Source: Levilactobacillus suantsaii
GTDB taxonomy: Bacteria; Bacillota; Bacilli; Lactobacillales; Lactobacillaceae
Direction of reading: 5' to 3'
Assembly: GCF_004115745.1 (NCBI RefSeq)
Contig: NZ_QXIL01000006.1
Location: 1 to 64,000, forward strand
DNA length: 64,000 nt
Shown: positions 1 through 64,000 of the stretch, piece after piece
How the letters are laid out: the number at the start of each line of letters is the position of its first letter
Numbering within the stretch: position 1 is the first letter of the stretch
Translations under genes and position numbers: made by a program
The notes under the pieces: model-generated
What the model was told of the DNA's origin: nothing
The model's database searches: none
What the model saw: only the letters and a program-made list of their open reading frames with translations

Positions 1-1379
1 CTCGCGACGCTACCACGGCGATTCCCGCCTGGTGGTCGACGCACGCCGTTGCCATGACCGGTCGCTCCTATTTGGGAACGCTGGCCACGGCAGCCGCAAC
101 GACCGGGGTGGCTGGTCTCAAAACGATCATCAGTGAAGCCGCCATTTCCAGTTGGTACGACTACTACCGTGACGGTGGGCTGGTCATCGCTCCCGGCGGT
201 TTCCCGGGCGAAGACGCCGACGTTTTGGCCGAAGAGGTCTTCAGCCGTGAACAACAAGCCGGGGCCTACCTGCCCTTACGCGACAAGTGGCAACGCGCGT
301 TGGCTCAGATCACCCACGACCAGGATCGGCAAAGCGGCAACTATAACCAGTTCTGGGACGCCCGGAACTATTTAAAAGACGCCGCAAACATCACCGCGGA
401 CCTCTTGTTAGTCCACGGCTTAAACGACTGGAACGTGAAACCCCGTAACGTCAATAACCTTTGGAACGCGGTCCGCGATTTGCCCGTGACCAAGAAGTTG
501 ATTTTGCACCAGGGTCAACATATCTACATCAATGCCTTTCGTTCCATCGACTACACCGACATCGTCAACCTCTGGCTGACCCACGAACTCTTGGGCGTTG
601 ACAACCAGGCGGAATCTCTGTTGCCTAACGTCATTATTCAAGACAACACCCAACCGGAGCACTGGCAAGCCTATCCTGATTGGGATGCCCCGAACAACCC
701 ATCACGTGAGTTTGCCTTGCGCGAAGATGAGCTCCGCGATGCGGCCACCGCAACGCCCGCTACTGGCGCCATCAGCTTCAGTGACCAACTTCCACACGAG
801 CAGTTCAACACCTACACCCACGACATCGTCCGCTGGCAACGGGAGCTGTTAGGGGACAAACACGACGCCATGGCCCACCACCGCTTGTTGTTCAAATCAG
901 CCGGCTTGACCCACGACTTGGTCTTAGATGGCAAGCCCACGGTCCACCTACGAGTGGCGGTCAACCAACCGGTCGGCATGCTGAGCTTTCAAGTCGTGGA
1001 CTACGGCGAGGCTAAACGCTTAAAGGTCAGCCCGACCGTCCTCGCCCGTAAATCGCTCGACGAAGGCTTCCAGTGGCGCGAAGACGACCTCCGCGAATTT
1101 CAGTTGGGCGCCGTGACCCCTTGGCACTTGATCACTAAGGGCCACCGCAACCTGCAGAACCGGACTAACGTCTACAAGGTCGACGAACTCAAGCCTAACG
1201 TGTTCTACGATTTAAGCGTCACCCTTCAACCGACCCACTACCGGTTACTCGCCGGCCACCAACTGGGCCTGGTCATCTACGCCACGGACTTCGGCATGAC
1301 GGTCCGGGGCAACCAAGACCTGCAATACTCCGTGCAACTGGACGGGTCGACTTTGACCGTGCCCATCCTAACGGACTAG
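1..1379 (+). CDS. pepX: Xaa-Pro dipeptidyl-peptidase PepX, 5' end outside window
   Basis: Cytoplasmic serine peptidase of family S15 that removes X-Pro dipeptides from peptide N-termini during casein or other protein use. The reading frame is open from base 3, so the N-terminal part lies outside the window; about 459 residues are visible. The nucleophile motif GRSYLGT lies at bases 57-77, the acid residue is in GLNDWNV, and the catalytic His is in GQHIY, in the right order for the alpha/beta-hydrolase core. The C-terminal jelly-roll domain of S15 enzymes follows (from about base 660). The gene ends with TAG. It is followed after 67 bases by another proline-specific peptidase, so the two probably serve the same nutritional role. 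Confidence 0.96.
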
Positions 1380-1446
1380 TTAGTTGGGTCTTAAACCAAA
1401 ATCATGCTAAACTAGAAACTATCTTAAGAATCGGGGGAATTTGATT

Positions 1447-2355
1447 ATGAAACAAGGCACGACTATCATCACACTCGACAACGGTTATCACCTCTGGACC
1501 AACACCCAAGGGACCGGCGACATTCACTTGCTGGCCCTCCATGGTGGCCCTGGTGGCAACCACGAATACTGGGAAAATACGGCCCAACAACTGGCCAAGC
1601 AAGGGCTGAACGTTCAGGTCCACATGTACGACCAACTTGGCTCATGGTACTCCGACCAACCCGACTACAGCCTCCCCGAAAATAAAAAGTACCTGACTTA
1701 CGACTACTTCTTGGATGAAGTCGAAGAAGTCCGGCAAAAATTAGGCCTCGACAAGTTCTACCTGATTGGCCAATCCTGGGGCGGTGCGCTGGTTCAGATG
1801 TACGCTTTAAAGTATGGTCAACACTTAAAGGGCGCCATCATTTCGTCCATGGTCGATAACATCGACGAATACGTGACCCACATCAACCAGATTCGTGAAA
1901 AGATCATGACGGCCGACCAATTGGCCTACATGAAGCAGGTCGAAGCTAACGGCAACTACGACGACCCCAAGTACCAAAGTCTCGTTGACATCTTGAACAA
2001 GGGTTACGTTGACCGTAAGCAACCGGCCGCGATCTCTCACCTAATCGACACCACTGCGACCGACGTTTACGGCGCCTTCCAAGGAGATAACGAATTCGTC
2101 ATCACCGGGAAGCTCAAAGAATGGGACGTGCGTGACCAACTCAAGAATATCCAAGTACCAACGCTGGTCACCTTTGGGGAACACGAAACCATGCCACTGG
2201 CCACTGGTAAGCGGATGGCCGAAACGATTCCACACGCGCGGTGGGCCACTACGCCAGACGGTGGTCATCACCACATGATCGATAACGCACCGGTCTATTA
2301 TGACCACTTGGCCACGTTCATGCGTGATGTCGAAAATAACACCTTCAACGACTAA
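1447..2355 (+). CDS. pepI: Proline iminopeptidase PepI
   Basis: Releases N-terminal proline from peptides in the cytoplasm; alpha/beta-hydrolase of family S33, 302 residues, the usual length. The oxyanion motif HGGPGG is near residue 33, the nucleophile motif GQSWGG near residue 105, and the acid and His follow in GEHET and GGHHH. I chose the ATG at 1447 rather than the TTG at 1441 because the GGGGGA ribosome binding site at 1433-1438 then has an 8-base spacing and the protein begins MKQGTT, as in relatives. It complements pepX just upstream. A strong terminator hairpin follows. Confidence 0.95.
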   Translation: MKQGTTIITLDNGYHLWTNTQGTGDIHLLALHGGPGGNHEYWENTAQQLAKQGLNVQVHMYDQLGSWYSDQPDYSLPENKKYLTYDYFLDEVEEVRQKLGLDKFYLIGQSWGGALVQMYALKYGQHLKGAIISSMVDNIDEYVTHINQIREKIMTADQLAYMKQVEANGNYDDPKYQSLVDILNKGYVDRKQPAAISHLIDTTATDVYGAFQGDNEFVITGKLKEWDVRDQLKNIQVPTLVTFGEHETMPLATGKRMAETIPHARWATTPDGGHHHMIDNAPVYYDHLATFMRDVENNTFND

Positions 2356-2388
2356 CACCGCGTTGAACTGTTACTCATGCTACTAACA

Positions 2389-2432
2389 AAATCGGACCAC
2401 TCGAGTTGATTCCTCGAGTGGTCCGATTTTTA
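2389..2432. terminator. Bidirectional intrinsic terminator
   Basis: A perfect 15-bp stem (arms 2391-2405 and 2413-2427) with a 7-base loop is flanked by A and T runs. It separates pepI from the convergent flavoprotein gene and can serve both strands. Confidence 0.9.
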
Positions 2433-2456
2433 AGTTTATCATGCGCGCCCCTATCC

Positions 2457-3889
2457 TCACTTAATCGTGGTTGCCAAATGGTCGACCGCATGGATACCCG
2501 AAAAGACGCAAAAACCCGCGTGGCTCCCCGGAATTTCGACCCCGTACGTATCGCCATACATAATGGCCGAACCATCACTGCCAATGGCGTATAAGCCCGA
2601 AATGGCTTGCCCGTTAGCGGCCAGGACTTCATGATCACCATTGACCTTGAGCCCATCACCCGTGGTGTATGCGCCACAACCAACTTCGATGGCGTAGAAG
2701 GGCCCCTGTTCAATTGGAAATAGGTACTGGGCCGGCTTGCCAAAATCAACGTCTTGGTGTTGGGTCGCCAACTGATTGTAGCGTGCAATGGTGGCGGTTA
2801 ACGCCGGCGCACTGATTTTTTGTTGGAGCGCGGCCATCGAATCCGCCACCGTAAGGTACGCCCGGTGCTTAGCAATCGCCGTGGCCACGGTTTCTTTGAG
2901 TTCTGGAATCGTCTGGTGCGAGTAATCGAAGTGCATTTTTTTAATGAGCTTCGTCGTACTTAGTCGATCATGGCTTGGTCCAGGATGACGAAGACCCGCT
3001 CTTGTCGGTTGATAACGTTCCCCTGACTGGACCAATTATCGATGACGTGGTCTTCATTCACAAAGCGGTCCCCACTCTCGTTGACCCATAATAACGGCTG
3101 GGCACGGACCACTAACTTGGCCAGCGTCGCCCCCCATAGCTTGTAGGGTGGCACATTGGGGTCCGCCAATTGGGCGCCAAACCGCATTTTCATCCCCGTA
3201 AAGAAGGGTTGCGCCCCTAATTTCCACGCAAATTTAAGGCCGTCGCCATGACTTTTACCCGCATTCATCGGAAGAATCGTATTTTTGCCCGTCGGTGCGG
3301 TATGGTCCATCATGGCCGGATTGTTCAAATAGCCCCCAGTCGCCAGGATCACGTTCTTAGCCGTGACCGTGATAATTTGTTGTTGATGCGTGAACGCGAT
3401 TGTAAATTGGTCATCATCTTTCGTGATGCTGGTTATATCCACCGCAGTTGTGATGGTGACACCGGCCCGTTGCACAAACGGCTTTAAGCCCTGATGAATG
3501 GCTTGTGCCCCGTGGCCTGCAAATAAATGCCACGTCTGGCTGCCCTTGCCCAAGGTGGCAACACCGGTAAACTGGACCCCGTGAGCTTGCAACCAATCGA
3601 TATTTTGACCCGACTGCGCAATATACTTCCGCCACATATCGTGATTGGCTTCATAATGCGAATAATCTAATTCTGTCTGTAATACGGCTTGTTGGTCAAC
3701 GTGGACCCCCGCCGCCTTTTGAATTGTGGACCCAGCCGCGAAGACCCCTTCGACATAGTTACCGGAACCCCCTGTATGGGCACTTTTTTCAAGTAAAAGG
3801 GTCGTTAAGTTCTTATCTGCCGCTCGAGCGGCGGCCGCAAATCCTGACAACCCCGCGCCAACAATTACAACGTCATACGTTTTCGCCAT
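2457..3889 (-). pseudogene. Fumarate reductase-like FAD flavoprotein, frameshifted
   Basis: Relative of soluble fumarate reductase / flavocytochrome c flavoprotein subunits (FAD_binding_2 fold), which use fumarate or similar acceptors to reoxidise cofactors. The N-terminal part (3889 to about 2985) begins MAKTYD after GGAG and has the FAD dinucleotide motif GAGLSG and the GGSGNYVEG segment. The C-terminal part (about 2980 to 2457) has the GxxPGSHAGF-like FAD contact and the cap helices. The two parts are in different frames: after VILDQAMID a TAA stops the first frame, and the second frame resumes at a run of seven A/T around 2937-2943. An intermediate frame reads KYDEAH, so either one lost base or two small shifts explain it. 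Joined length is about 480 residues, typical of the family. Inactive as written unless the shift is an assembly error. Confidence 0.85.
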
Positions 3890-3944
3890 TTTTTCACACT
3901 CCAATTCTAGCCACGTTTCGGTTTCTTAATTTCAATTTATAATT

Positions 3945-4580
3945 TTACCCCTCCGGTGTGGGTTGTTCCGCCGGCCGCACGGCGCGAATCACCCGCGCTG
4001 GGTTCCCCGCCGCAATCACGTTGTCCGGCAGGTCATGCGTCACGACGGCTCCCGCACCAACGACCACGTGCCGGCCAATCGTTACCCCAGGCAACACGAT
4101 GACCGAGCCACCGAACCAGCAGTCATCACCAATCGTAATCGGTGAGTCGTATTCCCAACCTTGCGCGCGCAATTGCCAATCGTCCGTGGGATGATTCGGG
4201 GTATATAACTGACAGTTTGGCCCGATAAAACACCGCTTGCCAATGGTCACCTGACCCCCACTAATAACCTGGAGCCGTGCATTAATGAAGCTCCCCGCCC
4301 CAATACGTAAGCGGTTGGGGTGTTCGATACTAACCACCGGACAACTGATTGTCACGCCAGCTCCCAGATGCGGTAAAAATTCCTGAAGTAATTGGTTAGC
4401 TGCGGTAATATCTGTCTTTGCCACGTCATTGATATGCGCGATTGTTTGGGCGCTTTGCTGCACGATTGCTTGCAGTTTAGGTTCGTGAACGTACTGGTAC
4501 CAGTCGCCGCGAGCAACACGGGTCATGATATCTTCTTGAGCTAGCTTCTGGACCTGAGCCGCGCTAATTTTTTTCACCAT
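3945..4580 (-). CDS. Sugar O-acetyltransferase, left-handed beta-helix (Maa/LacA type)
   Basis: Acetyl-CoA dependent acetylation of maltose, glucose or galactosides is the family activity; the substrate here is not known. The first 60 residues form the helical Mac domain (motif MTRVARGDWY-like), followed by hexapeptide repeats (about residues 75-190) with the catalytic His in YTPNHP and the terminal motif AAGNPARVIR. I chose ATG 4580, which follows AAGGAAG with correct spacing, over an upstream TTG at 4598. The protein is 211 residues, slightly longer than usual because of an extra C-terminal tail. It stands alone, downstream of nothing obvious on its strand. Confidence 0.9.
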   Translation of the reverse strand: MVKKISAAQVQKLAQEDIMTRVARGDWYQYVHEPKLQAIVQQSAQTIAHINDVAKTDITAANQLLQEFLPHLGAGVTISCPVVSIEHPNRLRIGAGSFINARLQVISGGQVTIGKRCFIGPNCQLYTPNHPTDDWQLRAQGWEYDSPITIGDDCWFGGSVIVLPGVTIGRHVVVGAGAVVTHDLPDNVIAAGNPARVIRAVRPAEQPTPEG

Positions 4581-4683
4581 CGTCAAAACTTCCTTCAATT
4601 TGAAATCGGTTACTTACCAATTAGTTTACCGCAAATTGGAGTTGGTTGCTTTAAAAAACTAAGGTGCTGATGATTAGCCGTAA

Positions 4684-4716
4684 CCAAAAAGGCCCGGAAG
4701 CTCACTTCCGGACCTG
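4684..4716 (-). terminator. Intrinsic terminator after L,D-transpeptidase 1
   Basis: Arms 4691-4700 and 4705-4714 form a 10-bp GC-rich stem with a 4-base loop, followed on the minus strand by a T run (A run 4686-4690). Confidence 0.85.
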
Positions 4717-4772
4717 GTCCAACTTATGATGTTAGGTATTAATGATTGTGCCCCGCAAGGACATCGGCTAAA

Positions 4773-5375
4773 TTAATGAATCACAACTTTCGTCCCGTAC
4801 GGAATCTTCTCGTAAACCCATTTGGCATCAGAAACGGAAAGCCGGACACAGCCGTGCGAAGCGGCTGATTTACCAAGTTGTTCAGCTTCCTTCTTGATGT
4901 AGTGCCCATTCTTATCGGTTGGCACACTATGAAACAGGTAAATCCCGTGATCCTTCCAGGAAACCCAGTAACGAGCCCCTTCACCAGAATTTTGATTATA
5001 GAAGAATTTACCGCGTTCAGCTTGGATATGGTAAGTTCCTTTCGGCGTGCCGTTCTTCTTACCCGTTCCGGTCGAACAATACATGGTATAGAGCACCTTA
5101 TTGCCATCCTTGACGTACACCCGTTGGCGCGACGTATTCACGTCCAACCACGCGTTGGGGTGTGCCTTTAAGTTCGGATAAGCTTTATCTTCTGACGGTT
5201 TCCGCCAGTTAATCGTTTCCGCCTTGGCCTCGGTCGGATCACTCTTAGTTGACTTCTTCGTCGTTTGGCTGGTTCGTGGTGCTGACGCCGACAAGTGCTG
5301 AAAGAGATGATTCAACCCCCAGCCAGCGACCAAGACGACCAGAACCAGTAAAAGCAATTTTCTCAAGTGCTTCAT
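4773..5375 (-). CDS. L,D-transpeptidase (YkuD domain), copy 1
   Basis: Cell-wall enzyme that forms 3-3 cross-links or attaches groups to meso-diaminopimelate or its equivalent, acting outside the membrane. An N-terminal membrane anchor (residues about 5-25) is followed by a low-complexity Ser/Thr/Lys linker and a YkuD domain (about 75-200). The catalytic motif is HxxxxxxxxxxxxSHGCVRL near the C-terminus, with the Cys in SHGCVRL. It is a close paralogue of the next gene upstream (5610-6236), with the same organisation and the same ribosome binding region (CAAAGGGTGG). 200 residues. Start ATG 5375 follows GGGTGG. Confidence 0.93.
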   Translation of the reverse strand: MKHLRKLLLLVLVVLVAGWGLNHLFQHLSASAPRTSQTTKKSTKSDPTEAKAETINWRKPSEDKAYPNLKAHPNAWLDVNTSRQRVYVKDGNKVLYTMYCSTGTGKKNGTPKGTYHIQAERGKFFYNQNSGEGARYWVSWKDHGIYLFHSVPTDKNGHYIKKEAEQLGKSAASHGCVRLSVSDAKWVYEKIPYGTKVVIH

Positions 5376-5569
5376 TGGATTCCACCCTTTGTTGATTTTC
5401 CACTATGTAACCTACTATAACCGTTTTCCCCACAAAAAGGAAGCATCTTGACCAAAACGTAATCTTTCCGTCATTGAAAGCGATACCATAGGCGGTCATT
5501 AATCCCCCAAATGGTTGGTCATCATGACCACTCTGGCCATTGCTAATCTCGCGAGTCACCTCAAGCCTA

Positions 5570-5605
5570 AAATAAAGGGCTTGACTACATCTCGTCAAGC
5601 CCTAA
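5570..5605 (-). terminator. Intrinsic terminator after L,D-transpeptidase 2
   Basis: Arms 5576-5585 and 5594-5603 pair over 10 bp; on the minus strand the stem is followed by TTATTTT. Confidence 0.8.
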
Positions 5606-5609
5606 TTAC

Positions 5610-6236
5610 CTATTTATGAATGATGACCTTCATACCGTAGGGCACGTGATTGTAGACCCACTTGGCATCGGAAACAGAAAGCCGGACACAGCCATGGGAA
5701 GCGGCTGATTTGCCGAGATGTTTTGCTTCCTTCTTGATATAGTGGCCCTTACTGTTGATGGGAACCGTATGGAAGAGGTAGATGCCGTGGCCCTTCCAAG
5801 AGACCCAGTAGCGCCCACCTTCACCAGAATTCCAGTTGAAGAAGGACTTTCCCCGTTCAGCTTGGATGTGGAAAGTACCCGTTGGCGTCTTATACCGCCC
5901 CTTCCCAGTCGAACAATACATGGTGTAAAGGACCTTCTTGCCCGCCATCACGTACACCCGTTGGCGTGAGGTCTTCACCAATAAGTGCGCGTGTGGATAC
6001 TTCTTTAAGTTGGGATACGGCTTTTTCTCCGATGGCTTACGCCAGTTAATCGCCTTAGCCTTCGTCTGCTTGGTTTTCGCTTTCGCCTGGGCTTTAACCA
6101 TCTCATGCCTGGCTACTCGTTGCGCAGTTTGATTGGTCCGTGATGTCGTCGTTAGCTGCTGCCACAGATAGCTGAACCCCAAAGTAACGACCAAAACAGC
6201 TAGTATTCCCATGATGCCGCGTTTAAAGTATTTCAT
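5610..6236 (-). CDS. L,D-transpeptidase (YkuD domain), copy 2
   Basis: Second member of a tandem pair with the gene at 4773-5375. It has an N-terminal membrane anchor, a Lys/Ala-rich linker (about residues 35-65) and the YkuD domain ending in the SHGCVRL catalytic Cys motif. The two copies agree almost residue for residue from INWRKPSE onward but differ in the linker, so they probably have the same chemistry with different placement in the wall. Each copy has its own terminator, which suggests separate transcription. 208 residues. Confidence 0.93.
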   Translation of the reverse strand: MKYFKRGIMGILAVLVVTLGFSYLWQQLTTTSRTNQTAQRVARHEMVKAQAKAKTKQTKAKAINWRKPSEKKPYPNLKKYPHAHLLVKTSRQRVYVMAGKKVLYTMYCSTGKGRYKTPTGTFHIQAERGKSFFNWNSGEGGRYWVSWKGHGIYLFHTVPINSKGHYIKKEAKHLGKSAASHGCVRLSVSDAKWVYNHVPYGMKVIIHK

Positions 6237-6452
6237 CGTTTTCCACCCTTTGTTTAATTTATACTTTATAAGTCATCTTAACCGTTTTATAGATGAAATA
6301 AAAGGCTTCCATTACAAATTCACTGATTTCGCCATTATTTAGATTCTCAGCAGCCCCTCACATCTAAATAATTCACCAACCGGACCACTTATCCTATTAC
6401 AAAAATGGGCTTTGGCGTACATTTCGGCCCGTTATGGACACTGAACAACTTA

Positions 6453-6504
6453 AAAAGTGCACCACCTTTAAATGAATGATTCATTTAAAGGTGGTGCACT
6501 TTAT
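6453..6504 (-). terminator. Long perfect hairpin terminator of the ABC-F gene
   Basis: Arms 6454-6475 and 6481-6502 are perfect 22-bp complements with a 5-base loop. The rest of the 300-base gap 6237-6537 shows only the upstream AT-rich region of L,D-transpeptidase 2. A hairpin with the same inner core lies at 22944-22995. Confidence 0.85.
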
Positions 6505-6537
6505 TGTTCTAGTCTTTCTTCAGCCGTTTACAACTAA

Positions 6538-8091
6538 TTAATTGGTAGCGTTCTTCAAACTCAGCTTTTCGACGTTTAAAATCTTATCGACTAAGCCGGT
6601 GTAGAAACTTTCCTCATGGCTAACGATGATGGCGTTGCCGGGGAAGTTTGCGATAGCGGTCTTCAAGGCCTGCTTGGTTTCATCGTCCAAGTGGTTGGTC
6701 GGTTCGTCCATGATTAGGAAGTTCGCGGGTTCAAACTCCATCAAGGCCAACTTAACCTTGGTCTGTTCGCCCCCGGAGAGTTCTCCGATGGGCTTCATCG
6801 CGTTGGCCGAATCCAACCCACACTTCGACAGCTTGGTCCGGATGGCCTTTTGCGGTAGCTTCTCGTACTTGGCCTGAATCAGTTGAAGTGGTGTCTGTTG
6901 GTCATTATCCCAGACTAAGTCCTGACTGAAGTAGCTAACTTTAGCCGATGGCGAGAAAGTGGCCTCGCCGCCCTTGGCCTGGATCAGGCCCAAGATGGAC
7001 TTGATCAACGTCGATTTCCCGACCCCGTTGAACCCGGTCAAGCCCACTTTTTGGTCGGTCGTGACCGAGAACGTGACCGGTTTTAAGAGCGGTCGGTCGT
7101 AACCCACGGAGAGTTGGTCGACCACCAGCGCATTTTGCGACCCCGTATTCTGGTACGGGAAGTCGAAGTGCGCCTGGACGTTGGTCGAAGGCGGATCGAC
7201 CCGGTCCATGCGGTTAAGCATCTTTTCCCGTGACTTAGCCATGGTCGACTTCGACCCCGCCTTGTTCTTGCGGATAAAGCGCTCGGCCTTTTCAATCACG
7301 ACCTGTTGCTTATCAAACTCCCGTTGTTGAGCCTTTTCACGCTCAGCCCGTTGCCGCATGGCTTGCTTGAAACTGCCCCGGTACTTGGTGATGCGCCCAA
7401 AGGCCACGTTGATGATACAATTCGTCACGTTTTGCAAGAAGTCGTAATCATGGGACACAATCAAGGCAGCCCCGTCAAAATTGTTTAAATAATCTTCCAA
7501 CCACGCAATGTGGCCCACGTCCAGGTAGTTGGTCGGTTCATCCAGTAAGATGACGTCGTTGTTTTCCAGTAACAGTTTAGCCAAAATAATCTTGGACCGC
7601 TGACCACCGGACATCTTGGCCACTTCATGGTCCCGACCGATATCGTCCAGTCCCAGACCCGAAATGACCCGTTCGATTTCGGTTTCTACATTATAAAAGT
7701 CCCGCGCGTCGAGTTCTTCTTGGATCCGCCCGGCCCGTTCTAGTAGCTTATCATCCATATTTTCGGCGTATTCCGTGTATAGCGCGGTCATCCGGTCGTT
7801 CATCGCGTACAAATCGGCGTAGGCGGTATGGAGAAAGTCAATCAACGTCATTCCATCCGGAATGTCCGCGTACTGGTCCAAGTACCCGATGCGCGCCTTA
7901 TTTTGCCACTTTATTTGACCCGTGACGGGCAGTTCTTGCCCCGTAATGATTTTGATTAGAGTGGACTTACCGACGCCGTTTTGACCCACGACGCCCATGT
8001 GTTCACCCTTGTTCAGTTGAAAACTGGCATCGGCGTACAGTTGCTTGTCCGCGAAACTCATGCTTAAGTCGTCAACCGTTAATAATGGCAC
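6538..8091 (-). CDS. ABC-F family ATPase (YkpA/YbiT-like)
   Basis: Soluble tandem ATPase of the ABC-F class; members bind the ribosomal E site and rescue or tune translation, some giving antibiotic protection. Two nucleotide-binding domains are visible: Walker A GQNGVGKST near residue 37 and GFNGVGKST near residue 345, signature motifs MSGGQRSK and LSGGEQTK, and Walker B LLDEPTNYLD and IMDEPTNHLD. A charged linker between them (about residues 245-300) is the ABC-F hallmark. I chose the GTG at 8091 because GAAGGGAAGGG precedes it by 7 bases; an in-frame ATG at 8151 lies inside a leader hairpin. 517 residues. The exact subfamily and any resistance role are not certain. Confidence 0.93.
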   Translation of the reverse strand: MPLLTVDDLSMSFADKQLYADASFQLNKGEHMGVVGQNGVGKSTLIKIITGQELPVTGQIKWQNKARIGYLDQYADIPDGMTLIDFLHTAYADLYAMNDRMTALYTEYAENMDDKLLERAGRIQEELDARDFYNVETEIERVISGLGLDDIGRDHEVAKMSGGQRSKIILAKLLLENNDVILLDEPTNYLDVGHIAWLEDYLNNFDGAALIVSHDYDFLQNVTNCIINVAFGRITKYRGSFKQAMRQRAEREKAQQREFDKQQVVIEKAERFIRKNKAGSKSTMAKSREKMLNRMDRVDPPSTNVQAHFDFPYQNTGSQNALVVDQLSVGYDRPLLKPVTFSVTTDQKVGLTGFNGVGKSTLIKSILGLIQAKGGEATFSPSAKVSYFSQDLVWDNDQQTPLQLIQAKYEKLPQKAIRTKLSKCGLDSANAMKPIGELSGGEQTKVKLALMEFEPANFLIMDEPTNHLDDETKQALKTAIANFPGNAIIVSHEESFYTGLVDKILNVEKLSLKNATN

Positions 8092-8128
8092 GTTGAAACC
8101 CTTCCCTTCTACTCTCATGCAATTCGCA

Positions 8129-8155
8129 CAAAAAAGCCCCGACATGGTCAAGGCT
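8129..8155 (-). promoter_or_regulatory. Terminator-like hairpin in the ABC-F leader
   Basis: On the minus strand AGCCTTGAC, loop CAT, GTCGGGGCT forms a 9-bp stem (two G-U pairs) followed at once by a run of T. It lies 38 bases before the GTG start and just after a likely promoter (TTGGGT, 17 bases, TATGCT at about 8175-8205). This fits a transcription attenuator; a plain terminator is the alternative. Confidence 0.55.
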
Positions 8156-8284
8156 GTTTTCTTTACTCATAAAGCATAACTTAACACGAAACCTCACCCA
8201 ACGTCAACAACGGCTCCTTAGGGGGTCATGCGCCAACTATGCTATAATGGGTAAAATTTACTTCACTAAGGACTGAAACTTTTC

Positions 8285-8668
8285 ATGAACATTCGAGACA
8301 TTGACCACATCACCCTGACCGTTAGCGACCTGGAACGGTCAATCCGGTGGTATCACGAAGTATTAGATTTACCCGTCATTGAATTCGATGACGGCCGGCG
8401 CGGTGTTAAGGTCGGCAAGCAAAAGATCAACTTTCAAGTCACCGACCACCCCAAACTTCCCGTGGCCAAACACCCCACGGTGGGCGCGGCGGATTTCGCC
8501 ATCATCGCCACCGATTCTCTGGCCAACATTCTATCACATTTGACCAACTACGCGGTGGAAATCGTCGACGGTCCCCTACCAAAGAGCGGGGCGTTAGGTC
8601 CCATGACCTCGATCTACGTCCGCGACCCGGACGAGAATCTGATTGAAATCGGCAAATACGATAACTAA
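8285..8668 (+). CDS. VOC family protein (glyoxalase/dioxygenase fold)
   Basis: Small metal-binding vicinal-oxygen-chelate protein, 127 residues, made of paired beta-alpha-beta-beta-beta modules. The start MNIRDIDHITLTV carries the usual first His ligand, and the end VRDPDENLIEI carries the usual Glu ligand. Members include glyoxalase I, fosfomycin-resistance enzymes and extradiol dioxygenases; the substrate cannot be read from the sequence. A TATAAT at 8243-8248 probably drives it, divergent from the ABC-F gene. The CPBP protease gene follows after 23 bases, probably in one transcript. Confidence 0.88.
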   Translation: MNIRDIDHITLTVSDLERSIRWYHEVLDLPVIEFDDGRRGVKVGKQKINFQVTDHPKLPVAKHPTVGAADFAIIATDSLANILSHLTNYAVEIVDGPLPKSGALGPMTSIYVRDPDENLIEIGKYDN

Positions 8669-8691
8669 AACATAAGAGGGAGAAAAAGAAT

Positions 8692-9387
8692 ATGCACAAG
8701 GCACACCAGGGCTTAATGGCCCTATTTGATTGGCTCGGTCGGTGTGGCTTTTGGGTGGGATTTATCTTCATTTACATGTTCGATTCTGTCCTACTGACGT
8801 TAGCCACTAGCCAAGCCAGCAGTCACCCCGCACTTGCCAACCGGACTATTGGGATCATGCTGATTTATTCAGCGTTTCTGCTAGCCTTTATTAGTTGGCG
8901 ATACCACAAGCAACTCAATTACGACAACCCCCGCCGAATCGGCCAAACGCCATTCACGGTCCGCCGGGTCGGCCAACTCATCGCGCTATTTTGCCTGATG
9001 TACGGCGTCCAGATAATCTGGAGTCTGCTCATCGCCAATCACGTGTTGAGTAGTCCGGCCAACCAGACCGCCATTAACCAGCAAGTCGTACAACTCCCCT
9101 TCTGGAATCTAGCCTATTCGGTCTGCTTGGCGCCCGTCATTGAAGAGCTGATTTTTCGCGGCATCTTTTTGAACTACTTCTTCCGACGCAACAATCGCTG
9201 GATGAACTTATTGGGCGTGCTGGTCTCCGGTCTAATCTTTGGCTATATGCACGTCGGCGGTTTTTCCTGGACGCTACTGATGTATTCCGCATTGGGTTGG
9301 GTCCTAGGGTTCACCTACCTGTACTTTAAGGATATCCGCTACAGCATCGCGTTGCACTTCATGAACAACGCATTATCACTTTTATAA
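8692..9387 (+). CDS. CPBP family intramembrane glutamic endopeptidase
   Basis: Integral membrane protease of the CAAX/Abi (CPBP) family; in lactic acid bacteria such proteins are often linked to bacteriocin processing or self-immunity. About six membrane segments are visible. Motif 1 EELIFRG is at residues 151-157, motif 2 FGYMHVG follows about 25 residues later, and motif 3 HFMNNA is near the end. ATG 8692 follows AGAGGGAG. 231 residues. It is cotranscribed with the VOC gene; there is no bacteriocin gene beside it. Confidence 0.92.
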   Translation: MHKAHQGLMALFDWLGRCGFWVGFIFIYMFDSVLLTLATSQASSHPALANRTIGIMLIYSAFLLAFISWRYHKQLNYDNPRRIGQTPFTVRRVGQLIALFCLMYGVQIIWSLLIANHVLSSPANQTAINQQVVQLPFWNLAYSVCLAPVIEELIFRGIFLNYFFRRNNRWMNLLGVLVSGLIFGYMHVGGFSWTLLMYSALGWVLGFTYLYFKDIRYSIALHFMNNALSLL

Positions 9388-9390
9388 GCT

Positions 9391-9444
9391 ACAAATGCCA
9401 CGTGATGGGCGCCCTTACCGGCGACCGCTTCACGTGGCATTTTT
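9391..9444. terminator. Bidirectional terminator hairpin
   Basis: Arms 9393-9405 and 9430-9442 pair over 13 bp and are flanked by A and T runs. It separates convergent genes and its right arm touches the stop region of the ABC ATPase gene. Confidence 0.82.
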
Positions 9445-10211
9445 TACTCGGCAAACAGTTGCAAGATCTGGTCCTGACGCAGGGCCGCTTTGGCTGCCCC
9501 GCGAACATCGAGCTTGATTTGACCGTCCTGGACCATCAGCAAACGATTCCCGTAACGTAGCGCATCACTTAATTTATGCGTGATCATCAAGGTGGTCAGG
9601 CGGTGGGTCGTTACGATGCGTTGCGTCAAGTCCATGACTTCACGACTGGTCTTGGGGTCTAGCGCTGCCGTGTGCTCATCGAGCAAGAGTAAGTCCGGTT
9701 GACTCAAAGTCGCCATCAACAAAGACAGTGCCTGACGCTGACCACCAGAAAAGTACTTGACCTGCACGTTTAGTCGGTCTTCTAATCCCATTTCTAAGGT
9801 GGCGAGTAGCTTTCGATACCGTTCGGTTTGCCCGCGGCGCCGATACCGGCGCAAACTCAAGCTCCCCGTATGGCTAGCAGCTAAGGTTAAGTTCTGGGCC
9901 ACGCTCAATTCCCCGGCCGTGCCCAATTTGGGGTCTTGAAAAACCCGGGAGAGCCAGTGTGACCGGTACGCCACCGAACGCTTGGTCACCGGATGACCAG
10001 CTAGGGTCAGGTGTCCAGCATCGGCGGGTAAGGTGCCCGCAATCGTATTGAGCAACGTTGATTTGCCGGCCCCGTTATTGCCAATGACAGCAATGAAATC
10101 CCCGGGGTCAATCGTCAAATTCACGTCCTTTAACACGTGACGTTCGTTGAGAGTTCCCGGAAAGAAGACCTTTTGCAGATGACTGACTTGTAACACGGCT
10201 GGTTGTGGCAT
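9444..10211 (-). CDS. ABC importer ATPase, TrpXYZ-type, Phe-leader operon
   Basis: Cytoplasmic ATPase that powers the importer encoded by this three-gene operon. Walker A GNNGAGKST is near residue 46, the signature is FSGGQRQALS and Walker B is LLLLDEHTAALDP, with the unusual EHTAALD ending shared with the paralogue at 15733-16503. I chose ATG 10211, which follows GGAG by 9 bases; an upstream in-frame ATG at 10226 is possible. The start lies 104 bases inside the end of the permease gene. The leader peptide upstream of the operon suggests phenylalanine control. 255 residues. Confidence 0.92.
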   Translation of the reverse strand: MPQPAVLQVSHLQKVFFPGTLNERHVLKDVNLTIDPGDFIAVIGNNGAGKSTLLNTIAGTLPADAGHLTLAGHPVTKRSVAYRSHWLSRVFQDPKLGTAGELSVAQNLTLAASHTGSLSLRRYRRRGQTERYRKLLATLEMGLEDRLNVQVKYFSGGQRQALSLLMATLSQPDLLLLDEHTAALDPKTSREVMDLTQRIVTTHRLTTLMITHKLSDALRYGNRLLMVQDGQIKLDVRGAAKAALRQDQILQLFAE

Positions 10212-11109
10212 TTTGATCGACTCCAATCTGGTTCAAGTACCGGGTCACCTGCTGGTGCGTCCGGTACTTGGTCTGTAGTAACGGTAAACAAATCACGATG
10301 ACTAAAATCACGGCGGACAGGAGCTTAAGGTCGTTGACCGGAAAGCCCAGGCCCATGGCAAGCGTCAATAAGTAGCGGTAAATGATGGCCCCCAAGACCA
10401 TCCCCAATAACCGGACCCCCATGCGCTGACCACGGAGAAAAATCTCCCCGACCAATACGGAGGCCAGACCAATCACGATGGTCCCGATGCCCATGCCGAT
10501 GTCGGCATAACCATTGCTTTGCGCAATCAACGCCCCGGATAAGGCAATACAACCGTTAGACACCATGTAGCCAATGATGACCATCCGGTCGGTGGCGATT
10601 CCGTTGGCTGCGCTCATTTGTGGATTGTTTCCAGTCGCCATCAAGGACAGTCCCAGGCGCGTTTGAAACAACAAAATCAACAGAATGACGACGACGCCGG
10701 TCACCAGGCCGCCAACCACGATGGTCTGCCAAGTCACGGACCAGGTCGCCGGCAGAAAGGCCGTTAACACTTTTTGATTTAACAGGGGGATATTGGCCTT
10801 GCCCATGATGTGCAGGTTAACGGAATACAGCCCCGTCATGGTCAAGATGCCGGCTAGTAACGACGGCATGTGGAGCTTAGTATCCAGTACCCCCGTCACC
10901 CAACCGGCCACACACCCGGTCAGAAAGCCTAAGAGGCTAGCCGTGATTGCGGAGGCCCCGGCAAGCATAGCACTGATGGTCACGGCCGCCCCCAGGGGAA
11001 AACTCCCCTCGGTGGTCAGATCCGGAATGTCTAAGATACGAAACGTGAGGAAGACCCCAATGACCAAGGGCGCCCACAGCAGGCCCTGGCCTAAACTTGT
11101 CATTAACAT
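10108..11109 (-). CDS. ABC importer permease, TrpXYZ-type, Phe-leader operon
   Basis: Membrane subunit of the branched-chain-amino-acid/PF04392-linked permease type, with about eight hydrophobic segments and the typical GLQQGLLWA-like start (MTSLGQGLLWAPLV). It is 333 residues; the paralogue at 14841-15740 is 299. The extra length is a C-terminal tail of about 35 residues after TRYLNQIG that is read out of frame through the start of the ATPase gene, so it looks like a loss of the original stop codon. Related permeases end close to this point. The membrane core is intact, and function is likely kept. Confidence 0.9.
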   Translation of the reverse strand: MLMTSLGQGLLWAPLVIGVFLTFRILDIPDLTTEGSFPLGAAVTISAMLAGASAITASLLGFLTGCVAGWVTGVLDTKLHMPSLLAGILTMTGLYSVNLHIMGKANIPLLNQKVLTAFLPATWSVTWQTIVVGGLVTGVVVILLILLFQTRLGLSLMATGNNPQMSAANGIATDRMVIIGYMVSNGCIALSGALIAQSNGYADIGMGIGTIVIGLASVLVGEIFLRGQRMGVRLLGMVLGAIIYRYLLTLAMGLGFPVNDLKLLSAVILVIVICLPLLQTKYRTHQQVTRYLNQIGVDQNATTSRVTSQSSAKGLLSGNSQRTSRVKGREFDD

Positions 11110-11125
11110 TCGTTGTTCCTCCTTC

Positions 11126-12094
11126 CTACGGCTGGTGAATATCGCTGGTGGCTAGTCCCAAGGCCTTAGCGTTGGCCCGGTTCACATATAAATGCAGTTT
11201 CGCCGCATTTTCCACCGGTAACGTCTGTGGCTTGCGTTTATTGATCAGGACCTGGTAGGCCATTTTCCCGGTCTGCTTGCCCAAATCATAGTAGTTCAGA
11301 CCGTAAGTGGCCGTCCCGCCATCTTCGGCCATCTCGATGGATCCCGTGACCACGGGGAGTTTCGCCGCCTTGGCCTTTTGGCCGATGGTCTTCATGGCAC
11401 TCGCCATCAGGTTGTCCGTCGGCAAATACAGGCCGGACACCTTACCTTGCAAGCCGGCCAAAACGCTGGCAATATCGTTGGTGCTGGTGGCACTGACGAC
11501 CTTTAAATTCAAGTGGTGTTTGGCGGCATAACGTTTAGCGAGTTTGACCTGCAACACGGAATTTTCCTCCGACGAGTTGTACATTACACCCAGGGGTTTC
11601 TTGCCAGTGGTCAAACTAGCGAGCAGCTTCAATTGCTTGCCCACCGGTGTCAGGTCACTGGTCCCACTTACATTGGTCTGCGGACGTTTGGCGGTCTTGA
11701 CTAGCCCTGCCGCTTGCAAATCAGTTACCGCCGTGACCAGTGTCGGCGTGGTGTGATCTTTCTTGGCCAACGCCTGAGCGGCCGGCGTGGCAATGCCTAA
11801 CAATAAATCGTTTTTCTGTTGAGTCAATTGTTGACTCATGGTGTTCAGGTTACTCTGGTCGCCTTGGGCGTTGAGGTAGTGGTAGGTGACCTTTACTGAC
11901 TTGTGATGGGCCTTCAAGGCAGCCGCTAAACCGGCCTTGAATCCCTTTCTGGCTTGGTCGAGCGAACCGTGTTGGACGACCTGTAAAACACCAATCGATA
12001 TCTGGTCATTGCCGGTTGCCTTTTGGGTCGCACATCCCGCTAAAATTAAGCCTAAGCCGATAACTAAACTGCCTAAAATCGTTTTTTTCATCAT
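11126..12094 (-). CDS. Substrate-binding lipoprotein, TrpX-like (PF04392), Phe-leader operon
   Basis: Extracytoplasmic binding protein of the ABC_sub_bind family. A lipoprotein signal peptide ends in LILAGC (lipobox, Cys about residue 20). The mature domain has the family signatures IGVLQVVQHGSLD, NAQGDQSNLNTMS, GIATPAAQALA and LPTDNLMASAM. It resembles TrpX of streptococci, which takes up tryptophan, but the leader peptide in front of this operon is rich in Phe codons, so phenylalanine or a precursor is the better guess for this copy. 322 residues; ATG 12094 follows GAGGAG (a second ATG 3 bases on is also possible). Confidence 0.93.
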   Translation of the reverse strand: MMKKTILGSLVIGLGLILAGCATQKATGNDQISIGVLQVVQHGSLDQARKGFKAGLAAALKAHHKSVKVTYHYLNAQGDQSNLNTMSQQLTQQKNDLLLGIATPAAQALAKKDHTTPTLVTAVTDLQAAGLVKTAKRPQTNVSGTSDLTPVGKQLKLLASLTTGKKPLGVMYNSSEENSVLQVKLAKRYAAKHHLNLKVVSATSTNDIASVLAGLQGKVSGLYLPTDNLMASAMKTIGQKAKAAKLPVVTGSIEMAEDGGTATYGLNYYDLGKQTGKMAYQVLINKRKPQTLPVENAAKLHLYVNRANAKALGLATSDIHQP

Positions 12095-12165
12095 GATCTC
12101 TCCTCAGTGAATTGGGTACTTTCACCGGTCAATCAACGTCTTGACTAATCGCGATGAACAAAAAA

Positions 12166-12201
12166 ACACCAAATAGATTCTGTGTAGAATCTACCTGGTG
12201 T
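12166..12201 (-). terminator. Attenuator terminator
   Basis: Fully paired 16-bp stem (two G-U pairs) with a 4-base loop and a trailing T run, placed inside the leader before the TrpX-like gene. Its 5' arm can pair instead with 12223-12231. Confidence 0.88.
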
Positions 12202-12343
12202 TCATCGGGCCCGATATCACTTCCAGATAGAGTCTACCCGTATCTATCTGGCGCTTAAGTCAAACTGAACTAACTTTAGCTCTTCGATAGATACAAACGC
12301 GTGGTTTGCTTGCGCTTGTATCCAACGAGAGTGGGTACAAACG

Positions 12344-12406
12344 CTACCTAAAGAAGAAGCTAAAGGCAAATTGGTTATTCAAATGAGTGAGGGGCGTGCT
12401 TAACAT
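12344..12406 (-). CDS. Phenylalanine leader peptide MLSTPLTHLNNQFAFSFFFR
   Basis: Short ORF of 20 codons with a perfect ribosome binding site (AAGGAAG, 7-base spacing) 30 bases after the predicted transcription start. Phe is at positions 13, 15, 17, 18 and 19, five of the last eight residues. This is the pattern of the pheA leader of enteric bacteria, where ribosome stalling at Phe codons when charged tRNA-Phe is scarce switches RNA folding. The stop codon abuts the first of a chain of alternative RNA segments. Role inferred; the peptide itself is probably dispensable. Confidence 0.82.
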   Translation of the reverse strand: MLSTPLTHLNNQFAFSFFFR

Positions 12407-12440
12407 GACGCATCTTCCTTTCATTTTTCAATTTACAAGT

Positions 12441-12480
12441 CTCAGTAAACCATTAAAAAATGGGGTTGTCAACCCTTATT
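12441..12480 (-). promoter_or_regulatory. Promoter of the Phe-leader operon, overlapping the degV terminator
   Basis: TTGACA (12467-12472), 17 bases, TTTACT (12444-12449). The -35 box lies in the loop and right arm of a short GGGTT/AACCC hairpin followed by a T run, which is the likely terminator of degV. Confidence 0.7.
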
Positions 12481-13375
12481 TTTTAATGGTATTCTCATTT
12501 TCGGCCGTCAAGAGGTGCTGGTAATCCAGTGACCAAGCCAAGCCCATGGCACCATCACCGACGTGGACGCCCAAGCTGGGGCCAATCAAGGCACGATCGA
12601 ATTGCACCTGCGGAAAGTGATCATGAGCGGCCATCAACCACTGTTCGGTGGTCTCGGGTTGATCGGCATTTAAAATGGTGGCCTTTAATGGGGTCGCCGC
12701 CTGGAGATCCGGCACCATTTGGGCCAACAAGTCGTCCAGCGCACTTTTCAATCGTAAGGCCGTCCCGGCAAAGCGAATCTTACCAGAATTCTCAAAGACC
12801 AGGAGCGGTTTACCTACCGGAACGTTGCTGGGGCCGTGGCCCAAATTGATTTCTCCAGTATGTAACAGGGGCTTAATAGAGTCGACCACAAAAGCCGTCT
12901 GCGCCGTTCGCCGTAATTGTTCGAGGGCCTGCAAAATCGTCGGCACGTCCGCCCCCCGTTCAACCAAGGCTGCCGCTAACCGTACCTGGTCACCCATCAC
13001 CGTCAGGATCCCCCGGGAATCCCAGGGCCAGACCTTAACGCTAGTAATTGCTTCGACATAGGAGTTCAAAGTGTTCATGAAACCTGAAATTCCACTGGTC
13101 GGCCCAATCACTACCACGTCGGTCACGCCCTGCTTGGCCAAGCGGTCACAGACTTGGTGGATAGTGGCCATCGAAATCTGCGGAGCCGTCGGAACCAGTT
13201 TCTTCGATTTACTCAAGCGGACATTGCGGTAATACTCCGCCGAGCTGAGATCTTGGTATTCGTGATACTGTCGGTTACCAAACATGATGGGCGCCGCCAA
13301 CAACGTTATCTGCCGGGCAACGGCTTCCTGCGGTGTGATTCCCGCCGACGTATCCGTAACTATGGCAATTTTCAC
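12476..13375 (-). CDS. DegV family fatty-acid-binding protein
   Basis: Two-domain lipid-binding protein; DegV/FakB proteins present fatty acids to the kinase FakA for phosphorylation. Visible motifs are DTSAGI at the start, GPTSGISGFMN near residue 92, and the C-terminal GPSLGVHVGDGAMGL segment that contacts the lipid head group. 299 residues, slightly longer than the usual 280. GTG 13375 is used after AAGGAG. It lies between two ABC importer operons but is probably transcribed alone from its own promoter. Confidence 0.9.
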   Translation of the reverse strand: MKIAIVTDTSAGITPQEAVARQITLLAAPIMFGNRQYHEYQDLSSAEYYRNVRLSKSKKLVPTAPQISMATIHQVCDRLAKQGVTDVVVIGPTSGISGFMNTLNSYVEAITSVKVWPWDSRGILTVMGDQVRLAAALVERGADVPTILQALEQLRRTAQTAFVVDSIKPLLHTGEINLGHGPSNVPVGKPLLVFENSGKIRFAGTALRLKSALDDLLAQMVPDLQAATPLKATILNADQPETTEQWLMAAHDHFPQVQFDRALIGPSLGVHVGDGAMGLAWSLDYQHLLTAENENTIKK

Positions 13376-13542
13376 GCCGTCATCTCCTTACAAAATTTCA
13401 ACGCAATCGGGTTTAATCTCCCGGTTCTAAATGGAACGTTGCAATTAGTATAACACGTCTACCGGCCGCGCCACTAGCCGGCTCAACGAGGTATTTTGAT
13501 ACGAATAGCAATTGCGTTGGCGTTAGAAACGAGAAAATTTGG

Positions 13543-13571
13543 TTGACGTCTTTACCGCAATGCCGTACACT
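13543..13571 (+). promoter_or_regulatory. Promoter of the Trp-leader operon
   Basis: TTGACG (13543-13548), 17 bases, TACACT (13566-13571). The predicted transcript starts near 13578, 29 bases before the leader ORF. Confidence 0.65.
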
Positions 13572-13606
13572 AGTTTTATTCAATTCACGGAAAGAAGGAA
13601 AGTTAG

Positions 13607-13654
13607 ATGCAACTGTCTACGATGAACTTAAATGGACGTTGGCAAAGCCGGTAA
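13607..13654 (+). CDS. Tryptophan leader peptide MQLSTMNLNGRWQSR
   Basis: Fifteen-codon ORF with GAAGGA 7 bases before the ATG. It contains a single Trp codon at position 12 (13640-13642), four codons before the stop, in the context GRWQSR, reminiscent of trp leader peptides of other bacteria (GWWRTS) and of TnaC, which has one Trp. It precedes a TrpXYZ-type importer and overlaps one arm of a leader stem. A single Trp codon is weaker evidence than the Phe leader; the position, ribosome binding site and downstream terminators make it likely. Confidence 0.68.
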   Translation: MQLSTMNLNGRWQSR

Positions 13655-13736
13655 ACAAGTCGTCATCGGGTAGATGCGACTTGAGCTCACAGAGTGCTCT
13701 TCGCATCTGCGCCGGCTTAACTTTCTGATGGAAAGC

Positions 13737-13778
13737 GGTCCGCACGGATGTTTTATCCGCCAGCGGACCTTTTATTTT
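13737..13778 (+). terminator. Leader terminator 1
   Basis: GGTCCGC (13737-13743) pairs with 13763-13769, with an inner CGGAT/ATCCG stem (13745-13749, 13755-13759), followed by TTTTATTTT. Confidence 0.82.
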
Positions 13779-13810
13779 GGGGTACCCGCTGTGGCTGGGT
13801 ACCCCTTTTT
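13779..13810 (+). terminator. Leader terminator 2
   Basis: GGGGTACCC (13779-13787) pairs with 13797-13805 and is followed by five T. It stands directly after terminator 1, so two terminators guard the operon. Confidence 0.82.
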
Positions 13811-13848
13811 ATCAGTGCCAAATTTATAAAGTGAGGTTAGTAGCAATC

Positions 13849-14844
13849 ATGAAACGATTATACGGGTTAATTGCGATTTTACTAATTTTCCTGGGGGTCG
13901 CTTATGTCCAGGAGACCCACCAACAAAAAACGAAAAAATCAAGCATGCCGACGGTCGGCATCTTACAACTCCTGTCCCACCCCGCCCTCGATTCGATTCA
14001 TAAGGGAATCATTCACGGGTTGGCAACGGAAGGTTACCACGTCAATAAGAACATCAAGATTGACTTTCAAAACGCCCAAAACGACCAGAGTAACTTGAAG
14101 ACCATGAGTGCGCGCTTCGTCAACGAAAATGCCGATGCCATGATCGGTATCGCCACCCCAGCTGCTCAGGCGTTGGCCAACGCTTCCAGTACCACTCCGG
14201 TCGTGCTCGGGGCCATCACTGATCCCAAGGGCGCCGATTTGGTCAAGAGTAACACCCGTCCGGGGACCAACGTTACCGGGGTCTCTGACCAAGCACCACT
14301 CAAGGCCCAGCTTAAATTGATTCAAAAAATCATGCCCAAGATGAAGCATCTCGGCATCATCTACACCTCGTCGGACGACTCGGCGACCGCGCAATACCAC
14401 AAATTTGCGTCCCTTTGCAAAAAAGAACATGTTGACCTTAAGGCTTACTCCATCGCCAACACCAACGACTTGAACCAGGTCGCCCAGCGAATGGTCTCTC
14501 AAGTCGACGCGGTCTACGTGCCGACCGACAATACGGTGGCCAGTGCCATGCAAACGCTAGTTGCGACCGCCAACACCAAAAAGGTCCCCGTCTTCCCAGC
14601 TGTGGACACCATGGTCAAGGCCGGGGGACTGGCCACCTTGAGTATCGACCAGTACAAGCTAGGCGTTCAAACCGGCAAGATGACCGCTGCCATCTTAAAG
14701 GGTAAGGACCCGGCCACCACCCCCATCAAGTTCGAAAGTCACGGGGAAATGACCGTTAATCTAAAAACTGCAAAAAAATTAGGCATCACGTTACCGAAAT
14801 CTGTCGTTAAAGAAGCTAAACAACACGGGGAGGTCTTCAAATGA
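13849..14844 (+). CDS. trpX: Tryptophan ABC importer substrate-binding protein TrpX
   Basis: Extracytoplasmic binding protein of PF04392. Unlike its paralogue at 11126-12094 it has no lipobox; the N-terminus (MKRLYGLIAILLIFLGVAYV) is a membrane anchor, so it stays membrane-tethered by a helix. Family motifs are VGILQLLSHPALDSI, FQNAQNDQSNLKTMS, GIATPAAQALA and VPTDNTVASAM. The ATG at 13849 was chosen because the longer frame would begin inside terminator 2. The stop overlaps the permease ATG. Tryptophan is inferred from similarity to streptococcal TrpX and from the Trp leader peptide. 331 residues. Confidence 0.92.
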   Translation: MKRLYGLIAILLIFLGVAYVQETHQQKTKKSSMPTVGILQLLSHPALDSIHKGIIHGLATEGYHVNKNIKIDFQNAQNDQSNLKTMSARFVNENADAMIGIATPAAQALANASSTTPVVLGAITDPKGADLVKSNTRPGTNVTGVSDQAPLKAQLKLIQKIMPKMKHLGIIYTSSDDSATAQYHKFASLCKKEHVDLKAYSIANTNDLNQVAQRMVSQVDAVYVPTDNTVASAMQTLVATANTKKVPVFPAVDTMVKAGGLATLSIDQYKLGVQTGKMTAAILKGKDPATTPIKFESHGEMTVNLKTAKKLGITLPKSVVKEAKQHGEVFK

Positions 14845-15740
14845 GTGTTATGGTCTCAACAATCGGTCAGGGCCTACTCTGGGCCGTCTTAGGGGTTGGG
14901 TTATTCCTGACCTTTAGAATTTTAGATTTTGCGGATATGACGGTCGAAGGGACGTTCCCATTAGGGGCTGCCACCTGTGTCGTCGCCATCAGTAACGGGT
15001 TTTCCCCCATCGCCGCCACCTTACTCGCTTTTGTCGTCGGTAGCCTAGCTGGGCTAATTACCGGCCTGCTCTACACCAAGGGGCACATTCCCATCCTGTT
15101 AGCCGGGATTTTAGTCATGACGGCCTGCTATTCGGTCAACTTACGGATCATGGGCCGGGCCAACGTGTCGTTACTCGGCAAATCGACCTTGTTTAAAAAC
15201 AAATTTTTGGAAAGTTTACCGCAGTACTTCGATAGCGTTGTACTGGGAACCATCGTGATGGTCGTGGTCACGGGCATCGTCATCTACTTCCTGCAGACCC
15301 AACTGGGCCAGGGCTTCATCGCCACCGGGGATAACCAGACCATGGCCCGGTCGCTCGGAATCAACACCGACAACATGAAAATCATGGGCCTGATGGTCTC
15401 CAACGGCTTGATTGCCTTTGGTGGTGCGTTAGTCGCGCAAAACAACGGCTACGCCGACGTCAACATGGGAATCGGCATCATCGTCATTGCATTGGCCTCC
15501 ATCATCATCGGCGAAGTCGCCTTCGGGGATCTAACCTTGAACCAACGGTTAGTTGCTGTAACTTTGGGGAGTATCCTCTACCGTTTCGTGTTGCTAATCG
15601 TCCTGAGCCTCGGCTTCAACGCCAACGACTTGAACTTGCTGTCCGCTATCGTCCTAGCCCTATGCATGATGCTACCGGTCTTCAAACAGGCGTTCAACTT
15701 CAAGCACATTTTGAAACGGGGGTTAGATACCAATGACTAA
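14841..15740 (+). CDS. trpY: Tryptophan ABC importer permease TrpY
   Basis: Membrane subunit with about eight to nine hydrophobic segments, starting MSVMVSTIGQGLLWAVLGVG. It overlaps trpX by four bases (ATGA) and the ATPase gene by eight, so the three are translationally coupled. It matches the permease at 10108-11109 along its whole length but ends normally after HILKRGLDTND, which shows that the extra tail of the other copy is abnormal. 299 residues. Confidence 0.92.
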   Translation: MSVMVSTIGQGLLWAVLGVGLFLTFRILDFADMTVEGTFPLGAATCVVAISNGFSPIAATLLAFVVGSLAGLITGLLYTKGHIPILLAGILVMTACYSVNLRIMGRANVSLLGKSTLFKNKFLESLPQYFDSVVLGTIVMVVVTGIVIYFLQTQLGQGFIATGDNQTMARSLGINTDNMKIMGLMVSNGLIAFGGALVAQNNGYADVNMGIGIIVIALASIIIGEVAFGDLTLNQRLVAVTLGSILYRFVLLIVLSLGFNANDLNLLSAIVLALCMMLPVFKQAFNFKHILKRGLDTND

Positions 15741-16503
15741 ACCATTACTCGAATTGAAAAACGTGGTGTTGAAGGTCAACCGCAACACTCCCGAAGAAAT
15801 CAAGATTCTCGACCACCTGAATCTGACCATCAACGCCGGTGATTTCATCACGGTCTTAGGCTCTAACGGAGCCGGAAAATCGACCCTCTTCAACGCTATC
15901 GGCGGCGACTTGAGTATCGACAGTGGTCAAATTCTCTTGAACGGTCGCGACATCGCCCACGACTCCGTGGAAAAGCGGACCCGCTTCTTGAGCCGGGTCT
16001 TCCAGGATCCCAAACTGGGAACCGCCCCCCGGATGACCGTCGCCGAAAACCTCTTGCTAGCCCAACGGCGGGGACAACGGCGCGGCTTACGGCCACGGCG
16101 ATTGAACCGGCAAATGGATTACTTCAAAGAAATCACGACCACCATGCATAACGGTTTGGATGAGCGCTTAACGACGGCGACTGGCAACCTCTCCGGGGGC
16201 CAACGCCAAGCCCTGAGTTTCTTAATGGCCACTTTGAAACGACCGGAACTGCTCTTGCTCGACGAACACACCGCCGCGTTAGACCCGCAGACCAGCCAGG
16301 ACTTGATGCATTTGACCAACCAACGGGTCCAAGATCAACAACTGACCTGTTTAATGATCACGCACCACCTCGAAGATGCCCTGACCTACGGCAACCGGTT
16401 GATTGTCCTGCATCATGGGCAAATCACCTTCGACGTGGCCGGACCCGAAAAAGCCGCGTTGACCACCGAAAAGCTCTATAGCTTCTTCGCGGAAATCGAA
16501 TAA
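15733..16503 (+). CDS. trpZ: Tryptophan ABC importer ATPase TrpZ
   Basis: Energy-coupling subunit. Walker A GSNGAGKST is near residue 41, signature LSGGQRQALS and Walker B LLLLDEHTAALDP. An Arg-rich stretch (RRGQRRGLRPRR) lies between the Q-loop (VFQDPKLGT) and the signature, as in the paralogue. Last gene of the Trp-leader operon, followed at once by a terminator. 256 residues. Confidence 0.92.
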   Translation: MTKPLLELKNVVLKVNRNTPEEIKILDHLNLTINAGDFITVLGSNGAGKSTLFNAIGGDLSIDSGQILLNGRDIAHDSVEKRTRFLSRVFQDPKLGTAPRMTVAENLLLAQRRGQRRGLRPRRLNRQMDYFKEITTTMHNGLDERLTTATGNLSGGQRQALSFLMATLKRPELLLLDEHTAALDPQTSQDLMHLTNQRVQDQQLTCLMITHHLEDALTYGNRLIVLHHGQITFDVAGPEKAALTTEKLYSFFAEIE

Positions 16504-16506
16504 TTA

Positions 16507-16547
16507 AAACACCCTCGTCAATTAAGTAATGGCGAGGGTGTTTTTGT
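16507..16547 (+). terminator. Terminator of the Trp-leader operon
   Basis: Arms 16507-16517 and 16533-16543 form an 11-bp stem followed by a T run. The loop region can extend the stem. Confidence 0.85.
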
Positions 16548-16564
16548 GTGCTGGCACATTTAAT

Positions 16565-17422
16565 TTAATAGATTTTGATCAGGCCCTGTGTCCCGTCGTT
16601 ACCTAGACCACGGTCATCGACCATGGTTTCATATAACTGCTTAGCTTGGCGGGTCGCTGGTAAATCAAGGTGCATCCGGTCGGCCTCTTGCAAGGCAATC
16701 CGTAAATCTTTTAAGAAATGCTTGGCAAAGAAGCCGGGCGTATAATCGTCCTTTAAGATACGAGGAACGTAGGTGTCCATACTCCAGTTATCGGCGCCCC
16801 CACTACTTAGCGTTGCTAGGACTTGGGGGAGGTCCAAATCGGCTGCCTTGGCGTAAACTAACATTTCGGTCAACCCCGTCATGGTCCCAGCAATCATGAT
16901 TTGATTGGCCATTTTAGTGTGTTGGCCGTTGCCCGCGGGACCGAAGTAGTTGACCCGTTGCCCAAGCTGTTGAAAAAGTGGCGTTAGGCGATCATAGGCT
17001 TCCTGGTCACCGCCGACCATGACGGTTAAGGTCGCTTGTTGCGCCCCAATGTCACCACCGGAAACAGGCGCGTCTAGAGCTTGTAACTGGTGCGCGTGGG
17101 CTTTCTCTGCTAATTCTGCCGCCAACGCCGGGGTACTGGTGGTCATATCCACCACGATACTTCCCGCTTGAGCCCCAGCAAAAATGCCGTCTTCGCGCAA
17201 GTAAACATCGCGCACATCTTGGGGATAGCCAACCATGGTAATCGTCACGTCAGCTCCGGTCGCCGCTAGCTGGGGGGAGTCCACCCACTGAGCACCCGCA
17301 GTTAGAACCGCTTTAGCATGGGTCTTTGTCCGATTATAGACCGTCACCTGATGTCCGGCACCCAATAAGTTTTTGATGATGCCGGTACCCATGACGCCAG
17401 TCCCGATAAAACCAATTTTCAT
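16565..17422 (-). CDS. NAD(P)-dependent beta-hydroxyacid dehydrogenase (GarR/MmsB type)
   Basis: Oxidoreductase of the 3-hydroxyisobutyrate / tartronate semialdehyde reductase family. The Rossmann motif GFIGTGVMG is at residues 4-12, the substrate motif DAPVSGGDIGA near residue 120, and the catalytic Lys in GQHTKMANQ near residue 170. I chose ATG 17422 because GGGAGG precedes it; the frame continues upstream without need. 285 residues, family-typical. The natural substrate is not known; succinic semialdehyde or tartronate semialdehyde are options. Confidence 0.9.
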   Translation of the reverse strand: MKIGFIGTGVMGTGIIKNLLGAGHQVTVYNRTKTHAKAVLTAGAQWVDSPQLAATGADVTITMVGYPQDVRDVYLREDGIFAGAQAGSIVVDMTTSTPALAAELAEKAHAHQLQALDAPVSGGDIGAQQATLTVMVGGDQEAYDRLTPLFQQLGQRVNYFGPAGNGQHTKMANQIMIAGTMTGLTEMLVYAKAADLDLPQVLATLSSGGADNWSMDTYVPRILKDDYTPGFFAKHFLKDLRIALQEADRMHLDLPATRQAKQLYETMVDDRGLGNDGTQGLIKIY

Positions 17423-17502
17423 TTTGATAACCTCCCATAATTTCACTATAGGGTTATCATACCACTCACTTTGGTGACTTCATCTACACACCCATTGTGG
17501 GT

Positions 17503-17531
17503 CCTTATCCCCCACACACGTGGAAGGATAC
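17503..17531 (+). repeat. Type I-E CRISPR-like single repeat, left
   Basis: A 29-base sequence with a CCCCCACACACGTGG dyad resembling type I-E repeats of lactobacilli. A related copy lies at 18551-18579 in the same orientation. No array and no cas genes are present. Confidence 0.3.
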
Positions 17532-17559
17532 TAACTTGAAAGTCCTCACTGTATTCTAA

Positions 17560-17718
17560 AATGAGCCAGGAAGAATTAAAAATAACAATAAAAGAAAAGG
17601 ACTTAGTCACTCCTCTTCTCTTACGTCTAAATTTTGGCAAGAAATCAAAGAATCAGATAAAGAAGCTTTACATTTCTCAATATATAACTATTATAAGGTT
17701 ATAATTGATGGATTGTAA
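17560..17718 (+). pseudogene. Possible remnant ORF without start
   Basis: An open frame lacking a start codon ends with TAA at about 17718 and has a protein-like C-terminus (FWQEIKESDKEALHFSIYNYY). The stretch 17423-17752 is otherwise AT-rich and shows no complete gene. Could be the tail of a lost gene; low confidence. Confidence 0.25.
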
Positions 17719-17724
17719 CCTTAT
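17693..17724 (+). promoter_or_regulatory. Perfect 9-bp palindrome before the tandem-HTH gene
   Basis: ATAAGGTTA (17693-17701) and TAACCTTAT (17716-17724) are separated by 14 bases and end 28 bases before the ATG of the repeat protein. A possible operator for autoregulation or an RNA hairpin. Confidence 0.45.
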
Positions 17725-17752
17725 CGATGGCATATAAAAAGGATGACAAATC

Positions 17753-18526
17753 ATGGCTAATGTAATCGAAACAGAATACAAAGGTAAGCAGCGAACTCTT
17801 TCAGAAATTTCTAAAATGACGGGATTAGATCATCGATTATTATATAATCGATGGCACCGGGGTGTACGTGGCGATGAGTTAGGCGCTAAAGCCCCCAAGA
17901 AGATTCTGACCGAATACAAAGGTGAAAAGCGAACGCTATATGGGATTGCTAAGATGACCGATACCAGTTATCCTGTAATCTTACATCGCTATAATCAAGG
18001 ATACCGTGGTGATGAGTTGGGTCGTGACCAATCTCAAAACGCCACACATAATCTACTCCTGATTGATTATAAGGGTAAGAAGCGGACTCTTTCAGAAATT
18101 TCTAAAATGACGGGATTAGACCATCGACTATTATATAATCGATGGCACCGGGGTGTACGTGGTGATGAGTTAGGTGCTAAGTTACAAAAAGCCCCCAAGA
18201 AAATTCTGACCGAATACAAGGGTGAAAAGCGAACACTATACCGGATTGCTAAGATGACCGGTACCAGTTATCCTGTAATCTTACATCGTTATAATCACGG
18301 GTACCGTGGTGATGATTTAGGTCGTGACCAATCTCGAAGCGCCGCCCGTAATCTACACTTGATTGATTATAAGGGTAAGCAGATGACTTTATATGAAATT
18401 GCGAAGGACGCCGAAGTCACTTACCAAACTGTTTGGAATCGCTATAATCAGGGCTTCCGGGGAACAGCCCTCACTGCTAAACGTTACGATCTTGATAAAG
18501 ATGATACACCAACTGAAAAAAAGTAA
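17753..18526 (+). CDS. Protein of five tandem helix-turn-helix-like repeats
   Basis: 257 residues consisting almost wholly of five units of about 45-50 residues with the core YKGK-x2-TL-x2-I-x3-(about 10)-x-R-x2-G-RG-x2-L. Units 1 and 3 are nearly identical (EISKMTGLDHRLLYNRWHRG), as are 2 and 4 (IAKMT-TSYPVILHRYN-GYRG); unit 5 is divergent. A two-unit block has therefore been duplicated. Each unit resembles small phage-type HTH modules with helices at TLxEIxKxxG and the recognition helix at the LLYNRW/VILHRY segment, so sequence-specific DNA binding along a repeated or extended site is likely. ATG follows AAAAGGA. The surrounding DNA is AT-rich compared with its neighbours, a sign of transfer. 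I do not recognise a named family. Confidence 0.85.
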   Translation: MANVIETEYKGKQRTLSEISKMTGLDHRLLYNRWHRGVRGDELGAKAPKKILTEYKGEKRTLYGIAKMTDTSYPVILHRYNQGYRGDELGRDQSQNATHNLLLIDYKGKKRTLSEISKMTGLDHRLLYNRWHRGVRGDELGAKLQKAPKKILTEYKGEKRTLYRIAKMTGTSYPVILHRYNHGYRGDDLGRDQSRSAARNLHLIDYKGKQMTLYEIAKDAEVTYQTVWNRYNQGFRGTALTAKRYDLDKDDTPTEKK

Positions 18527-18550
18527 TGGCAGAAATAAGATGAGGTCTAG

Positions 18551-18579
18551 ACTTATCCCCATACACACGGGAAACACAC
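18551..18579 (+). repeat. Type I-E CRISPR-like single repeat, right
   Basis: Shares the CTTATCCCC and ACACACG segments with the copy at 17503-17531. The 295-base gap 18527-18821 holds nothing else except the terminator near its end. Confidence 0.3.
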
Positions 18580-18751
18580 TAAATCAACACCAGTTTTAAA
18601 TAATTCTCAAACTTGAAAAATCCAATTTTACATTAGAACTACTCGAAGATTACTTTTATCTTATTGGGTCTTTACCACTATTCAGCACCATAGACTTCTA
18701 CTACTTTAAATTTCGGTATTTTTTGAAAGCGATTACTTTACTAAAGAACCT

Positions 18752-18796
18752 AAAACAGGCTTTTCAAGTATTTTGATGCTTGGAAAGCCTGTTTTA
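18752..18796. terminator. Bidirectional terminator
   Basis: AAAACAGGCTTT...AAAGCCTGTTTT stem of more than 12 bp with an inner CAAG/CTTG, flanked by A and T. Serves terC on the minus strand. Confidence 0.8.
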
Positions 18797-18821
18797 TGTT
18801 AATCGATGTTAATTATTAGCT

Positions 18822-19580
18822 TTAATCGTTTTTCTTCGCCGGGGCCTTCTTCTGGCGCACGGCGTGAATGATCAGCGTGATAACGATTGCCCCCACGACT
18901 ACCAGACCAAATAAAGCAGCTGGAATTTCAATATCAATGGCGGGAATCGATAGGAACAACTTCACGGCAATAATCCCAATCAGGATGTAAGCCATGGGTT
19001 CCAATTCGGGAATCCGTCGCATCAGTTTCATGATGACTTCGGCCACGCCCCGCATGGCCAGAATCCCAATCATCCCCCCAATGAGGACGATGACAGGGTT
19101 GTTTGAAATGGCTAACGATGCCAAAACCGAATCGATGGAGAACACGATATCCATCATTTCAATCTGAATGACTACCGACCAAAAGAGCGAAATTCCCCGG
19201 CGCTTCTTTTTATCTGCAACCAACTTCCGCGTGTGCTTCACACGGGTTCGGGTAAAGAACTGAAAGACCAGGTAGGCCAGATACAGCGACCCCAAGACCT
19301 TAATCTCCCAAAAATTAATCAAATAGGTCCCTAACCCAATGATGATGAACCGAAAAATATAGGCTCCCCAAATCCCGTAAAACAACGACTTTTCACGTAA
19401 CTCTTGGGTGGGTAGCGACTGCGTTTGCGCCGCTAAGACCACCGCATTATCCACGGACAACAGACACTCGATTAAGACCAACGAAAAGATAATCAGCCAA
19501 TCGTCACCCGTTGTGATCACAGTTTCCCAGTTGTGCGGATCGAAGAACGGCCCGTATAACTGACCTAGAAAGTGTAGCAC
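18822..19580 (-). CDS. TerC family integral membrane protein
   Basis: Seven-helix membrane protein of the TerC/YkoY group; several members export manganese or help load metal on secreted enzymes. Family signature ECLLSVDNAVVLA lies near residue 38 and the second repeat MMDIVFSIDSVLAS near residue 140, each with the conserved Asp that binds metal. 252 residues; GTG 19580 is used. No yybP-ykoY manganese riboswitch is seen upstream. A single gene with its own terminator. Confidence 0.92.
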   Translation of the reverse strand: MLHFLGQLYGPFFDPHNWETVITTGDDWLIIFSLVLIECLLSVDNAVVLAAQTQSLPTQELREKSLFYGIWGAYIFRFIIIGLGTYLINFWEIKVLGSLYLAYLVFQFFTRTRVKHTRKLVADKKKRRGISLFWSVVIQIEMMDIVFSIDSVLASLAISNNPVIVLIGGMIGILAMRGVAEVIMKLMRRIPELEPMAYILIGIIAVKLFLSIPAIDIEIPAALFGLVVVGAIVITLIIHAVRQKKAPAKKND

Positions 19581-19723
19581 CGCATGTCTCAGCTCCCTTT
19601 TTGTTTAGGCTTATTTTACCATACGCGTTTCGCAGTTGCGACCGCGGACCGTCAATTTTTCGGCCCCGTTTGATAATTTTATTTGTTAATTCAAATTGTA
19701 AACTGTTTAAATTGTTACCAAAG

Positions 19724-19760
19724 CGCCATCAAGTTGTTATTCATTCGCAACTTGATGGCG
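19724..19760 (+). promoter_or_regulatory. Perfect 13-bp inverted repeat in the 5' region
   Basis: CGCCATCAAGTTG (19724-19736) and its complement (19748-19760) are separated by 11 bases and lie 37 bases before the serine hydrolase start. No T run follows, so it is an operator or a stable leader hairpin rather than a terminator. Confidence 0.5.
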
Positions 19761-19796
19761 GTACCATTGGTGTAGATTACCAATCAAGGGGAATGG

Positions 19797-21119
19797 ATGG
19801 TTATTGTGAAAAAAGTTATGTTAATCGCCGCAGCCGCGTTAGTGACCTGGGGCCTATTACCAATCGGGGAAAGTCACGCCAGCAGTTATTTTAGAATCGT
19901 CCGGACTGAAAAAACGGATTATAACGCTCGCTTCGTCAGTCAGCCACGCCGCAACGACGGTATTTACTATTATGGGCCGTACAATACCCGGCGCTCGGCC
20001 ACGACCCGCGATGCCAGTGGTAAGAACTGGCAACATCGTTTTGTGCGCGTCAGTCAAATCGCCACGTTATCTAACGGGGTCAAGTTCGTGAAATTTTCCT
20101 GGTACGGCTAGACCATCGGCTGGGTGGATCAAGCCGCCCTGCAGAAGTTCAGCCGGACTGATAATGCCCGGGTGCTCTTAGAAAACGCCCATTTCGAAGG
20201 CCGGGCCATGATTTTCAACCACTATGCGACTGGGGCCAGCCTAATCAGCGTAGGGTACGCGGATCAACCCAGCAAGTCGGCCAATTCGGCAGCCACGCTC
20301 TACCCGTTGGCTTCCCTGCAAAAGGTGATTACTGGCGCCATCATCGAACAGCTGACCAGTGAGCACCGGTTAGCCATGACGGAAAAACTCAGCCGCTTCT
20401 TCCCGACTATCAAAGACAGTGAAAATATCACGATTCGTCAACTACTCGACCAACGCTCCGGCATCAAAATGGATGAGACCACGCCTAACACGGTCTTGAC
20501 CACTCAGGACGCTCAGTTGAACTACACCCTCACACAATTAACTTCGACCGGAGCGGGCCGCTACAACTACACCAACGCCAACTACACCCTGCTCGCCGCT
20601 ATCGCCAGCAAGGTCACCGGCGAATCCTACAACACGTTAATCCAAAAACGAATCATTCGTCCGCTAAACCTGACCGATACCCACGCGTGGGACCAGTTGC
20701 CGACATCACAGTTGACGGCCAGTGGCTACAGCTACGCTAACGGTCAAGATTACCGATCCAACGGCGTTTCTCGTGAGTTAGTGTCCTCGTTACTGGGAGC
20801 TGGTAACTATTACTCGACCCCTGAAGACTACTACGCCATCCAAAAGGGGCTCCGGAATGGCAAGATTCTGACCCGTGACCAATACCTCGACCTCGCTAAC
20901 CACTACCAGCATGATTATGATGGTGGTTTATATCACTACAGCAACGGCATCAAACGGGTCCACGGGACGTTGGGAACCTCGGGATACGATACCGTGTATT
21001 ACGGTACGGAAGGCAACAAATACGGTGCAATCCTCTTTGCCAACCAGTCGCCGCAGCATTCCATCAACACACTAGCCAGGACCTTGTACGATTTAGCTTA
21101 CTACTACAACGAAAATTAA
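19797..21119 (+). pseudogene. Secreted serine hydrolase (beta-lactamase/PBP4* fold), amber-interrupted
   Basis: Exported beta-lactamase-like serine hydrolase. A signal peptide (residues about 5-30) is followed by an SH3-like wall-binding segment, then the hydrolase domain with SLQK (SxxK nucleophile), YTN (YxN) and a HGTLGTSG segment replacing KTG. A TAG at 20109-20111 interrupts an otherwise continuous frame: SWYG-stop-TIGWVDQAAL. Upstream of the stop only the signal and wall-binding parts are made. The downstream part could start at GTG 20124 but would lack a signal peptide. One base change explains the stop. Joined length 440 residues. Confidence 0.88.
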
Positions 21120-21132
21120 ACAGCAACAATTA

Positions 21133-21176
21133 AAGGGGGTTCGGACGCTGGTCCGAACCCCCTGGTTGTCTTTTCA
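21133..21176 (+). terminator. Terminator after serine hydrolase gene
   Basis: GGGGGTTCGGAC (21135-21146), loop GCTG, and its complement (21151-21162) make a 12-bp stem followed by a T-rich tail. Confidence 0.82.
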
Positions 21177-21179
21177 TGA

Positions 21180-21803
21180 TTACGTGTCATACTGGTTAAG
21201 ATTATACGTGGCAATCACGTTGGTTAATTTGCGCGCATAGTGCGGATCCGTGGCATAGCCGTTGGTCTGTAACAACTTGGCCGCCGTCTGATAATCCGTC
21301 ACGGTTCCTTTAAAATAGTTCTGTTTAAGCAACGCATCGTGATCCAAAATAGCATCCGTTAGATTCGGATAATTCCGGAAATTTGCCCGGACCTTGACCG
21401 TCTTGTTATTGACGTACTCCGTGGTCATGAAGCTTTTACTGCTACCTTGGTAACTCCCCTTCACCCCAAACGGATTATTCGCCTGCAAGAAAAGTTGCGA
21501 TGTGCCCCAACTCGATTCCAAAATGGCTTGAGCAATCACGATACTAGGCAAGACTTGGCCGTTTTGATGGTACACTCGAACCGCGGGTGCCGCCATTTTT
21601 TTGATAAACTTTTTCTGCGCAGCCGTTTCCCCGGACGAAGAACTCGTGCTAGTGGCGGTGACCACCCCGTTTTGAATCTCAGTTTTTATGTGACCCCGAA
21701 CCAGCATTCCGCCCCCCACGACAATCAGAACTAGCACAAAGAGCCAGGTCGCAAAGGCCGGATGACTATTCCGTTGGCGATTTTTTCGACGTCGTTTTGG
21801 CAC
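21180..21803 (-). CDS. Membrane-anchored N-acetylglucosaminidase (GH73)
   Basis: Peptidoglycan hydrolase of the glucosaminidase/LytG type. A basic N-terminus (PKRRRKNRQR) and one membrane helix (about residues 20-40) are followed by a Ser-rich linker and a GH73 domain with the catalytic Glu in AILESSWG, then NNPFGVKGS and the terminal YATDPHYARKL motif. I chose the GTG at 21803 after GGGGGGA because the frame upstream runs into the divergent promoter; 207 residues. Probably anchored to the outer face of the membrane. Confidence 0.88.
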   Translation of the reverse strand: MPKRRRKNRQRNSHPAFATWLFVLVLIVVGGGMLVRGHIKTEIQNGVVTATSTSSSSGETAAQKKFIKKMAAPAVRVYHQNGQVLPSIVIAQAILESSWGTSQLFLQANNPFGVKGSYQGSSKSFMTTEYVNNKTVKVRANFRNYPNLTDAILDHDALLKQNYFKGTVTDYQTAAKLLQTNGYATDPHYARKLTNVIATYNLNQYDT

Positions 21804-21821
21804 CCGTGTCCCCCCAATTTC

Positions 21822-21846
21822 GGTTATAATTAGGTCTATTATAACC
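21822..21846. promoter_or_regulatory. Symmetric divergent promoter palindrome
   Basis: GGTTATAAT (21822-21830) and ATTATAACC (21838-21846) form a perfect palindrome with a 7-base centre. Each arm contains a TATAAT box facing outward, towards the glucosaminidase and the YdcF gene. Confidence 0.5.
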
Positions 21847-21925
21847 ATAGTTGCCTCGTAAAAGTCACGTTTACGCCACGTAGTCACAATAAAACTTAAT
21901 CTTTTCTCGAAGGGAGGTGTTTCTC

Positions 21926-22915
21926 GTGCTTCTCAGCGCAATCGTCTTTTTACTCTGTTTAACCGCACTGATCACGTTCTGGGAACCCCACGGTTTATTC
22001 AGCGCCGTCACGACCAGTTTTTGCGGCGGCTTAATTATCTTAATCACTAGCTTTTCGCCCCACCAGTGGGCCCATGGTCTCGCCGTGATTGGCTGGCTAG
22101 TGGTTGCCCTCATCGCTTTCAGCGGACTGGTGACCCTGATTCTCATCATGGGGTGGCCCCACGCCGTCCTCAAAAAACGCGAACGATTAACCGGGTGGCT
22201 CCGATTGGCAATTGCCGGGTGGCTCTTACTGAGTGCCGGCTGGTCGTGGGCCGCACTCTCCGGTCACTTTACCGACACTCTGTGGCCCTGGCTCACCTTC
22301 ATCCCTGTTTACAGCTTATATTTAGGCTTACTGTATGCGGCCAGTTTGATAGGCTTTTGGCGGGTCAGTCTCGTCAGTGCCCACCACGCCGATACCTTAG
22401 TCGTTTTAGGGGCTGGACTGCACCGCGGCCACATTATCGGCCGAACCTTACAGTCCCGGCTGGACACCGCCTTGGCCTTAGCGACCCAACAGGATCACCC
22501 GGTGACCATCATCGTGACCGGGGGCCAGGGAGCAGACGAAGACCTCCCTGAAGCTAGCGCTATGGCGGCCTACCTTAAGCAGCATCACTTCCCCGCCGCT
22601 AACCTCATCGAGGAACCCGTCGCAACCAATACGTTCAGTAACTTACTGAACAGTCAACCTCTCTGGGCCCAACTGCCCCAGCAGGGCGGTCGCGTCGTGG
22701 TAGTCACCAGTAACTACCACCTCTTTCGCACCCAAATTTTGGCCCACCAATTGGGCTTACATTTGGGTGGTGCCGCAGCCCCAACTCGTTGGGGTACCTT
22801 GCCCCTCGCCTGGGCGCGCGAATTTTTAGCCATCGTTATCTTACATCCACGTTTGCACCGCAGCGTTCTGCTAGCGTTATTGGGATTAAACATCCTCGGT
22901 GTCCTTATCTTTTGA
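21926..22915 (+). CDS. YdcF family membrane protein (DUF218/ElyC-like)
   Basis: Four or five membrane helices (residues about 1-150) precede a DUF218 domain (about 155-330) with VVLGAG, IVTGGQGADEDLPEASAM, NTFSNL and VTSNYHLFR, the usual family motifs. Members such as SanA and ElyC affect envelope integrity; the enzyme activity is unknown. GTG 21926 has GGGAGG 8 bases before it; a GTG at 21917 overlaps that site and is less likely. 329 residues. Divergent from the glucosaminidase. Confidence 0.88.
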   Translation: MLLSAIVFLLCLTALITFWEPHGLFSAVTTSFCGGLIILITSFSPHQWAHGLAVIGWLVVALIAFSGLVTLILIMGWPHAVLKKRERLTGWLRLAIAGWLLLSAGWSWAALSGHFTDTLWPWLTFIPVYSLYLGLLYAASLIGFWRVSLVSAHHADTLVVLGAGLHRGHIIGRTLQSRLDTALALATQQDHPVTIIVTGGQGADEDLPEASAMAAYLKQHHFPAANLIEEPVATNTFSNLLNSQPLWAQLPQQGGRVVVVTSNYHLFRTQILAHQLGLHLGGAAAPTRWGTLPLAWAREFLAIVILHPRLHRSVLLALLGLNILGVLIF

Positions 22916-22943
22916 CCCGAACAAAAGTATCTAGGACAAAACA

Positions 22944-22996
22944 TTAAAGGGCACCGCTTTTAAATGAATTTTCATTTAAAAGCGGTGCCCTTTAAG
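22944..22996. terminator. Long perfect hairpin terminator
   Basis: Arms 22944-22967 and 22972-22995 pair over about 24 bp. The inner part TTTAAATGA/TCATTTAAA is identical to the core of the hairpin at 6453-6504. Confidence 0.85.
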
Positions 22997-23044
22997 TTAC
23001 TCAGTGCCCATAGTGGTGCCGAAGCGTGCGCCAAAAGTTAGTTT

Positions 23045-24022
23045 TTAATTCAACGCCGTCACGTGCAACGCATTTCTAATCGGGTAAAATTTCGGTTGCG
23101 ACCACGTTAGCATCTCCGACGTTAAGTGTAATCGAACCAGATCCAACCGGTTGTACGGCTGGAAGTAGTAGGTCAACGATTCGCTACAAGTCGCCGCCCG
23201 GTAAACCGAATAGGTGGGGCGGTAGTGGTGACTCTTGGGAACCGTCACACTGTTCAAGAGGTGCCAGGCACTGATGATGCCCTCGTTTTCGTTGGCCGGC
23301 AAATCGGCGCGTTCTTTATAATACGCGGCCCGCACGAACCGGCCGCCCGGTGTGAACGACCCGCTAGGAACGGGTTTCCCCGAAAAACGTCCGGTCGTGA
23401 CTAGCGGCGTGTTCAACGGCACGGTCCCCGCCACGAAATCATCGGTATACGTCACGTACTGCCCCAACCGCTGTAACTGTTGCGTAAAATCCTTGCTGTT
23501 GGTGACCACACCTAACGGATTTTCACGAACCCGCATGGGAAAGTGGGTCGGTTCGATGACGACCGTGCGACCAGTTCGGTCGACCACGGCAAAGTGTAAC
23601 TCGCTGTCCCCGATAGGGTTGGCCGCGAGTCGCCCACTCATCAGTTGGATTTCCTCCAGATGCGCTTCAATCTCGGCGACCGATGCGAAGTTGCTTAACA
23701 AGTAGAAAGAAAATTCGAACGGTGCCAAATGGACGTGTCCCGCTGTGGGCGTATCCACCAGTTGCGAGCCATTGGCGAAGGTCAGCTTCTGAACACTAAG
23801 CCCCTTTTCGTTGACCCCGTCAGACACATCGATTTCGTGGTCGTGTGGTCCACCACCACCGATTAACGCGTAGCGGCCCACATGGGGTTGGTTATCAAAT
23901 AGACTTAACCAACGGTACCCCCGCGGCACGAAGAGGGGCATGCTCTTCATCACGTGCCAATCCATGGTCCGAGCCAGGATGTGACTGCCATCCTTAGCGA
24001 TTTGTAAAATACTGGTACACAT
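23045..24022 (-). CDS. Choloylglycine hydrolase family amidase (bile salt hydrolase / penicillin V acylase)
   Basis: N-terminal nucleophile hydrolase that cleaves conjugated bile salts, penicillin V or acyl-homoserine lactones. Cys2 is the nucleophile after Met removal; Arg18 and Asp21 in RTMDW, the Asn in VTNSKDF and Arg in the SGGR-like region near residue 225 complete the site. 325 residues, typical. Substrate preference cannot be decided here. A 79-residue gene lies 21 bases upstream in the same direction and is probably cotranscribed. Confidence 0.92.
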   Translation of the reverse strand: MCTSILQIAKDGSHILARTMDWHVMKSMPLFVPRGYRWLSLFDNQPHVGRYALIGGGGPHDHEIDVSDGVNEKGLSVQKLTFANGSQLVDTPTAGHVHLAPFEFSFYLLSNFASVAEIEAHLEEIQLMSGRLAANPIGDSELHFAVVDRTGRTVVIEPTHFPMRVRENPLGVVTNSKDFTQQLQRLGQYVTYTDDFVAGTVPLNTPLVTTGRFSGKPVPSGSFTPGGRFVRAAYYKERADLPANENEGIISAWHLLNSVTVPKSHHYRPTYSVYRAATCSESLTYYFQPYNRLDLVRLHLTSEMLTWSQPKFYPIRNALHVTALN

Positions 24023-24043
24023 CCTTAAAGTCCCCCTTCACGG

Positions 24044-24283
24044 TTAGTCCGCAGCTTGCGCGTCAATCAGAAACTGCTGAAATTGCTGGTCAATTTTGCG
24101 TTGCCGGGCAGTCTCGCCCGAAAGCTCCAGTGCGGCCACACTCGCCGTAATCTGCAGGTAGGCAAATAAAATCTGGCTAGGATCTAAGCCCACCTTAGTC
24201 GCTAATTGACTGGCATACTGAAACCGGTCCGGTCCCATCATAGGAGCAAAGGGACTTTCATAAGTCCGGTGGCGTTTGGTCAT
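24044..24283 (-). CDS. Conserved small protein, unknown function
   Basis: 79 residues, predicted soluble and helical in the second half (LDPSQILFAYLQITASVAALEL). ATG follows AAGGAAG. It lies just upstream of the bile-salt-hydrolase-type gene and probably shares its transcript. I do not recognise a domain. Confidence 0.75.
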   Translation of the reverse strand: MTKRHRTYESPFAPMMGPDRFQYASQLATKVGLDPSQILFAYLQITASVAALELSGETARQRKIDQQFQQFLIDAQAAD

Positions 24284-24486
24284 CGGTTAGTCACTTCCTT
24301 TTAGTACGTAAGTACCCTTACCTTACCGACTTTTAGCGCGAAGTCAACCAAAAGACTTCCTTAACTTTCCTTAAATCCACCTTAACCTCTTCCGTGAAGT
24401 GCTTAATATGGTAAAATTAAGCATTAATTATACCCTGCTCGCACGGTGCAATTAATAACTTAGGTTAGAGAGGACTCAGATTACAT

Positions 24487-27282
24487 ATGCAAGAACGGAT
24501 CAGAAAACTTCACCACAACCGAATTTTTGCACTCGTATTCTGGTTAGTGGTGGTCTTTGCGGCCATCGTAACCCTGCCAAATGTTAACACGATCATTCAA
24601 TATGATGGTCAACCACAATTGGCAAATACGAGTCAACCCGTGAAGGCCTCCCAGGTACGGAACCATTGGGGCCGTAACCTTGACGGGACCTACACGGTCA
24701 ACGCGGTGTTTAACAACCCCGCGGGAAAGTTAACCAACAAGCAACTCCTCGCGATCAATAAGACCACGGCGACGTTGCAGAAGAAGGCCAGCAACTACGG
24801 GATTCAAAAGATCACGACCATGACCAATACCCCGACGAGTCGACCGCAACTCTTGTCCAAGGACCAGTCCACGGAAATTGTGCAATTATCGATTAGTCAT
24901 AATCAAGGACCGGTTCGCGACGTGGCCAATCAGTTGAAGAACCAAATCGCCACGGTCGGGTTGGAGACCTACGTCACCAGTCCCGAAATCGTGAGCGATG
25001 CGGCTAACGCCCATATTTCGTCATTCACTTTAATCGTGATTTTAATGACGTTATTGGTCGCGTTGGTCGCCATGGGGATTTTGTTTGCTTCCATTATCGC
25101 CCCGATCATTACCTTCTTGGCGATTCTGATTAGTTACATCTCCACGTTAAGTCTCGCGACTAACTTAGCCTATCACTGGAACTTCGCGTATTCGGAATAC
25201 ACGCCAATCTTCCTGCTACTGGGTATCAGTCTGTTTACGTTACTGACCAGCTTCTGGTTCTTCCGGCGCTTACGTGACTTGGTTGACGAGGGCACCGATA
25301 GTCAAGCAGCCACGACCCAAGTTATTCATGACCTAGGGTACCGGATCTTAACCAGCACTTTAGCCTTGACGCTAGCCTTCTGCAGTCTGACGCTGTTCGA
25401 CTTCTCGAGTATCAGAGCGCTGGGCGTCCTGGGCATCGGCTTTGCCATTACTGGGATTGCCAGTGTCACCTTGATTCCCGTCTTCGCCGGCCTACTGGGT
25501 AACAGTCTCTTCTGGCCGAAGAAGACCCGGCCCCAATTGGCAGACCACAAAGTTTGGCACCAATTGGCTCGCTTCGGGTTATGGCAACCTTGGATTGCCG
25601 TTATCGTGTTGCTCTACTTTGCAGGGGTCGGCTTCTTTGGCGGCAACAACGCCCATTTGAGTTACACCAACGCTCAAGATATCCCGAATAACCAGGCCGT
25701 ACAGGGCGCCCGGGTCCTCAGTGCCCACTTTGGCCAGGGTAAGGCCACGCCGGTCACCCTGTACCTGCAAACATCCAAACGGTTAGACAACCAAAACCAG
25801 CTTTACCAGTTAGATAACCTGACCCGTAAGCTGCAGGCCCAACCGGGAGTCGCGTCCGTGACCTCTGTCACCCAACCCGGTGGCCAACCCGTGACGCAAT
25901 ACTACGCCACGACCCAGTTAGCCGGCATCACCACCAGTTTGTCGGGGGCCATGGGCCAATTACAATCCGTGCAAAACGCCATCAAGGGCGACCAAAATGG
26001 TCTGAAACAAAAGACTTTGAAGGCCGAAGTCAAACGCCTGAACAAGTTATCTAACCAGACCAGCAAACTGGTCAGCCAAAGTGGTGACCTCGAATCCGCC
26101 ATCTCTTCGGCTCGTAGTAATGCAACCACTAGCAACGGTAGCTCTTCCAAAGCCGCTCGCCGTTACGTGCGGCAGTTGAACCAAGTCGACCAAGAATTGA
26201 CTGACGCGGCTTCCACGCTCACGAACCTGAGCGACGCGGCTTCCACGGCCGACACGACCGTCACGACCGCTCATTCTGGGTTGAGCACCTACGCCGATGC
26301 CATCAAGTCCGTTAACGCCAACTTGAAACAAACGCGTAAGCAGGTCAAGAAGCTAAACAAGTCCCTCAACCAGATCTACACTTACCTGAATGGTTTACAA
26401 ACTTCCGAAGCAGCGAAAAACTTGTACCTGACGCCGAACCAAATTGCCAGCGGTGAGTTCCAACAATCCCTGGTCAACTTCACCGACGCTAAGGTCAAGA
26501 CGACCGCACTGACGATTACTTTGAAACAGGCGCCGAACGCACAGTCCACGACCAAGACTTTAGCCAACCTGCAACAGGTGGCCGATAGTCAGCTTCGGGG
26601 AACGATTCTAAAGCACGCCACCTTGACCTTCTCCGGCCAACCCGTAGTCACGTCGACCTTGCAAACGCAATTGCAACAAGACTTACCGCGGGTCATTGCC
26701 ACGGTCTTTGGCATCGTCTTATTGTTACTCGTCTTATTCAGTCGTTCCCTGCTCCAGACCAGCTACTGGTTCTTAACCTTCCTGGCTTCCGCGGGGGCCA
26801 GTTACCAACTGACCCGTGTCCTCATGCAGTGGTTGACCGGTAACACCCAGTTCAACTGGCAGGTTCCACTATTGGCCATCGTGCCGTTGACGGTCCTGGC
26901 CGTTGTCGAACTGACTCAGTTAGCCTTAAGCTACCGCTCAACCGACGCAGCACTCACCGAGTGGCTCTTACCGGGCTTACACGCTGTTGGTCAGACGATG
27001 CGTCACTCCCTGTTCATCGTCATTGCCGGGATATTGGGGCTCTTAGCCGCTGAATCACAAGTCTTAACGGCGGTCGCATTGATCACCATCTTGACGGCCA
27101 TCATCTTCAACATCATGTTGCCACTGATGGCTTCCTCGTTCGGGAAACTATCGGTCATCATTCCGGCCCAGAAGCCGTACCATTTCCACTGGCCATCTAA
27201 CCGGCGTTCTCGGCGGTCCCAGACGGATACGGCAGCTACGGATACCACCGATGATAATAAGCAGGACGACTCACAAGTCTAA
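24487..27282 (+). CDS. MMPL/RND family exporter
   Basis: Large membrane protein of 931 residues with RND organisation: one helix at the start, an extracytoplasmic loop (about 40-180), five helices (about 185-340), one helix near 375, a second long extracytoplasmic loop (about 395-735), then five helices (740-895). The second loop contains a long coiled coil rich in Gln, Ser and Thr (about 500-640), as in YdgH/Pip-like MMPL proteins that may reach into the wall. Substrate unknown; lipids, drugs or bacteriocins are family options. A MerR gene faces it across a terminator. Confidence 0.9.
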   Translation: MQERIRKLHHNRIFALVFWLVVVFAAIVTLPNVNTIIQYDGQPQLANTSQPVKASQVRNHWGRNLDGTYTVNAVFNNPAGKLTNKQLLAINKTTATLQKKASNYGIQKITTMTNTPTSRPQLLSKDQSTEIVQLSISHNQGPVRDVANQLKNQIATVGLETYVTSPEIVSDAANAHISSFTLIVILMTLLVALVAMGILFASIIAPIITFLAILISYISTLSLATNLAYHWNFAYSEYTPIFLLLGISLFTLLTSFWFFRRLRDLVDEGTDSQAATTQVIHDLGYRILTSTLALTLAFCSLTLFDFSSIRALGVLGIGFAITGIASVTLIPVFAGLLGNSLFWPKKTRPQLADHKVWHQLARFGLWQPWIAVIVLLYFAGVGFFGGNNAHLSYTNAQDIPNNQAVQGARVLSAHFGQGKATPVTLYLQTSKRLDNQNQLYQLDNLTRKLQAQPGVASVTSVTQPGGQPVTQYYATTQLAGITTSLSGAMGQLQSVQNAIKGDQNGLKQKTLKAEVKRLNKLSNQTSKLVSQSGDLESAISSARSNATTSNGSSSKAARRYVRQLNQVDQELTDAASTLTNLSDAASTADTTVTTAHSGLSTYADAIKSVNANLKQTRKQVKKLNKSLNQIYTYLNGLQTSEAAKNLYLTPNQIASGEFQQSLVNFTDAKVKTTALTITLKQAPNAQSTTKTLANLQQVADSQLRGTILKHATLTFSGQPVVTSTLQTQLQQDLPRVIATVFGIVLLLLVLFSRSLLQTSYWFLTFLASAGASYQLTRVLMQWLTGNTQFNWQVPLLAIVPLTVLAVVELTQLALSYRSTDAALTEWLLPGLHAVGQTMRHSLFIVIAGILGLLAAESQVLTAVALITILTAIIFNIMLPLMASSFGKLSVIIPAQKPYHFHWPSNRRSRRSQTDTAATDTTDDNKQDDSQV

Positions 27283-27297
27283 TCAAAAATTGCATTT

Positions 27298-27335
27298 AAA
27301 AGGGGACCTGAGAAAAATTCTCAGGTCCCCTTTTA
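27298..27335. terminator. Bidirectional terminator between MMPL and MerR genes
   Basis: AAAAGGGGACCTGAGAA (from 27298) and its complement (to 27333) form a perfect stem of about 16 bp with a small loop. Confidence 0.88.
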
Positions 27336-27362
27336 GGTGTGCCAAACCGTTTCAATCGATAC

Positions 27363-27830
27363 CTAGTCAGGCAGGTCTTGCGTCAAACGCCGAGCTTCGG
27401 CGTTCGGAACCAGCCGGTAGGTGACGGTGCCCTCTTCTGGCACTAATGCCATTAGGGTCTGTTGGTCGTCAAACGCCCCCATGTTAATGGCGACCTGGCC
27501 GTCCATCTCGGCGAACCCCCGTAAGCCTTTAAAGATGAACCGGCGGAGTAACTTAGCGCGCGAATCACGTTCTTGCGCCTTAGCCGCGGCGGCGGTCAAT
27601 GTATACCCATTATCCAGGTAATATTTGATCATGGATACCTGAACAAAAGTCCCAAACGTGTACACGCGGGCCTGTTCACCCTCCCGTTCTCGCGACTTGA
27701 TCAGTTGCTTTTTTTCCCAGTACCGCAACTGTCGCGCTGAGACTTGGGTCATACTGGCCAACTCACCAATGCGAAATACCAGCCGGTGCACATCAAAGAC
27801 ATGCCGCATTTCATCTGAAAACTGTGCCAC
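27363..27830 (-). CDS. MerR family transcriptional regulator
   Basis: Winged-HTH activator/repressor. The N-terminal MerR domain has FRIGELASMTQVSARQLRYWEKKQLI and the second helix-wing segment VYTFGTF; a dimerisation helix follows (YYLDNGYTLTAAAAKAQ). The C-terminal part (about 100-155) has no recognised ligand domain. GTG 27830 follows GGGAGGG. A 25-base palindrome directly upstream (27846-27870) is a likely operator. It may control itself and perhaps the convergent MMPL exporter. 155 residues. Confidence 0.9.
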   Translation of the reverse strand: MAQFSDEMRHVFDVHRLVFRIGELASMTQVSARQLRYWEKKQLIKSREREGEQARVYTFGTFVQVSMIKYYLDNGYTLTAAAAKAQERDSRAKLLRRFIFKGLRGFAEMDGQVAINMGAFDDQQTLMALVPEEGTVTYRLVPNAEARRLTQDLPD

Positions 27831-27845
27831 ACGAGTCCCTCCCTC

Positions 27846-27870
27846 TGCTAAACACTTTAATAGTTTAGCA
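27846..27870. promoter_or_regulatory. Palindrome upstream of merR
   Basis: TGCTAAAC (27846-27853), 9 bases, GTTTAGCA (27863-27870). Size and symmetry fit a MerR-type operator; it ends 16 bases before the GTG. Confidence 0.55.
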
Positions 27871-28014
27871 AGTTTACCGCCTGACTGGCAAGGAAAATCC
27901 GCAAGTTACGATTTGTTCGAAATATTTAACCCCCTTGAAACTTTTTTGTTACATTATTGTCATATTACACTGCTAATCTTGAAAGCATAATCACAATGAG
28001 GAGTTGGGCGTAGG

Positions 28015-28524
28015 ATGAATAAATTTGTTAAACGTCTCATCACGACAACGGTTGCTTTACTGGGACTTGTGACTTTCGCCACGACCACTGCTTCCGCTAA
28101 GAGTACCACTTCAACTAAATCAACGGCTAAGGCCACTGCAGTGATTAACAAAACGACCTATAAAGCCGTTTACAAGATTGCTAAGGCTCACTTAGGCGCT
28201 CGTTACGTCTACGGGGCCACCGGGCCATCCGCTTTTGATTGCTCCGGGTTTACCAGTTACGTTTATAATCATGGCGCTGATTTCACGCTACCCCGGACCG
28301 CTCAGGCCCAGTACAACGCCAACAAGCACGTTACATATGCACACATCAAGAAGGGTGATTTGGTCTTCTTTGGGACCAGCAAATGGGCCATCTCCCACGT
28401 GGGATTATACGTCGGCAAGGGCCAGATGATTGATGCCCAGAACCGTGGGGTGGTCAAGGAAGCCGTTCACGCCCCTTGGTAGCATGCGGTTGGGTATGCC
28501 CGGGTCACGACGACTCTCGATTAA
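28015..28524 (+). pseudogene. NlpC/P60 endopeptidase, C-terminal amber codon
   Basis: Secreted peptidoglycan endopeptidase. Signal peptide (residues 1-30, ending ASA), short Thr/Lys-rich linker, then an NlpC/P60 domain with the catalytic Cys in FDCSGFTS and His in ISHVGLYVG. TAG at 28480-28482 stops the frame after HAPW, but the same frame continues HAVGYARVTTTLD to TAA at 28522-28524, which is the normal family ending (APWW-HAVGYxRV). TGG to TAG is the simplest change. The truncated 155-residue product keeps the Cys and His but lacks the last beta strand, so it may or may not be active. Confidence 0.82.
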
Positions 28525-28638
28525 TTTTACACCACCATTGATATTAAAACTTAGACGTCACACCGGCTATTGTCTGGGTGACGTCTTTTTGAGTCAAAAA
28601 GTACCGGCCAACTTCTTGGATTGACCGGTACTTTGCGT

Positions 28639-29079
28639 TTAGTTTTCTTTTGCTCGGTACTGCATGGTCCGGTGGTCGATGCCCGCTTCTTTAAAGGTCT
28701 CCCCCACGGGCGTGAAGCCCAATTCCCGATAGAAAGCCATCGCAGTCACCTGTGCATCCAGTGAGATCCGCGCAATATCTGATTTTTGGGCGTCAGCGAT
28801 AATCTGCTTGATCAACTCGCCAGCGTAGCCCTGGTGCCGGGCCGTCGCCACCGTGGCGACCCGCTGAATCTTGACCCGGTTGCCAGCCAGCATATCAATG
28901 CGGGCGGTCGTCACCGGTTGGTCATCGACGTAGCCCACGTAGTGCATTTTGTCTTCATCGGTCCCATCAAGTTCCTCTTCGGGGGCAATTCCCTGCTCAT
29001 CGATAAAGACCGCGCGCCGAATTGCAATTGCATCTTGGTAACAGGGATTCTGCTTCCCCCACGCCATCCGACATTCCAT
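28639..29079 (-). CDS. GNAT family N-acetyltransferase
   Basis: Acetyl-CoA dependent acetyltransferase, ElaA/YjcF-like: IRRAVFIDEQGIAPEEELDG at the N-terminus, VGYVDDQPVTTARI strand, and the acetyl-CoA loop RHQGYAGELI. I chose ATG 29079, with AGTGAGG 8 bases upstream; an ATG at 29100 overlaps the phosphatase stop and lacks a ribosome binding site. 146 residues. Cotranscribed with the phosphatase gene upstream. Substrate unknown. Confidence 0.85.
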   Translation of the reverse strand: MECRMAWGKQNPCYQDAIAIRRAVFIDEQGIAPEEELDGTDEDKMHYVGYVDDQPVTTARIDMLAGNRVKIQRVATVATARHQGYAGELIKQIIADAQKSDIARISLDAQVTAMAFYRELGFTPVGETFKEAGIDHRTMQYRAKEN

Positions 29080-29089
29080 CCTGTCAGCC

Positions 29090-29755
29090 TCACTTTTCAT
29101 CTTTTTGATTATAACTTAATACTGTGATGTCATCTGCCGTCAACCGCAACTTCGTCAAGCTCCCGTTAGCCGGCCGAACGCTCAAATCATACTTACCTTG
29201 ACCATAACGTTCCATCAGGCTTAATAATGTATTCCCGTGACTAATCAATAAAACGTTATCGCCAGCGTGCAGGTCCGGGTTCTGACGAATCAAGTCAAAG
29301 CCCTGATCGACCCGTTGCCAATACTCGTCGTTATTTTCGGCTTGGTGGAAGGGATCGGCTGCTTTTAGGAAGTCCTTGGCCTTCCCAATGGAATACTTCG
29401 CCTCAATCGCCTTAAACGTCGGTACCCCATGGGGAGCCCCGGCCACGTACCAGGCTTGTGCCATATCATTACCTTCATAATACCCGTAGAATTCTTCTCG
29501 AAAGAACGGCGTCGTGGTTAATTTGGGCGTCGATTGATTGGCCGCAATGATGGTCTGAGCAGTCTGTTCCGCCCGAGTCGTGTCACTACAGTAAGCTGCC
29601 GCAAACGGAACATCTCGAAGTGTTTGCCCCGCTTGCTTAGCATCCGCAATGCCGGCTTCAGTCAATGGTGAATTGCTCCATCCCTGCAGTTTATTATAAA
29701 TATTGAAGTAAGTCTGACCGTGGCGCACCACGTACAGCGTGATTCCTTGATCCAT
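29090..29755 (-). CDS. Histidine phosphatase family protein (GpmB-like)
   Basis: Branch-1 histidine phosphatase: the phospho-accepting His is in VRHGQTYFN at residues about 9-17, and the second His is in LLISHGNTLL. 221 residues from ATG 29755 (AAAGGTG upstream). Members dephosphorylate sugar phosphates, nucleotides or 3-phosphoglycerate; the target is not known. It overlaps the upstream signals of the GNAT gene. Confidence 0.9.
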   Translation of the reverse strand: MDQGITLYVVRHGQTYFNIYNKLQGWSNSPLTEAGIADAKQAGQTLRDVPFAAAYCSDTTRAEQTAQTIIAANQSTPKLTTTPFFREEFYGYYEGNDMAQAWYVAGAPHGVPTFKAIEAKYSIGKAKDFLKAADPFHQAENNDEYWQRVDQGFDLIRQNPDLHAGDNVLLISHGNTLLSLMERYGQGKYDLSVRPANGSLTKLRLTADDITVLSYNQKDEK

Positions 29756-29976
29756 AACGTCTTCACACCTTTCGTCTAAACTATCTCTAGTGTACCAAAT
29801 TCCACCGGCAAAACGATTACATTTTGGCGCCACTGGCTTAAAGTTTTCTTAAACTTGCCCGGAAAACCTGCCACTCTTGGGTAGCTCTGCTAGGATAAGA
29901 GAAATGTCTTCCGTAATTTACTAGTTTGCAGGGTAAATTATGGTAAAATGAGGCTACTTTAGATTCAGTCAGTCAG

Positions 29977-30057
29977 CCCCGACATTATCATCGTCGGGGT
30001 CAAACACCCCACACTGGTTCCCCTTAGCGACCCGCTCGACGGGCTGGGAACTTTTTT
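29977..30057 (+). promoter_or_regulatory. Structured leader with terminator before ltaS
   Basis: Hairpin CCCCGAC...GTCGGGG (29977-29999) is followed by a terminator-like stem GTTCCC...GGGAAC with an inner AGC/CCG core (30017-30051) and six T (30052-30057), 52 bases before the ltaS start. A TAAAAT box at 29945 could start the transcript. Either an attenuator of ltaS or a roughly 105-base small RNA. The remainder of 29756-30108 shows nothing else. Confidence 0.5.
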
Positions 30058-30108
30058 CGTGAGTTGACTTTCGCTGGACCATTATCCTGATACGAAGGAG
30101 CAATTATC

Positions 30109-32241
30109 GTGGAACGTTTCAAAAAGATTTGGGCCCGAACCGGGACCCGCATGGGCTTCGTCGCCCTTCTGGTCATCCTGTTTTGGCTAAAGACCCTCAT
30201 CGCCTACTTTGTGGATTTTAACCTGAACCTCAGCGATCCCTTTCAGTTTATCATCCTCTTACTCAACCCGTTGGCGACGACGCTCCTACTCTTCGGGCTC
30301 GCGCTGTACTTCAAACGCGCACGCTTTTTTTACCCGTTCATATTTTTAATCGACATCTTAAATTCGTTACTCCTCTACATCAACGTGATTTATTTCCGGG
30401 AGTTTACCGACTTTATGACGGTCAACACCATGTTGGGGTATTCCAAGGTCGACCAAGGCCTCTCTGGTAGTTCGCTTGCATTGACCTCACCCCACGATGT
30501 GCTCTACTGGCTGGATTTAATTCTAGTCCTTGGGCTGCTAGCGACCCGGCGCATCTACATCGATCCGCGACCGGTCAACAAGCGCGTGGCTCTGGCCATT
30601 ACGTCGCTGTCTTGTCTGCTCTTCGCCGGTAACTTAACCTTAGGGGAAATGGACCGGCCCCAACTGTTGACCCGGACCTTCGACCGGACCTACGTGGTCA
30701 AATACTTAGGTCTCGATGCCTTCACCGTTTACGACGGCATCAAGACCACCCACACCAGTGAAGTGCGGTCCCACGCCAAGAAGTCCGAACTCAAAGGAAT
30801 CCTCAAGTTCGTTCATAAAAACTACGCTAAGCCGAACAAGAAGCTCTACGGGGTCGCCAAGGGGAAAAACGTCATCGTCTTGCACCTGGAGAGTTTCCAA
30901 CAGTTCCTCTTGAATCGTAAAGTCAACGGTCAAGAAGTCACGCCGTTCCTCAACAAGCTCTACAAGAGTAAGTCGACCTACAGCTTCGACAACTTCTTCC
31001 ACGAAGTTGGTCAAGGGAAAACTTCTGACGCCGAAACGATGTTGGAAACCGGGACCTTCGGCTTATCTCAAGGCTCGTTATTTACCCAATTAGGAAACGA
31101 CAACACCTTCCAGGCAGCACCCGCCATCTTCGATCAGGAAGGTTACTCCACGGCTGTCTTCCACGGGAACGTGGCCAGCTTCTGGAACCGGAACAACACG
31201 TATAAGAACCTAGGCTACCAATACTTCTTCGATGCCAGCTACTACGACACGTCGGGGGATAAGTCATTGGGCTATGGCTTAAAGGATAAGTTGCTCTTCA
31301 ACGATTCCATCAAATACTTACAACATCTGCAACAACCGTTCTACGTCAAGTATCTGACTGTCTCGAACCACTTCCCGTTCTCACTAGACAGTGAAGATTC
31401 CAACTTCAAGACACCCAACACTGGGGACAAAACGGTCGACAACTACTTCAAGACTGCCCACTACCTCGACCAGTCCGTCAAGGAGTTCTACCACTACTTG
31501 AAGAAGTCCGGGCTGGCTAAGAACTCGATCATCATGATCTATGGCGACCACTATGGAATCTCTAATTCCTCGAACAAGGCCCTCGCTAAGGTCTTAGGCG
31601 TCAACCCTGACGACTGGAACGATTACGACAACGCCCAGCTTCAACGGGTCCCGTTGATGTTCAACATGCCCGGCTACAAGCACGGGAAAGTCGAACATCA
31701 ATACGGTGGTGAAATTGACGTCTTACCGACCCTGCTCCACTTGATGGGCATTAGTTCGAAGAAGTACCTGCAGTTCGGGACCGATTTGTTCTCCAAGGAA
31801 CATAACCAGGTCGTCGCCTTCCGGAACCATGATTGGGAGAACCCTGAATACACGTCTGTAGACGGAACCATCTACAGTAACCGGACCGGCCAAGAACTAC
31901 ACCCGAATGCCAAGCAACAAAAGGCCATCGATAAGATGCAAAAGCACGTCAATGAAGCCTTGCACTACTCAGATTCTTTGAACCAAAAGAACCTCTTACG
32001 CTTCTACCATCCGAAGGGCTTCAAGGCCGTTGATCCAAACGACTACAACTATTCTGATGGTCTCCAAAAAGAGAAAAAGCTAGAAAAGAAGCTGGGACTG
32101 AAGTCTACCAGCATCTTCTCCCGCAACGATGATAAGTCTACCCAGAAGTGGTACCACACCGATGCGCCAGAGTTGAACCACAAGGAAACAAATTCTAACC
32201 GCATCAAGATTACCAACCAAGACGATACCAGTGGCAAGTAA
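30109..32241 (+). CDS. ltaS: Lipoteichoic acid synthase family protein
   Basis: Membrane sulfatase-fold enzyme that polymerises or primes glycerol-phosphate on the outer membrane face. Five helices (residues about 15-185) precede the extracellular catalytic domain. The nucleophile Thr305 is in VGQGKTSDAE; metal ligands are in HLESFQ (Glu about 263), FHGN and YGDHYG. 710 residues, in range for LtaS. The C-terminal tail after about 640 is charged and low-complexity. GTG start after GAAGGAG. Whether it is the main synthase or a primase-like paralogue is not decidable. Confidence 0.92.
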   Translation: MERFKKIWARTGTRMGFVALLVILFWLKTLIAYFVDFNLNLSDPFQFIILLLNPLATTLLLFGLALYFKRARFFYPFIFLIDILNSLLLYINVIYFREFTDFMTVNTMLGYSKVDQGLSGSSLALTSPHDVLYWLDLILVLGLLATRRIYIDPRPVNKRVALAITSLSCLLFAGNLTLGEMDRPQLLTRTFDRTYVVKYLGLDAFTVYDGIKTTHTSEVRSHAKKSELKGILKFVHKNYAKPNKKLYGVAKGKNVIVLHLESFQQFLLNRKVNGQEVTPFLNKLYKSKSTYSFDNFFHEVGQGKTSDAETMLETGTFGLSQGSLFTQLGNDNTFQAAPAIFDQEGYSTAVFHGNVASFWNRNNTYKNLGYQYFFDASYYDTSGDKSLGYGLKDKLLFNDSIKYLQHLQQPFYVKYLTVSNHFPFSLDSEDSNFKTPNTGDKTVDNYFKTAHYLDQSVKEFYHYLKKSGLAKNSIIMIYGDHYGISNSSNKALAKVLGVNPDDWNDYDNAQLQRVPLMFNMPGYKHGKVEHQYGGEIDVLPTLLHLMGISSKKYLQFGTDLFSKEHNQVVAFRNHDWENPEYTSVDGTIYSNRTGQELHPNAKQQKAIDKMQKHVNEALHYSDSLNQKNLLRFYHPKGFKAVDPNDYNYSDGLQKEKKLEKKLGLKSTSIFSRNDDKSTQKWYHTDAPELNHKETNSNRIKITNQDDTSGK

Positions 32242-32247
32242 GTTATA

Positions 32248-32298
32248 AAAACCCAGCCGCAATCCGAACGAGCTTTTCGGATTGCGGCTGGGTTTTTT
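32248..32298. terminator. Bidirectional terminator
   Basis: A roughly 20-bp perfect stem AAACCCAGCCGCAATCCGAA with a short loop and trailing T run lies between convergent ltaS and the reductase gene. Confidence 0.9.
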
Positions 32299-32313
32299 CG
32301 GTCTATAATCGAT

Positions 32314-33309
32314 TTAATGAGCTAGCGAGGTACTGTGGACTGGTCCCCGTTTATCTGGGAAGTAAGTGGCCATCAATTGGTGCACGGCCGTGGGGGCCTC
32401 ACCGTAAGCGGTGGCAATCAGGGGTTGCTTGCCGGCATAGGTCACCCCATCGCCAATCGCATAGATACCTGGCACACTGGTGGCCATGGTCGAATCGACG
32501 GCAATCAACCGTTGACTACGCTCAAAGGTCACATCCCAACCCTCGATAACGTGGTAGTCCGACGTAAAGCCGTAACTGACCAAAAGCTTGTCGACTACCA
32601 AGTGCTCTTCGGTGGGGGCCCCGACGGTCTTTAAGGTCACGTCGATAGCCCCACTAGGCGTCGAAGCAAGCTGGCGAATCAGATACGGCGTTTTAACCGT
32701 CACCGTTGACTGGCGGAGCCGGTCGACCATGTTCTCTAGTCCCCGGAACTGGTTGCGGCGGTGCAACAGCGTCACTGATTGGGCCACGGGTTCTAACATC
32801 AGGGCTTGGTCGATAGCTGAATCACCACCCCCGGCGACCAGCACCCGTTGATCCTTGAACGCGGCTAAGTCGGGCACACTGTAGACCAACTGGCCCTTAT
32901 CCGTAAACTGATCGGCGTTAGCCACGGTTAGCGGCCGCGGAGTAAACGCCCCGTTGCCCACCGCGACAATCACCGTCTTGCTGTGCGTCACGCCCTGTGC
33001 CGTGGTCACGTCAAAGCCGTCCCCATCGGCGGCTGCTTGTAAGTTGGTCACCGGCTGGCCAGGTTTGATGGTCAACGGAAATTGCGCCAGTTGCTGGCGT
33101 TGGGCGGTAATCAAGTCCCGACCCTTTACGCCCGGGAAACCCGCGACGTCTAAAATCGTCTTCTCCGGGTACAACGCGTTGACCTGGCCTCCCAGGTCGG
33201 CTAAGCTCTCCAGTAACTGGGTCTTAGCGTTACGCATCCCCGCGTAGAAGGCGGCGAACATCCCCGCGGGACCCCCACCGATAATGGTGATATCGTAAGT
33301 TTCTGTCAT
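32314..33309 (-). CDS. Ferredoxin/flavodoxin-NADP reductase, TrxB-like (YumC type)
   Basis: FAD- and NADPH-binding enzyme that reduces ferredoxin or flavodoxin. FAD motif GGGPAGMFAAFYAG is near residue 10, NADPH motif VAGGGDSAIDQA near residue 160, and the C-terminal IYAIGDGVTY binds FAD. There is no CxxC, which excludes a true thioredoxin reductase. Start ATG 33309 follows GGAG by 8 bases. 331 residues. Divergent from the hydrolase gene at 33354 with only 44 bases between. Confidence 0.92.
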   Translation of the reverse strand: MTETYDITIIGGGPAGMFAAFYAGMRNAKTQLLESLADLGGQVNALYPEKTILDVAGFPGVKGRDLITAQRQQLAQFPLTIKPGQPVTNLQAAADGDGFDVTTAQGVTHSKTVIVAVGNGAFTPRPLTVANADQFTDKGQLVYSVPDLAAFKDQRVLVAGGGDSAIDQALMLEPVAQSVTLLHRRNQFRGLENMVDRLRQSTVTVKTPYLIRQLASTPSGAIDVTLKTVGAPTEEHLVVDKLLVSYGFTSDYHVIEGWDVTFERSQRLIAVDSTMATSVPGIYAIGDGVTYAGKQPLIATAYGEAPTAVHQLMATYFPDKRGPVHSTSLAH

Positions 33310-33353
33310 CTTCATCACTCCATTGTTTTTTGTTTGAAAGGAAGTCCGAGCAT

Positions 33354-34112
33354 ATGCGTCACGCACGTCTTTGGCTCAGTCTAACCGTTAGTTTACTGCT
33401 CATCGCTGGTATCACTGGGGCGTGGGCCCATCACCATCAGGCGTTACGGAACTTGCATCTGCCCCAGACCCGCACGGCGACATTATTGTTGCCGGGTGAC
33501 GGTGGTAATTGGTTGTCGCTTCGCAGTATGACCTTAACGTTCGACCAGCCCCACGTCGCCACTCACAGTCTGACCGCCCACGTCACCACCGCTGGCCAAG
33601 TCCACTGGACTCAATTGCACCCCGTTAAAGCAAACAACCCGGTGATTCCCGTGTTATTTGCGGATAACACTCATCCCCAACGGGAATCTAAACAGTTAGG
33701 AACCGTTTTGACCCAGTTACGACAGCGCTACCATATCACGCGGGTCAACCTGGTCGGCCACTCGTCCGGGGGGACCATCGCATTAGATTACTTGCATGAT
33801 ACCCCGACAAATGCGATCCAGGTACGTCACTTGGTTTGCATCGGTGCCGATTTTCCGCACATGTCCCCACTGACTCATCGGTACCCCCACCTGCGGGTTC
33901 TAAATATTGCTGGACAGATTGGTGCGGTCACAAACGACGGTGAGGTCCCATTAAAGGACGCCCAGCAATTGGCAAGCCTGGTCCGTGGTCGGGTCCACAG
34001 TTACCGGTTCACCCAAATCCATGGGGCCATCTGGCAAAGTGAGCACTCGCTTTTACACGAAAGCGGCGCCGTCGACCAGGCCATCGCCACCTTTCTTTAC
34101 CCGCCGAGTTGA
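33354..34112 (+). CDS. Membrane-anchored alpha/beta hydrolase, DUF915 type
   Basis: N-terminal anchor (residues about 5-25) followed by an alpha/beta hydrolase domain with LLPGDGG-like oxyanion strand and nucleophile motif GHSSGG. His near the C-terminus is in QIHGAIW. Family common on the surface of lactobacilli; substrate unknown. 252 residues. A paralogue lies at 37990-38805. The 3' end overlaps the convergent PrsW gene by 16 bases. Confidence 0.87.
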   Translation: MRHARLWLSLTVSLLLIAGITGAWAHHHQALRNLHLPQTRTATLLLPGDGGNWLSLRSMTLTFDQPHVATHSLTAHVTTAGQVHWTQLHPVKANNPVIPVLFADNTHPQRESKQLGTVLTQLRQRYHITRVNLVGHSSGGTIALDYLHDTPTNAIQVRHLVCIGADFPHMSPLTHRYPHLRVLNIAGQIGAVTNDGEVPLKDAQQLASLVRGRVHSYRFTQIHGAIWQSEHSLLHESGAVDQAIATFLYPPS

Positions 34113-35143
34113 GTGGTCCTAAGGATCCGTTGCCCCTGTAAGGTGCGCGCCTCGCGTAATCCGGCGTTGATTAACACGAAGATGGCCAGCCACCCCAGCG
34201 CAATCAAGACCCACTGTTGGAGATACAGGATGTCTAGAAAGGCAAACGGCGCGTTCCAATCCCAGGCGGCGTGTAACCCAATCGCAAGTAAGTAGAAGCG
34301 TAAAAATTTAGGGGCCACCATGTTGCTCCCGGTGACGGGTTGGTGGCGGTCCTTGGCCAGGATGATGGCCGCCCCCATGATGGCGGACCAGATGGTATGG
34401 GTCCCGATGGCTTGCCAGCTACGCATCAGTAACGTGACCAGCCCGTATTGGCCCGTGTAGCCCGCGGTCTCGAACACTGCGAACCCCGCCCCAATAGCCG
34501 CGCCCACTAATAACCCATTAAAGATGTAATTTAAATGGAACTGGTTGATAAAGTAGGTCATCACCAGCATCTTAGCGGTCTCTTCGATAAACCCCACAAT
34601 CACCGCCGAGCCTAACGAGGTCCCGTTGCCCGACGGAATCAGCGAATACAGAATCATGGTCGCAATCAACGAGAGAATGCCCCCGACTAAAAAGACCGTC
34701 AGAAGCTGGTAGACGGAAAGGTTACGAAAGACGTTGATCTCAAAAAATAAAATCAGGAGCGAAAACGGGACGGTCAACGAGCCGATAAAAATCATGCCGG
34801 GTACCGCGTTGTTACTCCGAAAGCCCAGAAACAATAGCGCTAACAACACAAAACTTCCGGCCAGTAACGCAAAGATCCGCGAGAAGAGCCAGGGCTTGAC
34901 CGGGGCCACGGAGACCGCTTCGAGCGACGGCGTGGTATGGCGGGTCCCCACAATAAAGAGGGCCTCGGCATCATCATGGTTGTGCGCCTTAAAAACCTCT
35001 GAAAACATCGAAAATAGGTGAATTTCAACCACCTTGTTTTCGCCGGTCCACTCGTTGATCTCCTTAGTCGCATCGTCGAGCAGATGATGCCCATAATGAA
35101 AATGTTGCTTCAAAGGCTTCACCGTTTCTTCTTTATTGGCCAT
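34097..35143 (-). CDS. PrsW family glutamic intramembrane protease
   Basis: Multi-helix membrane protease. After a soluble N-terminal part of about 95 residues come about eight helices. Catalytic signature IEETAKML is near residue 190, AGFAVFETAGY follows, and HAAWDW lies near the end. PrsW of Bacillus cleaves an anti-sigma factor; here the target is unknown and no anti-sigma gene is nearby. 348 residues, with an N-terminal extension compared with short PrsW proteins. Confidence 0.9.
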   Translation of the reverse strand: MANKEETVKPLKQHFHYGHHLLDDATKEINEWTGENKVVEIHLFSMFSEVFKAHNHDDAEALFIVGTRHTTPSLEAVSVAPVKPWLFSRIFALLAGSFVLLALLFLGFRSNNAVPGMIFIGSLTVPFSLLILFFEINVFRNLSVYQLLTVFLVGGILSLIATMILYSLIPSGNGTSLGSAVIVGFIEETAKMLVMTYFINQFHLNYIFNGLLVGAAIGAGFAVFETAGYTGQYGLVTLLMRSWQAIGTHTIWSAIMGAAIILAKDRHQPVTGSNMVAPKFLRFYLLAIGLHAAWDWNAPFAFLDILYLQQWVLIALGWLAIFVLINAGLREARTLQGQRILRTTQLGG

Positions 35144-35248
35144 GATTGGCCCTCCTCTCCGGCTTCTCCCCCGCTATCCAACTGACGGGTGATCACGGTT
35201 CTTATCTTACCGTGAAGTACAGTGAGCTTCAACTCCCGCCGTGAAGGG

Positions 35249-35277
35249 TTGCGCAATGTAACCCATTACATTATAGT
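35249..35277 (+). promoter_or_regulatory. Promoter with palindrome in the spacer
   Basis: TTGCGC (35249-35254), 17 bases, TATAGT (35272-35277). The spacer is filled by the palindrome AATGTAA-CCCA-TTACATT (35255-35272), an attractive repressor site for the nucleoside hydrolase gene. Confidence 0.6.
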
Positions 35278-35328
35278 TAAACTAGTACTTATAGCTCACC
35301 ATAGATTTCAAGAGGGGGATAAATTATT

Positions 35329-36285
35329 ATGGCACAACGGAAAATGATTTTGGACTTGGACACGGGGATCGATGACTCCCTGGCCATCGCTTATGCGCTA
35401 GGGGCACCCGATGTTGATTTAATCGGGATTATGGGTTCCTACGGTAACGTCTACGTGGAAGACGGGGCGAAAAACTCCCTGAAAATTCTGGAACTTTTAG
35501 GTCACACTGATATTCCAGTCTACGTTGGCGAAAGTCATTCCTCAACTAGTGACCACTTCGACCGGATGCAGGTCAGCGCCAACATCCACGGCGAAAATGG
35601 GATTGGTCAAGTCGACCTCCCTGAACCTAAGCGGGCCATCGAAAAAGAATCGGCCGTCGACTTCTTGATCGACGCCGTTCACCAATATGGTAAGGACTTG
35701 ACCTTAGTCCCGACCGGCCCGATGACTAACCTGGCGGCTGCCTTGAAAAAAGCCCCAGAAATCGCCACGGAAATCGGTAACGTCACTTTCATGGGTGGGG
35801 CACTGACCGTCCCCGGTAACGTGACCTTCGTCGCCGAAGCGAACATCAACCAGGATGCCGAAGCCGCGAACGCCGTCTTGACCAGCCCATTACACTCGAC
35901 CATGGTGGGCTTAGATGTCACTTTGCGGACACTGTTGACCCGCAAGGAAACTCAACAATGGCGCGATTTAGGCACCACGGCCGGTGAAAAGTTCGCTGAC
36001 ATCGTGGACTACTACATCGACGCTTACCGCCAGTTCAACAATAACTTAGGTGGCTGTGCCCTCCATGATCCATTAGCCGTTGGGGTATCGCTTGACCCAT
36101 CCTTCGTGCAAACGCTCGACCTCAACATGCTGGTCAAGTACGGCAAGGAAGACTACGGCCGGACCATCGGTGATGAAAACCGCTTGAACGAACCGACTAA
36201 CGTCAAAGTCGCCGTTCAAGTCGACACGGCGCGTTACCTGAAGACTTTCATGGAATATTTAACCGCGCTATTCAAGCAAAACTAA
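35329..36285 (+). CDS. Inosine-uridine nucleoside hydrolase family protein
   Basis: Splits ribonucleosides into base and ribose. The N-terminal metal-binding motif DLDTGIDDSLA has the conserved Asp residues (the usual DTDxGxDD is here DLDTGIDD); VPTGPMTNLAAAL and FMGGAL form the active site, and the C-terminal HDPLAV supplies the catalytic His and Asp. 318 residues. Single gene with promoter palindrome and terminator. Confidence 0.92.
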   Translation: MAQRKMILDLDTGIDDSLAIAYALGAPDVDLIGIMGSYGNVYVEDGAKNSLKILELLGHTDIPVYVGESHSSTSDHFDRMQVSANIHGENGIGQVDLPEPKRAIEKESAVDFLIDAVHQYGKDLTLVPTGPMTNLAAALKKAPEIATEIGNVTFMGGALTVPGNVTFVAEANINQDAEAANAVLTSPLHSTMVGLDVTLRTLLTRKETQQWRDLGTTAGEKFADIVDYYIDAYRQFNNNLGGCALHDPLAVGVSLDPSFVQTLDLNMLVKYGKEDYGRTIGDENRLNEPTNVKVAVQVDTARYLKTFMEYLTALFKQN

Positions 36286-36296
36286 CTTCTAACCAT

Positions 36297-36346
36297 TAAA
36301 AAACGGGCTTCCCAAGATTTCAAATGCTTGGGAAGCCCGTTTTATT
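36297..36346. terminator. Bidirectional terminator
   Basis: AAAACGGGCTTCCCAAG and its complement make a 17-bp stem with a 10-base loop. Confidence 0.88.
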
Positions 36347-36372
36347 GTAGCCGAATTTAATTTTTCAGTTTG

Positions 36373-37035
36373 TTAGTTCTTCAAATCAAAGTTCTTCACC
36401 ATCGTGTTAGTTGCTTGCGTCGCGTATTGTGTAGCCAGCTTCTTCTTTTGGGCCTGGGTTGCATTGATCGAATTGAAGGCCTTTAAGTATTGCTTGTACA
36501 TGGTTGGCTTGACATACTTCTTCGCATAAGCCTTAGCAGGGTTGGTCTTCGTCCGGGTGTACTTGTAAGTCGTCCCACTGTTGGCAAGACGCCGGTTGGC
36601 CTTCTTCCCCGTCAACTTAGCAGTGAACTTATTAGTCGACTTCTTAGTCAGCTTGAACGTGTACGCTTTCTTGGCAAGTGACGTCGTGGTCTTCCCATTC
36701 TTAGTCTTGAAGTTGACCAGCTTGTACTTCATGGTCAAAACCTTCTTGTTCTTGCTGTATTTAGCAGACGTCAACGCCCCGTACTTCACGTTGGGTACGC
36801 TTCCAAAATCACCCATGACGACCACGGTCGCTGTCTTTTTACTGTTCTTACCAGCCTTTAGCGTCTCAAAATGAAAGGCACTCTTGGCCTTAGCACTCTT
36901 GTAGTAGCTTTGCAGGTCCCGGTTGGCAAAGGTACCAGTGACTTTAGTCTTGGCACTAGCCACACTCGGTGTAAGTACCCCACTCACGGTCCCCAATGCC
37001 AAAACCGTCATTCCTAGTTTCGCCCATAAACGCAT
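36373..37035 (-). CDS. Secreted Lys-rich protein, unknown function
   Basis: 220 residues. A clear signal peptide ends near SVASA-KTK (residue 28). The mature part is very rich in Lys and Thr and strongly basic, with beta-strand-like repeats (about 30-150) and a helical C-terminus. It probably binds the wall or teichoic acids by charge. ATG after AAGGAGG. Not recognised as a named family. Confidence 0.8.
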   Translation of the reverse strand: MRLWAKLGMTVLALGTVSGVLTPSVASAKTKVTGTFANRDLQSYYKSAKAKSAFHFETLKAGKNSKKTATVVVMGDFGSVPNVKYGALTSAKYSKNKKVLTMKYKLVNFKTKNGKTTTSLAKKAYTFKLTKKSTNKFTAKLTGKKANRRLANSGTTYKYTRTKTNPAKAYAKKYVKPTMYKQYLKAFNSINATQAQKKKLATQYATQATNTMVKNFDLKN

Positions 37036-37114
37036 CCCGATTTCCTCCTTAGAATTCTCAGTTTACGCCTCTAGTGTGCCATAAGTTGGCCCTACTGTCA
37101 GTTAAGACGCTTCA

Positions 37115-37930
37115 TCACTTGAGATTAGTCGGGAAAACTTGCCGTAAGTACGCCGCAATTCCAGCATGATTATTGTCCCAGGGGGTCTGGTGATTGGCTA
37201 CCGCCTTCACGCCAGATTGCCCGTTTAACATGGCTACGCCGTCCCCAGCGGCTTTGATCATCCCAAGATCATTTTCAGCATCCCCGAAGGCCATCAGTTC
37301 GTTAAAAGTCCAACCAAAGTGGGTCAATAACTGCCCTAACCCGACGGCTTTATCCATGCCAGCAGCCAAAAATTCCAAGATCTTAGGTTGGGAGCGTACC
37401 ACGTGATAATGTTGTTTCATGACGGGGGTCAAGTGATCGACGACCTGGTCTAAAATCAACGCATCGGTGGCCATGACTGCTTTACTGTACAAGTGATCCG
37501 GCAACTCGGCAAAGGCCGTCTTGGTAAAAGTCATCGGTGCCTTTAGCATCTGCTGGTAAACGGAGGGTGTCAAATCGGCAATCGGATAGACCTGGTCGAA
37601 GTCGAGCACGTCCAACGGGTAACCGTTCTTCGCCGCAAAAGCGTGCAAGAGTTCTAAGTCTTGCCGTTTCATGCCGCTCTGCGCCAAGGTCTCCTTGGTC
37701 GCGTTATTGACCACCAGCGCCCCGTTAAAGGTGATGGTGTAATCTTCAGAAGTGGTCAGTCCCAATTGTTCGAGGTAACCCCAGATGGCGTTGATGGGCC
37801 GACCCGTGCAGAGGACGACCTTGATGCCGGCTTGGTGTAGCTTTCGTAAGGCCGCAGCGTTCTCCTCACTAATAGTTTTATCGGTGTTCAGTAACGTTTC
37901 GTCCAAATCCAGTGCAATCATTTTTATCAT
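37115..37930 (-). CDS. Cof-type HAD hydrolase
   Basis: Phosphatase of the HAD superfamily IIB (Cof/YidA). Motif I ALDLDETLL at residues 5-13 carries the nucleophile Asp; motif II is CTGRP; motif III/IV is the Lys in SKAV plus GDAENDLGM. 271 residues. Sugar phosphates or FMN are typical substrates. ATG after GGAGG. Confidence 0.9.
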   Translation of the reverse strand: MIKMIALDLDETLLNTDKTISEENAAALRKLHQAGIKVVLCTGRPINAIWGYLEQLGLTTSEDYTITFNGALVVNNATKETLAQSGMKRQDLELLHAFAAKNGYPLDVLDFDQVYPIADLTPSVYQQMLKAPMTFTKTAFAELPDHLYSKAVMATDALILDQVVDHLTPVMKQHYHVVRSQPKILEFLAAGMDKAVGLGQLLTHFGWTFNELMAFGDAENDLGMIKAAGDGVAMLNGQSGVKAVANHQTPWDNNHAGIAAYLRQVFPTNLK

Positions 37931-37989
37931 AGTTTGTCGTAACCTCCAGTTAGGTCCAGTTTACCCGTTCATGGGTCAAAATTAAACTA

Positions 37990-38805
37990 TCAGACCAACA
38001 AGTCCTGACGAATCAACCGCACGATCTGGCGGTTCTCTGGTAAATGGGCGTGGTTGGCATTGGCCCCACTGACGATAATCTGGGTGAAGCTACGGACTCG
38101 TTTTTGAAAGATGTACTTGCCCCGGTTCACACTGGCAAACGGAACAATACCGTCTCCGGTATAGGACTTGCTCCCGGCGATTGAATAAACGATCAAACTC
38201 GTTGCCAGACGGTCGCGGCCTGCGACCAACTGTTTGAAGAGGGGCGTCTCCACAGTCGCACTGGCCTGTTCCAAATTAAAGGGCGCGGCAATGGTCATCA
38301 ACCGGTCGGCCGTAGCCCCGGTCGCCGCCAAGTCATTCTCCAAGAATAACGTCAACACCAGCCCCCCGTTCGAGTGTCCCATGGCCGAAAAATGGTTGAA
38401 GTGGTAGGTCCGTTGGAGCGCACGAAAGGCGATAGCAAACCAGCGTGCCTGCTTCCGAATATTGACTGCGCCATCGTGATGGTTTTGAAAGCCAATCACG
38501 ATAAAGGGCCGCTTGTCACCGTGCCGGATAGCCCCGTTGTAAACCAAATGGCCGTTGGTTTTGACTTCCACACGCAGGAGGCTATGCTGCGTTTTAGTTT
38601 GGCCGTTGAGTTCCTTAACCAGCGCATTAAATCGATTCTGCGTGGCACTAGACCCTGGTACTAAGATCACCGGCGCCACAGGACTCTTGTAGGTTGCCCG
38701 CACCACTGCCACTTGATGGGAACGCCACAGTAAGCCGGGTACCCCCAGTAAGACAACGAGCCCAATAATCAGCCCAAAACTACGCCAACTCGTCAGATGT
38801 CGCAT
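37990..38805 (-). CDS. Membrane-anchored alpha/beta hydrolase, DUF915 type, second copy
   Basis: Anchor helix (residues about 10-30), oxyanion strand VILVPGSSAT, nucleophile motif GHSNGG near residue 145, acid in TGDGIVP, His in NHAHLPEN. Start ATG 38805 follows GGAGG and lies 26 bases inside the end of the upstream PTS gene, so translation is coupled. 271 residues. Function unknown. Confidence 0.87.
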   Translation of the reverse strand: MRHLTSWRSFGLIIGLVVLLGVPGLLWRSHQVAVVRATYKSPVAPVILVPGSSATQNRFNALVKELNGQTKTQHSLLRVEVKTNGHLVYNGAIRHGDKRPFIVIGFQNHHDGAVNIRKQARWFAIAFRALQRTYHFNHFSAMGHSNGGLVLTLFLENDLAATGATADRLMTIAAPFNLEQASATVETPLFKQLVAGRDRLATSLIVYSIAGSKSYTGDGIVPFASVNRGKYIFQKRVRSFTQIIVSGANANHAHLPENRQIVRLIRQDLLV

Positions 38806-40093
38806 CGCGTTTCGCCTCCTCCGCCAGCCGCCGGTCAACCGCGGCGTCCCCCTTCACAAATGGGTAATAAATCGCCGTGGCTAGGGCCAAATTTACGATG
38901 GCTAACAGTAACGCCCGTAGACTGCCCCCACTCCCCAGAAAGCTCAAAAACGGGCCCGGCGTGCTCACCGCTAAGGGGTAGGCCGTAGCGGGGACCCAGT
39001 GAAAAGCTAACGCGAGACTACTAATTGAAACGCATGCCAGCGGCGCCAATAACAAAGGGATTCCCAACAGTGGCCGCCATATCACGGGTAACCCTACCAA
39101 TAACGGCGCGTTGAAGTTGCCCAATACGGGGACTAAACTCAGCCAGCCAATCCGGCGTTGAGCGGCATTTTGCCGTACCAAGAAAATGGCCAATAATAGC
39201 GCCAAGGCCATCCCCGGACCGCCCATGCTAGCGTAAGTCTGGATCACGGTCTGCACCGTCAAGACGTGGGGCACCTGCCAGTGGGCACTCCCTAGAACCG
39301 CCGCCAAATTTTGTGTAGCCGCCACGGTCTGCCCGCTGGTCGTGGGTAACGCCCCTAAAGTACCGCACCAAGTCATGGCGCCGTTAAGTAAACTAAAACT
39401 AGCCAGTTGTCCCCAGCCAGTAGGGAAACTCAACGGCAGACGCAACCAGGCGTTAAAGGCCGCGCGAACCGTAAACGGGGCCGCCAATAACCAACCGCCG
39501 CTCACCGTTGCTACCCCCAGGCCACCTAAACTCCCCAGCGTGATGGGCCGCAGCGTGGCGTCTAGCGGTGACGACCAAATCCTAACGCCAATGCGATAGA
39601 GGTTCCCCACCAACAGACCGACCACGAGGCCCGCCAAGATGCCGTGCCAGCCCAAATTCATGGCTAGCCAAGCCGGGGCGTGGTGGGGCTGTAACGACAC
39701 CGGGTTCACGTTGACCAACTGTAATGTCAGGCCAGCTAAGAGTCCCGCGGTCAGTTGGTCATCGGTGCTGCGGGTGACTTGTCGCACTAAATAAAAACTC
39801 ACGACGATGGCTAAGCCCAAACTAGCCAGGCCAACCGCACCATTTTGAAGCAGTAACAGACCCTGCTCTAAGCGAGCCCGTTGGGGGCACCAATTCTCCA
39901 CATGCAAAGTCTGGTAGTAGTATCCCGTGGGGGTCAGCCACCCCCGGATGACTAAATCGGCCAAACTGCCCAGTAAAATCAACGGGAAGACTACCCGTAA
40001 CGCCTGGTTAAGCGCCATGACCTGGTTCAATCGGCGCCATTGATAATCACGTGCCATGACCCAATGGCCACAACGCCACATCGTTTTGTGCAT
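38780..40093 (-). CDS. PTS IIC component, lactose/cellobiose family, orphan
   Basis: Membrane permease of 437 residues with about ten helices. Diagnostic regions of the CelB/LicC type are YASMGGPGMALALLLAI and GNFNAPLLVGLPVIWRP (IIC usually has NEPVxFGLPI here). The usual Glu of the NEP motif is replaced (FNAPLL), and no IIA or IIB genes are nearby, so either it uses components encoded elsewhere or it has another role. It overlaps the DUF915 gene downstream. ATG after GGGGGG. Confidence 0.85.
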   Translation of the reverse strand: MHKTMWRCGHWVMARDYQWRRLNQVMALNQALRVVFPLILLGSLADLVIRGWLTPTGYYYQTLHVENWCPQRARLEQGLLLLQNGAVGLASLGLAIVVSFYLVRQVTRSTDDQLTAGLLAGLTLQLVNVNPVSLQPHHAPAWLAMNLGWHGILAGLVVGLLVGNLYRIGVRIWSSPLDATLRPITLGSLGGLGVATVSGGWLLAAPFTVRAAFNAWLRLPLSFPTGWGQLASFSLLNGAMTWCGTLGALPTTSGQTVAATQNLAAVLGSAHWQVPHVLTVQTVIQTYASMGGPGMALALLLAIFLVRQNAAQRRIGWLSLVPVLGNFNAPLLVGLPVIWRPLLGIPLLLAPLACVSISSLALAFHWVPATAYPLAVSTPGPFLSFLGSGGSLRALLLAIVNLALATAIYYPFVKGDAAVDRRLAEEAKRDATSDELA

Positions 40094-40173
40094 CCGCCAT
40101 CCCCCCTATCAGACGTTGATCGTACCGCCTTTTTGATGGCCAGGCCCCATTCAGCGCTGAGTTTGACCAGTCG

Positions 40174-41007
40174 CTAACTCAAGTCACCAGCCGATGCTAA
40201 CCAAGCTTCAAGCTGGTCTAACACGACCGGTTGGGTATTGGGATCAGCGGTATGGTCCGGGATAGCAGCTAAAATGTCTGGTGCGGCGTTAGCTACCGCA
40301 ATGCCCTGCCCGGCCCATTGCAACATCGCTAAATCGTTGCCGGAGTCTCCAAAAGCCGCCACTTCCGCTGCACGTATCCCCCAACGCTGGGCCAAAGTTT
40401 GGATGGCTTGCCCCTTACTGACTCCCGGTAACGATACGTTCAACCCACCGAGACCGCTACTCGTGGCGACGAGTTGACCGGAAAATCGCTGGTTGAAAGC
40501 CGCCACTTGGGGCGCGACGTCCGCGTGTAACCAGGTCACGTCTAATTTTAAAATGGCATCGTTTACTTTAGTCAAATCAGGAACCGAAGTCAGTTGGGGG
40601 TAAAACGCTTGTGACGCGTGAAACCGCGCACTGTCGGCCGGTAAACGAGTGTACGCACGCGTCTGCCCACAACTGATCAAAAAATTATCCGCCATGACGG
40701 GGGCCGTTTCCAACCACGTCACGGCCGATACGACCAAGTCGGAGGGCAACGCGCGTTTCTGGACGATTGCGCCGGTTCCTGTAACGATTAAAGCGCCGTC
40801 TTCGACTACGTAGGTCAACGACGCCGCTTCCGGTAGGTCCCGAAACAACGCCTGAGCGTGGTCTAGCGGGTCCCCCGTCGCAATCACGAACCGGCTACCG
40901 CGCTGGTGTAACTGAGCCAAAATATGGGCAAACTGTTGGTGGTCGTAATGCCCTTGGGGGTCCAAGAAGGTCCCGTCTAAATCCGTTGCAATAAGTCGTG
41001 GTAACAT
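40174..41007 (-). CDS. Cof-type HAD hydrolase, second copy
   Basis: HAD IIB phosphatase: motif I ATDLDGTFL (residues 7-15), motif II ATGDP, motif IV GDSGNDLAML. 277 residues. It lies 80 bases upstream of the orphan PTS IIC gene, so a sugar phosphate from that transporter is a possible substrate (inference). Confidence 0.9.
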   Translation of the reverse strand: MLPRLIATDLDGTFLDPQGHYDHQQFAHILAQLHQRGSRFVIATGDPLDHAQALFRDLPEAASLTYVVEDGALIVTGTGAIVQKRALPSDLVVSAVTWLETAPVMADNFLISCGQTRAYTRLPADSARFHASQAFYPQLTSVPDLTKVNDAILKLDVTWLHADVAPQVAAFNQRFSGQLVATSSGLGGLNVSLPGVSKGQAIQTLAQRWGIRAAEVAAFGDSGNDLAMLQWAGQGIAVANAAPDILAAIPDHTADPNTQPVVLDQLEAWLASAGDLS

Positions 41008-41107
41008 GTCTTTTTGCCAACCCCTATCCGCTAATCAAAGTAGGTTTAGCATACCGACTTCCGCCTGTTCGCGCAACGACCAAGTCTCGGGCAAACGGCG
41101 ACCTAAC

Positions 41108-41166
41108 AAGCAAAAAAGTGTCCGGATAACGGGAACCCCAACGGATTCCGGTCACCGAACACTTTT
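41108..41166 (-). terminator. Terminator of the D,D-carboxypeptidase gene
   Basis: AAAAGTGTTCGG...CCGGACACTTTTTT on the minus strand, with an inner GGAA/TTCC pairing and a T run. Confidence 0.8.
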
Positions 41167-41201
41167 AGGTTAAGGGTTAAGCTTTACAAAGTAAAAACGA
41201 A

Positions 41202-42371
41202 TTAGTCACTCATGCTGCTAGCCTTGTTGGCGTGGTTCATCAACGAGCGAGTCTCGGTAAATTCGTTGATGTCGTGCAGGACCACGGTGATGACCCGGTG
41301 CTTGCCTTTCTTCTGACCAGTACCAACGAAGCAGTAACCAGCCAGCGGCGTGTACCCAGTCTTCAAACCGTCGACGTTCAACGACTTCTGGTAGTAAGTC
41401 CGGCCGGGCAAGAGGTTGTTGTAGTTATACAACGACTGACCGTCGACCTTCTTCGAGCCGATTTTACCGTCCTTGACGACCCGCGGGTAATCCTTGATCA
41501 GGTGCCGCGCAATCAACGCGACATCCTTGGGGGAAACCTTGTTGGCGTTGGCCGACCCATAGTTATAGCCAAAGACTTTCAAGTCACTATTTTCCAAGCC
41601 AGACGCGGAGACGAAGCTCGCGTGTTTCAAGTTCCAGGACTTGGCCTGAGCGTTCATCTTCTTGATGAACTTGCCGTTACTTCCGGAGACCCACTTCCCT
41701 AAAGCGATGGCCGCGTTGTTCGATGAATCCAGGTAGGCGGCGTAATAGAGTTCCTTGACCGTGTACTTGTGCCCAGACTTGAACCGGAAGCCGCCACACG
41801 CCGCATCGTTGCCCATCGCAATCAGACCTTTACTGTTGGTCTTGACCACGTCGGTCCACTTCGCCGACTTAGTGTGGACTTTCTTAAGGGTCAGATACAA
41901 GGTCATTAACTTGGAGACGGAGGCAATCGGCCGGGCCGTGTTGGCAGCCTTGGACCAAACGACCTTCCCGGTGCTGGTATCCATGGCCACGGCGCCCTTG
42001 GCGTACTTCAAGCCAAACGGTGCTTTCCCCTTCTTTAGATAGCCATGCCAAATCCAGCCCTTAACGGAACCGGATTTATTGCTGACCTTTAAGTAGATTC
42101 CCTTAGAATTACTATGTTTCCAAGTTTCTTGCTTGGTTGCGTACCAAGTCGTATTCGGATAGGTCTTCAAGTTCGCAACTTTCTTGGAATGGCCATAATT
42201 ATAAATGGCCCCCTTGGTACTCTTTTTGTGATAAGCCGTCTTGGTCAGCGATTTCGACGAGACCGTCCGATACGTCGCCGCGTGGGCGGGCTGGGTCGTC
42301 GTTACCCCAAGCCCCAGACTCACAGTCGCCATAATGGCCAGCGTACTTAATTTTAGTTTACTAATTGTCAT
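41202..42371 (-). CDS. dacA: D-alanyl-D-alanine carboxypeptidase (S11)
   Basis: Secreted low-molecular-weight penicillin-binding protein that trims the pentapeptide. Signal peptide (residues about 1-33), a GW/SH3-like wall-binding domain (about 35-125), then the S11 domain with SxxK in ASVSKLM, SxN in DSSNNAA and KTG in DGLKTGYT. I chose ATG 42371 after GGAAGG; an upstream start would add a non-signal stretch. 389 residues. The N-terminal location of the wall-binding domain differs from classic DacA. Confidence 0.92.
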   Translation of the reverse strand: MTISKLKLSTLAIMATVSLGLGVTTTQPAHAATYRTVSSKSLTKTAYHKKSTKGAIYNYGHSKKVANLKTYPNTTWYATKQETWKHSNSKGIYLKVSNKSGSVKGWIWHGYLKKGKAPFGLKYAKGAVAMDTSTGKVVWSKAANTARPIASVSKLMTLYLTLKKVHTKSAKWTDVVKTNSKGLIAMGNDAACGGFRFKSGHKYTVKELYYAAYLDSSNNAAIALGKWVSGSNGKFIKKMNAQAKSWNLKHASFVSASGLENSDLKVFGYNYGSANANKVSPKDVALIARHLIKDYPRVVKDGKIGSKKVDGQSLYNYNNLLPGRTYYQKSLNVDGLKTGYTPLAGYCFVGTGQKKGKHRVITVVLHDINEFTETRSLMNHANKASSMSD

Positions 42372-42634
42372 GTGCTGAATTCCTTCCCAAATTCTGTCAA
42401 ACTCCAACTCAAAGTTAACACGTTTATCACGTCATAATCTGTCGCTGATAAAACTGTAACCTACTTGTTGGCCCCGTAACTTGGTTGCAATCTCCTCCTT
42501 TACGGTTATAAATCCTAGAATTGACCAAATGACTAAGTGCGAGAGACCAGCATTCCCAGCCAGTAGTCGCTTGTTTTCAATTGGTGCTATCCATAATCAT
42601 CTAACCCCAAGCTAATTCAGTACCTTAACGTCAA

Positions 42635-42667
42635 ACTGGTCTAGGCCATACTTGTTCTAGACCATTT
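42635..42667. promoter_or_regulatory. Two tandem NagR/DasR dre-like sites
   Basis: ACTGGTCTAGGCCATA (42635-42650) and TTGTTCTAGACCATTT (42652-42667) each resemble the dre palindrome (TGGTCTAGACCA core). Together they also form an 8-bp hairpin. No nag gene is adjacent. The rest of 42372-42790 (over 400 bases) shows no gene. Confidence 0.35.
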
Positions 42668-42789
42668 GTGGGGCCTCACTGTTTTTCAGCCACACGGTTG
42701 CACGTCTGAATAGGTCAAACCTTAGGTACGATTGTTTTCGTTAGCGGTTGCATTTTTCTTCAAAACTCGTTACGCTAGATAGTAATTTG

Positions 42790-42868
42790 AATCCGCGGGG
42801 TGCCCATATTCGGCTGAGAACAAACCCATTGAACCTGCTCTGGACAATTCCAGCGAAGGGACGGTGAA
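42790..42868 (+). promoter_or_regulatory. TPP riboswitch (THI element)
   Basis: Hallmarks in order: GGGGTGCCC, GGCTGAGAA, ACCCATTGAACCTG and GCGAAGGGACGG. This is the thiamine pyrophosphate aptamer; with TPP bound the following terminator (42884-42925) forms and shuts off ykoEDC. Confidence 0.95.
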
Positions 42869-42883
42869 TGACTCAAGCAAACT

Positions 42884-42925
42884 TGGCCCCCACTATCAAT
42901 TTAGTGGGGGCTCTTCCCATTTTTT
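42884..42925 (+). terminator. TPP riboswitch expression-platform terminator
   Basis: CCCCCACT and AGTGGGGG form the stem (42887-42894, 42903-42910), followed after CTCTTCCCA by TTTTTT. Confidence 0.85.
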
Positions 42926-42960
42926 GGGGACCCTAAGGGTAAAATGAGGAGGAGTTTTAC

Positions 42961-43527
42961 ATGAAACAATGGCACGTTCGCGATATCATTCTTGTCACCA
43001 TTCTCGCTATCTTTATGGGGGTCATTTTCTGGGTCACCGGTCCTGTCTACACGGTTCTAGCCGCCGCTTTAACCCCCTTCGGTCTGCAGCCCATGGCTAA
43101 CGATATGCTTTTGGGGCTGTGGTGCATGGCTGGTCCCCTGGCAGGCTTCATCATCCGCATTGCCGGTGCCGCCACGTTAGGTGAATTACTGGGGTCCATC
43201 GTTGAAATGTTTCTTGGCGGTATGTGGGGTGCCAGTACCTTGATCTCCGGTATCGTCCAAGGGGTCGGTGCCGAATTAGGGTTTGCGTTCACCGGTTACA
43301 AACGCTATAACTGGATGACCCTGGTTCTCAGCGCGTTGACCACCACGTTAGTGACCTTCGGCTGGGACTTCTTCCGGAGTGGATACAACAAGTATCAATT
43401 CGGCTTCATGATGCTCTTGTTGCTGACCCGGTTCGTGTCCGTCTTCATCTTTGGCGGCGTCTTAACGAAGTTGATCACCAACCTCTTAGGTCGCGCCCAC
43501 GTTTTATCTCCACGCATTCGCGCTTAA
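42961..43527 (+). CDS. ykoE: HMP/thiamine precursor transporter substrate component YkoE
   Basis: Membrane S-component (188 residues, about five to six helices) of the ECF-type importer for hydroxymethylpyrimidine. The TPP riboswitch upstream and the ATPase and T-component downstream define the function. ATG follows GAGGAGG. Confidence 0.9.
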   Translation: MKQWHVRDIILVTILAIFMGVIFWVTGPVYTVLAAALTPFGLQPMANDMLLGLWCMAGPLAGFIIRIAGAATLGELLGSIVEMFLGGMWGASTLISGIVQGVGAELGFAFTGYKRYNWMTLVLSALTTTLVTFGWDFFRSGYNKYQFGFMMLLLLTRFVSVFIFGGVLTKLITNLLGRAHVLSPRIRA

Positions 43528-43545
43528 ACACTGGAGGGATTTTGT

Positions 43546-44955
43546 TTGGCTACCGTTAACATTGAACATCTCACTTACGCACCCGACCACCAAGATCCCG
43601 TGTTGAAGGACTTAACGGCCACCTTTTTAGGCGGCCGTTTTTCCCTTTTGACCGGGCCTTCGGGTAGCGGCAAGACGACCTTACTGCGACTCATCGCGGG
43701 CTTGACGCCGCTACCCACGGGCGCCACGTTGACTTTCAACGGCCAACCGCTCGCGGCGCAATCACCGCAGCAGCGCTCGCAGACCGTGGCGTTGCTCTTT
43801 CAAGAGCCCAGCACGCAGTTCACCATGGACACCGTTACAAACGAGTTACGCTTTGCCTTAGAAAACCAGCAAGTCTCCCCGGCCGCTATGCCAGGTAAAA
43901 TCGATGCAGCCCTGGCTTTCGTGGGCATCACCGACTTGCGTGACCGGAATTTGATGCAACTCTCCGGTGGGGAACAGCAAAAGGTCGCCTTAGCCATCAT
44001 CGTCGCGATGGACAGCGACGTCATCTTACTCGACGAGCCCTTCGCTAGTATTGACCCAGCGACCCGCCAAACGTTATTGGACCGGCTGGTCAAGTTATGT
44101 CGCGACCAGGGCAAGACCATTATTTTGGCCGATCATGATTTGAGTGGCTACGCCCAGTGGATCGACCACCTGACTGTGTTACACGCCGGTCAAGTCACCA
44201 CCTTGTCAGTCGCGGCTACCCAGGCGCGCTTAGCCGCCTTCACACCAGAAAGATTACAACTCACGCACGTCCAATTGCCCACGGCCCAAGATAAGAGTTG
44301 TTTTGAAGCCAAAGGGTTTGGTCTCAGCCAAAACGACCGCACGTTGATTTTACCGGAGGACTTACCATTATTGACTCACAAGACCACACTGATCACCGGG
44401 CCTAACGGCAGTGGCAAGTCGACGTTTTTCCGCTCGCTGGTTCGTTTGGGCCGCTATCAAGGCACCATCACCTACCAGGGGCGCGATATACAGCGAATTC
44501 GACGGCGGACCTACGCCCGGCACGTCAGTCTGATGTTCCAATCTGCGACGGCCCAGTTTTTAAACGTCACGGTCGCCGAAGAACTGGCCTTATCGCAACG
44601 TTACGGTAACGCGACCTACTTCACGCCGGACCGGATTCAAGCCGCCCTCGCCCAACTCGACTTGAGTGGGCGCGATGAGCAAATCATTTATTCGTTGAGT
44701 AGCGGCCAGCAAAAAAAGTTGCAGCTCCTGTGCATGCTGATGATGGCCCCCGAGGTCCTCTTACTGGACGAACCCTTCAAGGGCCTCGATCTCAACTCGA
44801 TTCAGGCAGCTCTAACGTTATTGACCACAACGCAACGGGACCTCGACCTCACACTAATCATCATCAGTCATCAATTGGGCGGTCTTAGTCCGTACGTTGA
44901 TTACCACTTAGACCTGGCCCATCAACAATTGACCTATCAGGGGGTGACGGCATGA
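43546..44955 (+). CDS. ykoD: Duplicated ABC ATPase of the HMP ECF transporter, YkoD
   Basis: 469 residues with two ATPase domains fused: Walker A GPSGSGKTT (about 38) and GPNGSGKST (about 285), signatures LSGGEQQK and LSSGQQKK, Walker B LLDEPFASIDP and LLDEPFKGLDL. It energises import of the thiamine precursor. TTG start after GGAGGG. Stop overlaps the start of ykoC by four bases. Confidence 0.92.
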   Translation: MATVNIEHLTYAPDHQDPVLKDLTATFLGGRFSLLTGPSGSGKTTLLRLIAGLTPLPTGATLTFNGQPLAAQSPQQRSQTVALLFQEPSTQFTMDTVTNELRFALENQQVSPAAMPGKIDAALAFVGITDLRDRNLMQLSGGEQQKVALAIIVAMDSDVILLDEPFASIDPATRQTLLDRLVKLCRDQGKTIILADHDLSGYAQWIDHLTVLHAGQVTTLSVAATQARLAAFTPERLQLTHVQLPTAQDKSCFEAKGFGLSQNDRTLILPEDLPLLTHKTTLITGPNGSGKSTFFRSLVRLGRYQGTITYQGRDIQRIRRRTYARHVSLMFQSATAQFLNVTVAEELALSQRYGNATYFTPDRIQAALAQLDLSGRDEQIIYSLSSGQQKKLQLLCMLMMAPEVLLLDEPFKGLDLNSIQAALTLLTTTQRDLDLTLIIISHQLGGLSPYVDYHLDLAHQQLTYQGVTA

Positions 44956-45605
44956 ATCCCAGTTTAAAATTGGCCTTAGTGGTACTGATTGCATTGGAGA
45001 TCTCATTCACGCAGGTCTGGACCGTCAACGTCGCCCTCATCGTGATCAGCCTAGTGATTTTAGGACTGAACCGCATCCACATCCGGACCCTGGTATGGCT
45101 GACCGTGGTCCCGCTCTTCTTCGCCAGCGCATTGATTTGGTCACTGATGTTACGGGGAAACGCCACCCCACACTTCTTAATCGTACTGTTCACCCGGATG
45201 TTCGTATACGTCTACCTAGGCGCCACCTTTACCCAGACCACGGTGCCCCTCGAACTGACCCGATCGCTGGAACAAAACGCCAAGTTGCCCGCTAAATTTG
45301 CCTACGGGTTCCTTGCAGCGTTCAACCTATTCCCTAAAATCAAAGCCGAAGTCGCTACGGTGCACGCGGCCGCCATGATGCGCGGCCAAGTCCTGCACTT
45401 CTGGTCACCACAGTTATACTTCAAAGTCATCTTGACCGCCATGAACTGGTCGGACCAACTAGCCAGTGCCATGATGTCCCATGGATTCGTCGAGTGGGCC
45501 CCACGGACCTACGCCATCAACGTCCCGTTACGAACCCGGGACTGGGTCATCTTCGGCGCTAGTCTGCTTTTAGTTCAGATTGGTCTCTTTATCGGCTTAC
45601 CCTAA
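44952..45605 (+). CDS. ykoC: Energy-coupling T component YkoC
   Basis: EcfT family membrane protein, 217 residues, four to six helices, with the coupling segment AAAMMRGQ (ArgGly motif that contacts the ATPases) near residue 135. Last gene of the TPP-controlled operon. Confidence 0.9.
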   Translation: MNPSLKLALVVLIALEISFTQVWTVNVALIVISLVILGLNRIHIRTLVWLTVVPLFFASALIWSLMLRGNATPHFLIVLFTRMFVYVYLGATFTQTTVPLELTRSLEQNAKLPAKFAYGFLAAFNLFPKIKAEVATVHAAAMMRGQVLHFWSPQLYFKVILTAMNWSDQLASAMMSHGFVEWAPRTYAINVPLRTRDWVIFGASLLLVQIGLFIGLP

Positions 45606-45709
45606 ACGAAGGGCATTCTGAGATTGGGCGGGTCACGACGCCAGGCAACCCCTCTCAGCTTTTAACCACCTTCAAAAAGAGCAGTTGGGACAATCTCTAA
45701 TTTTGCAAA

Positions 45710-45748
45710 TGACGTTAGACCACCAACCTTGGTCAAGCTAACGTTTTA
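45710..45748 (+). terminator. Terminator after ykoEDC
   Basis: ACGTTAG (45712-45718) pairs with CTAACGT (45738-45744), with an inner CCA/TGG pairing and a following TTT. Confidence 0.65.
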
Positions 45749-45758
45749 AGCAGCGAAT

Positions 45759-45787
45759 TTTTCACAACCCCGCCGTTGCCTTATAAT
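45759..45787 (+). promoter_or_regulatory. Promoter
   Basis: TTTTCA (45759-45764), 17 bases, TATAAT (45782-45787), in front of the small membrane protein gene. Confidence 0.65.
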
Positions 45788-45819
45788 GGACCTACAGAGT
45801 GAAGAAAGTGGTGAGGAGA

Positions 45820-46182
45820 ATGAAAAGCATTCGACAGTTGTCATTTCTGGAGTTCTTCGGTTATTTGGCCCTGATTTTAGGACTCATCATCGAAGGTTAC
45901 GCACTGATCAGCCAACCCGGGTCTCTAGTGGGTGCCGATAATATGTTCGGTGGTGCCGTAGTCTTAGCATTAGCCGTGGCCTTTCTTCACGACCGCTCAT
46001 TACTCCTACGGTTGATTATCATTGGACTGAGCACCCTGGGGTTCGGCGTCTTTGCTTATGCCTACACACGGACCTGGACCTGGACGACGGTGGTCGCGCT
46101 AGCAGTATTGGCCTTTTTGGTCTTCTTCTTTGGGTTGAGTACCGATGTACGGCGCAACCACAGTGAGTGGCCCCATTTTTAA
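45820..46182 (+). CDS. Small four-helix membrane protein, unknown
   Basis: 120 residues from ATG 45820 (a GTG at 45799 would add seven residues; the choice is uncertain). Four hydrophobic segments follow a short basic N-terminus (MKSIRQLSFLEFF). No domain recognised. Own promoter and terminator. Confidence 0.75.
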   Translation: MKSIRQLSFLEFFGYLALILGLIIEGYALISQPGSLVGADNMFGGAVVLALAVAFLHDRSLLLRLIIIGLSTLGFGVFAYAYTRTWTWTTVVALAVLAFLVFFFGLSTDVRRNHSEWPHF

Positions 46183-46191
46183 ACCAACCCT

Positions 46192-46223
46192 TAAGTCTGG
46201 GAATTCACTCCTAGACTTTTTTT
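46192..46223 (+). terminator. Terminator
   Basis: AAGTCTGGGA and TCCTAGACTT pair with one mismatch around a 6-base loop, followed by seven T. Confidence 0.75.
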
Positions 46224-46225
46224 GA

Positions 46226-46256
46226 CGAAAAAAGAAGCAGGCCAACCGAAGTTGGC
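46226..46256 (-). terminator. Terminator on the minus strand
   Basis: GAAGCAGGCCAAC, loop TTCG, and its complement form a 13-bp stem followed on the minus strand by TTTTTT. Serves the 55-residue protein gene. Confidence 0.85.
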
Positions 46257-46359
46257 CTGCTTCCCTGCTTGATAGACTACAAGTTACTTGTAGTCATTGT
46301 AATCATCACGATTACCGTGAATTAGTGAAGACCTTACCGGAAAAATCCTCCGGTTCCCA

Positions 46360-46527
46360 TTAGTCCGCGCGTTGTTGCGGGACTTCCCGCGCCATTGGCG
46401 GGTGATCCATGGGTTGAGAGTGGGCCTGTAACGACCCTCTTCCGGTCAAGAACCAGGACAGGCCACTGACGATTGCTAGCATCACAATGGCCACCCCCAA
46501 CCCGGTAATAACTCGTTTTAAGTTCAT
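46360..46527 (-). CDS. Small single-pass membrane protein, 55 residues
   Basis: Begins MNLKRVITGLGVAIVMLAIV: a basic start followed by one membrane helix (about residues 8-28) and a hydrophilic tail rich in Pro, His and Gln (HSQPMDHPPMAREVPQQRAD). ATG follows GGGGGA by 5 bases. Frame and ribosome binding site make it real although it is short. Function unknown; it has its own terminator. Confidence 0.72.
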   Translation of the reverse strand: MNLKRVITGLGVAIVMLAIVSGLSWFLTGRGSLQAHSQPMDHPPMAREVPQQRAD

Positions 46528-46809
46528 TGTGGTCCCCCATTTGGCCCCATAGCGGGTTCATTAACATTCCCCTTTACCATAGCGCGTTAATGTCACAAAA
46601 CGATGACAACCAAACGAAAAGCCGTTAACAATTTAAAACTTAAGCGTAACAAGTTTTGTCATATTGAGTCTTAGTTTACGCAATTTTTCAGGATTCAGCA
46701 AGTCTTTGATAAAACTTTTCGGACTTAAGAGACTTATTAAGCCGCTTTCACAAAATTTTAGTATAATGAAGGTGTGCAGTAAGTGGATTATCATTTGGAG
46801 GGATTATGA

Positions 46810-47004
46810 ATGAGTCAAGAATTAAGTAGTCTGGCTGAAGCTATCATCGCCTACCAAAAGAAATACGATAAGACCGACGGCGAGATGGCCTATGGTTCCC
46901 GCCTGACGGTCGAGAAGTTTCACGCCATCAAGACCGGTGAACTGCAACCTAACCATGATGAACAGAATGCTTTGCAAAACTTCATCGCTAAGCGTCCCAG
47001 TTAA
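46810..47004 (+). CDS. Small conserved protein, 64 residues (LBP_cg2779-like)
   Basis: Soluble, helical, starts MSQELSSLAEAIIAYQKKYD; contains the SRLTVEKFHAIKTGE segment found in small lactobacillus proteins. ATG after GGAGGG. Function unknown. Its terminator was the probable target of the adjoining mobile element. Confidence 0.8.
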   Translation: MSQELSSLAEAIIAYQKKYDKTDGEMAYGSRLTVEKFHAIKTGELQPNHDEQNALQNFIAKRPS

Positions 47005-47033
47005 AGTGATCTCGATTAGAACGTTCAGAAACC

Positions 47034-47070
47034 AAACGAGTCTGAGGAAAATTCCTCAGACTCGTTTTTT
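47034..47070 (+). terminator. Terminator, target of ISL3-type insertion
   Basis: AAACGAGTCTGAGGA and its complement form the stem, followed by TTTTTT. The T run and CG repeat at the other end of the island as GTTTTTCG (50765-50772). Confidence 0.85.
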
Positions 47071-47072
47071 CG

Positions 47073-47098
47073 GGCGCCATGATATTTGGTGTTGATGG
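47073..47098 (+). repeat. ISL3-like left terminal repeat, outer
   Basis: 26 bases, identical at 24 positions to 47832-47857. It overlaps the first codons of the secreted protein gene. Confidence 0.65.
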
Positions 47099-47702
47099 CC
47101 AAAATCCATTGACATTAACAGTTATGACTTTAGGCGGTGTTGCTGTTCCCTCTATATCTGCTTTTGCAGATGCAGAAGGAATTTCATCTGTTACAAAGAT
47201 TGATTATCAAAGTATGAACTCAGATCAATTAGGTAATCTTATTGATACATATGACATGGATAATTTAACGACAAATCAAGAAAATGTAGTTAGTATCTAT
47301 TCGGCTAAACCTCGGGACGAATTAAAAGCTGAGGTATCGCAAAGTGCACCTGCAACTATAACAACACCTCGCTTTCAGTCTAAAGCAGCATTAGGATTAA
47401 TGGCACGGTTAGCTGCTAAATATGGAAAAGTGTATGTTTCTAAGACATTACCTAAGATTGTGTACAAGAAAGTCGCAAAATTAATCGGTAAAAAAGTTAG
47501 CCAAGCTAAGTTTTTGCATATCTGGAATAATACTATCGGTGTGGCAACTGGAGCAGCTTTGGAGAGTGCAATTGCCAAAGGATTAAAAGCATGTGGTGTT
47601 CCTAAGGGGATTGCTAACACAGCAGCAACAATTATTGCCACAGCCGTTGGTCTTAGTGTAAAATGGGATACATGGAAAAAATTATTGAGTTTTTATATTT
47701 AA
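47079..47702 (+). CDS. Secreted protein with basic/hydrophobic C-terminus, 5' end replaced by IS end
   Basis: 207 residues as read. The first codons (MIFGVDGQN) come from the ISL3-type terminal repeat, and no ribosome binding site precedes them; a signal-peptide core (LTLTVMTLGGVAVPSISAFA) with a likely cleavage after AFA follows, lacking its charged N-region. The natural start is thus probably lost. The mature part is acidic to about residue 95 and then basic and small-residue-rich (KYGKVYVSKTLPKIVYKKVAK; GVATGAALESAIAKGL). This layout resembles bacteriocin or toxin precursors. A 51-residue two-TM ORF overlaps the 3' end. No named family recognised. Confidence 0.6.
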   Translation: MIFGVDGQNPLTLTVMTLGGVAVPSISAFADAEGISSVTKIDYQSMNSDQLGNLIDTYDMDNLTTNQENVVSIYSAKPRDELKAEVSQSAPATITTPRFQSKAALGLMARLAAKYGKVYVSKTLPKIVYKKVAKLIGKKVSQAKFLHIWNNTIGVATGAALESAIAKGLKACGVPKGIANTAATIIATAVGLSVKWDTWKKLLSFYI

Positions 47703-47827
47703 TTTTGGTAGTTGGGCTGCTTTTGTTTTTAATATTTAGATTTATGACAGATTTCAAGGCAACATTATTATTGGTTCTTGCTATATCAGTCGGTATTTTT
47801 ATCAAAATACATTTCTTTGGTAAATAA
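47672..47827 (+). CDS. Two-TM small protein, possible immunity protein (module 1)
   Basis: 51 residues, MEKIIEFLYLILVVGLLLFL at the start, two hydrophobic helices separated by RFMTDFKA, ending KIHFFGK. It overlaps the preceding gene by 31 bases in another frame, so it is translationally coupled. Size and position match small immunity proteins of bacteriocin loci; function inferred only from layout. Confidence 0.55.
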   Translation: MEKIIEFLYLILVVGLLLFLIFRFMTDFKATLLLVLAISVGIFIKIHFFGK

Positions 47828-47831
47828 TTAC

Positions 47832-47857
47832 GGCTCTATGATATTTGGTGTTGATGG
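47832..47857 (+). repeat. ISL3-like left terminal repeat, inner
   Basis: GGCTCTATGATATTTGGTGT and following bases; direct repeat of 47073-47098 and imperfect inverse of 50739-50764. Confidence 0.65.
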
Positions 47858-47907
47858 ACAAAAGGGACTGCTCCGAGTCAAGTAGACAGTTCAAATAATT
47901 AAAATAG

Positions 47908-48800
47908 CTATGCAGTTTTTAGAATGGCATGATTCCGAAATTCTTTCGGGGTCATGCCATTTAGTGTTTCTTGACGGCGTTTGTAGTTATACCAATTGAT
48001 ACATTTTTCGATAAGTTGAACCATTTCTTCTCGATTTAATGCATGGTGAAAATTGAAAAACTCTGTTTTCATATGACTCCAGAAGCTTTCCATAGGACTG
48101 TTATCCCCCGGAGTTCCTGGACGTGACATACTGTGCTTAACCCCATTGCTAGCTAGATGGTCGTTAAATACCCCAGATGTATAGCTTGATCCTTGATCTG
48201 AGTGTAAAACCGTTGGTTTTACACCATTGCTTATTGCTAATGCCTTATCAAACGTTCGAGTCACTAACTCGGCTGTCTCAGTCTCTTCAATGTCCCAAGC
48301 AATGATACTATGGTCGTTTAGGCCTTTAATCGCACTAAGTCTCAGATGTTCACCGAATTTCCAACCAAAATGTAACTCTGTACAATCAGTTACCCAGACT
48401 TGGTTCGGCTCGTCTGGTTTAAAATTATGTCCTTTGTCTGTAAGGAGTAGGTTATTGCTGATGTGCTCTTTATGCTGGGCTTTTCGATCACATTTTGCTA
48501 CACGAATTGAAGCTACGATGCCATTGTCATGCATGATTCGTCGCATTTTTCCAGCACTAGTTCGATATGCTGTATCGTAATGAAGGTTCATCATTAATCT
48601 TTTTACACCAAGGGTGTACTTGTTTTTCTCTTCGATAGCTTTAACATACTTCAATATTTCTTTATTTTCCAAAGCACGTTTACTCGGGGTTCGATGTATC
48701 TATAGTACGCAGCGCGTGAGACTTTCATAAAACGACACATAAAACTAATTCCGTAAACTCGATTCGTATCAGGATTAATCGTAGTCGCTAACGTTTGGAT
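47908..48800 (-). pseudogene. IS3-family transposase OrfB, frameshifted
   Basis: DDE integrase-fold transposase with the first Asp in WVTDCTEL, second in LHSDQGSSYTS and Glu in NSPMESFW, plus the C-terminal YNYKRRQETLNGMTP. The N-terminal 45 residues (TINPDTNRVYGISFMCRFMK) are in another frame; the shift is near the CCCC at about 48683-48686. Inactive as written. Confidence 0.85.
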
Positions 48801-49487
48801 TGTTTTGTAGATTTGTTGTGAGTGGCATCCAACCTTTTCAATTCTTGGAGCTTTTTTAGTATTGCATTCTCTGTCGATAAATGTTCAATTCGAGCCTTTA
48901 GAAGCTTGACCTCCAGGTCACGCTTCTCGTCATCTGTAAGCTGGTCATGTATAGTCTTTCTTTTACCACGACGATCGGCAAGAGCCTCAGGTCCACCTTG
49001 CTTAAACTTACGAGTCCACGAGTAAACTTGACCATAGATACATCGTACTTGCTCATAGCCCGCGAGTAATCCATCTCGTTTGCTATAATCCATTGAACAA
49101 TTTCTACACGTTCCAGCTGTGTTGTTTTTCGACCATTTTTCACTGGTTTCACGCTCTTAGTAGTGAGTTGCTTACCACTAGTATACTGATGAACCCATTG
49201 ATAGATAGTGCTAACGTTAGGAATATTATATTTGGTGCACAATCGAGGATAAGAAGTGTGTCCTTCTAGGTACTCTAGAACTATTTTAAATTGCTTGGAT
49301 ACTTTCTCATGGATCGAGGCCGTAGGCCGTTGATTCCTCGTAGTTTATAATTTTTTACCCATTGGCTTACTTGACTATGTGCAATTCCATATTGCCTTTG
49401 AATGGCATAAGGAGCCATTCCTTGAACAACTAGACCAATGTAAAATAACTTCTTTTCAATTGTATAGCGGGAACCTTTTTTACCCAT
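48788..49487 (-). pseudogene. IS3-family OrfA, multiply frameshifted
   Basis: HTH DNA-binding protein of the transposase pair. MGKKGSRYTIEKKLFYIGLV is the start; HTH segments (YAIQRQYGIAHSQVSQWVKNY; IPNVSTIYQWVHQY) and the leucine-zipper end (LKARIEHLSTENAILKKLQ) are spread over three frames with shifts near 49285 and 49035. Confidence 0.82.
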
Positions 49488-49563
49488 AGAAAAACTCCTC
49501 TTTAGGTAGGCAAGCTTTGATTATTTGCTTGTCTACCCAAAGAGGAGTATATCCCCCATACCT

Positions 49564-49722
49564 CTATTTTCTTCGTTTCTTTTTTTCATAGTTATCAAAG
49601 TATATGAAACCCACAATTCCAAAAATCAAATAGACAATTACAAAAAATTTTGATATCCCAATAAAGTAAAAAACAGTAAATAATGCAAAGTAGATTATCG
49701 AGAAAATAGTATCAGTTCTCAT
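49564..49722 (-). CDS. Two-TM small protein, possible immunity protein (module 2)
   Basis: 52 residues: MRTDTIFSIIYFALFTVFYF, second helix FVIVYLIFGIVGFIYF, basic tail EKKKRRK. ATG has GGAG 4 bases upstream and stands 9 bases after the stop of the secreted-protein gene. Same layout as module 1 without clear sequence similarity. Function inferred from arrangement. Confidence 0.6.
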   Translation of the reverse strand: MRTDTIFSIIYFALFTVFYFIGISKFFVIVYLIFGIVGFIYFDNYEKKKRRK

Positions 49723-49731
49723 ATTACTCCT

Positions 49732-50393
49732 TTACCCTACCCAGTTAGTTCTATGAATAGTTTTCTTTAAATGCGTACGCTTACTATTTGAATAATATTT
49801 CACTACAGATGCTTGCCCAATAATAGCGCGATTTCCACGCGGTGCAGTTGCCGAAATTAAGCGCAAATTATAAGTTGGCCAGACCTCAGCTTTCTGTGAC
49901 CCAAAGGCTTGCACAGCATCATATATACCTAGTACCGTCTTCGCTTGCCAACCTGGAATAAAACCTGCCAACTGTTCAATTGCCCATGTTGCCATTCGGC
50001 TAGCCCTGGTACTTGCAAAATTGTGAGTACCCGTCCATTTACTGTATGTGATATGCTTATAACCCGCTTTTTTGTAAGCTGCAAGGCTGTTCAAATGAGC
50101 AGAAGAAAACAGCATAATACCCGAAGGATCAGAATATACACTCTCATTGGAATTTTGTGCCTCTTCAATAGCATCTTCAACAGTGCCCACGTTGTATTGA
50201 ACTGACGAATCATTATTGGTCTCTGATCCATCAACATCCGTATCCGAATTTGATCCCACTGATGTGTTTACATTATCAGATATTTGACTCGTTGTAGAAT
50301 TTGCTGAAACATTAACGACTCCTGCACTACCAAAAATAATCCTACCCCGAGTATAGAACTAAAAAGAACAATTTTTTCAAAAGACTTCCCCAC
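49732..50393 (-). pseudogene. Secreted protein with signal-peptide frameshift (module 2)
   Basis: A signal-peptide-like start (GKSFEKIVLFSSILGVGLF) lies in one frame and continues (FGSAGVVNVSANS) in the next; a run of five T on the coding strand (50332-50336) would need six to join them. The mature protein (about 200 residues) has an acidic Ser/Asn-rich start and a basic C-terminal half with many aromatic and Arg residues (ASTRASRMATWAIEQLAG, SKRTHLKKTIHRTNWVG). No start codon with a ribosome binding site is evident. A bacteriocin or toxin role is suggested only by the neighbouring small TM protein. Confidence 0.6.
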
Positions 50394-50509
50394 TATGTAA
50401 ATACATTTGATTAACAAATACTTAGTACACCATACAGGAACATGGAGCAAATGGCAAATTCCCTCTTTTCTTTTGTGAATAACCAGCATCAACCGCCTCC
50501 ACCGGTCAA

Positions 50510-50710
50510 CAATTTAGCCAAACATAAACAACTGACAAAAACAAAAATAATGCAACATAACTCTTCATTTTCAAATGGCCCAATTAAAGGAATTAATCGC
50601 AAAATCAAACAGATTAAACGAACGGCATATGGTTATCGTAATTGGTAATATTTTATTTACCGCATTCAAATCGAATTTAAAATCAGAATAAAGAAAAGGA
50701 ACCCAATTCG
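50510..50710 (+). pseudogene. ISL3-family transposase C-terminal remnant 1
   Basis: Encodes SNGPIKGINRKIKQIKRTAYGYRNW and then IEFKIRIKKRNPIRK after a stop, the conserved C-terminus of ISL3 transposases. The N-terminal two thirds are missing. Nearly the same DNA occurs inverted at 59040-59200. Confidence 0.8.
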
Positions 50711-50738
50711 AAAATGAATTGGATTCCAGTAACACGCC

Positions 50739-50764
50739 TCATCAACACCGGCTGACAAAGAGCC
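50739..50764 (-). repeat. ISL3-like right terminal repeat
   Basis: Read on the minus strand: GGCTCTTTGTCAGCCGGTGT then TGATG. Inverse partner of the left ends at 47073 and 47832. Confidence 0.68.
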
Positions 50765-50783
50765 GTTTTTCGTCTCTTTTCCT

Positions 50784-51302
50784 TTAGTGCACCGGGTATT
50801 GGGCCGTCCAAGCCGCCGAATAGGCCGCTGCCGTGGTGGCATCGAAGGCCACCAACCGCACCGTTGCTTTGGGGTGAGCCGCTAACCAGGTGCCAATCAC
50901 CTTGACAGCCACTGCCGCTGCTTGCGTTAACGGATAGCCGTAGACACCAGTACTGATCGACGGAAAGTCGATTGTCTGACACCCCTTTTGGGCCGCCAAC
51001 TCGAGACTATTGCGGTACGAGTTTGCCAGCAGGTCGGCTTCCCCGTTCATGCCGCCGTGCCATACCGGTCCCGGCGTGTGGATGACCCACTTGGCCGCTA
51101 AGTCGAATCCGGGGGTCACCTTGGCTTCACCCGTGGCGCATTCATTCAACGGAATACAAGCCGCTAGGAGCTTGGGCCCCGCCGCACGGTGAATCGCCCC
51201 GTCGACACCACCGCCACCCAATAACGTGGTGTTGGCCGCATTGACGATGGCATCCGCGTGACTTTGCGTGATATCGCCTTGAATCACTTGAAACTTTGCC
51301 AA
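50784..51302 (-). CDS. Macro domain protein (YmdB-like O-acetyl-ADP-ribose deacetylase)
   Basis: 172-residue single macro domain that binds ADP-ribose and usually hydrolyses O-acetyl-ADP-ribose or mono-ADP-ribosyl groups. GDITQSHADAIVNAANTTLLGGGGVDGAIHRAAG is the signature region; the second loop is SISTGVYGYP. TTG 51302 follows GAGGTG; upstream frame would add 11 residues inside the zinc-ribbon gene. Its start overlaps the broken zinc-ribbon gene, so they share an operon. Confidence 0.92.
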   Translation of the reverse strand: MAKFQVIQGDITQSHADAIVNAANTTLLGGGGVDGAIHRAAGPKLLAACIPLNECATGEAKVTPGFDLAAKWVIHTPGPVWHGGMNGEADLLANSYRNSLELAAQKGCQTIDFPSISTGVYGYPLTQAAAVAVKVIGTWLAAHPKATVRLVAFDATTAAAYSAAWTAQYPVH

Positions 51303-51307
51303 TTTAC

Positions 51308-51556
51308 TCACCTCTTTGACCAGGGCCAATGCCACCTCCGTTTAGGGGCGGTTTCAGCCTTTCCTCGCCGTTTGAGCCGCTTCATGCCCTCTTTATAAGG
51401 GTTGGCGTACAACGCGTTGAGGTTCAACTTCTGGTCGTCTGGTGCCGCACTGGGCGCACGGAAGGCCTGTAAGTCCGTGTGACACTGCGGACAAGTCGTG
51501 TCTTAGTCCGTCACCGGCGCCCCGCAGTGAGGGCAAAATTGTAGCTTAGTCGTCAT
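51308..51556 (-). pseudogene. Zinc-ribbon protein with internal TAA
   Basis: Frame of 82 residues: FCPHCGAPVTD, then TAA at 51503-51505, then DTTCPQCHTDLQAF and a basic tail (MKRLKRRGKAETAPKRRW). The two CPxC pairs define a zinc ribbon interrupted by the stop. Start ATG 51556 overlaps the upstream gene by 11 bases; the end overlaps the signals of the macro gene. One base change explains the stop. Confidence 0.78.
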
Positions 51557-51896
51557 GTTGCGTCCTTTCCTGAACTTGCCGATGCTGCTGATTGCGTTGG
51601 CGGTTGCGTTCCCGCGTCGCTCGGGCTTGTTGTTGACCCGCTAACCGCTGTTGAGCGGCTAGTTCGGCCTGTTGTTGGGCCAGTTGGGCCTTCTTTTGTT
51701 GTGCAGCCTGGCGCTGGTAACTATACCGACTCCACAAGCCCACGGCAATAAAGGCCACGATGATCTGTAATGGCACTTGCCACCATACGACGTGCGTCGC
51801 CACGAACAGGTCATATCCAATCAAGACCAAAGACATCGCCCCCACAACGCTACAGGTATCCCGCAGCCATCGTGGCCAACTTTTAAACCGCATCAT
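51546..51896 (-). CDS. Small membrane protein with coiled-coil tail
   Basis: 116 residues from ATG 51896 (AAAGGAG upstream). Two hydrophobic helices (about residues 12-60) are followed by a Gln/Arg/Ala-rich predicted coiled coil (QRQAAQQKKAQLAQQQ...). Cotranscribed with the repeat protein upstream and the broken zinc-ribbon gene downstream. Function unknown. Confidence 0.8.
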   Translation of the reverse strand: MMRFKSWPRWLRDTCSVVGAMSLVLIGYDLFVATHVVWWQVPLQIIVAFIAVGLWSRYSYQRQAAQQKKAQLAQQQAELAAQQRLAGQQQARATRERNRQRNQQHRQVQERTQHDD

Positions 51897-51915
51897 GCTC
51901 ACTCCTTTACTCCCA

Positions 51916-53079
51916 TCAGAGGTCGCCTTCAACCTTCAACTGCCGCTCAGTCAAATAGGCATCCAAGTACCCGAAGGCGAGTTCATCAATCGCGTTGATT
52001 TGGTAAACTTGTCCTACTTGATCCAACTGACCTTCTTCGATTTCGTGGAAAATGGTCCGTTGAGCCCCCACCTGACTGGGATAGCCTAGAAGGGTCTGCC
52101 CATCGTGCATCTTCAAGCGAGTCACGGTATGGAAAGTCGCGGCCTGCATCAAGCGGGCCTTGAACTGGTCGACCGTGGCATCAAACAACCGCTCATCGTT
52201 CAATACGGGTTGCAACCGGTGCTGGTTCGCCCGGTTCAATAACGTAAATAAACGCATGGTTTGCAGGTAATCCGATTTGAGGACCACTGCGTGCAACTCA
52301 CGCAACCGCATCACCGTATACCCGCCGAACTGGCCGGTCATGTCCACTAGGTTCAAGATGACCGCGTTGGATGTGACCGTGTTGACCCGGCCCACGAAAA
52401 ACAAGTCCCGGTCGTGGTCGGGCACGAGGGCAATCAACGCGTTCTTCCCCGCCAACTGGTCCAATTGCTGTCGCATCGCCTGTGGTGCCGTGAGCGTCAC
52501 CGGAGCGACGTGCGTCAACTGTTGTAACCGTGGCGCGGCTAAACTCTGCAATGACAACTCTTGTCCCTGAAATTCGATGACTTCAATGTCGTCCGGAGAC
52601 AAATTCCGTTGCGGTCGGTCAGTATAATCAAATTTATTTAAGATTTGCACGGTCACCTGGTCTGCCGTCACACCGGTCACCAGGCCCTCATAAAAGTGGG
52701 TATCGTTGGTCAACACCAACATCACCACTAACCGGTCGACCCAAGCGTGGCTCAGCACTTGCCGCCGAAGATCCCGTTGACTATCGAACTGCATGGTCAG
52801 GCCTTCAGACTGTACGAACTGCTCGTCTCGAGCGGTTTTGATTCGAAATGCCATGTTGTCCAAATCGTCACTGGAAAACTCGACCTCGTCAATGACCTCT
52901 AAGGCCAAGAACACGGCGCCGTCCGGCAACCCATAATCATCATAGGTGGCCAGGATAATCCCCTGCTTAGACACTACGGTGACGTAGCCGGTATAGACAA
53001 CGTCCTGATTGGTCTGATAAACATTGACCAAGAGCCGTTGGGCGAGCGCCCGGTTTAAATCATTAACAATCGAATTCAT
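51916..53079 (-). CDS. Four-repeat beta-barrel-like protein, unknown
   Basis: 387 residues, no membrane segment. Four units of about 55-60 residues (starting near 15, 115, 215 and 315) share the pattern of a hydrophobic strand, a Y/F-x-G-x-V turn, V-T-x-x-x-V-I-L strand and a closing I-x-E-V/I-x-F strand: VVYTGYVTVVSKQGIILAT; HFYEGLVTGVTADQVTVQIL; LFFVGRVNTVTSNAVILNLV; QTLLGYPSQVGAQRTIFHEI. This looks like tandem Sm- or SH3-like barrels. First gene of a four-gene operon with a membrane protein, a zinc ribbon and a macro domain. I do not know its function. Confidence 0.85.
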   Translation of the reverse strand: MNSIVNDLNRALAQRLLVNVYQTNQDVVYTGYVTVVSKQGIILATYDDYGLPDGAVFLALEVIDEVEFSSDDLDNMAFRIKTARDEQFVQSEGLTMQFDSQRDLRRQVLSHAWVDRLVVMLVLTNDTHFYEGLVTGVTADQVTVQILNKFDYTDRPQRNLSPDDIEVIEFQGQELSLQSLAAPRLQQLTHVAPVTLTAPQAMRQQLDQLAGKNALIALVPDHDRDLFFVGRVNTVTSNAVILNLVDMTGQFGGYTVMRLRELHAVVLKSDYLQTMRLFTLLNRANQHRLQPVLNDERLFDATVDQFKARLMQAATFHTVTRLKMHDGQTLLGYPSQVGAQRTIFHEIEEGQLDQVGQVYQINAIDELAFGYLDAYLTERQLKVEGDL

Positions 53080-53162
53080 TTTAAACGGCCCCCTTTATTT
53101 CTGCTATTTTGAAAATTCTACCATATATTGTCCAAAATAGCTTGTCATGACCGTTTTTGAGA

Positions 53163-54137
53163 CTAAGATACGGCTGTCTTTAAAAATTCTTGCAACGCGT
53201 CCTGTGGTAATCCGGCACTAAGTCCGACCAACAACTTGATGCGGGCCTTTTGACCGTTCAAACCCTGGCAGAGCATCAGCCCCATCTTCCGCAACTCGAT
53301 GCCACCGCCCTGGTAATCGTAAATATCTTCAGCTACCCCGTTGTAACACCGCGAGACCAACACGATTGGAATATGACGATCTAACAGGCGTTGAACTGCC
53401 GGTAAAGTCTGTGGGGGTAAGTTTCCCACTCCCAAGCCTTCCACAACTAAACCGGCCGTTTGGTCGTTGTTCAGCGCGTCGAACAAAGTGCCATCCATCC
53501 CCGCAAAGGCCTTCAATAAGTAAACGTGGTCGACCACGTGATCTAGGTCGCAGACCCCCTGGTGAATCAATTGTTGAAAGTAAGTTGGCCGGTCCTTGAC
53601 CACCAACCCGATGGGGCCAAAGGTCGGGGTCCGAAACGTTGCCACGTTGGTGGTATGAGTTTTGGTGATGTAACGAGCCGTATGAATCTCATCGTTCATC
53701 ACGACCAACACCCCCTTGCCCTGCGACTCGTCGGCCGCGGCGACCTGAATGGCGGAGCGGAAATTATGTACCCCGTCGGAGCCAATCTCGTTAGACGAGC
53801 GCATAGCGCCGGTCACCACGACCGGAATCTTGCTCGGCAAGGTCAGGTCCAAGAAGTAGGCCGTTTCTTCCAGAGTATCGGTCCCGTGGGTGATGACCAC
53901 CCCGTCGATGCCCGCCGCTTCGGCTTTCACGATGCGCTGCTTGACCTGCAACATCTGCGTTGGGGTCATGTGCGGCGATGGCAGGTTGAACAGCTCGTCC
54001 GTAATCAGTTGAACGCGCCCCTCTAGGATAGTGGCTTCCTGGGCAATCGGGTTCTTGGCGTTGGGCACCACCTCACCACGACTATTTTGCGACATCGAAA
54101 TCGTGCCTCCGGTATGGATGGCTAAAATTTTCTTCAT
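53163..54137 (-). CDS. ansA: L-asparaginase, type I
   Basis: Cytoplasmic hydrolysis of asparagine to aspartate and ammonia. First threonine motif HTGGTISM at residues 8-15, second in THGTDTLEETAYFL near residue 90, and Lys in the middle of the fold (TGAMR). 324 residues, typical. ATG 54137 after GAAGGGAAG. Confidence 0.93.
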   Translation of the reverse strand: MKKILAIHTGGTISMSQNSRGEVVPNAKNPIAQEATILEGRVQLITDELFNLPSPHMTPTQMLQVKQRIVKAEAAGIDGVVITHGTDTLEETAYFLDLTLPSKIPVVVTGAMRSSNEIGSDGVHNFRSAIQVAAADESQGKGVLVVMNDEIHTARYITKTHTTNVATFRTPTFGPIGLVVKDRPTYFQQLIHQGVCDLDHVVDHVYLLKAFAGMDGTLFDALNNDQTAGLVVEGLGVGNLPPQTLPAVQRLLDRHIPIVLVSRCYNGVAEDIYDYQGGGIELRKMGLMLCQGLNGQKARIKLLVGLSAGLPQDALQEFLKTAVS

Positions 54138-54216
54138 AGTTAGCTTCCCTTCTCATCAAATGGTATCCATATTGTACCGCAAATGCGTTAAAATTTGAGT
54201 AAGGGAGGCCAAGACC

Positions 54217-54375
54217 ATGACACCTAACTCAAAAAAACCAGACGGCTACTATCACCCGGGGGTGGACGTTCACCCCAAAAAATACAGTTCCTCCGGCGGC
54301 ATCGCCGACTGGGGACCGCTATTGGAATGGTTTAGCGGTATTTGTCGTCGTTTATGGCACCGCATTCATAAATGA
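54217..54375 (+). CDS. Small protein, 52 residues
   Basis: MTPNSKKPDGYYHPGVDVHP at the start, then a Tyr/Ser/Gly-rich stretch and GPLLEWFSGICRRLWHRIHK, an amphipathic basic helix. ATG after AGGGAGG (8-base spacing). Short but with good signals. Function unknown. Confidence 0.68.
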   Translation: MTPNSKKPDGYYHPGVDVHPKKYSSSGGIADWGPLLEWFSGICRRLWHRIHK

Positions 54376-54438
54376 AACTGTATTGTTTTTTTCATAACTT
54401 CGTGTTAGAGTAGTCACTATTCTAATTAAAACATGTAA

Positions 54439-54508
54439 TTGCCTATATAATGCCATGATAAGGGTGGCAAGTTTCTACCTAGAACCGTAAATTCTAGACT
54501 ATAAGCAA
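54439..54508 (+). promoter_or_regulatory. Purine riboswitch, guanine type
   Basis: P1 (TTGC-TATA / TATA-GCAA), J1/2 TATAAT, loop 2 region GATAAGG, J2/3 GTTTCTACC, loop 3 ACCGTAAA and J3/1 GACTATA are all present. The C in GACTATA marks guanine/xanthine recognition. It lies 142 bases before the permease start, with a terminator between. Confidence 0.93.
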
Positions 54509-54561
54509 ATTGAGGCCCCGAACTCTTTTTGCCGATGAAAAGTGTTCGTCGGCAGAACTTT

Positions 54562-54600
54562 CAAGACGCTCTTTTTGCAAAGGGTGTCTTTTTGTTTTCA
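54562..54600 (+). terminator. Expression-platform terminator of the purine riboswitch
   Basis: AAGACGCTCTTT and AAAGGGTGTCTT form the stem (G-U and bulge allowed), followed by TTTTTGTTTT. Confidence 0.75.
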
Positions 54601-54650
54601 TGAACTTCCCCCTTATCACGCTAGGCAATTGCCGTAAGGAGGAAGTTTCT

Positions 54651-56030
54651 TTGCAGTCCACAAAGTCCGCAACACCAGTATCTACACCGAAGAAGTCAAG
54701 TCAGGAAACCTCGACTTGGCAAGCCATGATTCTTGGATTTCAGCATTTATTAGCCATGTATTCCGGTGACGTCCTGGTTCCCCTATTAATCGGGGGTGCA
54801 TTACATTTTACGGCCGCTCAGATGGCCTATCTGATCAGTGCGGACATCTTCATGTGTGGGGTGGCAACGCTCCTACAACTCAAGCGCACCCCATTGACCG
54901 GGATTGCGCTGCCCGTCGTCTTAGGGTGTGCGGTCCAAGCCGTCACTCCCTTGAGTGCCATTGGGAAAAATTACGGTGTTGGTACCATGTACGGGGCCAT
55001 CATCGGGGCCGGCATCTTCGTCTTTCTGATTGCCGGGTGGTTCTCGAAAATCAAGAAACTTTTCCCGCCGGTCGTCACGGGGTCGTTGATTACCATCATC
55101 GGGTTCACCTTGATTCCCGTTGGGTTCGAAGACCTTGGTGGCGGAAGTGCTACGGCCAAAGACTTTGGCGATGTGAAGTTTCTGTTGATCGGCTTTCTGA
55201 CGATGGCCATCATTTTGGGACTGAACGCCTTTGCTAAGGGCTTTCTAAAGTCCCTTTCCATCTTACTCGGAATCTTACTCGGGACCCTGATTGCCGGTTG
55301 GATGGGCATGGTCTCCTTAAGTTCAGTTGGTCAAGCCAGTTGGTTACACCTCCCACAATTCTTCTACTTTGGAACGCCCAAGTTCGAATGGTCGTCTATC
55401 GTCACCATGATTCTGGTCTCCTTGACCACCATGGTCGAATCGACCGGGGTCTTCTTCGCCTTAGGTGAATTCACCGGCCGTAAGATTGAGGAAGACGACT
55501 TAAAACGCGGGTACCGCGCCGAAGGGATTGCCGTCATCTTAGGTGGCCTCTTCAACACCTTCCCGTACTCGACCTTCTCCGAAAACGTCGGCGTGGTTCA
55601 ACTTTCTGGTATCAAGACCCGTAAGCCGATTTACTTTTCCGCCCTCTTCTTGCTGATTTTAGGCCTCTTACCTAAGATTGGCGCGCTGGCTACGGTCATC
55701 CCCGACCCCGTCTTAGGTGGTGCCATGATCGTCATGTTCGGGATGGTCGGGGTCCAAGGGATCCGGATGCTCCAACAAGTCGACTTTAAGGACAACAACA
55801 ACCTGCTGGTCTCCGCCATCTCCATTGGTCTGGGTCTCGGCGTGACCGTCTACCCACAAATCTTCCAAGACCTGCCCCAAACCGTCCAAATCATCATGAA
55901 CAATGGTGTGGTCATCGGGAGTTTCTCCGCGGTCATCTTAAACGTCATCTTCAACATGCGGCCCCACCGGGTCACGCAACCGGCACAGGCGCAAGTCAAC
56001 AGTGACGCCCAAGCTCCTCAAGACAAATAA
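54651..56030 (+). CDS. pbuX: NCS2 purine permease (xanthine permease-like)
   Basis: Twelve- to fourteen-helix nucleobase symporter, 459 residues. Motifs include QHLLAMYSGDVLVPLLIG, the substrate segment TTMVESTGVFFALGE and NTFPYSTFSENVGVVQLSG. TTG 54651 was chosen because AAGGAGGAAG precedes it; the longer frame would read through the riboswitch terminator. The guanine-type riboswitch indicates purine (xanthine/guanine) rather than uracil transport. No xpt gene is linked. Confidence 0.9.
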   Translation: MQSTKSATPVSTPKKSSQETSTWQAMILGFQHLLAMYSGDVLVPLLIGGALHFTAAQMAYLISADIFMCGVATLLQLKRTPLTGIALPVVLGCAVQAVTPLSAIGKNYGVGTMYGAIIGAGIFVFLIAGWFSKIKKLFPPVVTGSLITIIGFTLIPVGFEDLGGGSATAKDFGDVKFLLIGFLTMAIILGLNAFAKGFLKSLSILLGILLGTLIAGWMGMVSLSSVGQASWLHLPQFFYFGTPKFEWSSIVTMILVSLTTMVESTGVFFALGEFTGRKIEEDDLKRGYRAEGIAVILGGLFNTFPYSTFSENVGVVQLSGIKTRKPIYFSALFLLILGLLPKIGALATVIPDPVLGGAMIVMFGMVGVQGIRMLQQVDFKDNNNLLVSAISIGLGLGVTVYPQIFQDLPQTVQIIMNNGVVIGSFSAVILNVIFNMRPHRVTQPAQAQVNSDAQAPQDK

Positions 56031-56127
56031 TCACTTCAAGTCGTTAGCGCCAACCCGGGCTAACGGCTTTTTTTACGCCCCCAACTCACGTATAATGGAA
56101 CTTACTACTTCAGAGGGGAGCGCCAAC

Positions 56128-57024
56128 ATGTTAAGCATTCAGCACATCGAAAAACAGTTCGGGGACGTGCAGGCCTTAAGCGACGTTAGTTTTGACGTTG
56201 CCAATGGTCAAATCGTGGGGCTGATCGGCCAAAACGGGGCTGGTAAATCCACCACTTTTCATAGTATCCTCAACTTTATCACCTATGGGGGCCACATCAC
56301 CTGGCAAGGGCATCCCTTGTCCACCAAGGACTTCGACCACATTGGCTATCTGCCAGAAGAGCGGAGCCTAATGGCCAAACTGACTATCGAACAACAAATC
56401 ATATATCTCGCCCGGCTCAAAGGGCAACATGCTAAGGACATTCGACCACAAATCGATGACTGGTTGGCAAAATTCGCGGTCAAGGGCACCCGCAAAAGTA
56501 AAATCAGCGACTTGTCCAAGGGTAATCAGCAGAAGGTCCAACTGATCTGCACCCTGATTCACCGCCCGGACCTGCTAATTTTAGACGAGCCGTTTAGCGG
56601 CTTAGACCCAGTCAACGCCGATTTGCTAGAACAGGCCATCCTAGATGCCAAGCAACGGGGCGCCGCCATCATCTTTTCCAGTCACAATATGGAAAACGTC
56701 ACCGAAGTTTGCGATAGTCTCGTCATGTTACGGACCGGCCACGTGGTGCTCCACGGCACCTTGCAGGAAGTCCGCAGTCAATTTGACAAGACCGAATTGT
56801 TCGTGACGACGCCCTGGTCACCCGATAAATTGGCACAATTGCCAGGCGTACTCAAGGTCATCCCCCGCCAACCGGGCCAGTATCGCCTTCACTTGGCCGA
56901 CGCCAACGCGGGCCGCGCCATTTTCCAAGCCCTCACGCACGGCGAATACATCGAAGAATTCAGCCAACAACCGCCAACTCTCGATGAGATTTTCCGCTTG
57001 AAAGTGGGTGAAGCCGATGCGTAA
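56128..57024 (+). CDS. ABC exporter ATPase (NatA/YhaQ-like)
   Basis: Walker A GQNGAGKST near residue 38, signature LSKGNQQKVQ, Walker B LLILDEPFSGLDP; C-terminal extension after 215 as in NatA-type proteins. 298 residues. ATG 56128 after GGGGAG. Forms a Na+ or multidrug/peptide exporter with the next gene, whose start overlaps. Confidence 0.92.
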   Translation: MLSIQHIEKQFGDVQALSDVSFDVANGQIVGLIGQNGAGKSTTFHSILNFITYGGHITWQGHPLSTKDFDHIGYLPEERSLMAKLTIEQQIIYLARLKGQHAKDIRPQIDDWLAKFAVKGTRKSKISDLSKGNQQKVQLICTLIHRPDLLILDEPFSGLDPVNADLLEQAILDAKQRGAAIIFSSHNMENVTEVCDSLVMLRTGHVVLHGTLQEVRSQFDKTELFVTTPWSPDKLAQLPGVLKVIPRQPGQYRLHLADANAGRAIFQALTHGEYIEEFSQQPPTLDEIFRLKVGEADA

Positions 57025-58231
57025 GACTTGGATTGTGACCTGTGAGACCTACCTCCGCCAGGTCAAATCGTGGAGTTTTCTGTTCATGATTTTAGGCCCT
57101 TTCGTGATGCTGGGGCTGGTCTTAGGAATCACCTACGTTAGTTCCCAAAGCAACGCTAGCAGTACCAAGGTCGCAGTCGTTTCCCCCACCCCGCAACTGC
57201 GCCAAAACTTCCTGGCCAGTCACCCCTCTAATATCGAGTCGACCATCAAAACGGTCCCTGCCGCGAAACAAGCGCTCCACAAAAACCATTTGGCGGGCTA
57301 TCTGGTCCTCACCCAAGCCGGTCATCAGGTACGCGCCGACTTTCACTGGAACCAGTCGTTAGACAGTGGCGTTAAGGCGCAAATTCAAAATTATCTCACG
57401 CAGGCCCAACAACGACAAAATTACCAGCAGGCCCAGTTGACGCCCAAACAACAGCAGGCCCTACAACAGGCCCCACAACTCAAACAGCTCATCGCCAAAA
57501 AGACCGGGGCCGCTAATACGGCTAAAATGATTTCGTTTTGGTTGATCGTCACGTTGATTTACATCATCTTGATTACCTATGCTTCGATCACTGCCCAGGA
57601 GATTGCATCGGACAAGGGCACTAAGATTATGGAGATTATCTTCTCGAGTACCACGGCCGTTAGCTACTTCGTGGGCAAGATCACTGGGATTCTCCTGATG
57701 ATTCTGACCCAAATCGTGATCTACCTGTTGGGTGGTTGGGCGATTTACAGTTGGGCCCTCAGCCAGCCGCACTTCCACGCCATGTGGGAGCAGTACCGCA
57801 CGTTGATTTCGACCGTGATTCACAACCTGTTGAACCTGAATTTGCTGTACCTGTTGCTCGGGGTGATTCTCTTTACCCTGGTCGCCGCCTACAGCGGGGC
57901 CGTAGTCGCCAAAGCCGAGGACGCCTCGAAGGCCGCCCAACCGATTACGTTACTAGGGATGGTCGGTTTCTTCGCCACCTTCCCCTTCCAAAACAATCTG
58001 GACGCGCTACCGGTCAAAATCATGTCGTATATCCCATTTCTGTCGTCGTACTTTATGCCCCTGCGAATCATCAACGGCACGGTCAGTCTCGAAACTCAAT
58101 GGATTTCGCTGGCCCTGGCCCTCTTGACGGTGATCCTGCTAGCCGAGTATATTGGACGGCGATACCAGAAGTTGATGTTGCAGACCGACAGTCACAGCGT
58201 TTGGCAACACCTCTTCAAGCACCACCACTAG
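57017..58231 (+). CDS. ABC exporter permease (NatB/YhaP-like, ABC2 family)
   Basis: 404 residues: helix 1 (about 20-40), large external domain rich in Gln (about 45-165), then five helices with the ABC2 segment SDKGTKIMEIIFSSTTAVSYFVGKI. ATG 57017 overlaps the ATPase stop by 8 bases (GTG 57008 is an alternative). Substrate unknown. Confidence 0.9.
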   Translation: MRKTWIVTCETYLRQVKSWSFLFMILGPFVMLGLVLGITYVSSQSNASSTKVAVVSPTPQLRQNFLASHPSNIESTIKTVPAAKQALHKNHLAGYLVLTQAGHQVRADFHWNQSLDSGVKAQIQNYLTQAQQRQNYQQAQLTPKQQQALQQAPQLKQLIAKKTGAANTAKMISFWLIVTLIYIILITYASITAQEIASDKGTKIMEIIFSSTTAVSYFVGKITGILLMILTQIVIYLLGGWAIYSWALSQPHFHAMWEQYRTLISTVIHNLLNLNLLYLLLGVILFTLVAAYSGAVVAKAEDASKAAQPITLLGMVGFFATFPFQNNLDALPVKIMSYIPFLSSYFMPLRIINGTVSLETQWISLALALLTVILLAEYIGRRYQKLMLQTDSHSVWQHLFKHHH

Positions 58232-58244
58232 AAAGGAAGTCACT

Positions 58245-58616
58245 ATGGCGGAAAAAGACCGTTATTATCAACCCAGTGACGTCACCGACGCCCTGACGGA
58301 AGTCCAAAAATTATTCAACAGCTACCGCAACGCGCCGTTGACCCAGGAGCTCTTCGATTACCATCAAAAGTTATTGGGCCGTTTGACCAGCGACTTGCCG
58401 GCCGCCGCTAAAGCGGAACACCGCGCCGATTTAGTCACCGCCACGCAAGACATGGCTCAAGCCATGCAGCGCTGGACACAGGTGCGGCTGACCGGGCAAC
58501 CCTATCCGGGACGTCTGCGCCACTTCAAGTTTGTGCCCGACGCAACGGGTCCCAAGTTCAAGCGCCACGTAGTCAAGGATCATGGCTCGGGCACTCACCG
58601 CAGTAGTCGACACTAA
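58245..58616 (+). CDS. Conserved protein, unknown function
   Basis: 123 residues, soluble, helical (LTEVQKLFNSY; QELFDYHQKLLGRL), with a basic C-terminal tail. ATG after GAAAGGAAG, 13 bases after the exporter permease, so cotranscribed. No domain recognised. Confidence 0.8.
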   Translation: MAEKDRYYQPSDVTDALTEVQKLFNSYRNAPLTQELFDYHQKLLGRLTSDLPAAAKAEHRADLVTATQDMAQAMQRWTQVRLTGQPYPGRLRHFKFVPDATGPKFKRHVVKDHGSGTHRSSRH

Positions 58617-58633
58617 GCGCCATCCATCAACTA

Positions 58634-58692
58634 ATTAAAAGCACTCCGGTAACGCAGGCAAAATGCCTGGTGTCACCGAGGTGCTTTCGTTT
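58634..58692 (+). terminator. Terminator after the exporter operon
   Basis: AAAGCACTCCGGT...ACCGAGGTGCTTT with an inner AGGCA/TGCCT hairpin and a short T tail. Confidence 0.8.
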
Positions 58693-58739
58693 GGCAATTC
58701 ACCTAATGGAAGCTATAACAAAAATTTTCAAATTCGATA

Positions 58740-58767
58740 TTCACATTTTGCATGGAAGTGCTATAAT
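58740..58767 (+). promoter_or_regulatory. tRNA promoter
   Basis: TTCACA (58740-58745), 16 bases, TATAAT (58762-58767), 18 bases before the tRNA. Confidence 0.7.
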
Positions 58768-58785
58768 TAGACACGTAAGTTTTTC

Positions 58786-58858
58786 GGGCCCTTAGCTCAG
58801 CTGGGAGAGCGCCTGCTTCGCATGCAGGAGGTCGTCGGTTCAAATCCGGTAGGGTCCA
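58786..58858 (+). tRNA. tRNA-Ala(CGC)
   Basis: 73-base cloverleaf: acceptor GGGCCCT/AGGGTCC, D-arm TTAGCTCAGCTGGGAGAGC, anticodon stem CCTGC/GCAGG with loop TTCGCAT (anticodon CGC), T-arm CGGTTCAAATCCG. CCA is not encoded. Single tRNA, not in an rRNA operon. Confidence 0.95.
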
Positions 58859-58999
58859 TTTTTGATTGTTTAGAGATAGAAATAGTCGCTTAAAATACTG
58901 TTGTTACAGCATTCTTGATTTTTAGGGATGCTGAGAAATAAATAAACTTACAGGGGCGTTGAACTCATCGGCTGATATAGTCGGTGAGTTTTTTTATAC

Positions 59000-59418
59000 G
59001 ACTCTTTGTCAACCGTTGTTGATGAGGAGGTTGCTCGGAATTCAATTCACTTTCGAATTGGGTTCCTTTTCTTTATTCTGATTTTAAATTCGATTTGAAT
59101 CACGGTAAATAAAGTTTCGCCAGTTACGATAACCATATGCTGTTCGTTTAATTTGTGCTTAGTTCCCTCAATTGAGCCGTTTAAGAGTGAACTACTGGTT
59201 ATATTTTTAATTAATTGACGGTTCTTGGTAAACGTTTCGTGCGTTGCATCAAGCTGAGAACTTATATTCTTAAGGGTAACGTTAAAAGCAGTTGACTGCC
59301 CTCTCTTGAGGTCAGTCAACTGCTTTAGCTTGCAGAAGTCCCCATCAGTCTCAATTGGGCTCACCCCCCCAGTAAGGTCACTGGCGTATCTAAATGGTGA
59401 GCCGTGAACCATTGCCAC
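59000..59418 (-). pseudogene. ISL3-family transposase remnant 2 with terminal repeat
   Basis: Terminal repeat GACTCTTTGTCAACCGTTGT (59000 onward) is followed on the minus strand by the C-terminal part of an ISL3 transposase (NGSIEGTKHKLN... IEFKIRIKKRNPIRK). A small deletion shifts the frame relative to remnant 1. The other end is missing; bases 59419-59536 show nothing clear. Near-identical DNA at 50581-50735 in opposite orientation. Confidence 0.78.
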
Positions 59419-59536
59419 CGTTGCGTGTAGAATTGATTGAAGGCTCGAATTGATTAAATGCCAATTGCTTGCGCCCTGTCCTTTGGGACCATAAACTGAG
59501 GATTAACGTGGCTGATCACCTTATCCGCAATACCAC

Positions 59537-60037
59537 TTAGGCCTCAAACCGTCGGCCCAAGATATCTAAGCTTCGCAGCTGCCCGTCAAGGACTGCCACG
59601 TCAGGTAAATGCCCCCACCACGCAAACCCATTTTTAACGAATAGTCCCTGACTAGGGGCATTGTGACTAAAGACATAGGCCACGATGGTTTTGAGACCTA
59701 ACCGGGGTAACTGCGCCGTCACAAAGTCCAACGCGTGTTGGCCCAAACCCTGGTGATGAAAAGCTGGGTCGATGTACAGGCTGATCTCCGCCGTCTGATA
59801 ATACGCTGGGCGCCCATAAAAGGATTCCAGGCTGACCCAGCCCGCAATCTGTTGACCAACTTTTACCACCCAAATCGGGCGGCTAGCGGGATCAAAGGCC
59901 GCAAACCAGGCTTCGCGGTCCGCTACCTGAACCGGTCGAGTATCAGCGGTAGCTAGTCGTCCAGGAATACTGTCATTATAAATTGCAACGATACGCGGGA
60001 GGTCCGCCCGCTGTGCCGTTTTAAACGTCAGGTCCAT
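59537..60037 (-). CDS. GNAT N-acetyltransferase, phosphinothricin-acetyltransferase-like
   Basis: 166 residues. AAIYN-type start (IVAIYNDSIPGRLATADTRPV), acetyl-CoA binding loop HHQGLGQHALDF and the C-terminal FVKNGFAWWGHL. Family members acetylate the amino group of phosphinothricin or methionine derivatives; substrate here unknown. Confidence 0.9.
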   Translation of the reverse strand: MDLTFKTAQRADLPRIVAIYNDSIPGRLATADTRPVQVADREAWFAAFDPASRPIWVVKVGQQIAGWVSLESFYGRPAYYQTAEISLYIDPAFHHQGLGQHALDFVTAQLPRLGLKTIVAYVFSHNAPSQGLFVKNGFAWWGHLPDVAVLDGQLRSLDILGRRFEA

Positions 60038-60154
60038 CTTGCGTCACTTCCTTATAAGTTTTTATTATAGCCTAACTCGATGGCCACCACCATCTGCCAT
60101 CACTATGTCACTTTGGTTGGCCCACTTGCCAATTTTGCTAAAGGAGGGTTTCTC

Positions 60155-61267
60155 ATGACTCAACCCATGATCGAACTACGTCACGTCACGCAACGGTACG
60201 GGACCCACACCATTTTAAAGGACGTGAGTCTGGCCCTGGAATCAGGAAAGTTCTACACGTTGCTGGGGCCTTCGGGATGCGGTAAGACCACCATTCTGCG
60301 AGCTATCGGCGGTTTCGACCAGGTTACGGCGGGCGACATCTTCTTCGACGGGAAACGGGTCAACGACCTGCCCGCCAACCGGCGCAACGTCAACACGGTC
60401 TTCCAAGACTACGCCCTCTTCCCTAACATGACGGTGGCCCAAAACGTGGCCTTTGGGTTGACCATCAAGAAGATGCCCGCCGACAAACGTGACGACGAGG
60501 TCGCCAAAGCCCTGAAACTAGTCCGCCTCAGCGACTACGGCAACCGGGCCATCAGTGCCCTGTCTGGCGGGCAACAACAACGGGTCGCCATTGCTCGCGC
60601 CATCGTGATGCAGCCCCGGGTTCTGTTGCTCGACGAACCCCTCTCAGCTCTCGATGCTAAACTCCGCCGGGCCATGCAATACGAATTACGCGACCTGCAA
60701 CAACGCTTAGGCATCACCTTTTTATTCGTAACCCACGACCAAGAAGAGGCCTTGGCTATGAGTGACGATATCTTCGTGATGAACGCCGGCGAGATCCTCC
60801 AAAGTGGCTCGCCCGTCGCCATCTACAACGAACCGGTCAACCACTTTGTCGCCGATTTTATCGGTGAAAGCAATATTTTGCCCGGTCACATGGTGGCCGA
60901 TTACCAGGTCAGCTTCGATAATCGCACCTTTGAATGCGTCGACGCGGGCATCCCCTCTAATGAACCCATCGAAATCGTCATTCGGCCCGAGGACCTGACG
61001 CTGACCGACCTCGACCACGCCAAGCTCAAGGTGACCATCGATAACCAACTCTTCCGCGGCGACTACTACGAGATTGGCGCGACCGATGACCAGGGCCATT
61101 CCTGGCTAATCCATTCGGTCCGTGCCACCGTCGAGGGCCAGCAGGTCGGCCTCACTTTCCAACCGGACGACCTCCACGTCATGCGCCTTCACGAACGGGA
61201 GGCCGACTTCGAAGCACGCTTGGAAACCTATGAAGAAGTGGAGGGGACGGCTCATGACGAAGCGTAA
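60155..61267 (+). CDS. potA: Spermidine/putrescine import ATPase PotA
   Basis: 370 residues. Walker [10 protein letters not shown] near residue 39, signature [10 protein letters not shown], Walker [11 protein letters not shown], and C-terminal TOBE domain (about 275-360). ATG 60155 after AAGGAGGG. First gene of a potABCD operon in which all neighbours overlap. Confidence 0.95.
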
Positions 61268-62063
61268 AACTTGTGGGTACTTCATCCCCTACGGTCTCTG
61301 GTTAGGACTTTTCGTAATTGCGCCCGTTGCGTTGATCGTCTACCAATCCTTTTTCAGCCTGGACCATCACGTGACCTTGGCGAACTACGCCACTTACTTT
61401 CAATCCGGGGTCTACCTCAAAATGACGTTGAATTCTGTCTGGTACGCTTTTCTGATCACCCTCTTCACCGGGCTCATCAGCTACCCCACGGCCTACGTCC
61501 TGCGCCAGTTGAAGCACCGCCAATTCTGGCTTCTGCTGGTTATCCTCCCCACCTGGATCAATATTTTACTCAAAGCCTACGCCTTTATCGGCATCTTCAG
61601 TCAAGACGGTGTGGCCAACAGCTTTTTACGCTTCATCGGTATCGGCCCCCAGCAGTTACTGTTCACCAACGCCAGCTTTATCTTTGTCGCGACCTACATT
61701 CAAATTCCGTTTATGATTTTACCCATCTATAATTCGCTGGCCGATCTAAATCCGGCCTACATCAATGCCAGCTTAGATTTAGGCGCAACCCGTTGGCAAA
61801 CTTTTTACCGGGTGATTTTCCCGCTGACTCTCCCCGGTGTGAAGGCGGGTGTACAGGCCGTTTTCATCCCTTCACTGTCCCTCTTCATGTTGACCCGTCT
61901 GATTGGGGGCAACAAGGTCATCACACTGGGAACCGCCATTGAAGAACATTTCTTGACCACCATGAACTGGGGGATGGGCTCGACGATTGGGGTCGTCCTC
62001 ATCGTGGCCATGATCATCGTGATGCAACTGACTAACGATCATTCGGGGAGGTCTTCACAATGA
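61254..62063 (+). CDS. potB: Spermidine/putrescine permease PotB
   Basis: 269 residues, six helices, with the permease motif [27 protein letters not shown] 61254 overlaps potA by 14 bases; the stop overlaps potC by four. Confidence 0.94.
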
Positions 62064-62860
62064 AAAAGCTCTCACGCGTTTATCTGGTTTTGGTGTTCAT
62101 CGTCCTGTACCTGCCCATTCTCTACCTGATTGCTTATTCCTTTAGCCAGGGCACGACTATGACCAACTACCACGGGTTTACCTGGCAACATTACCGTGAC
62201 CTCTTTGCCGACCCACGGATGCTAGCCATCGTGGCCGATACACTACTGGTTGCCCTGCTGTCTTCGCTGATTGCGACCTTGATTGGCACGTTAGGTGCGT
62301 TGAGCATTCACCGCACGTCTAAACGGGTTACCCGCGATGTCTTGTTGAGCTTAAACAATATTCTGATGGTTTCCCCGGACGTCATTATCGGGGCCAGTTT
62401 CTTAATCTTTTTCACCACTTTGAAAGTCCCGTTAGGCTTCACCTCGGTGTTACTCAGTCATATCGCCTTCGAGATCCCCATCGTGGTCTTGATGATTCTG
62501 CCCCGCCTACGGGAGATGTCGCCTTCACTTCTCTGTGCCGCAGCCGATCTCGGCGCGACCACCCGTCAACAACTCAACAAAATCATCATTCCGTTCATCA
62601 CTCCGGGCATCATGGCGGGCTTCTTCATGGCTTTGACCTACTCCCTCGATGACTTTGCGGTGACCTTCTTCGTGACCGGTAACGGCTTTTCGACCCTGTC
62701 CGTGGAAATCTACTCTCGGGCTCGGCAAGGGATCAACCTGGAAATCAACGCGCTGTCTGGTGTCATGTTCATCTTCTCGCTTCTACTAGTGGGCGGCTAC
62801 TACCTCCTACAACAGGGCAACGCGAAACGCCGGCAACGGAGTCAGGAGGCGGCCCAATGA
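62060..62860 (+). CDS. potC: Spermidine/putrescine permease PotC
   Basis: 266 residues, six helices, EAA-type loop AAADLGATTRQQLNKIIIPFITPG. Overlaps potB and potD by four bases each. Confidence 0.94.
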   Translation: MKKLSRVYLVLVFIVLYLPILYLIAYSFSQGTTMTNYHGFTWQHYRDLFADPRMLAIVADTLLVALLSSLIATLIGTLGALSIHRTSKRVTRDVLLSLNNILMVSPDVIIGASFLIFFTTLKVPLGFTSVLLSHIAFEIPIVVLMILPRLREMSPSLLCAAADLGATTRQQLNKIIIPFITPGIMAGFFMALTYSLDDFAVTFFVTGNGFSTLSVEIYSRARQGINLEINALSGVMFIFSLLLVGGYYLLQQGNAKRRQRSQEAAQ

Positions 62861-63879
62861 AACGTTTAATCAGTCTCGTCATCGGCTTATTAGCCATCTG
62901 TGGGCTGTTAGCCTACACTGGCAATCGTCTACAACGTTCAAGTGGTGATTCCGGCAGTAAAGTCCTCAACCTCTACAACTGGGGGGATTATATCGATCCG
63001 TCTCTACTGAGTAAGTTTCAACGCGAAACGGGTTACCACGTCAACGTCGAGACCTTCGACAGCAACGAAGCGATGTTCACCAAACTCAAGCAAGGGGGAA
63101 CCCACTACGATTTGACGGTCCCCAGTGACTACATGGTCAGCAAGCTCAAACAGGCCCACTTACTCCAACCTATCGACCGGCACCGGTTGACCGGCATGCA
63201 AAACTACGACCCGCGCTTTTTAAATCAGTCCTTTGACCGCCACAACCGCTACTCGATTCCGTATTTCTGGGGTACCTTGGGCATCATTTATAACGACCGC
63301 TATATTCGCCCGGGGACGCTGACTCACTGGTCCCAACTCTGGTCACCTAAGTACCGCCACCAGATCATGCTGGTCGATTCCGCCCGGGATATCCTGGGCA
63401 TGGCCTTGGTCGAACGGGGGGAATCCATGAACACCACGAACCCGCAGACCCTACTAGCGGCCACCCACCGGCTCGACCAACTCAGTCCCAACGTCAAAGC
63501 CATCGTCGCCGATGAAATCAAAATGTACATGATTCAAGACGAAGCCGCCATTGCGGTGGACTGGTCCGGAGAAGCCGCCGAGATGCTGGCGTCCAACAGC
63601 CACCTGCACTACGTAGTGCCTAAAGAAGGCAGTAACTTGTGGTTCGACAACCTGGTCATTCCGAAATCCGCCCAGCACTATCAAGCCATTTACGCCTTCT
63701 TGAACTTCATGAATCGACCGGAAAACGCCGCCCAAAACGCCGAATACATCGGTTACGCCACCCCCAACGCCAAAGCTAAGGCGCTGTTACCAAGAAGCGT
63801 GCGCAATGACCGCCAGTTCTATCCTGATGACGCAACGATTCGCCATCTGCAAGTCTACCGCAACCGTCCAACTGTATAA
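62857..63879 (+). CDS. potD: Spermidine/putrescine-binding protein PotD
   Basis: 340 residues. N-terminal membrane anchor or uncleaved signal (MKRLISLVIGLLAICGLLAY, no clear lipobox Cys in lipoprotein context), then the binding domain: LYNWGDYIDPSLLSKF, DLTVPSDYMV, IPYFWGTLGIIYN and the acidic/aromatic site VDWSGEAAEM and WFDNLVIP. Last gene of the operon. Confidence 0.94.
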   Translation: MKRLISLVIGLLAICGLLAYTGNRLQRSSGDSGSKVLNLYNWGDYIDPSLLSKFQRETGYHVNVETFDSNEAMFTKLKQGGTHYDLTVPSDYMVSKLKQAHLLQPIDRHRLTGMQNYDPRFLNQSFDRHNRYSIPYFWGTLGIIYNDRYIRPGTLTHWSQLWSPKYRHQIMLVDSARDILGMALVERGESMNTTNPQTLLAATHRLDQLSPNVKAIVADEIKMYMIQDEAAIAVDWSGEAAEMLASNSHLHYVVPKEGSNLWFDNLVIPKSAQHYQAIYAFLNFMNRPENAAQNAEYIGYATPNAKAKALLPRSVRNDRQFYPDDATIRHLQVYRNRPTV

Positions 63880-63915
63880 CGACCGTTATCTCGAATTTAA
63901 AATGCACCATTAACG

Positions 63916-63956
63916 CCAAACGACCAGCCTCCGCAAGGGGTGCTGGTCGTTTTAGC
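63916..63956 (+). terminator. Terminator of potABCD
   Basis: AAACGACCAGC (63918-63928) pairs with 63942-63953, ending in a T run. Nothing else is seen to the window end. Confidence 0.8.
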
Positions 63957-64000
63957 TCAAACAAAAAGACCCGTTACCACGCCGAATCTCCGGCAGGCAC

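Follow-up and report, generated by a model that had tools for sequence, protein, structure and literature searches.

A phenylalanine-codon leader ahead of a PF04392-type importer in Levilactobacillus as a probable transcription attenuator, and its variously coded relatives across Lactobacillales

A 64,000-nucleotide stretch of Levilactobacillus suantsaii DNA (hereafter the window) carries a short phenylalanine-rich reading frame ahead of an ABC importer operon whose binding protein belongs to PF04392. We conclude that this leader very probably attenuates transcription through the translating ribosome, with charged tRNA-Phe as the signal and read-through into the importer on Phe shortage. That the ribosome stalls, in which direction the system responds and what the importer carries are all inferred from sequence and modelled folds. 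The leader does not stand alone; searches with covariance models place it as one member of a class spread across the order. It seems likely that the class goes back to a single attenuator RNA, which spread through the Lactobacillales by duplication and was repeatedly recoded for Phe, Tyr, Trp or Ile/Leu, working beside the T-box.

The predicted 20-codon frame, with Phe at positions 13, 15, 17, 18 and 19, proved exact on the translating minus strand, and the proposed ribosome binding site is present ahead of it (Table 1). Of the promoter and terminator claimed on either side, the terminator was confirmed as a strong hairpin (12203-12164) of 18 pairs with a run of T ahead of the importer. The promoter is plausible at best: its -10-like element shares four of six positions with TATAAT, and a consensus scan of the window made no call there. 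The candidate -35 lies within an inverted repeat that trails the upstream gene (13375-12476). The window leader RNA folds 5.35 standard deviations below its shuffles, none of 100 being as stable. The locus presents the features of an attenuator: an ORF with a Shine-Dalgarno sequence, codons of the pathway, an intrinsic terminator between ORF and gene, and an antiterminator that excludes it. A palindrome, ATCGGGCCCGAT (12204-12215), lies between segments H and I and is kept across the genus.

Table 1. Positions of the leader, RNA and importer features in the window.
Feature	Position	Strand	Basis or detail
Leader ORF, MLSTPLTHLNNQFAFSFFFR and stop	12344..12406	minus	translation and genus alignment
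Shine-Dalgarno AAGGAAG of leader ORF	12414..12420	minus	sequence
-35 TTGACA	12467..12472	minus	sequence; within inverted repeat 12449-12490
-10-like TTTACT, spacer 17 nt	12444..12449	minus	sequence
Segment A, GCCTTTAGCTTCTTC, Ala, Phe, Ser codons	12353..12367	minus	covariation and partner swap
Segment B, AGCGTTTGTACCC, overlaps stop codon, pairs with C	12333..12345	minus	covariation and swap
Segment C, GGATACAAGCGC, partner B or D	12312..12323	minus	covariation and swap
Segment D, GCGTTTGTATCTATC, partner C or G	12286..12300	minus	covariation and swap
Segment E, GAAGAGCTAAAG, partner A	12274..12285	minus	covariation and swap
Segment G, CCAGATAGATAC, partner D or H	12240..12251	minus	covariation and swap
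Segment H, ACTCTATCTGG, partner G or I	12223..12233	minus	covariation and swap
Segment I, AACACCAGGTAGATTCTAC, pairs with H as antiterminator or with J as 5' arm of the terminator	12184..12202	minus	swap
Segment J with T run, 3' arm of the terminator	12160..12181	minus	terminator call and swap
Substrate-binding lipoprotein, PF04392	11126..12094	minus	domain search; under TrpX equivalog cut-off
Permease, PF02653	10108..11109	minus	domain search
ATPase, PF00005	9444..10226	minus	domain search
Leader ORF of second importer, MQLSTMNLNGRWQSR and stop, one Trp codon	13607..13654	plus	translation
Trp leader RNA	13645..13805	plus	AAGCCGG/CCGGCTT, CAAGTCG..CATC / GATGCGACTTG / TTCGCATC
Binding protein of second importer, TrpX equivalog	13849..14844	plus	486.9 bits, cut-off 390

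On sequence evidence, the switch is a chain in which the helices B:C, D:G and H:I (antitermination) alternate with C:D, G:H and I:J (termination), and A:E, which holds the sensing codons, is read as excluding D:G. The part of A that pairs with E is its core, CTTTAGC (12365-12359). The antiterminator H:I and the terminator I:J are mutually exclusive through their shared segment I. Covariation was examined in an alignment of 103 members (A4) fitted to the structure A:E, C:D, G:H. With that fit, 93.2% of the cells of the three helices were paired, versus 81.6% after shuffling and 32-39% after sliding, and both-sided changes occurred in 34 of 38 pairs. Two helices outside the fit, D:G (83.0% paired versus 77.7% shuffled and 24-42% slid; both-sided changes in 8/8 pairs) and B:C (91.4% versus 85.7% and 27-58%; 8/10), use columns that also belong to C:D and G:H, and the shuffles ignore kinship.

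In a partner-swap test on the same 103 sequences, each segment's own partner was set against the median partner taken from other loci. The own partner was the stronger in 95 sequences for B:C, 92 for C:D, 96 for G:H, 99 for H:I, 103 for I:J, 89 for A:E and 76 for D:G, and the terminator was present in all 103 relatives. Six pairs that had not been predicted scored 46-57, but E:G reached 72 and B:D 82. D:G thus barely exceeds the former and trails the latter, with a larger mean energy gain (2.1 versus 0.3 and 0.7 kcal/mol). An E:F hairpin considered as an extra switch was dropped, its own pairs barely beating swapped ones (60/103).

When Phe is plentiful, the ribosome would reach the stop codon overlapping B and mask that segment. 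With B masked, C:D and G:H and then I:J would form, terminating transcription ahead of the importer. When Phe is short, a ribosome stalled on the Phe codons would mask A, block A:E and leave B free; B:C, D:G and H:I would then form and transcription would continue into the importer. The substrate would be Phe, perhaps Phe/Tyr.

The position of the ribosome was modelled by masked folding of the RNA up to the terminator loop in 101 of the 103 sequences, these being equilibrium folds of a kinetic process. Moving the mask from the stop codon to an A-site at codon -4 raised H:I in 55 sequences, lowered it in 8 and left it unchanged in 38; D:G rose in 63 and fell in none, and G:H fell in 54 and rose in 8; across the three helices, 38-39 sequences showed no change. 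Under mask edge P+12, mean D:G and H:I peaked for A-sites from codon -3 to -7, and under edge P+15 from -4 to -8, in both cases inside the sensing block. A ribosome stalled on the last Phe codon would itself mask part of B. Among the relatives, the share with H:I above G:H went from 0.32-0.34 with the mask at stop to about 0.5 when stalled, and we regard the modelled effect across relatives as moderate. For the window itself, the stalled mask gave D:G 9.4 and H:I 8.8, and the mask at stop G:H 8.7 and H:I 0.4. Folded without a ribosome, the window RNA favours the antiterminator in the model (H:I 8.9), in contrast with classical superattenuation; this value may carry little weight if the leader is always translated. 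Relatives folded without a ribosome lean to G:H on average, with H:I above G:H in 36%.

The importer was found in 32 of 35 Levilactobacillus genomes, and the leader in all 32; the other three (G001, G033, G034) have a paralogue of the importer only. All 20 codons and the ending QFAFSFFFR were retained in the 29 of 29 genus loci holding the region. In the remaining importer-bearing genomes (G005, G011, G009) the leader was found by the covariance model R1, with the leader and an importer fragment on different contigs in G009. The case named in the original prediction as its refutation, loss of the ORF or its Phe codons while importer and stems are kept, was absent from the 32 importer-bearing genomes. 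Its proposed check, that Phe codons and not their flanks should be conserved, fails within the genus: codons and flanks are both kept, and the codon block is nearly invariant at the DNA and the peptide level. An exact-pattern scan of named genomes returned 59 records from Levilactobacillus, Companilactobacillus, Lactiplantibacillus, Pediococcus, Lentilactobacillus, Weissella and a few Lactobacillus sp.

Beyond the genus, R1, built from the genus leader, matched in 99 of 397 genomes of the family and 17 of 40 genera. Its weaker matches were not noise, since they comprised leaders with Phe, Tyr or Trp codons ahead of other aromatic genes. A second covariance model, R2, matched in 246 of the 395 genomes sampled from Lactobacillales (62 of 80 genera) and, at class level, in 35 of 398, of which 30 were Lactobacillales. 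A third, R3, matched in 4 of 398 genomes at phylum level, three of them Lactobacillales; it had been planned as a model of the C:D and G:H scaffold, RNAalifold yielded B:C only (10 pairs), and it was used in that form. All these genome counts are lower bounds, because searches of more than 40 genomes ran under stricter filters. Every one of 128 loci examined has an ATG leader, and 124 have a Shine-Dalgarno sequence. Because aromatic residues had partly guided the choice of leader, the three frames were compared as a control: an ORF with Shine-Dalgarno and ATG reaching the expected stop was found in the leader frame of 159 of 173 R1/R2 matches, versus 1 and 0 in the remaining two, and in 34 of 37 R3 loci, whose model lacks codons, versus 2 and 0. 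Codons -12 to -9 displayed no third-position bias (differences 231/107/170), so that part gave no codon-level signal. The window genome holds a second member of the class, L147 (G000:C39:4167-4294, contig 39), with a leader ending TAYYLGLVYFR; the mask model predicts no switching for it.

Leader codons were compared with the downstream gene in 198 distinct records. All 15 branched-chain genes had Ile/Leu/Val leaders, and none of the 181 records assigned to other functions did (Fisher 9e-23, kinship uncorrected). The Ile/Leu/Val-coded form of the scaffold comes from a single family of the order, f5, where it precedes ilvA-, ilvB-, ilvE- and livJ-like genes. Representatives of the branched-chain aminotransferase (443.2 bits, cut-off 307), threonine ammonia-lyase (405.5, cut-off 378.75) and acetolactate synthase (593.1, cut-off 538.35) exceeded their thresholds and the livJ-type representative matched Peripla_BP_6; the other branched-chain records were assigned by BLAST to representatives. 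The recoded blocks read IISIIR or LLISVIR with the scaffold retained, and 12 of 15 outdo the median aromatic block in pairing to their own E, E having been placed by a simple motif that misplaced it in L344 and L371 at least.

Aromatic leaders likewise stand before aromatic genes. Phe/Tyr leaders precede aroE-like genes (23/23) and a fusion of MFS transporter and chorismate mutase (11/11; domains checked in L083 and L289), which in L083 adjoins chorismate synthase. Leaders with Phe, Tyr and Trp codons precede transketolase (2/2) and two of six aminotransferases, the other four having Phe/Tyr leaders. Prephenate dehydratase has a Phe-only leader in three of four records, one of the three (L295) doubtful. 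A protein starting HTLGP has a Phe-only leader in all six records (L087, L104, L106, L108, L119, L121); its six members had no Pfam match at all (two scanned at E 0.001, four at 1e-30) and no NCBIfam match, and it is a candidate for a Phe-specific enzyme that may resemble prephenate dehydratase. Transporter-like genes of the SBP_bac_3 (L309, L329, L330, L356), CitMHS (L331) and PTS_EIIC_2 (L112, L332) types also lie behind Phe/Tyr leaders and are predicted to handle aromatic amino acids. At L159 and L185 the first gene encodes about 660 residues with a binding-protein-like start and is followed by an ATPase-like gene, which suggests a candidate fusion of binding protein and permease.

A further reading of substrate is offered by the binding proteins. 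In the accessible text of PMC6816091, crystal structures of the PF04392 type are described for VC_1101 with Phe (A246/Y262), SP1069 with Trp (A268/Q284) and CD0873 with Tyr (E263/Y279), with specificity attributed by the authors to these two pocket positions. We transferred the positions by alignment to 125 binding proteins. The second was Q in all six with a Trp-coded leader and Y or F in 118 of the 119 others; the sole other Q belonged to L381, whose leader, overlooked by the script, proved on reading to be Trp-coded too (ending NSWQSQ; R3 match 30.6 bits). The first position was acidic in 12 proteins, whose leaders had a mean Tyr share of Phe plus Tyr codons of 0.78, compared with 0.27 in 106 others (p 2e-7, kinship uncorrected). 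The converse fails: Tyr-rich or Tyr-only leaders (L325, L368, L375 and others) also occur with Ser or Ala as the first residue. Within one genus, Tyr-coded and Phe-coded leaders are neighbours (L306/L314, L307/L315, L319/L305), a YYYGYYG leader going with the acidic residue and an FFAGFFG or FFAGFFFG leader with Ala. By these comparisons the aromatic codons of the leaders agree with the published specificity residues. The protein behind the window Phe leader has the pocket S/Y and scored 311.5 against the TrpX equivalog NF041285, below its cut-off of 390.

The second, divergent importer has a TrpX-type binding protein with the pocket V/Q and a leader RNA with two terminator-like hairpins. A Trp leader ending LNGRWQSR recurs in 19 of 20 further loci of the genus. 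Judged by codons and pockets, the window carries Phe-coded and Trp-coded importers back to back. R3 aligns the window Trp leader exactly from the stop codon, at only 2.6 bits, so a likeness to the scaffold in layout is all that the match supports; an RF04312 trpB match there, below gathering (25.6 bits, E 0.86), was also set aside.

At gathering score, an Rfam scan matched the window leader to no family, T-box and riboswitches included; even the permissive scan (E up to 10) returned no T-box, nor did Phe_leader match in either scan. Elsewhere in the window lie a purine riboswitch (54423-54521, plus strand) and a TPP riboswitch (42786-42878, plus strand), both from the Rfam scan. The claim of a stalling Phe leader before a PF04392 importer is supported by conservation in the genus, by the exclusive helices and by the mask fold of the window (38 of 101 relatives being unchanged), and is further backed by the absence of a family match at gathering score and by a binding protein that lies below the TrpX cut-off with S/Y, not V/Q, in its pocket.

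Other readings of the same RNA were weighed. The leader could be a metabolite riboswitch or a T-box-like sensor of tRNA in which the Phe codons are kept merely as RNA sequence, as might be expected of a block that is near-invariant as DNA in the genus and pairs with E. We consider this the least credible reading, given the scan results, the shift of codons among Phe, Tyr, Trp, Ile and Leu with gene function, and the fact that the codons are in frame with an ATG and Shine-Dalgarno sequence lying outside the covariance models. Alternatively, the peptide end FSFFFR might arrest the ribosome when a free aromatic amino acid is present, so that the ligand would not be uncharged tRNA; TnaC is a case of nascent-peptide arrest with Trp. 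The C-terminal residues are indeed unusually constant, with F at -2 in 118 and R at -1 in 107 of 128 leaders. That some classes have other residues in place of S and R (endings FFAGFFFG, YYYGYFG, YYYFRFFS) is evidence against arrest, and a specific nascent-chain pocket would hardly tolerate the recoding of the whole block to IISIIR or LLISVIR on a kept scaffold. We hold arrest to be improbable.

A further reading arises from RF02863, sRNA_2410, which 9 of 20 scanned relatives with aromatic leaders match above the gathering score of 61 (70.7-166.9 bits; eight of the nine in family f3), the best being L154, upstream of a PF04392 importer. The window leader scores 32.2 bits, below that threshold. 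The element could accordingly be an independent trans-acting sRNA, as its name implies, with the ORF incidental, and the Enterococcus faecium RNA of 195 nt gave two transcripts on Northern blots (PMC5593968, accessible text). A terminated leader would likewise yield a short RNA, which the E. faecium transcripts resemble. A trans-acting role also fails to explain the place upstream of aromatic genes, the ORF frame (159 of 173 versus 1 and 0) and the match of codons to genes, and it appears very unlikely. By sequence, sRNA_2410 is the same element as the aromatic-leader relatives; the accessible text of PMC5593968 contains none of 'leader', 'uORF' and 'attenuat', and names no leader ORF or function for it.

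Attenuation by a translating ribosome remains the preferred reading. Under the proposed recoding, the B/C/D/G/H/I/J scaffold and its link to the stop codon would be kept while mainly the codon block and E were exchanged. The same scaffold would have been copied and recoded in Lactobacillales for Tyr, Trp and Ile/Leu, and its targets would be importers and shikimate, prephenate dehydratase, transaminase, transketolase, ilv and liv genes.

The enteric pheA and pheST leaders (Rfam Phe_leader, RF01859) combine a short Phe-rich ORF with alternative helices and a terminator ahead of a Phe gene. The window leader is alike in ORF, helices and terminator; it differs in that its stop codon overlaps B, it would control an importer, the chain of helices is longer, the codon block itself pairs (A:E) and Rfam Phe_leader does not match. 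The original prediction named the T-box as the normal route for such control in Firmicutes. The lack of a T-box match agrees with its Phe-leader reading, and the generalization itself needs tempering: in the accessible text of the papers concerned, leader peptides of Firmicutes had earlier been put forward or demonstrated for His (PMC2965389, PMC9413887) and for branched-chain amino acids in Listeria Rli60 (PMC5864092) and S. aureus ilv-leu (PMC5794164). The latter two are experimentally supported ribosome-mediated attenuators and, as far as their descriptions allow comparison, differ in being branched-chain leaders ahead of ilvD (PMC5864092, PMC5794164). Also likened by description, uORFC-13-1 of Acholeplasma is a proposed Phe-codon uORF beside a terminator and before an aromatic gene, aroF, its 24 representatives coming from a single genus and from environmental sequences (PMC8632094, accessible text). 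Streptococcal trpXYZ, a related importer under attenuation, has a Trp T-box that, in the text available, senses tRNA directly (PMC9382623), unlike the window leader with its lack of a T-box match. A literature search with partial coverage and few subscription journals returned no account of the class as a leader-peptide attenuator, and none of six leader peptide strings in the text searched. As a mechanism, ribosome-mediated attenuation is established; what appears new is this class, together with how widely it occurs and how it has been recoded in nature.

T-boxes are the usual explanation for amino-acid control in Lactobacillales. A class of leader peptides present in 246 of 395 sampled genomes would be the order's second major amino-acid sensor and would account for an Enterococcus 'sRNA' family. 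The leader codons would be a readable label of transporter substrate and, if this is true, would predict the substrates of uncharacterised transporters. The class would likewise constitute a codon-programmable amino-acid sensor, and natural recoding between aromatic and branched-chain codons on one scaffold opens a direct codon-swap and inducer-swap experiment.
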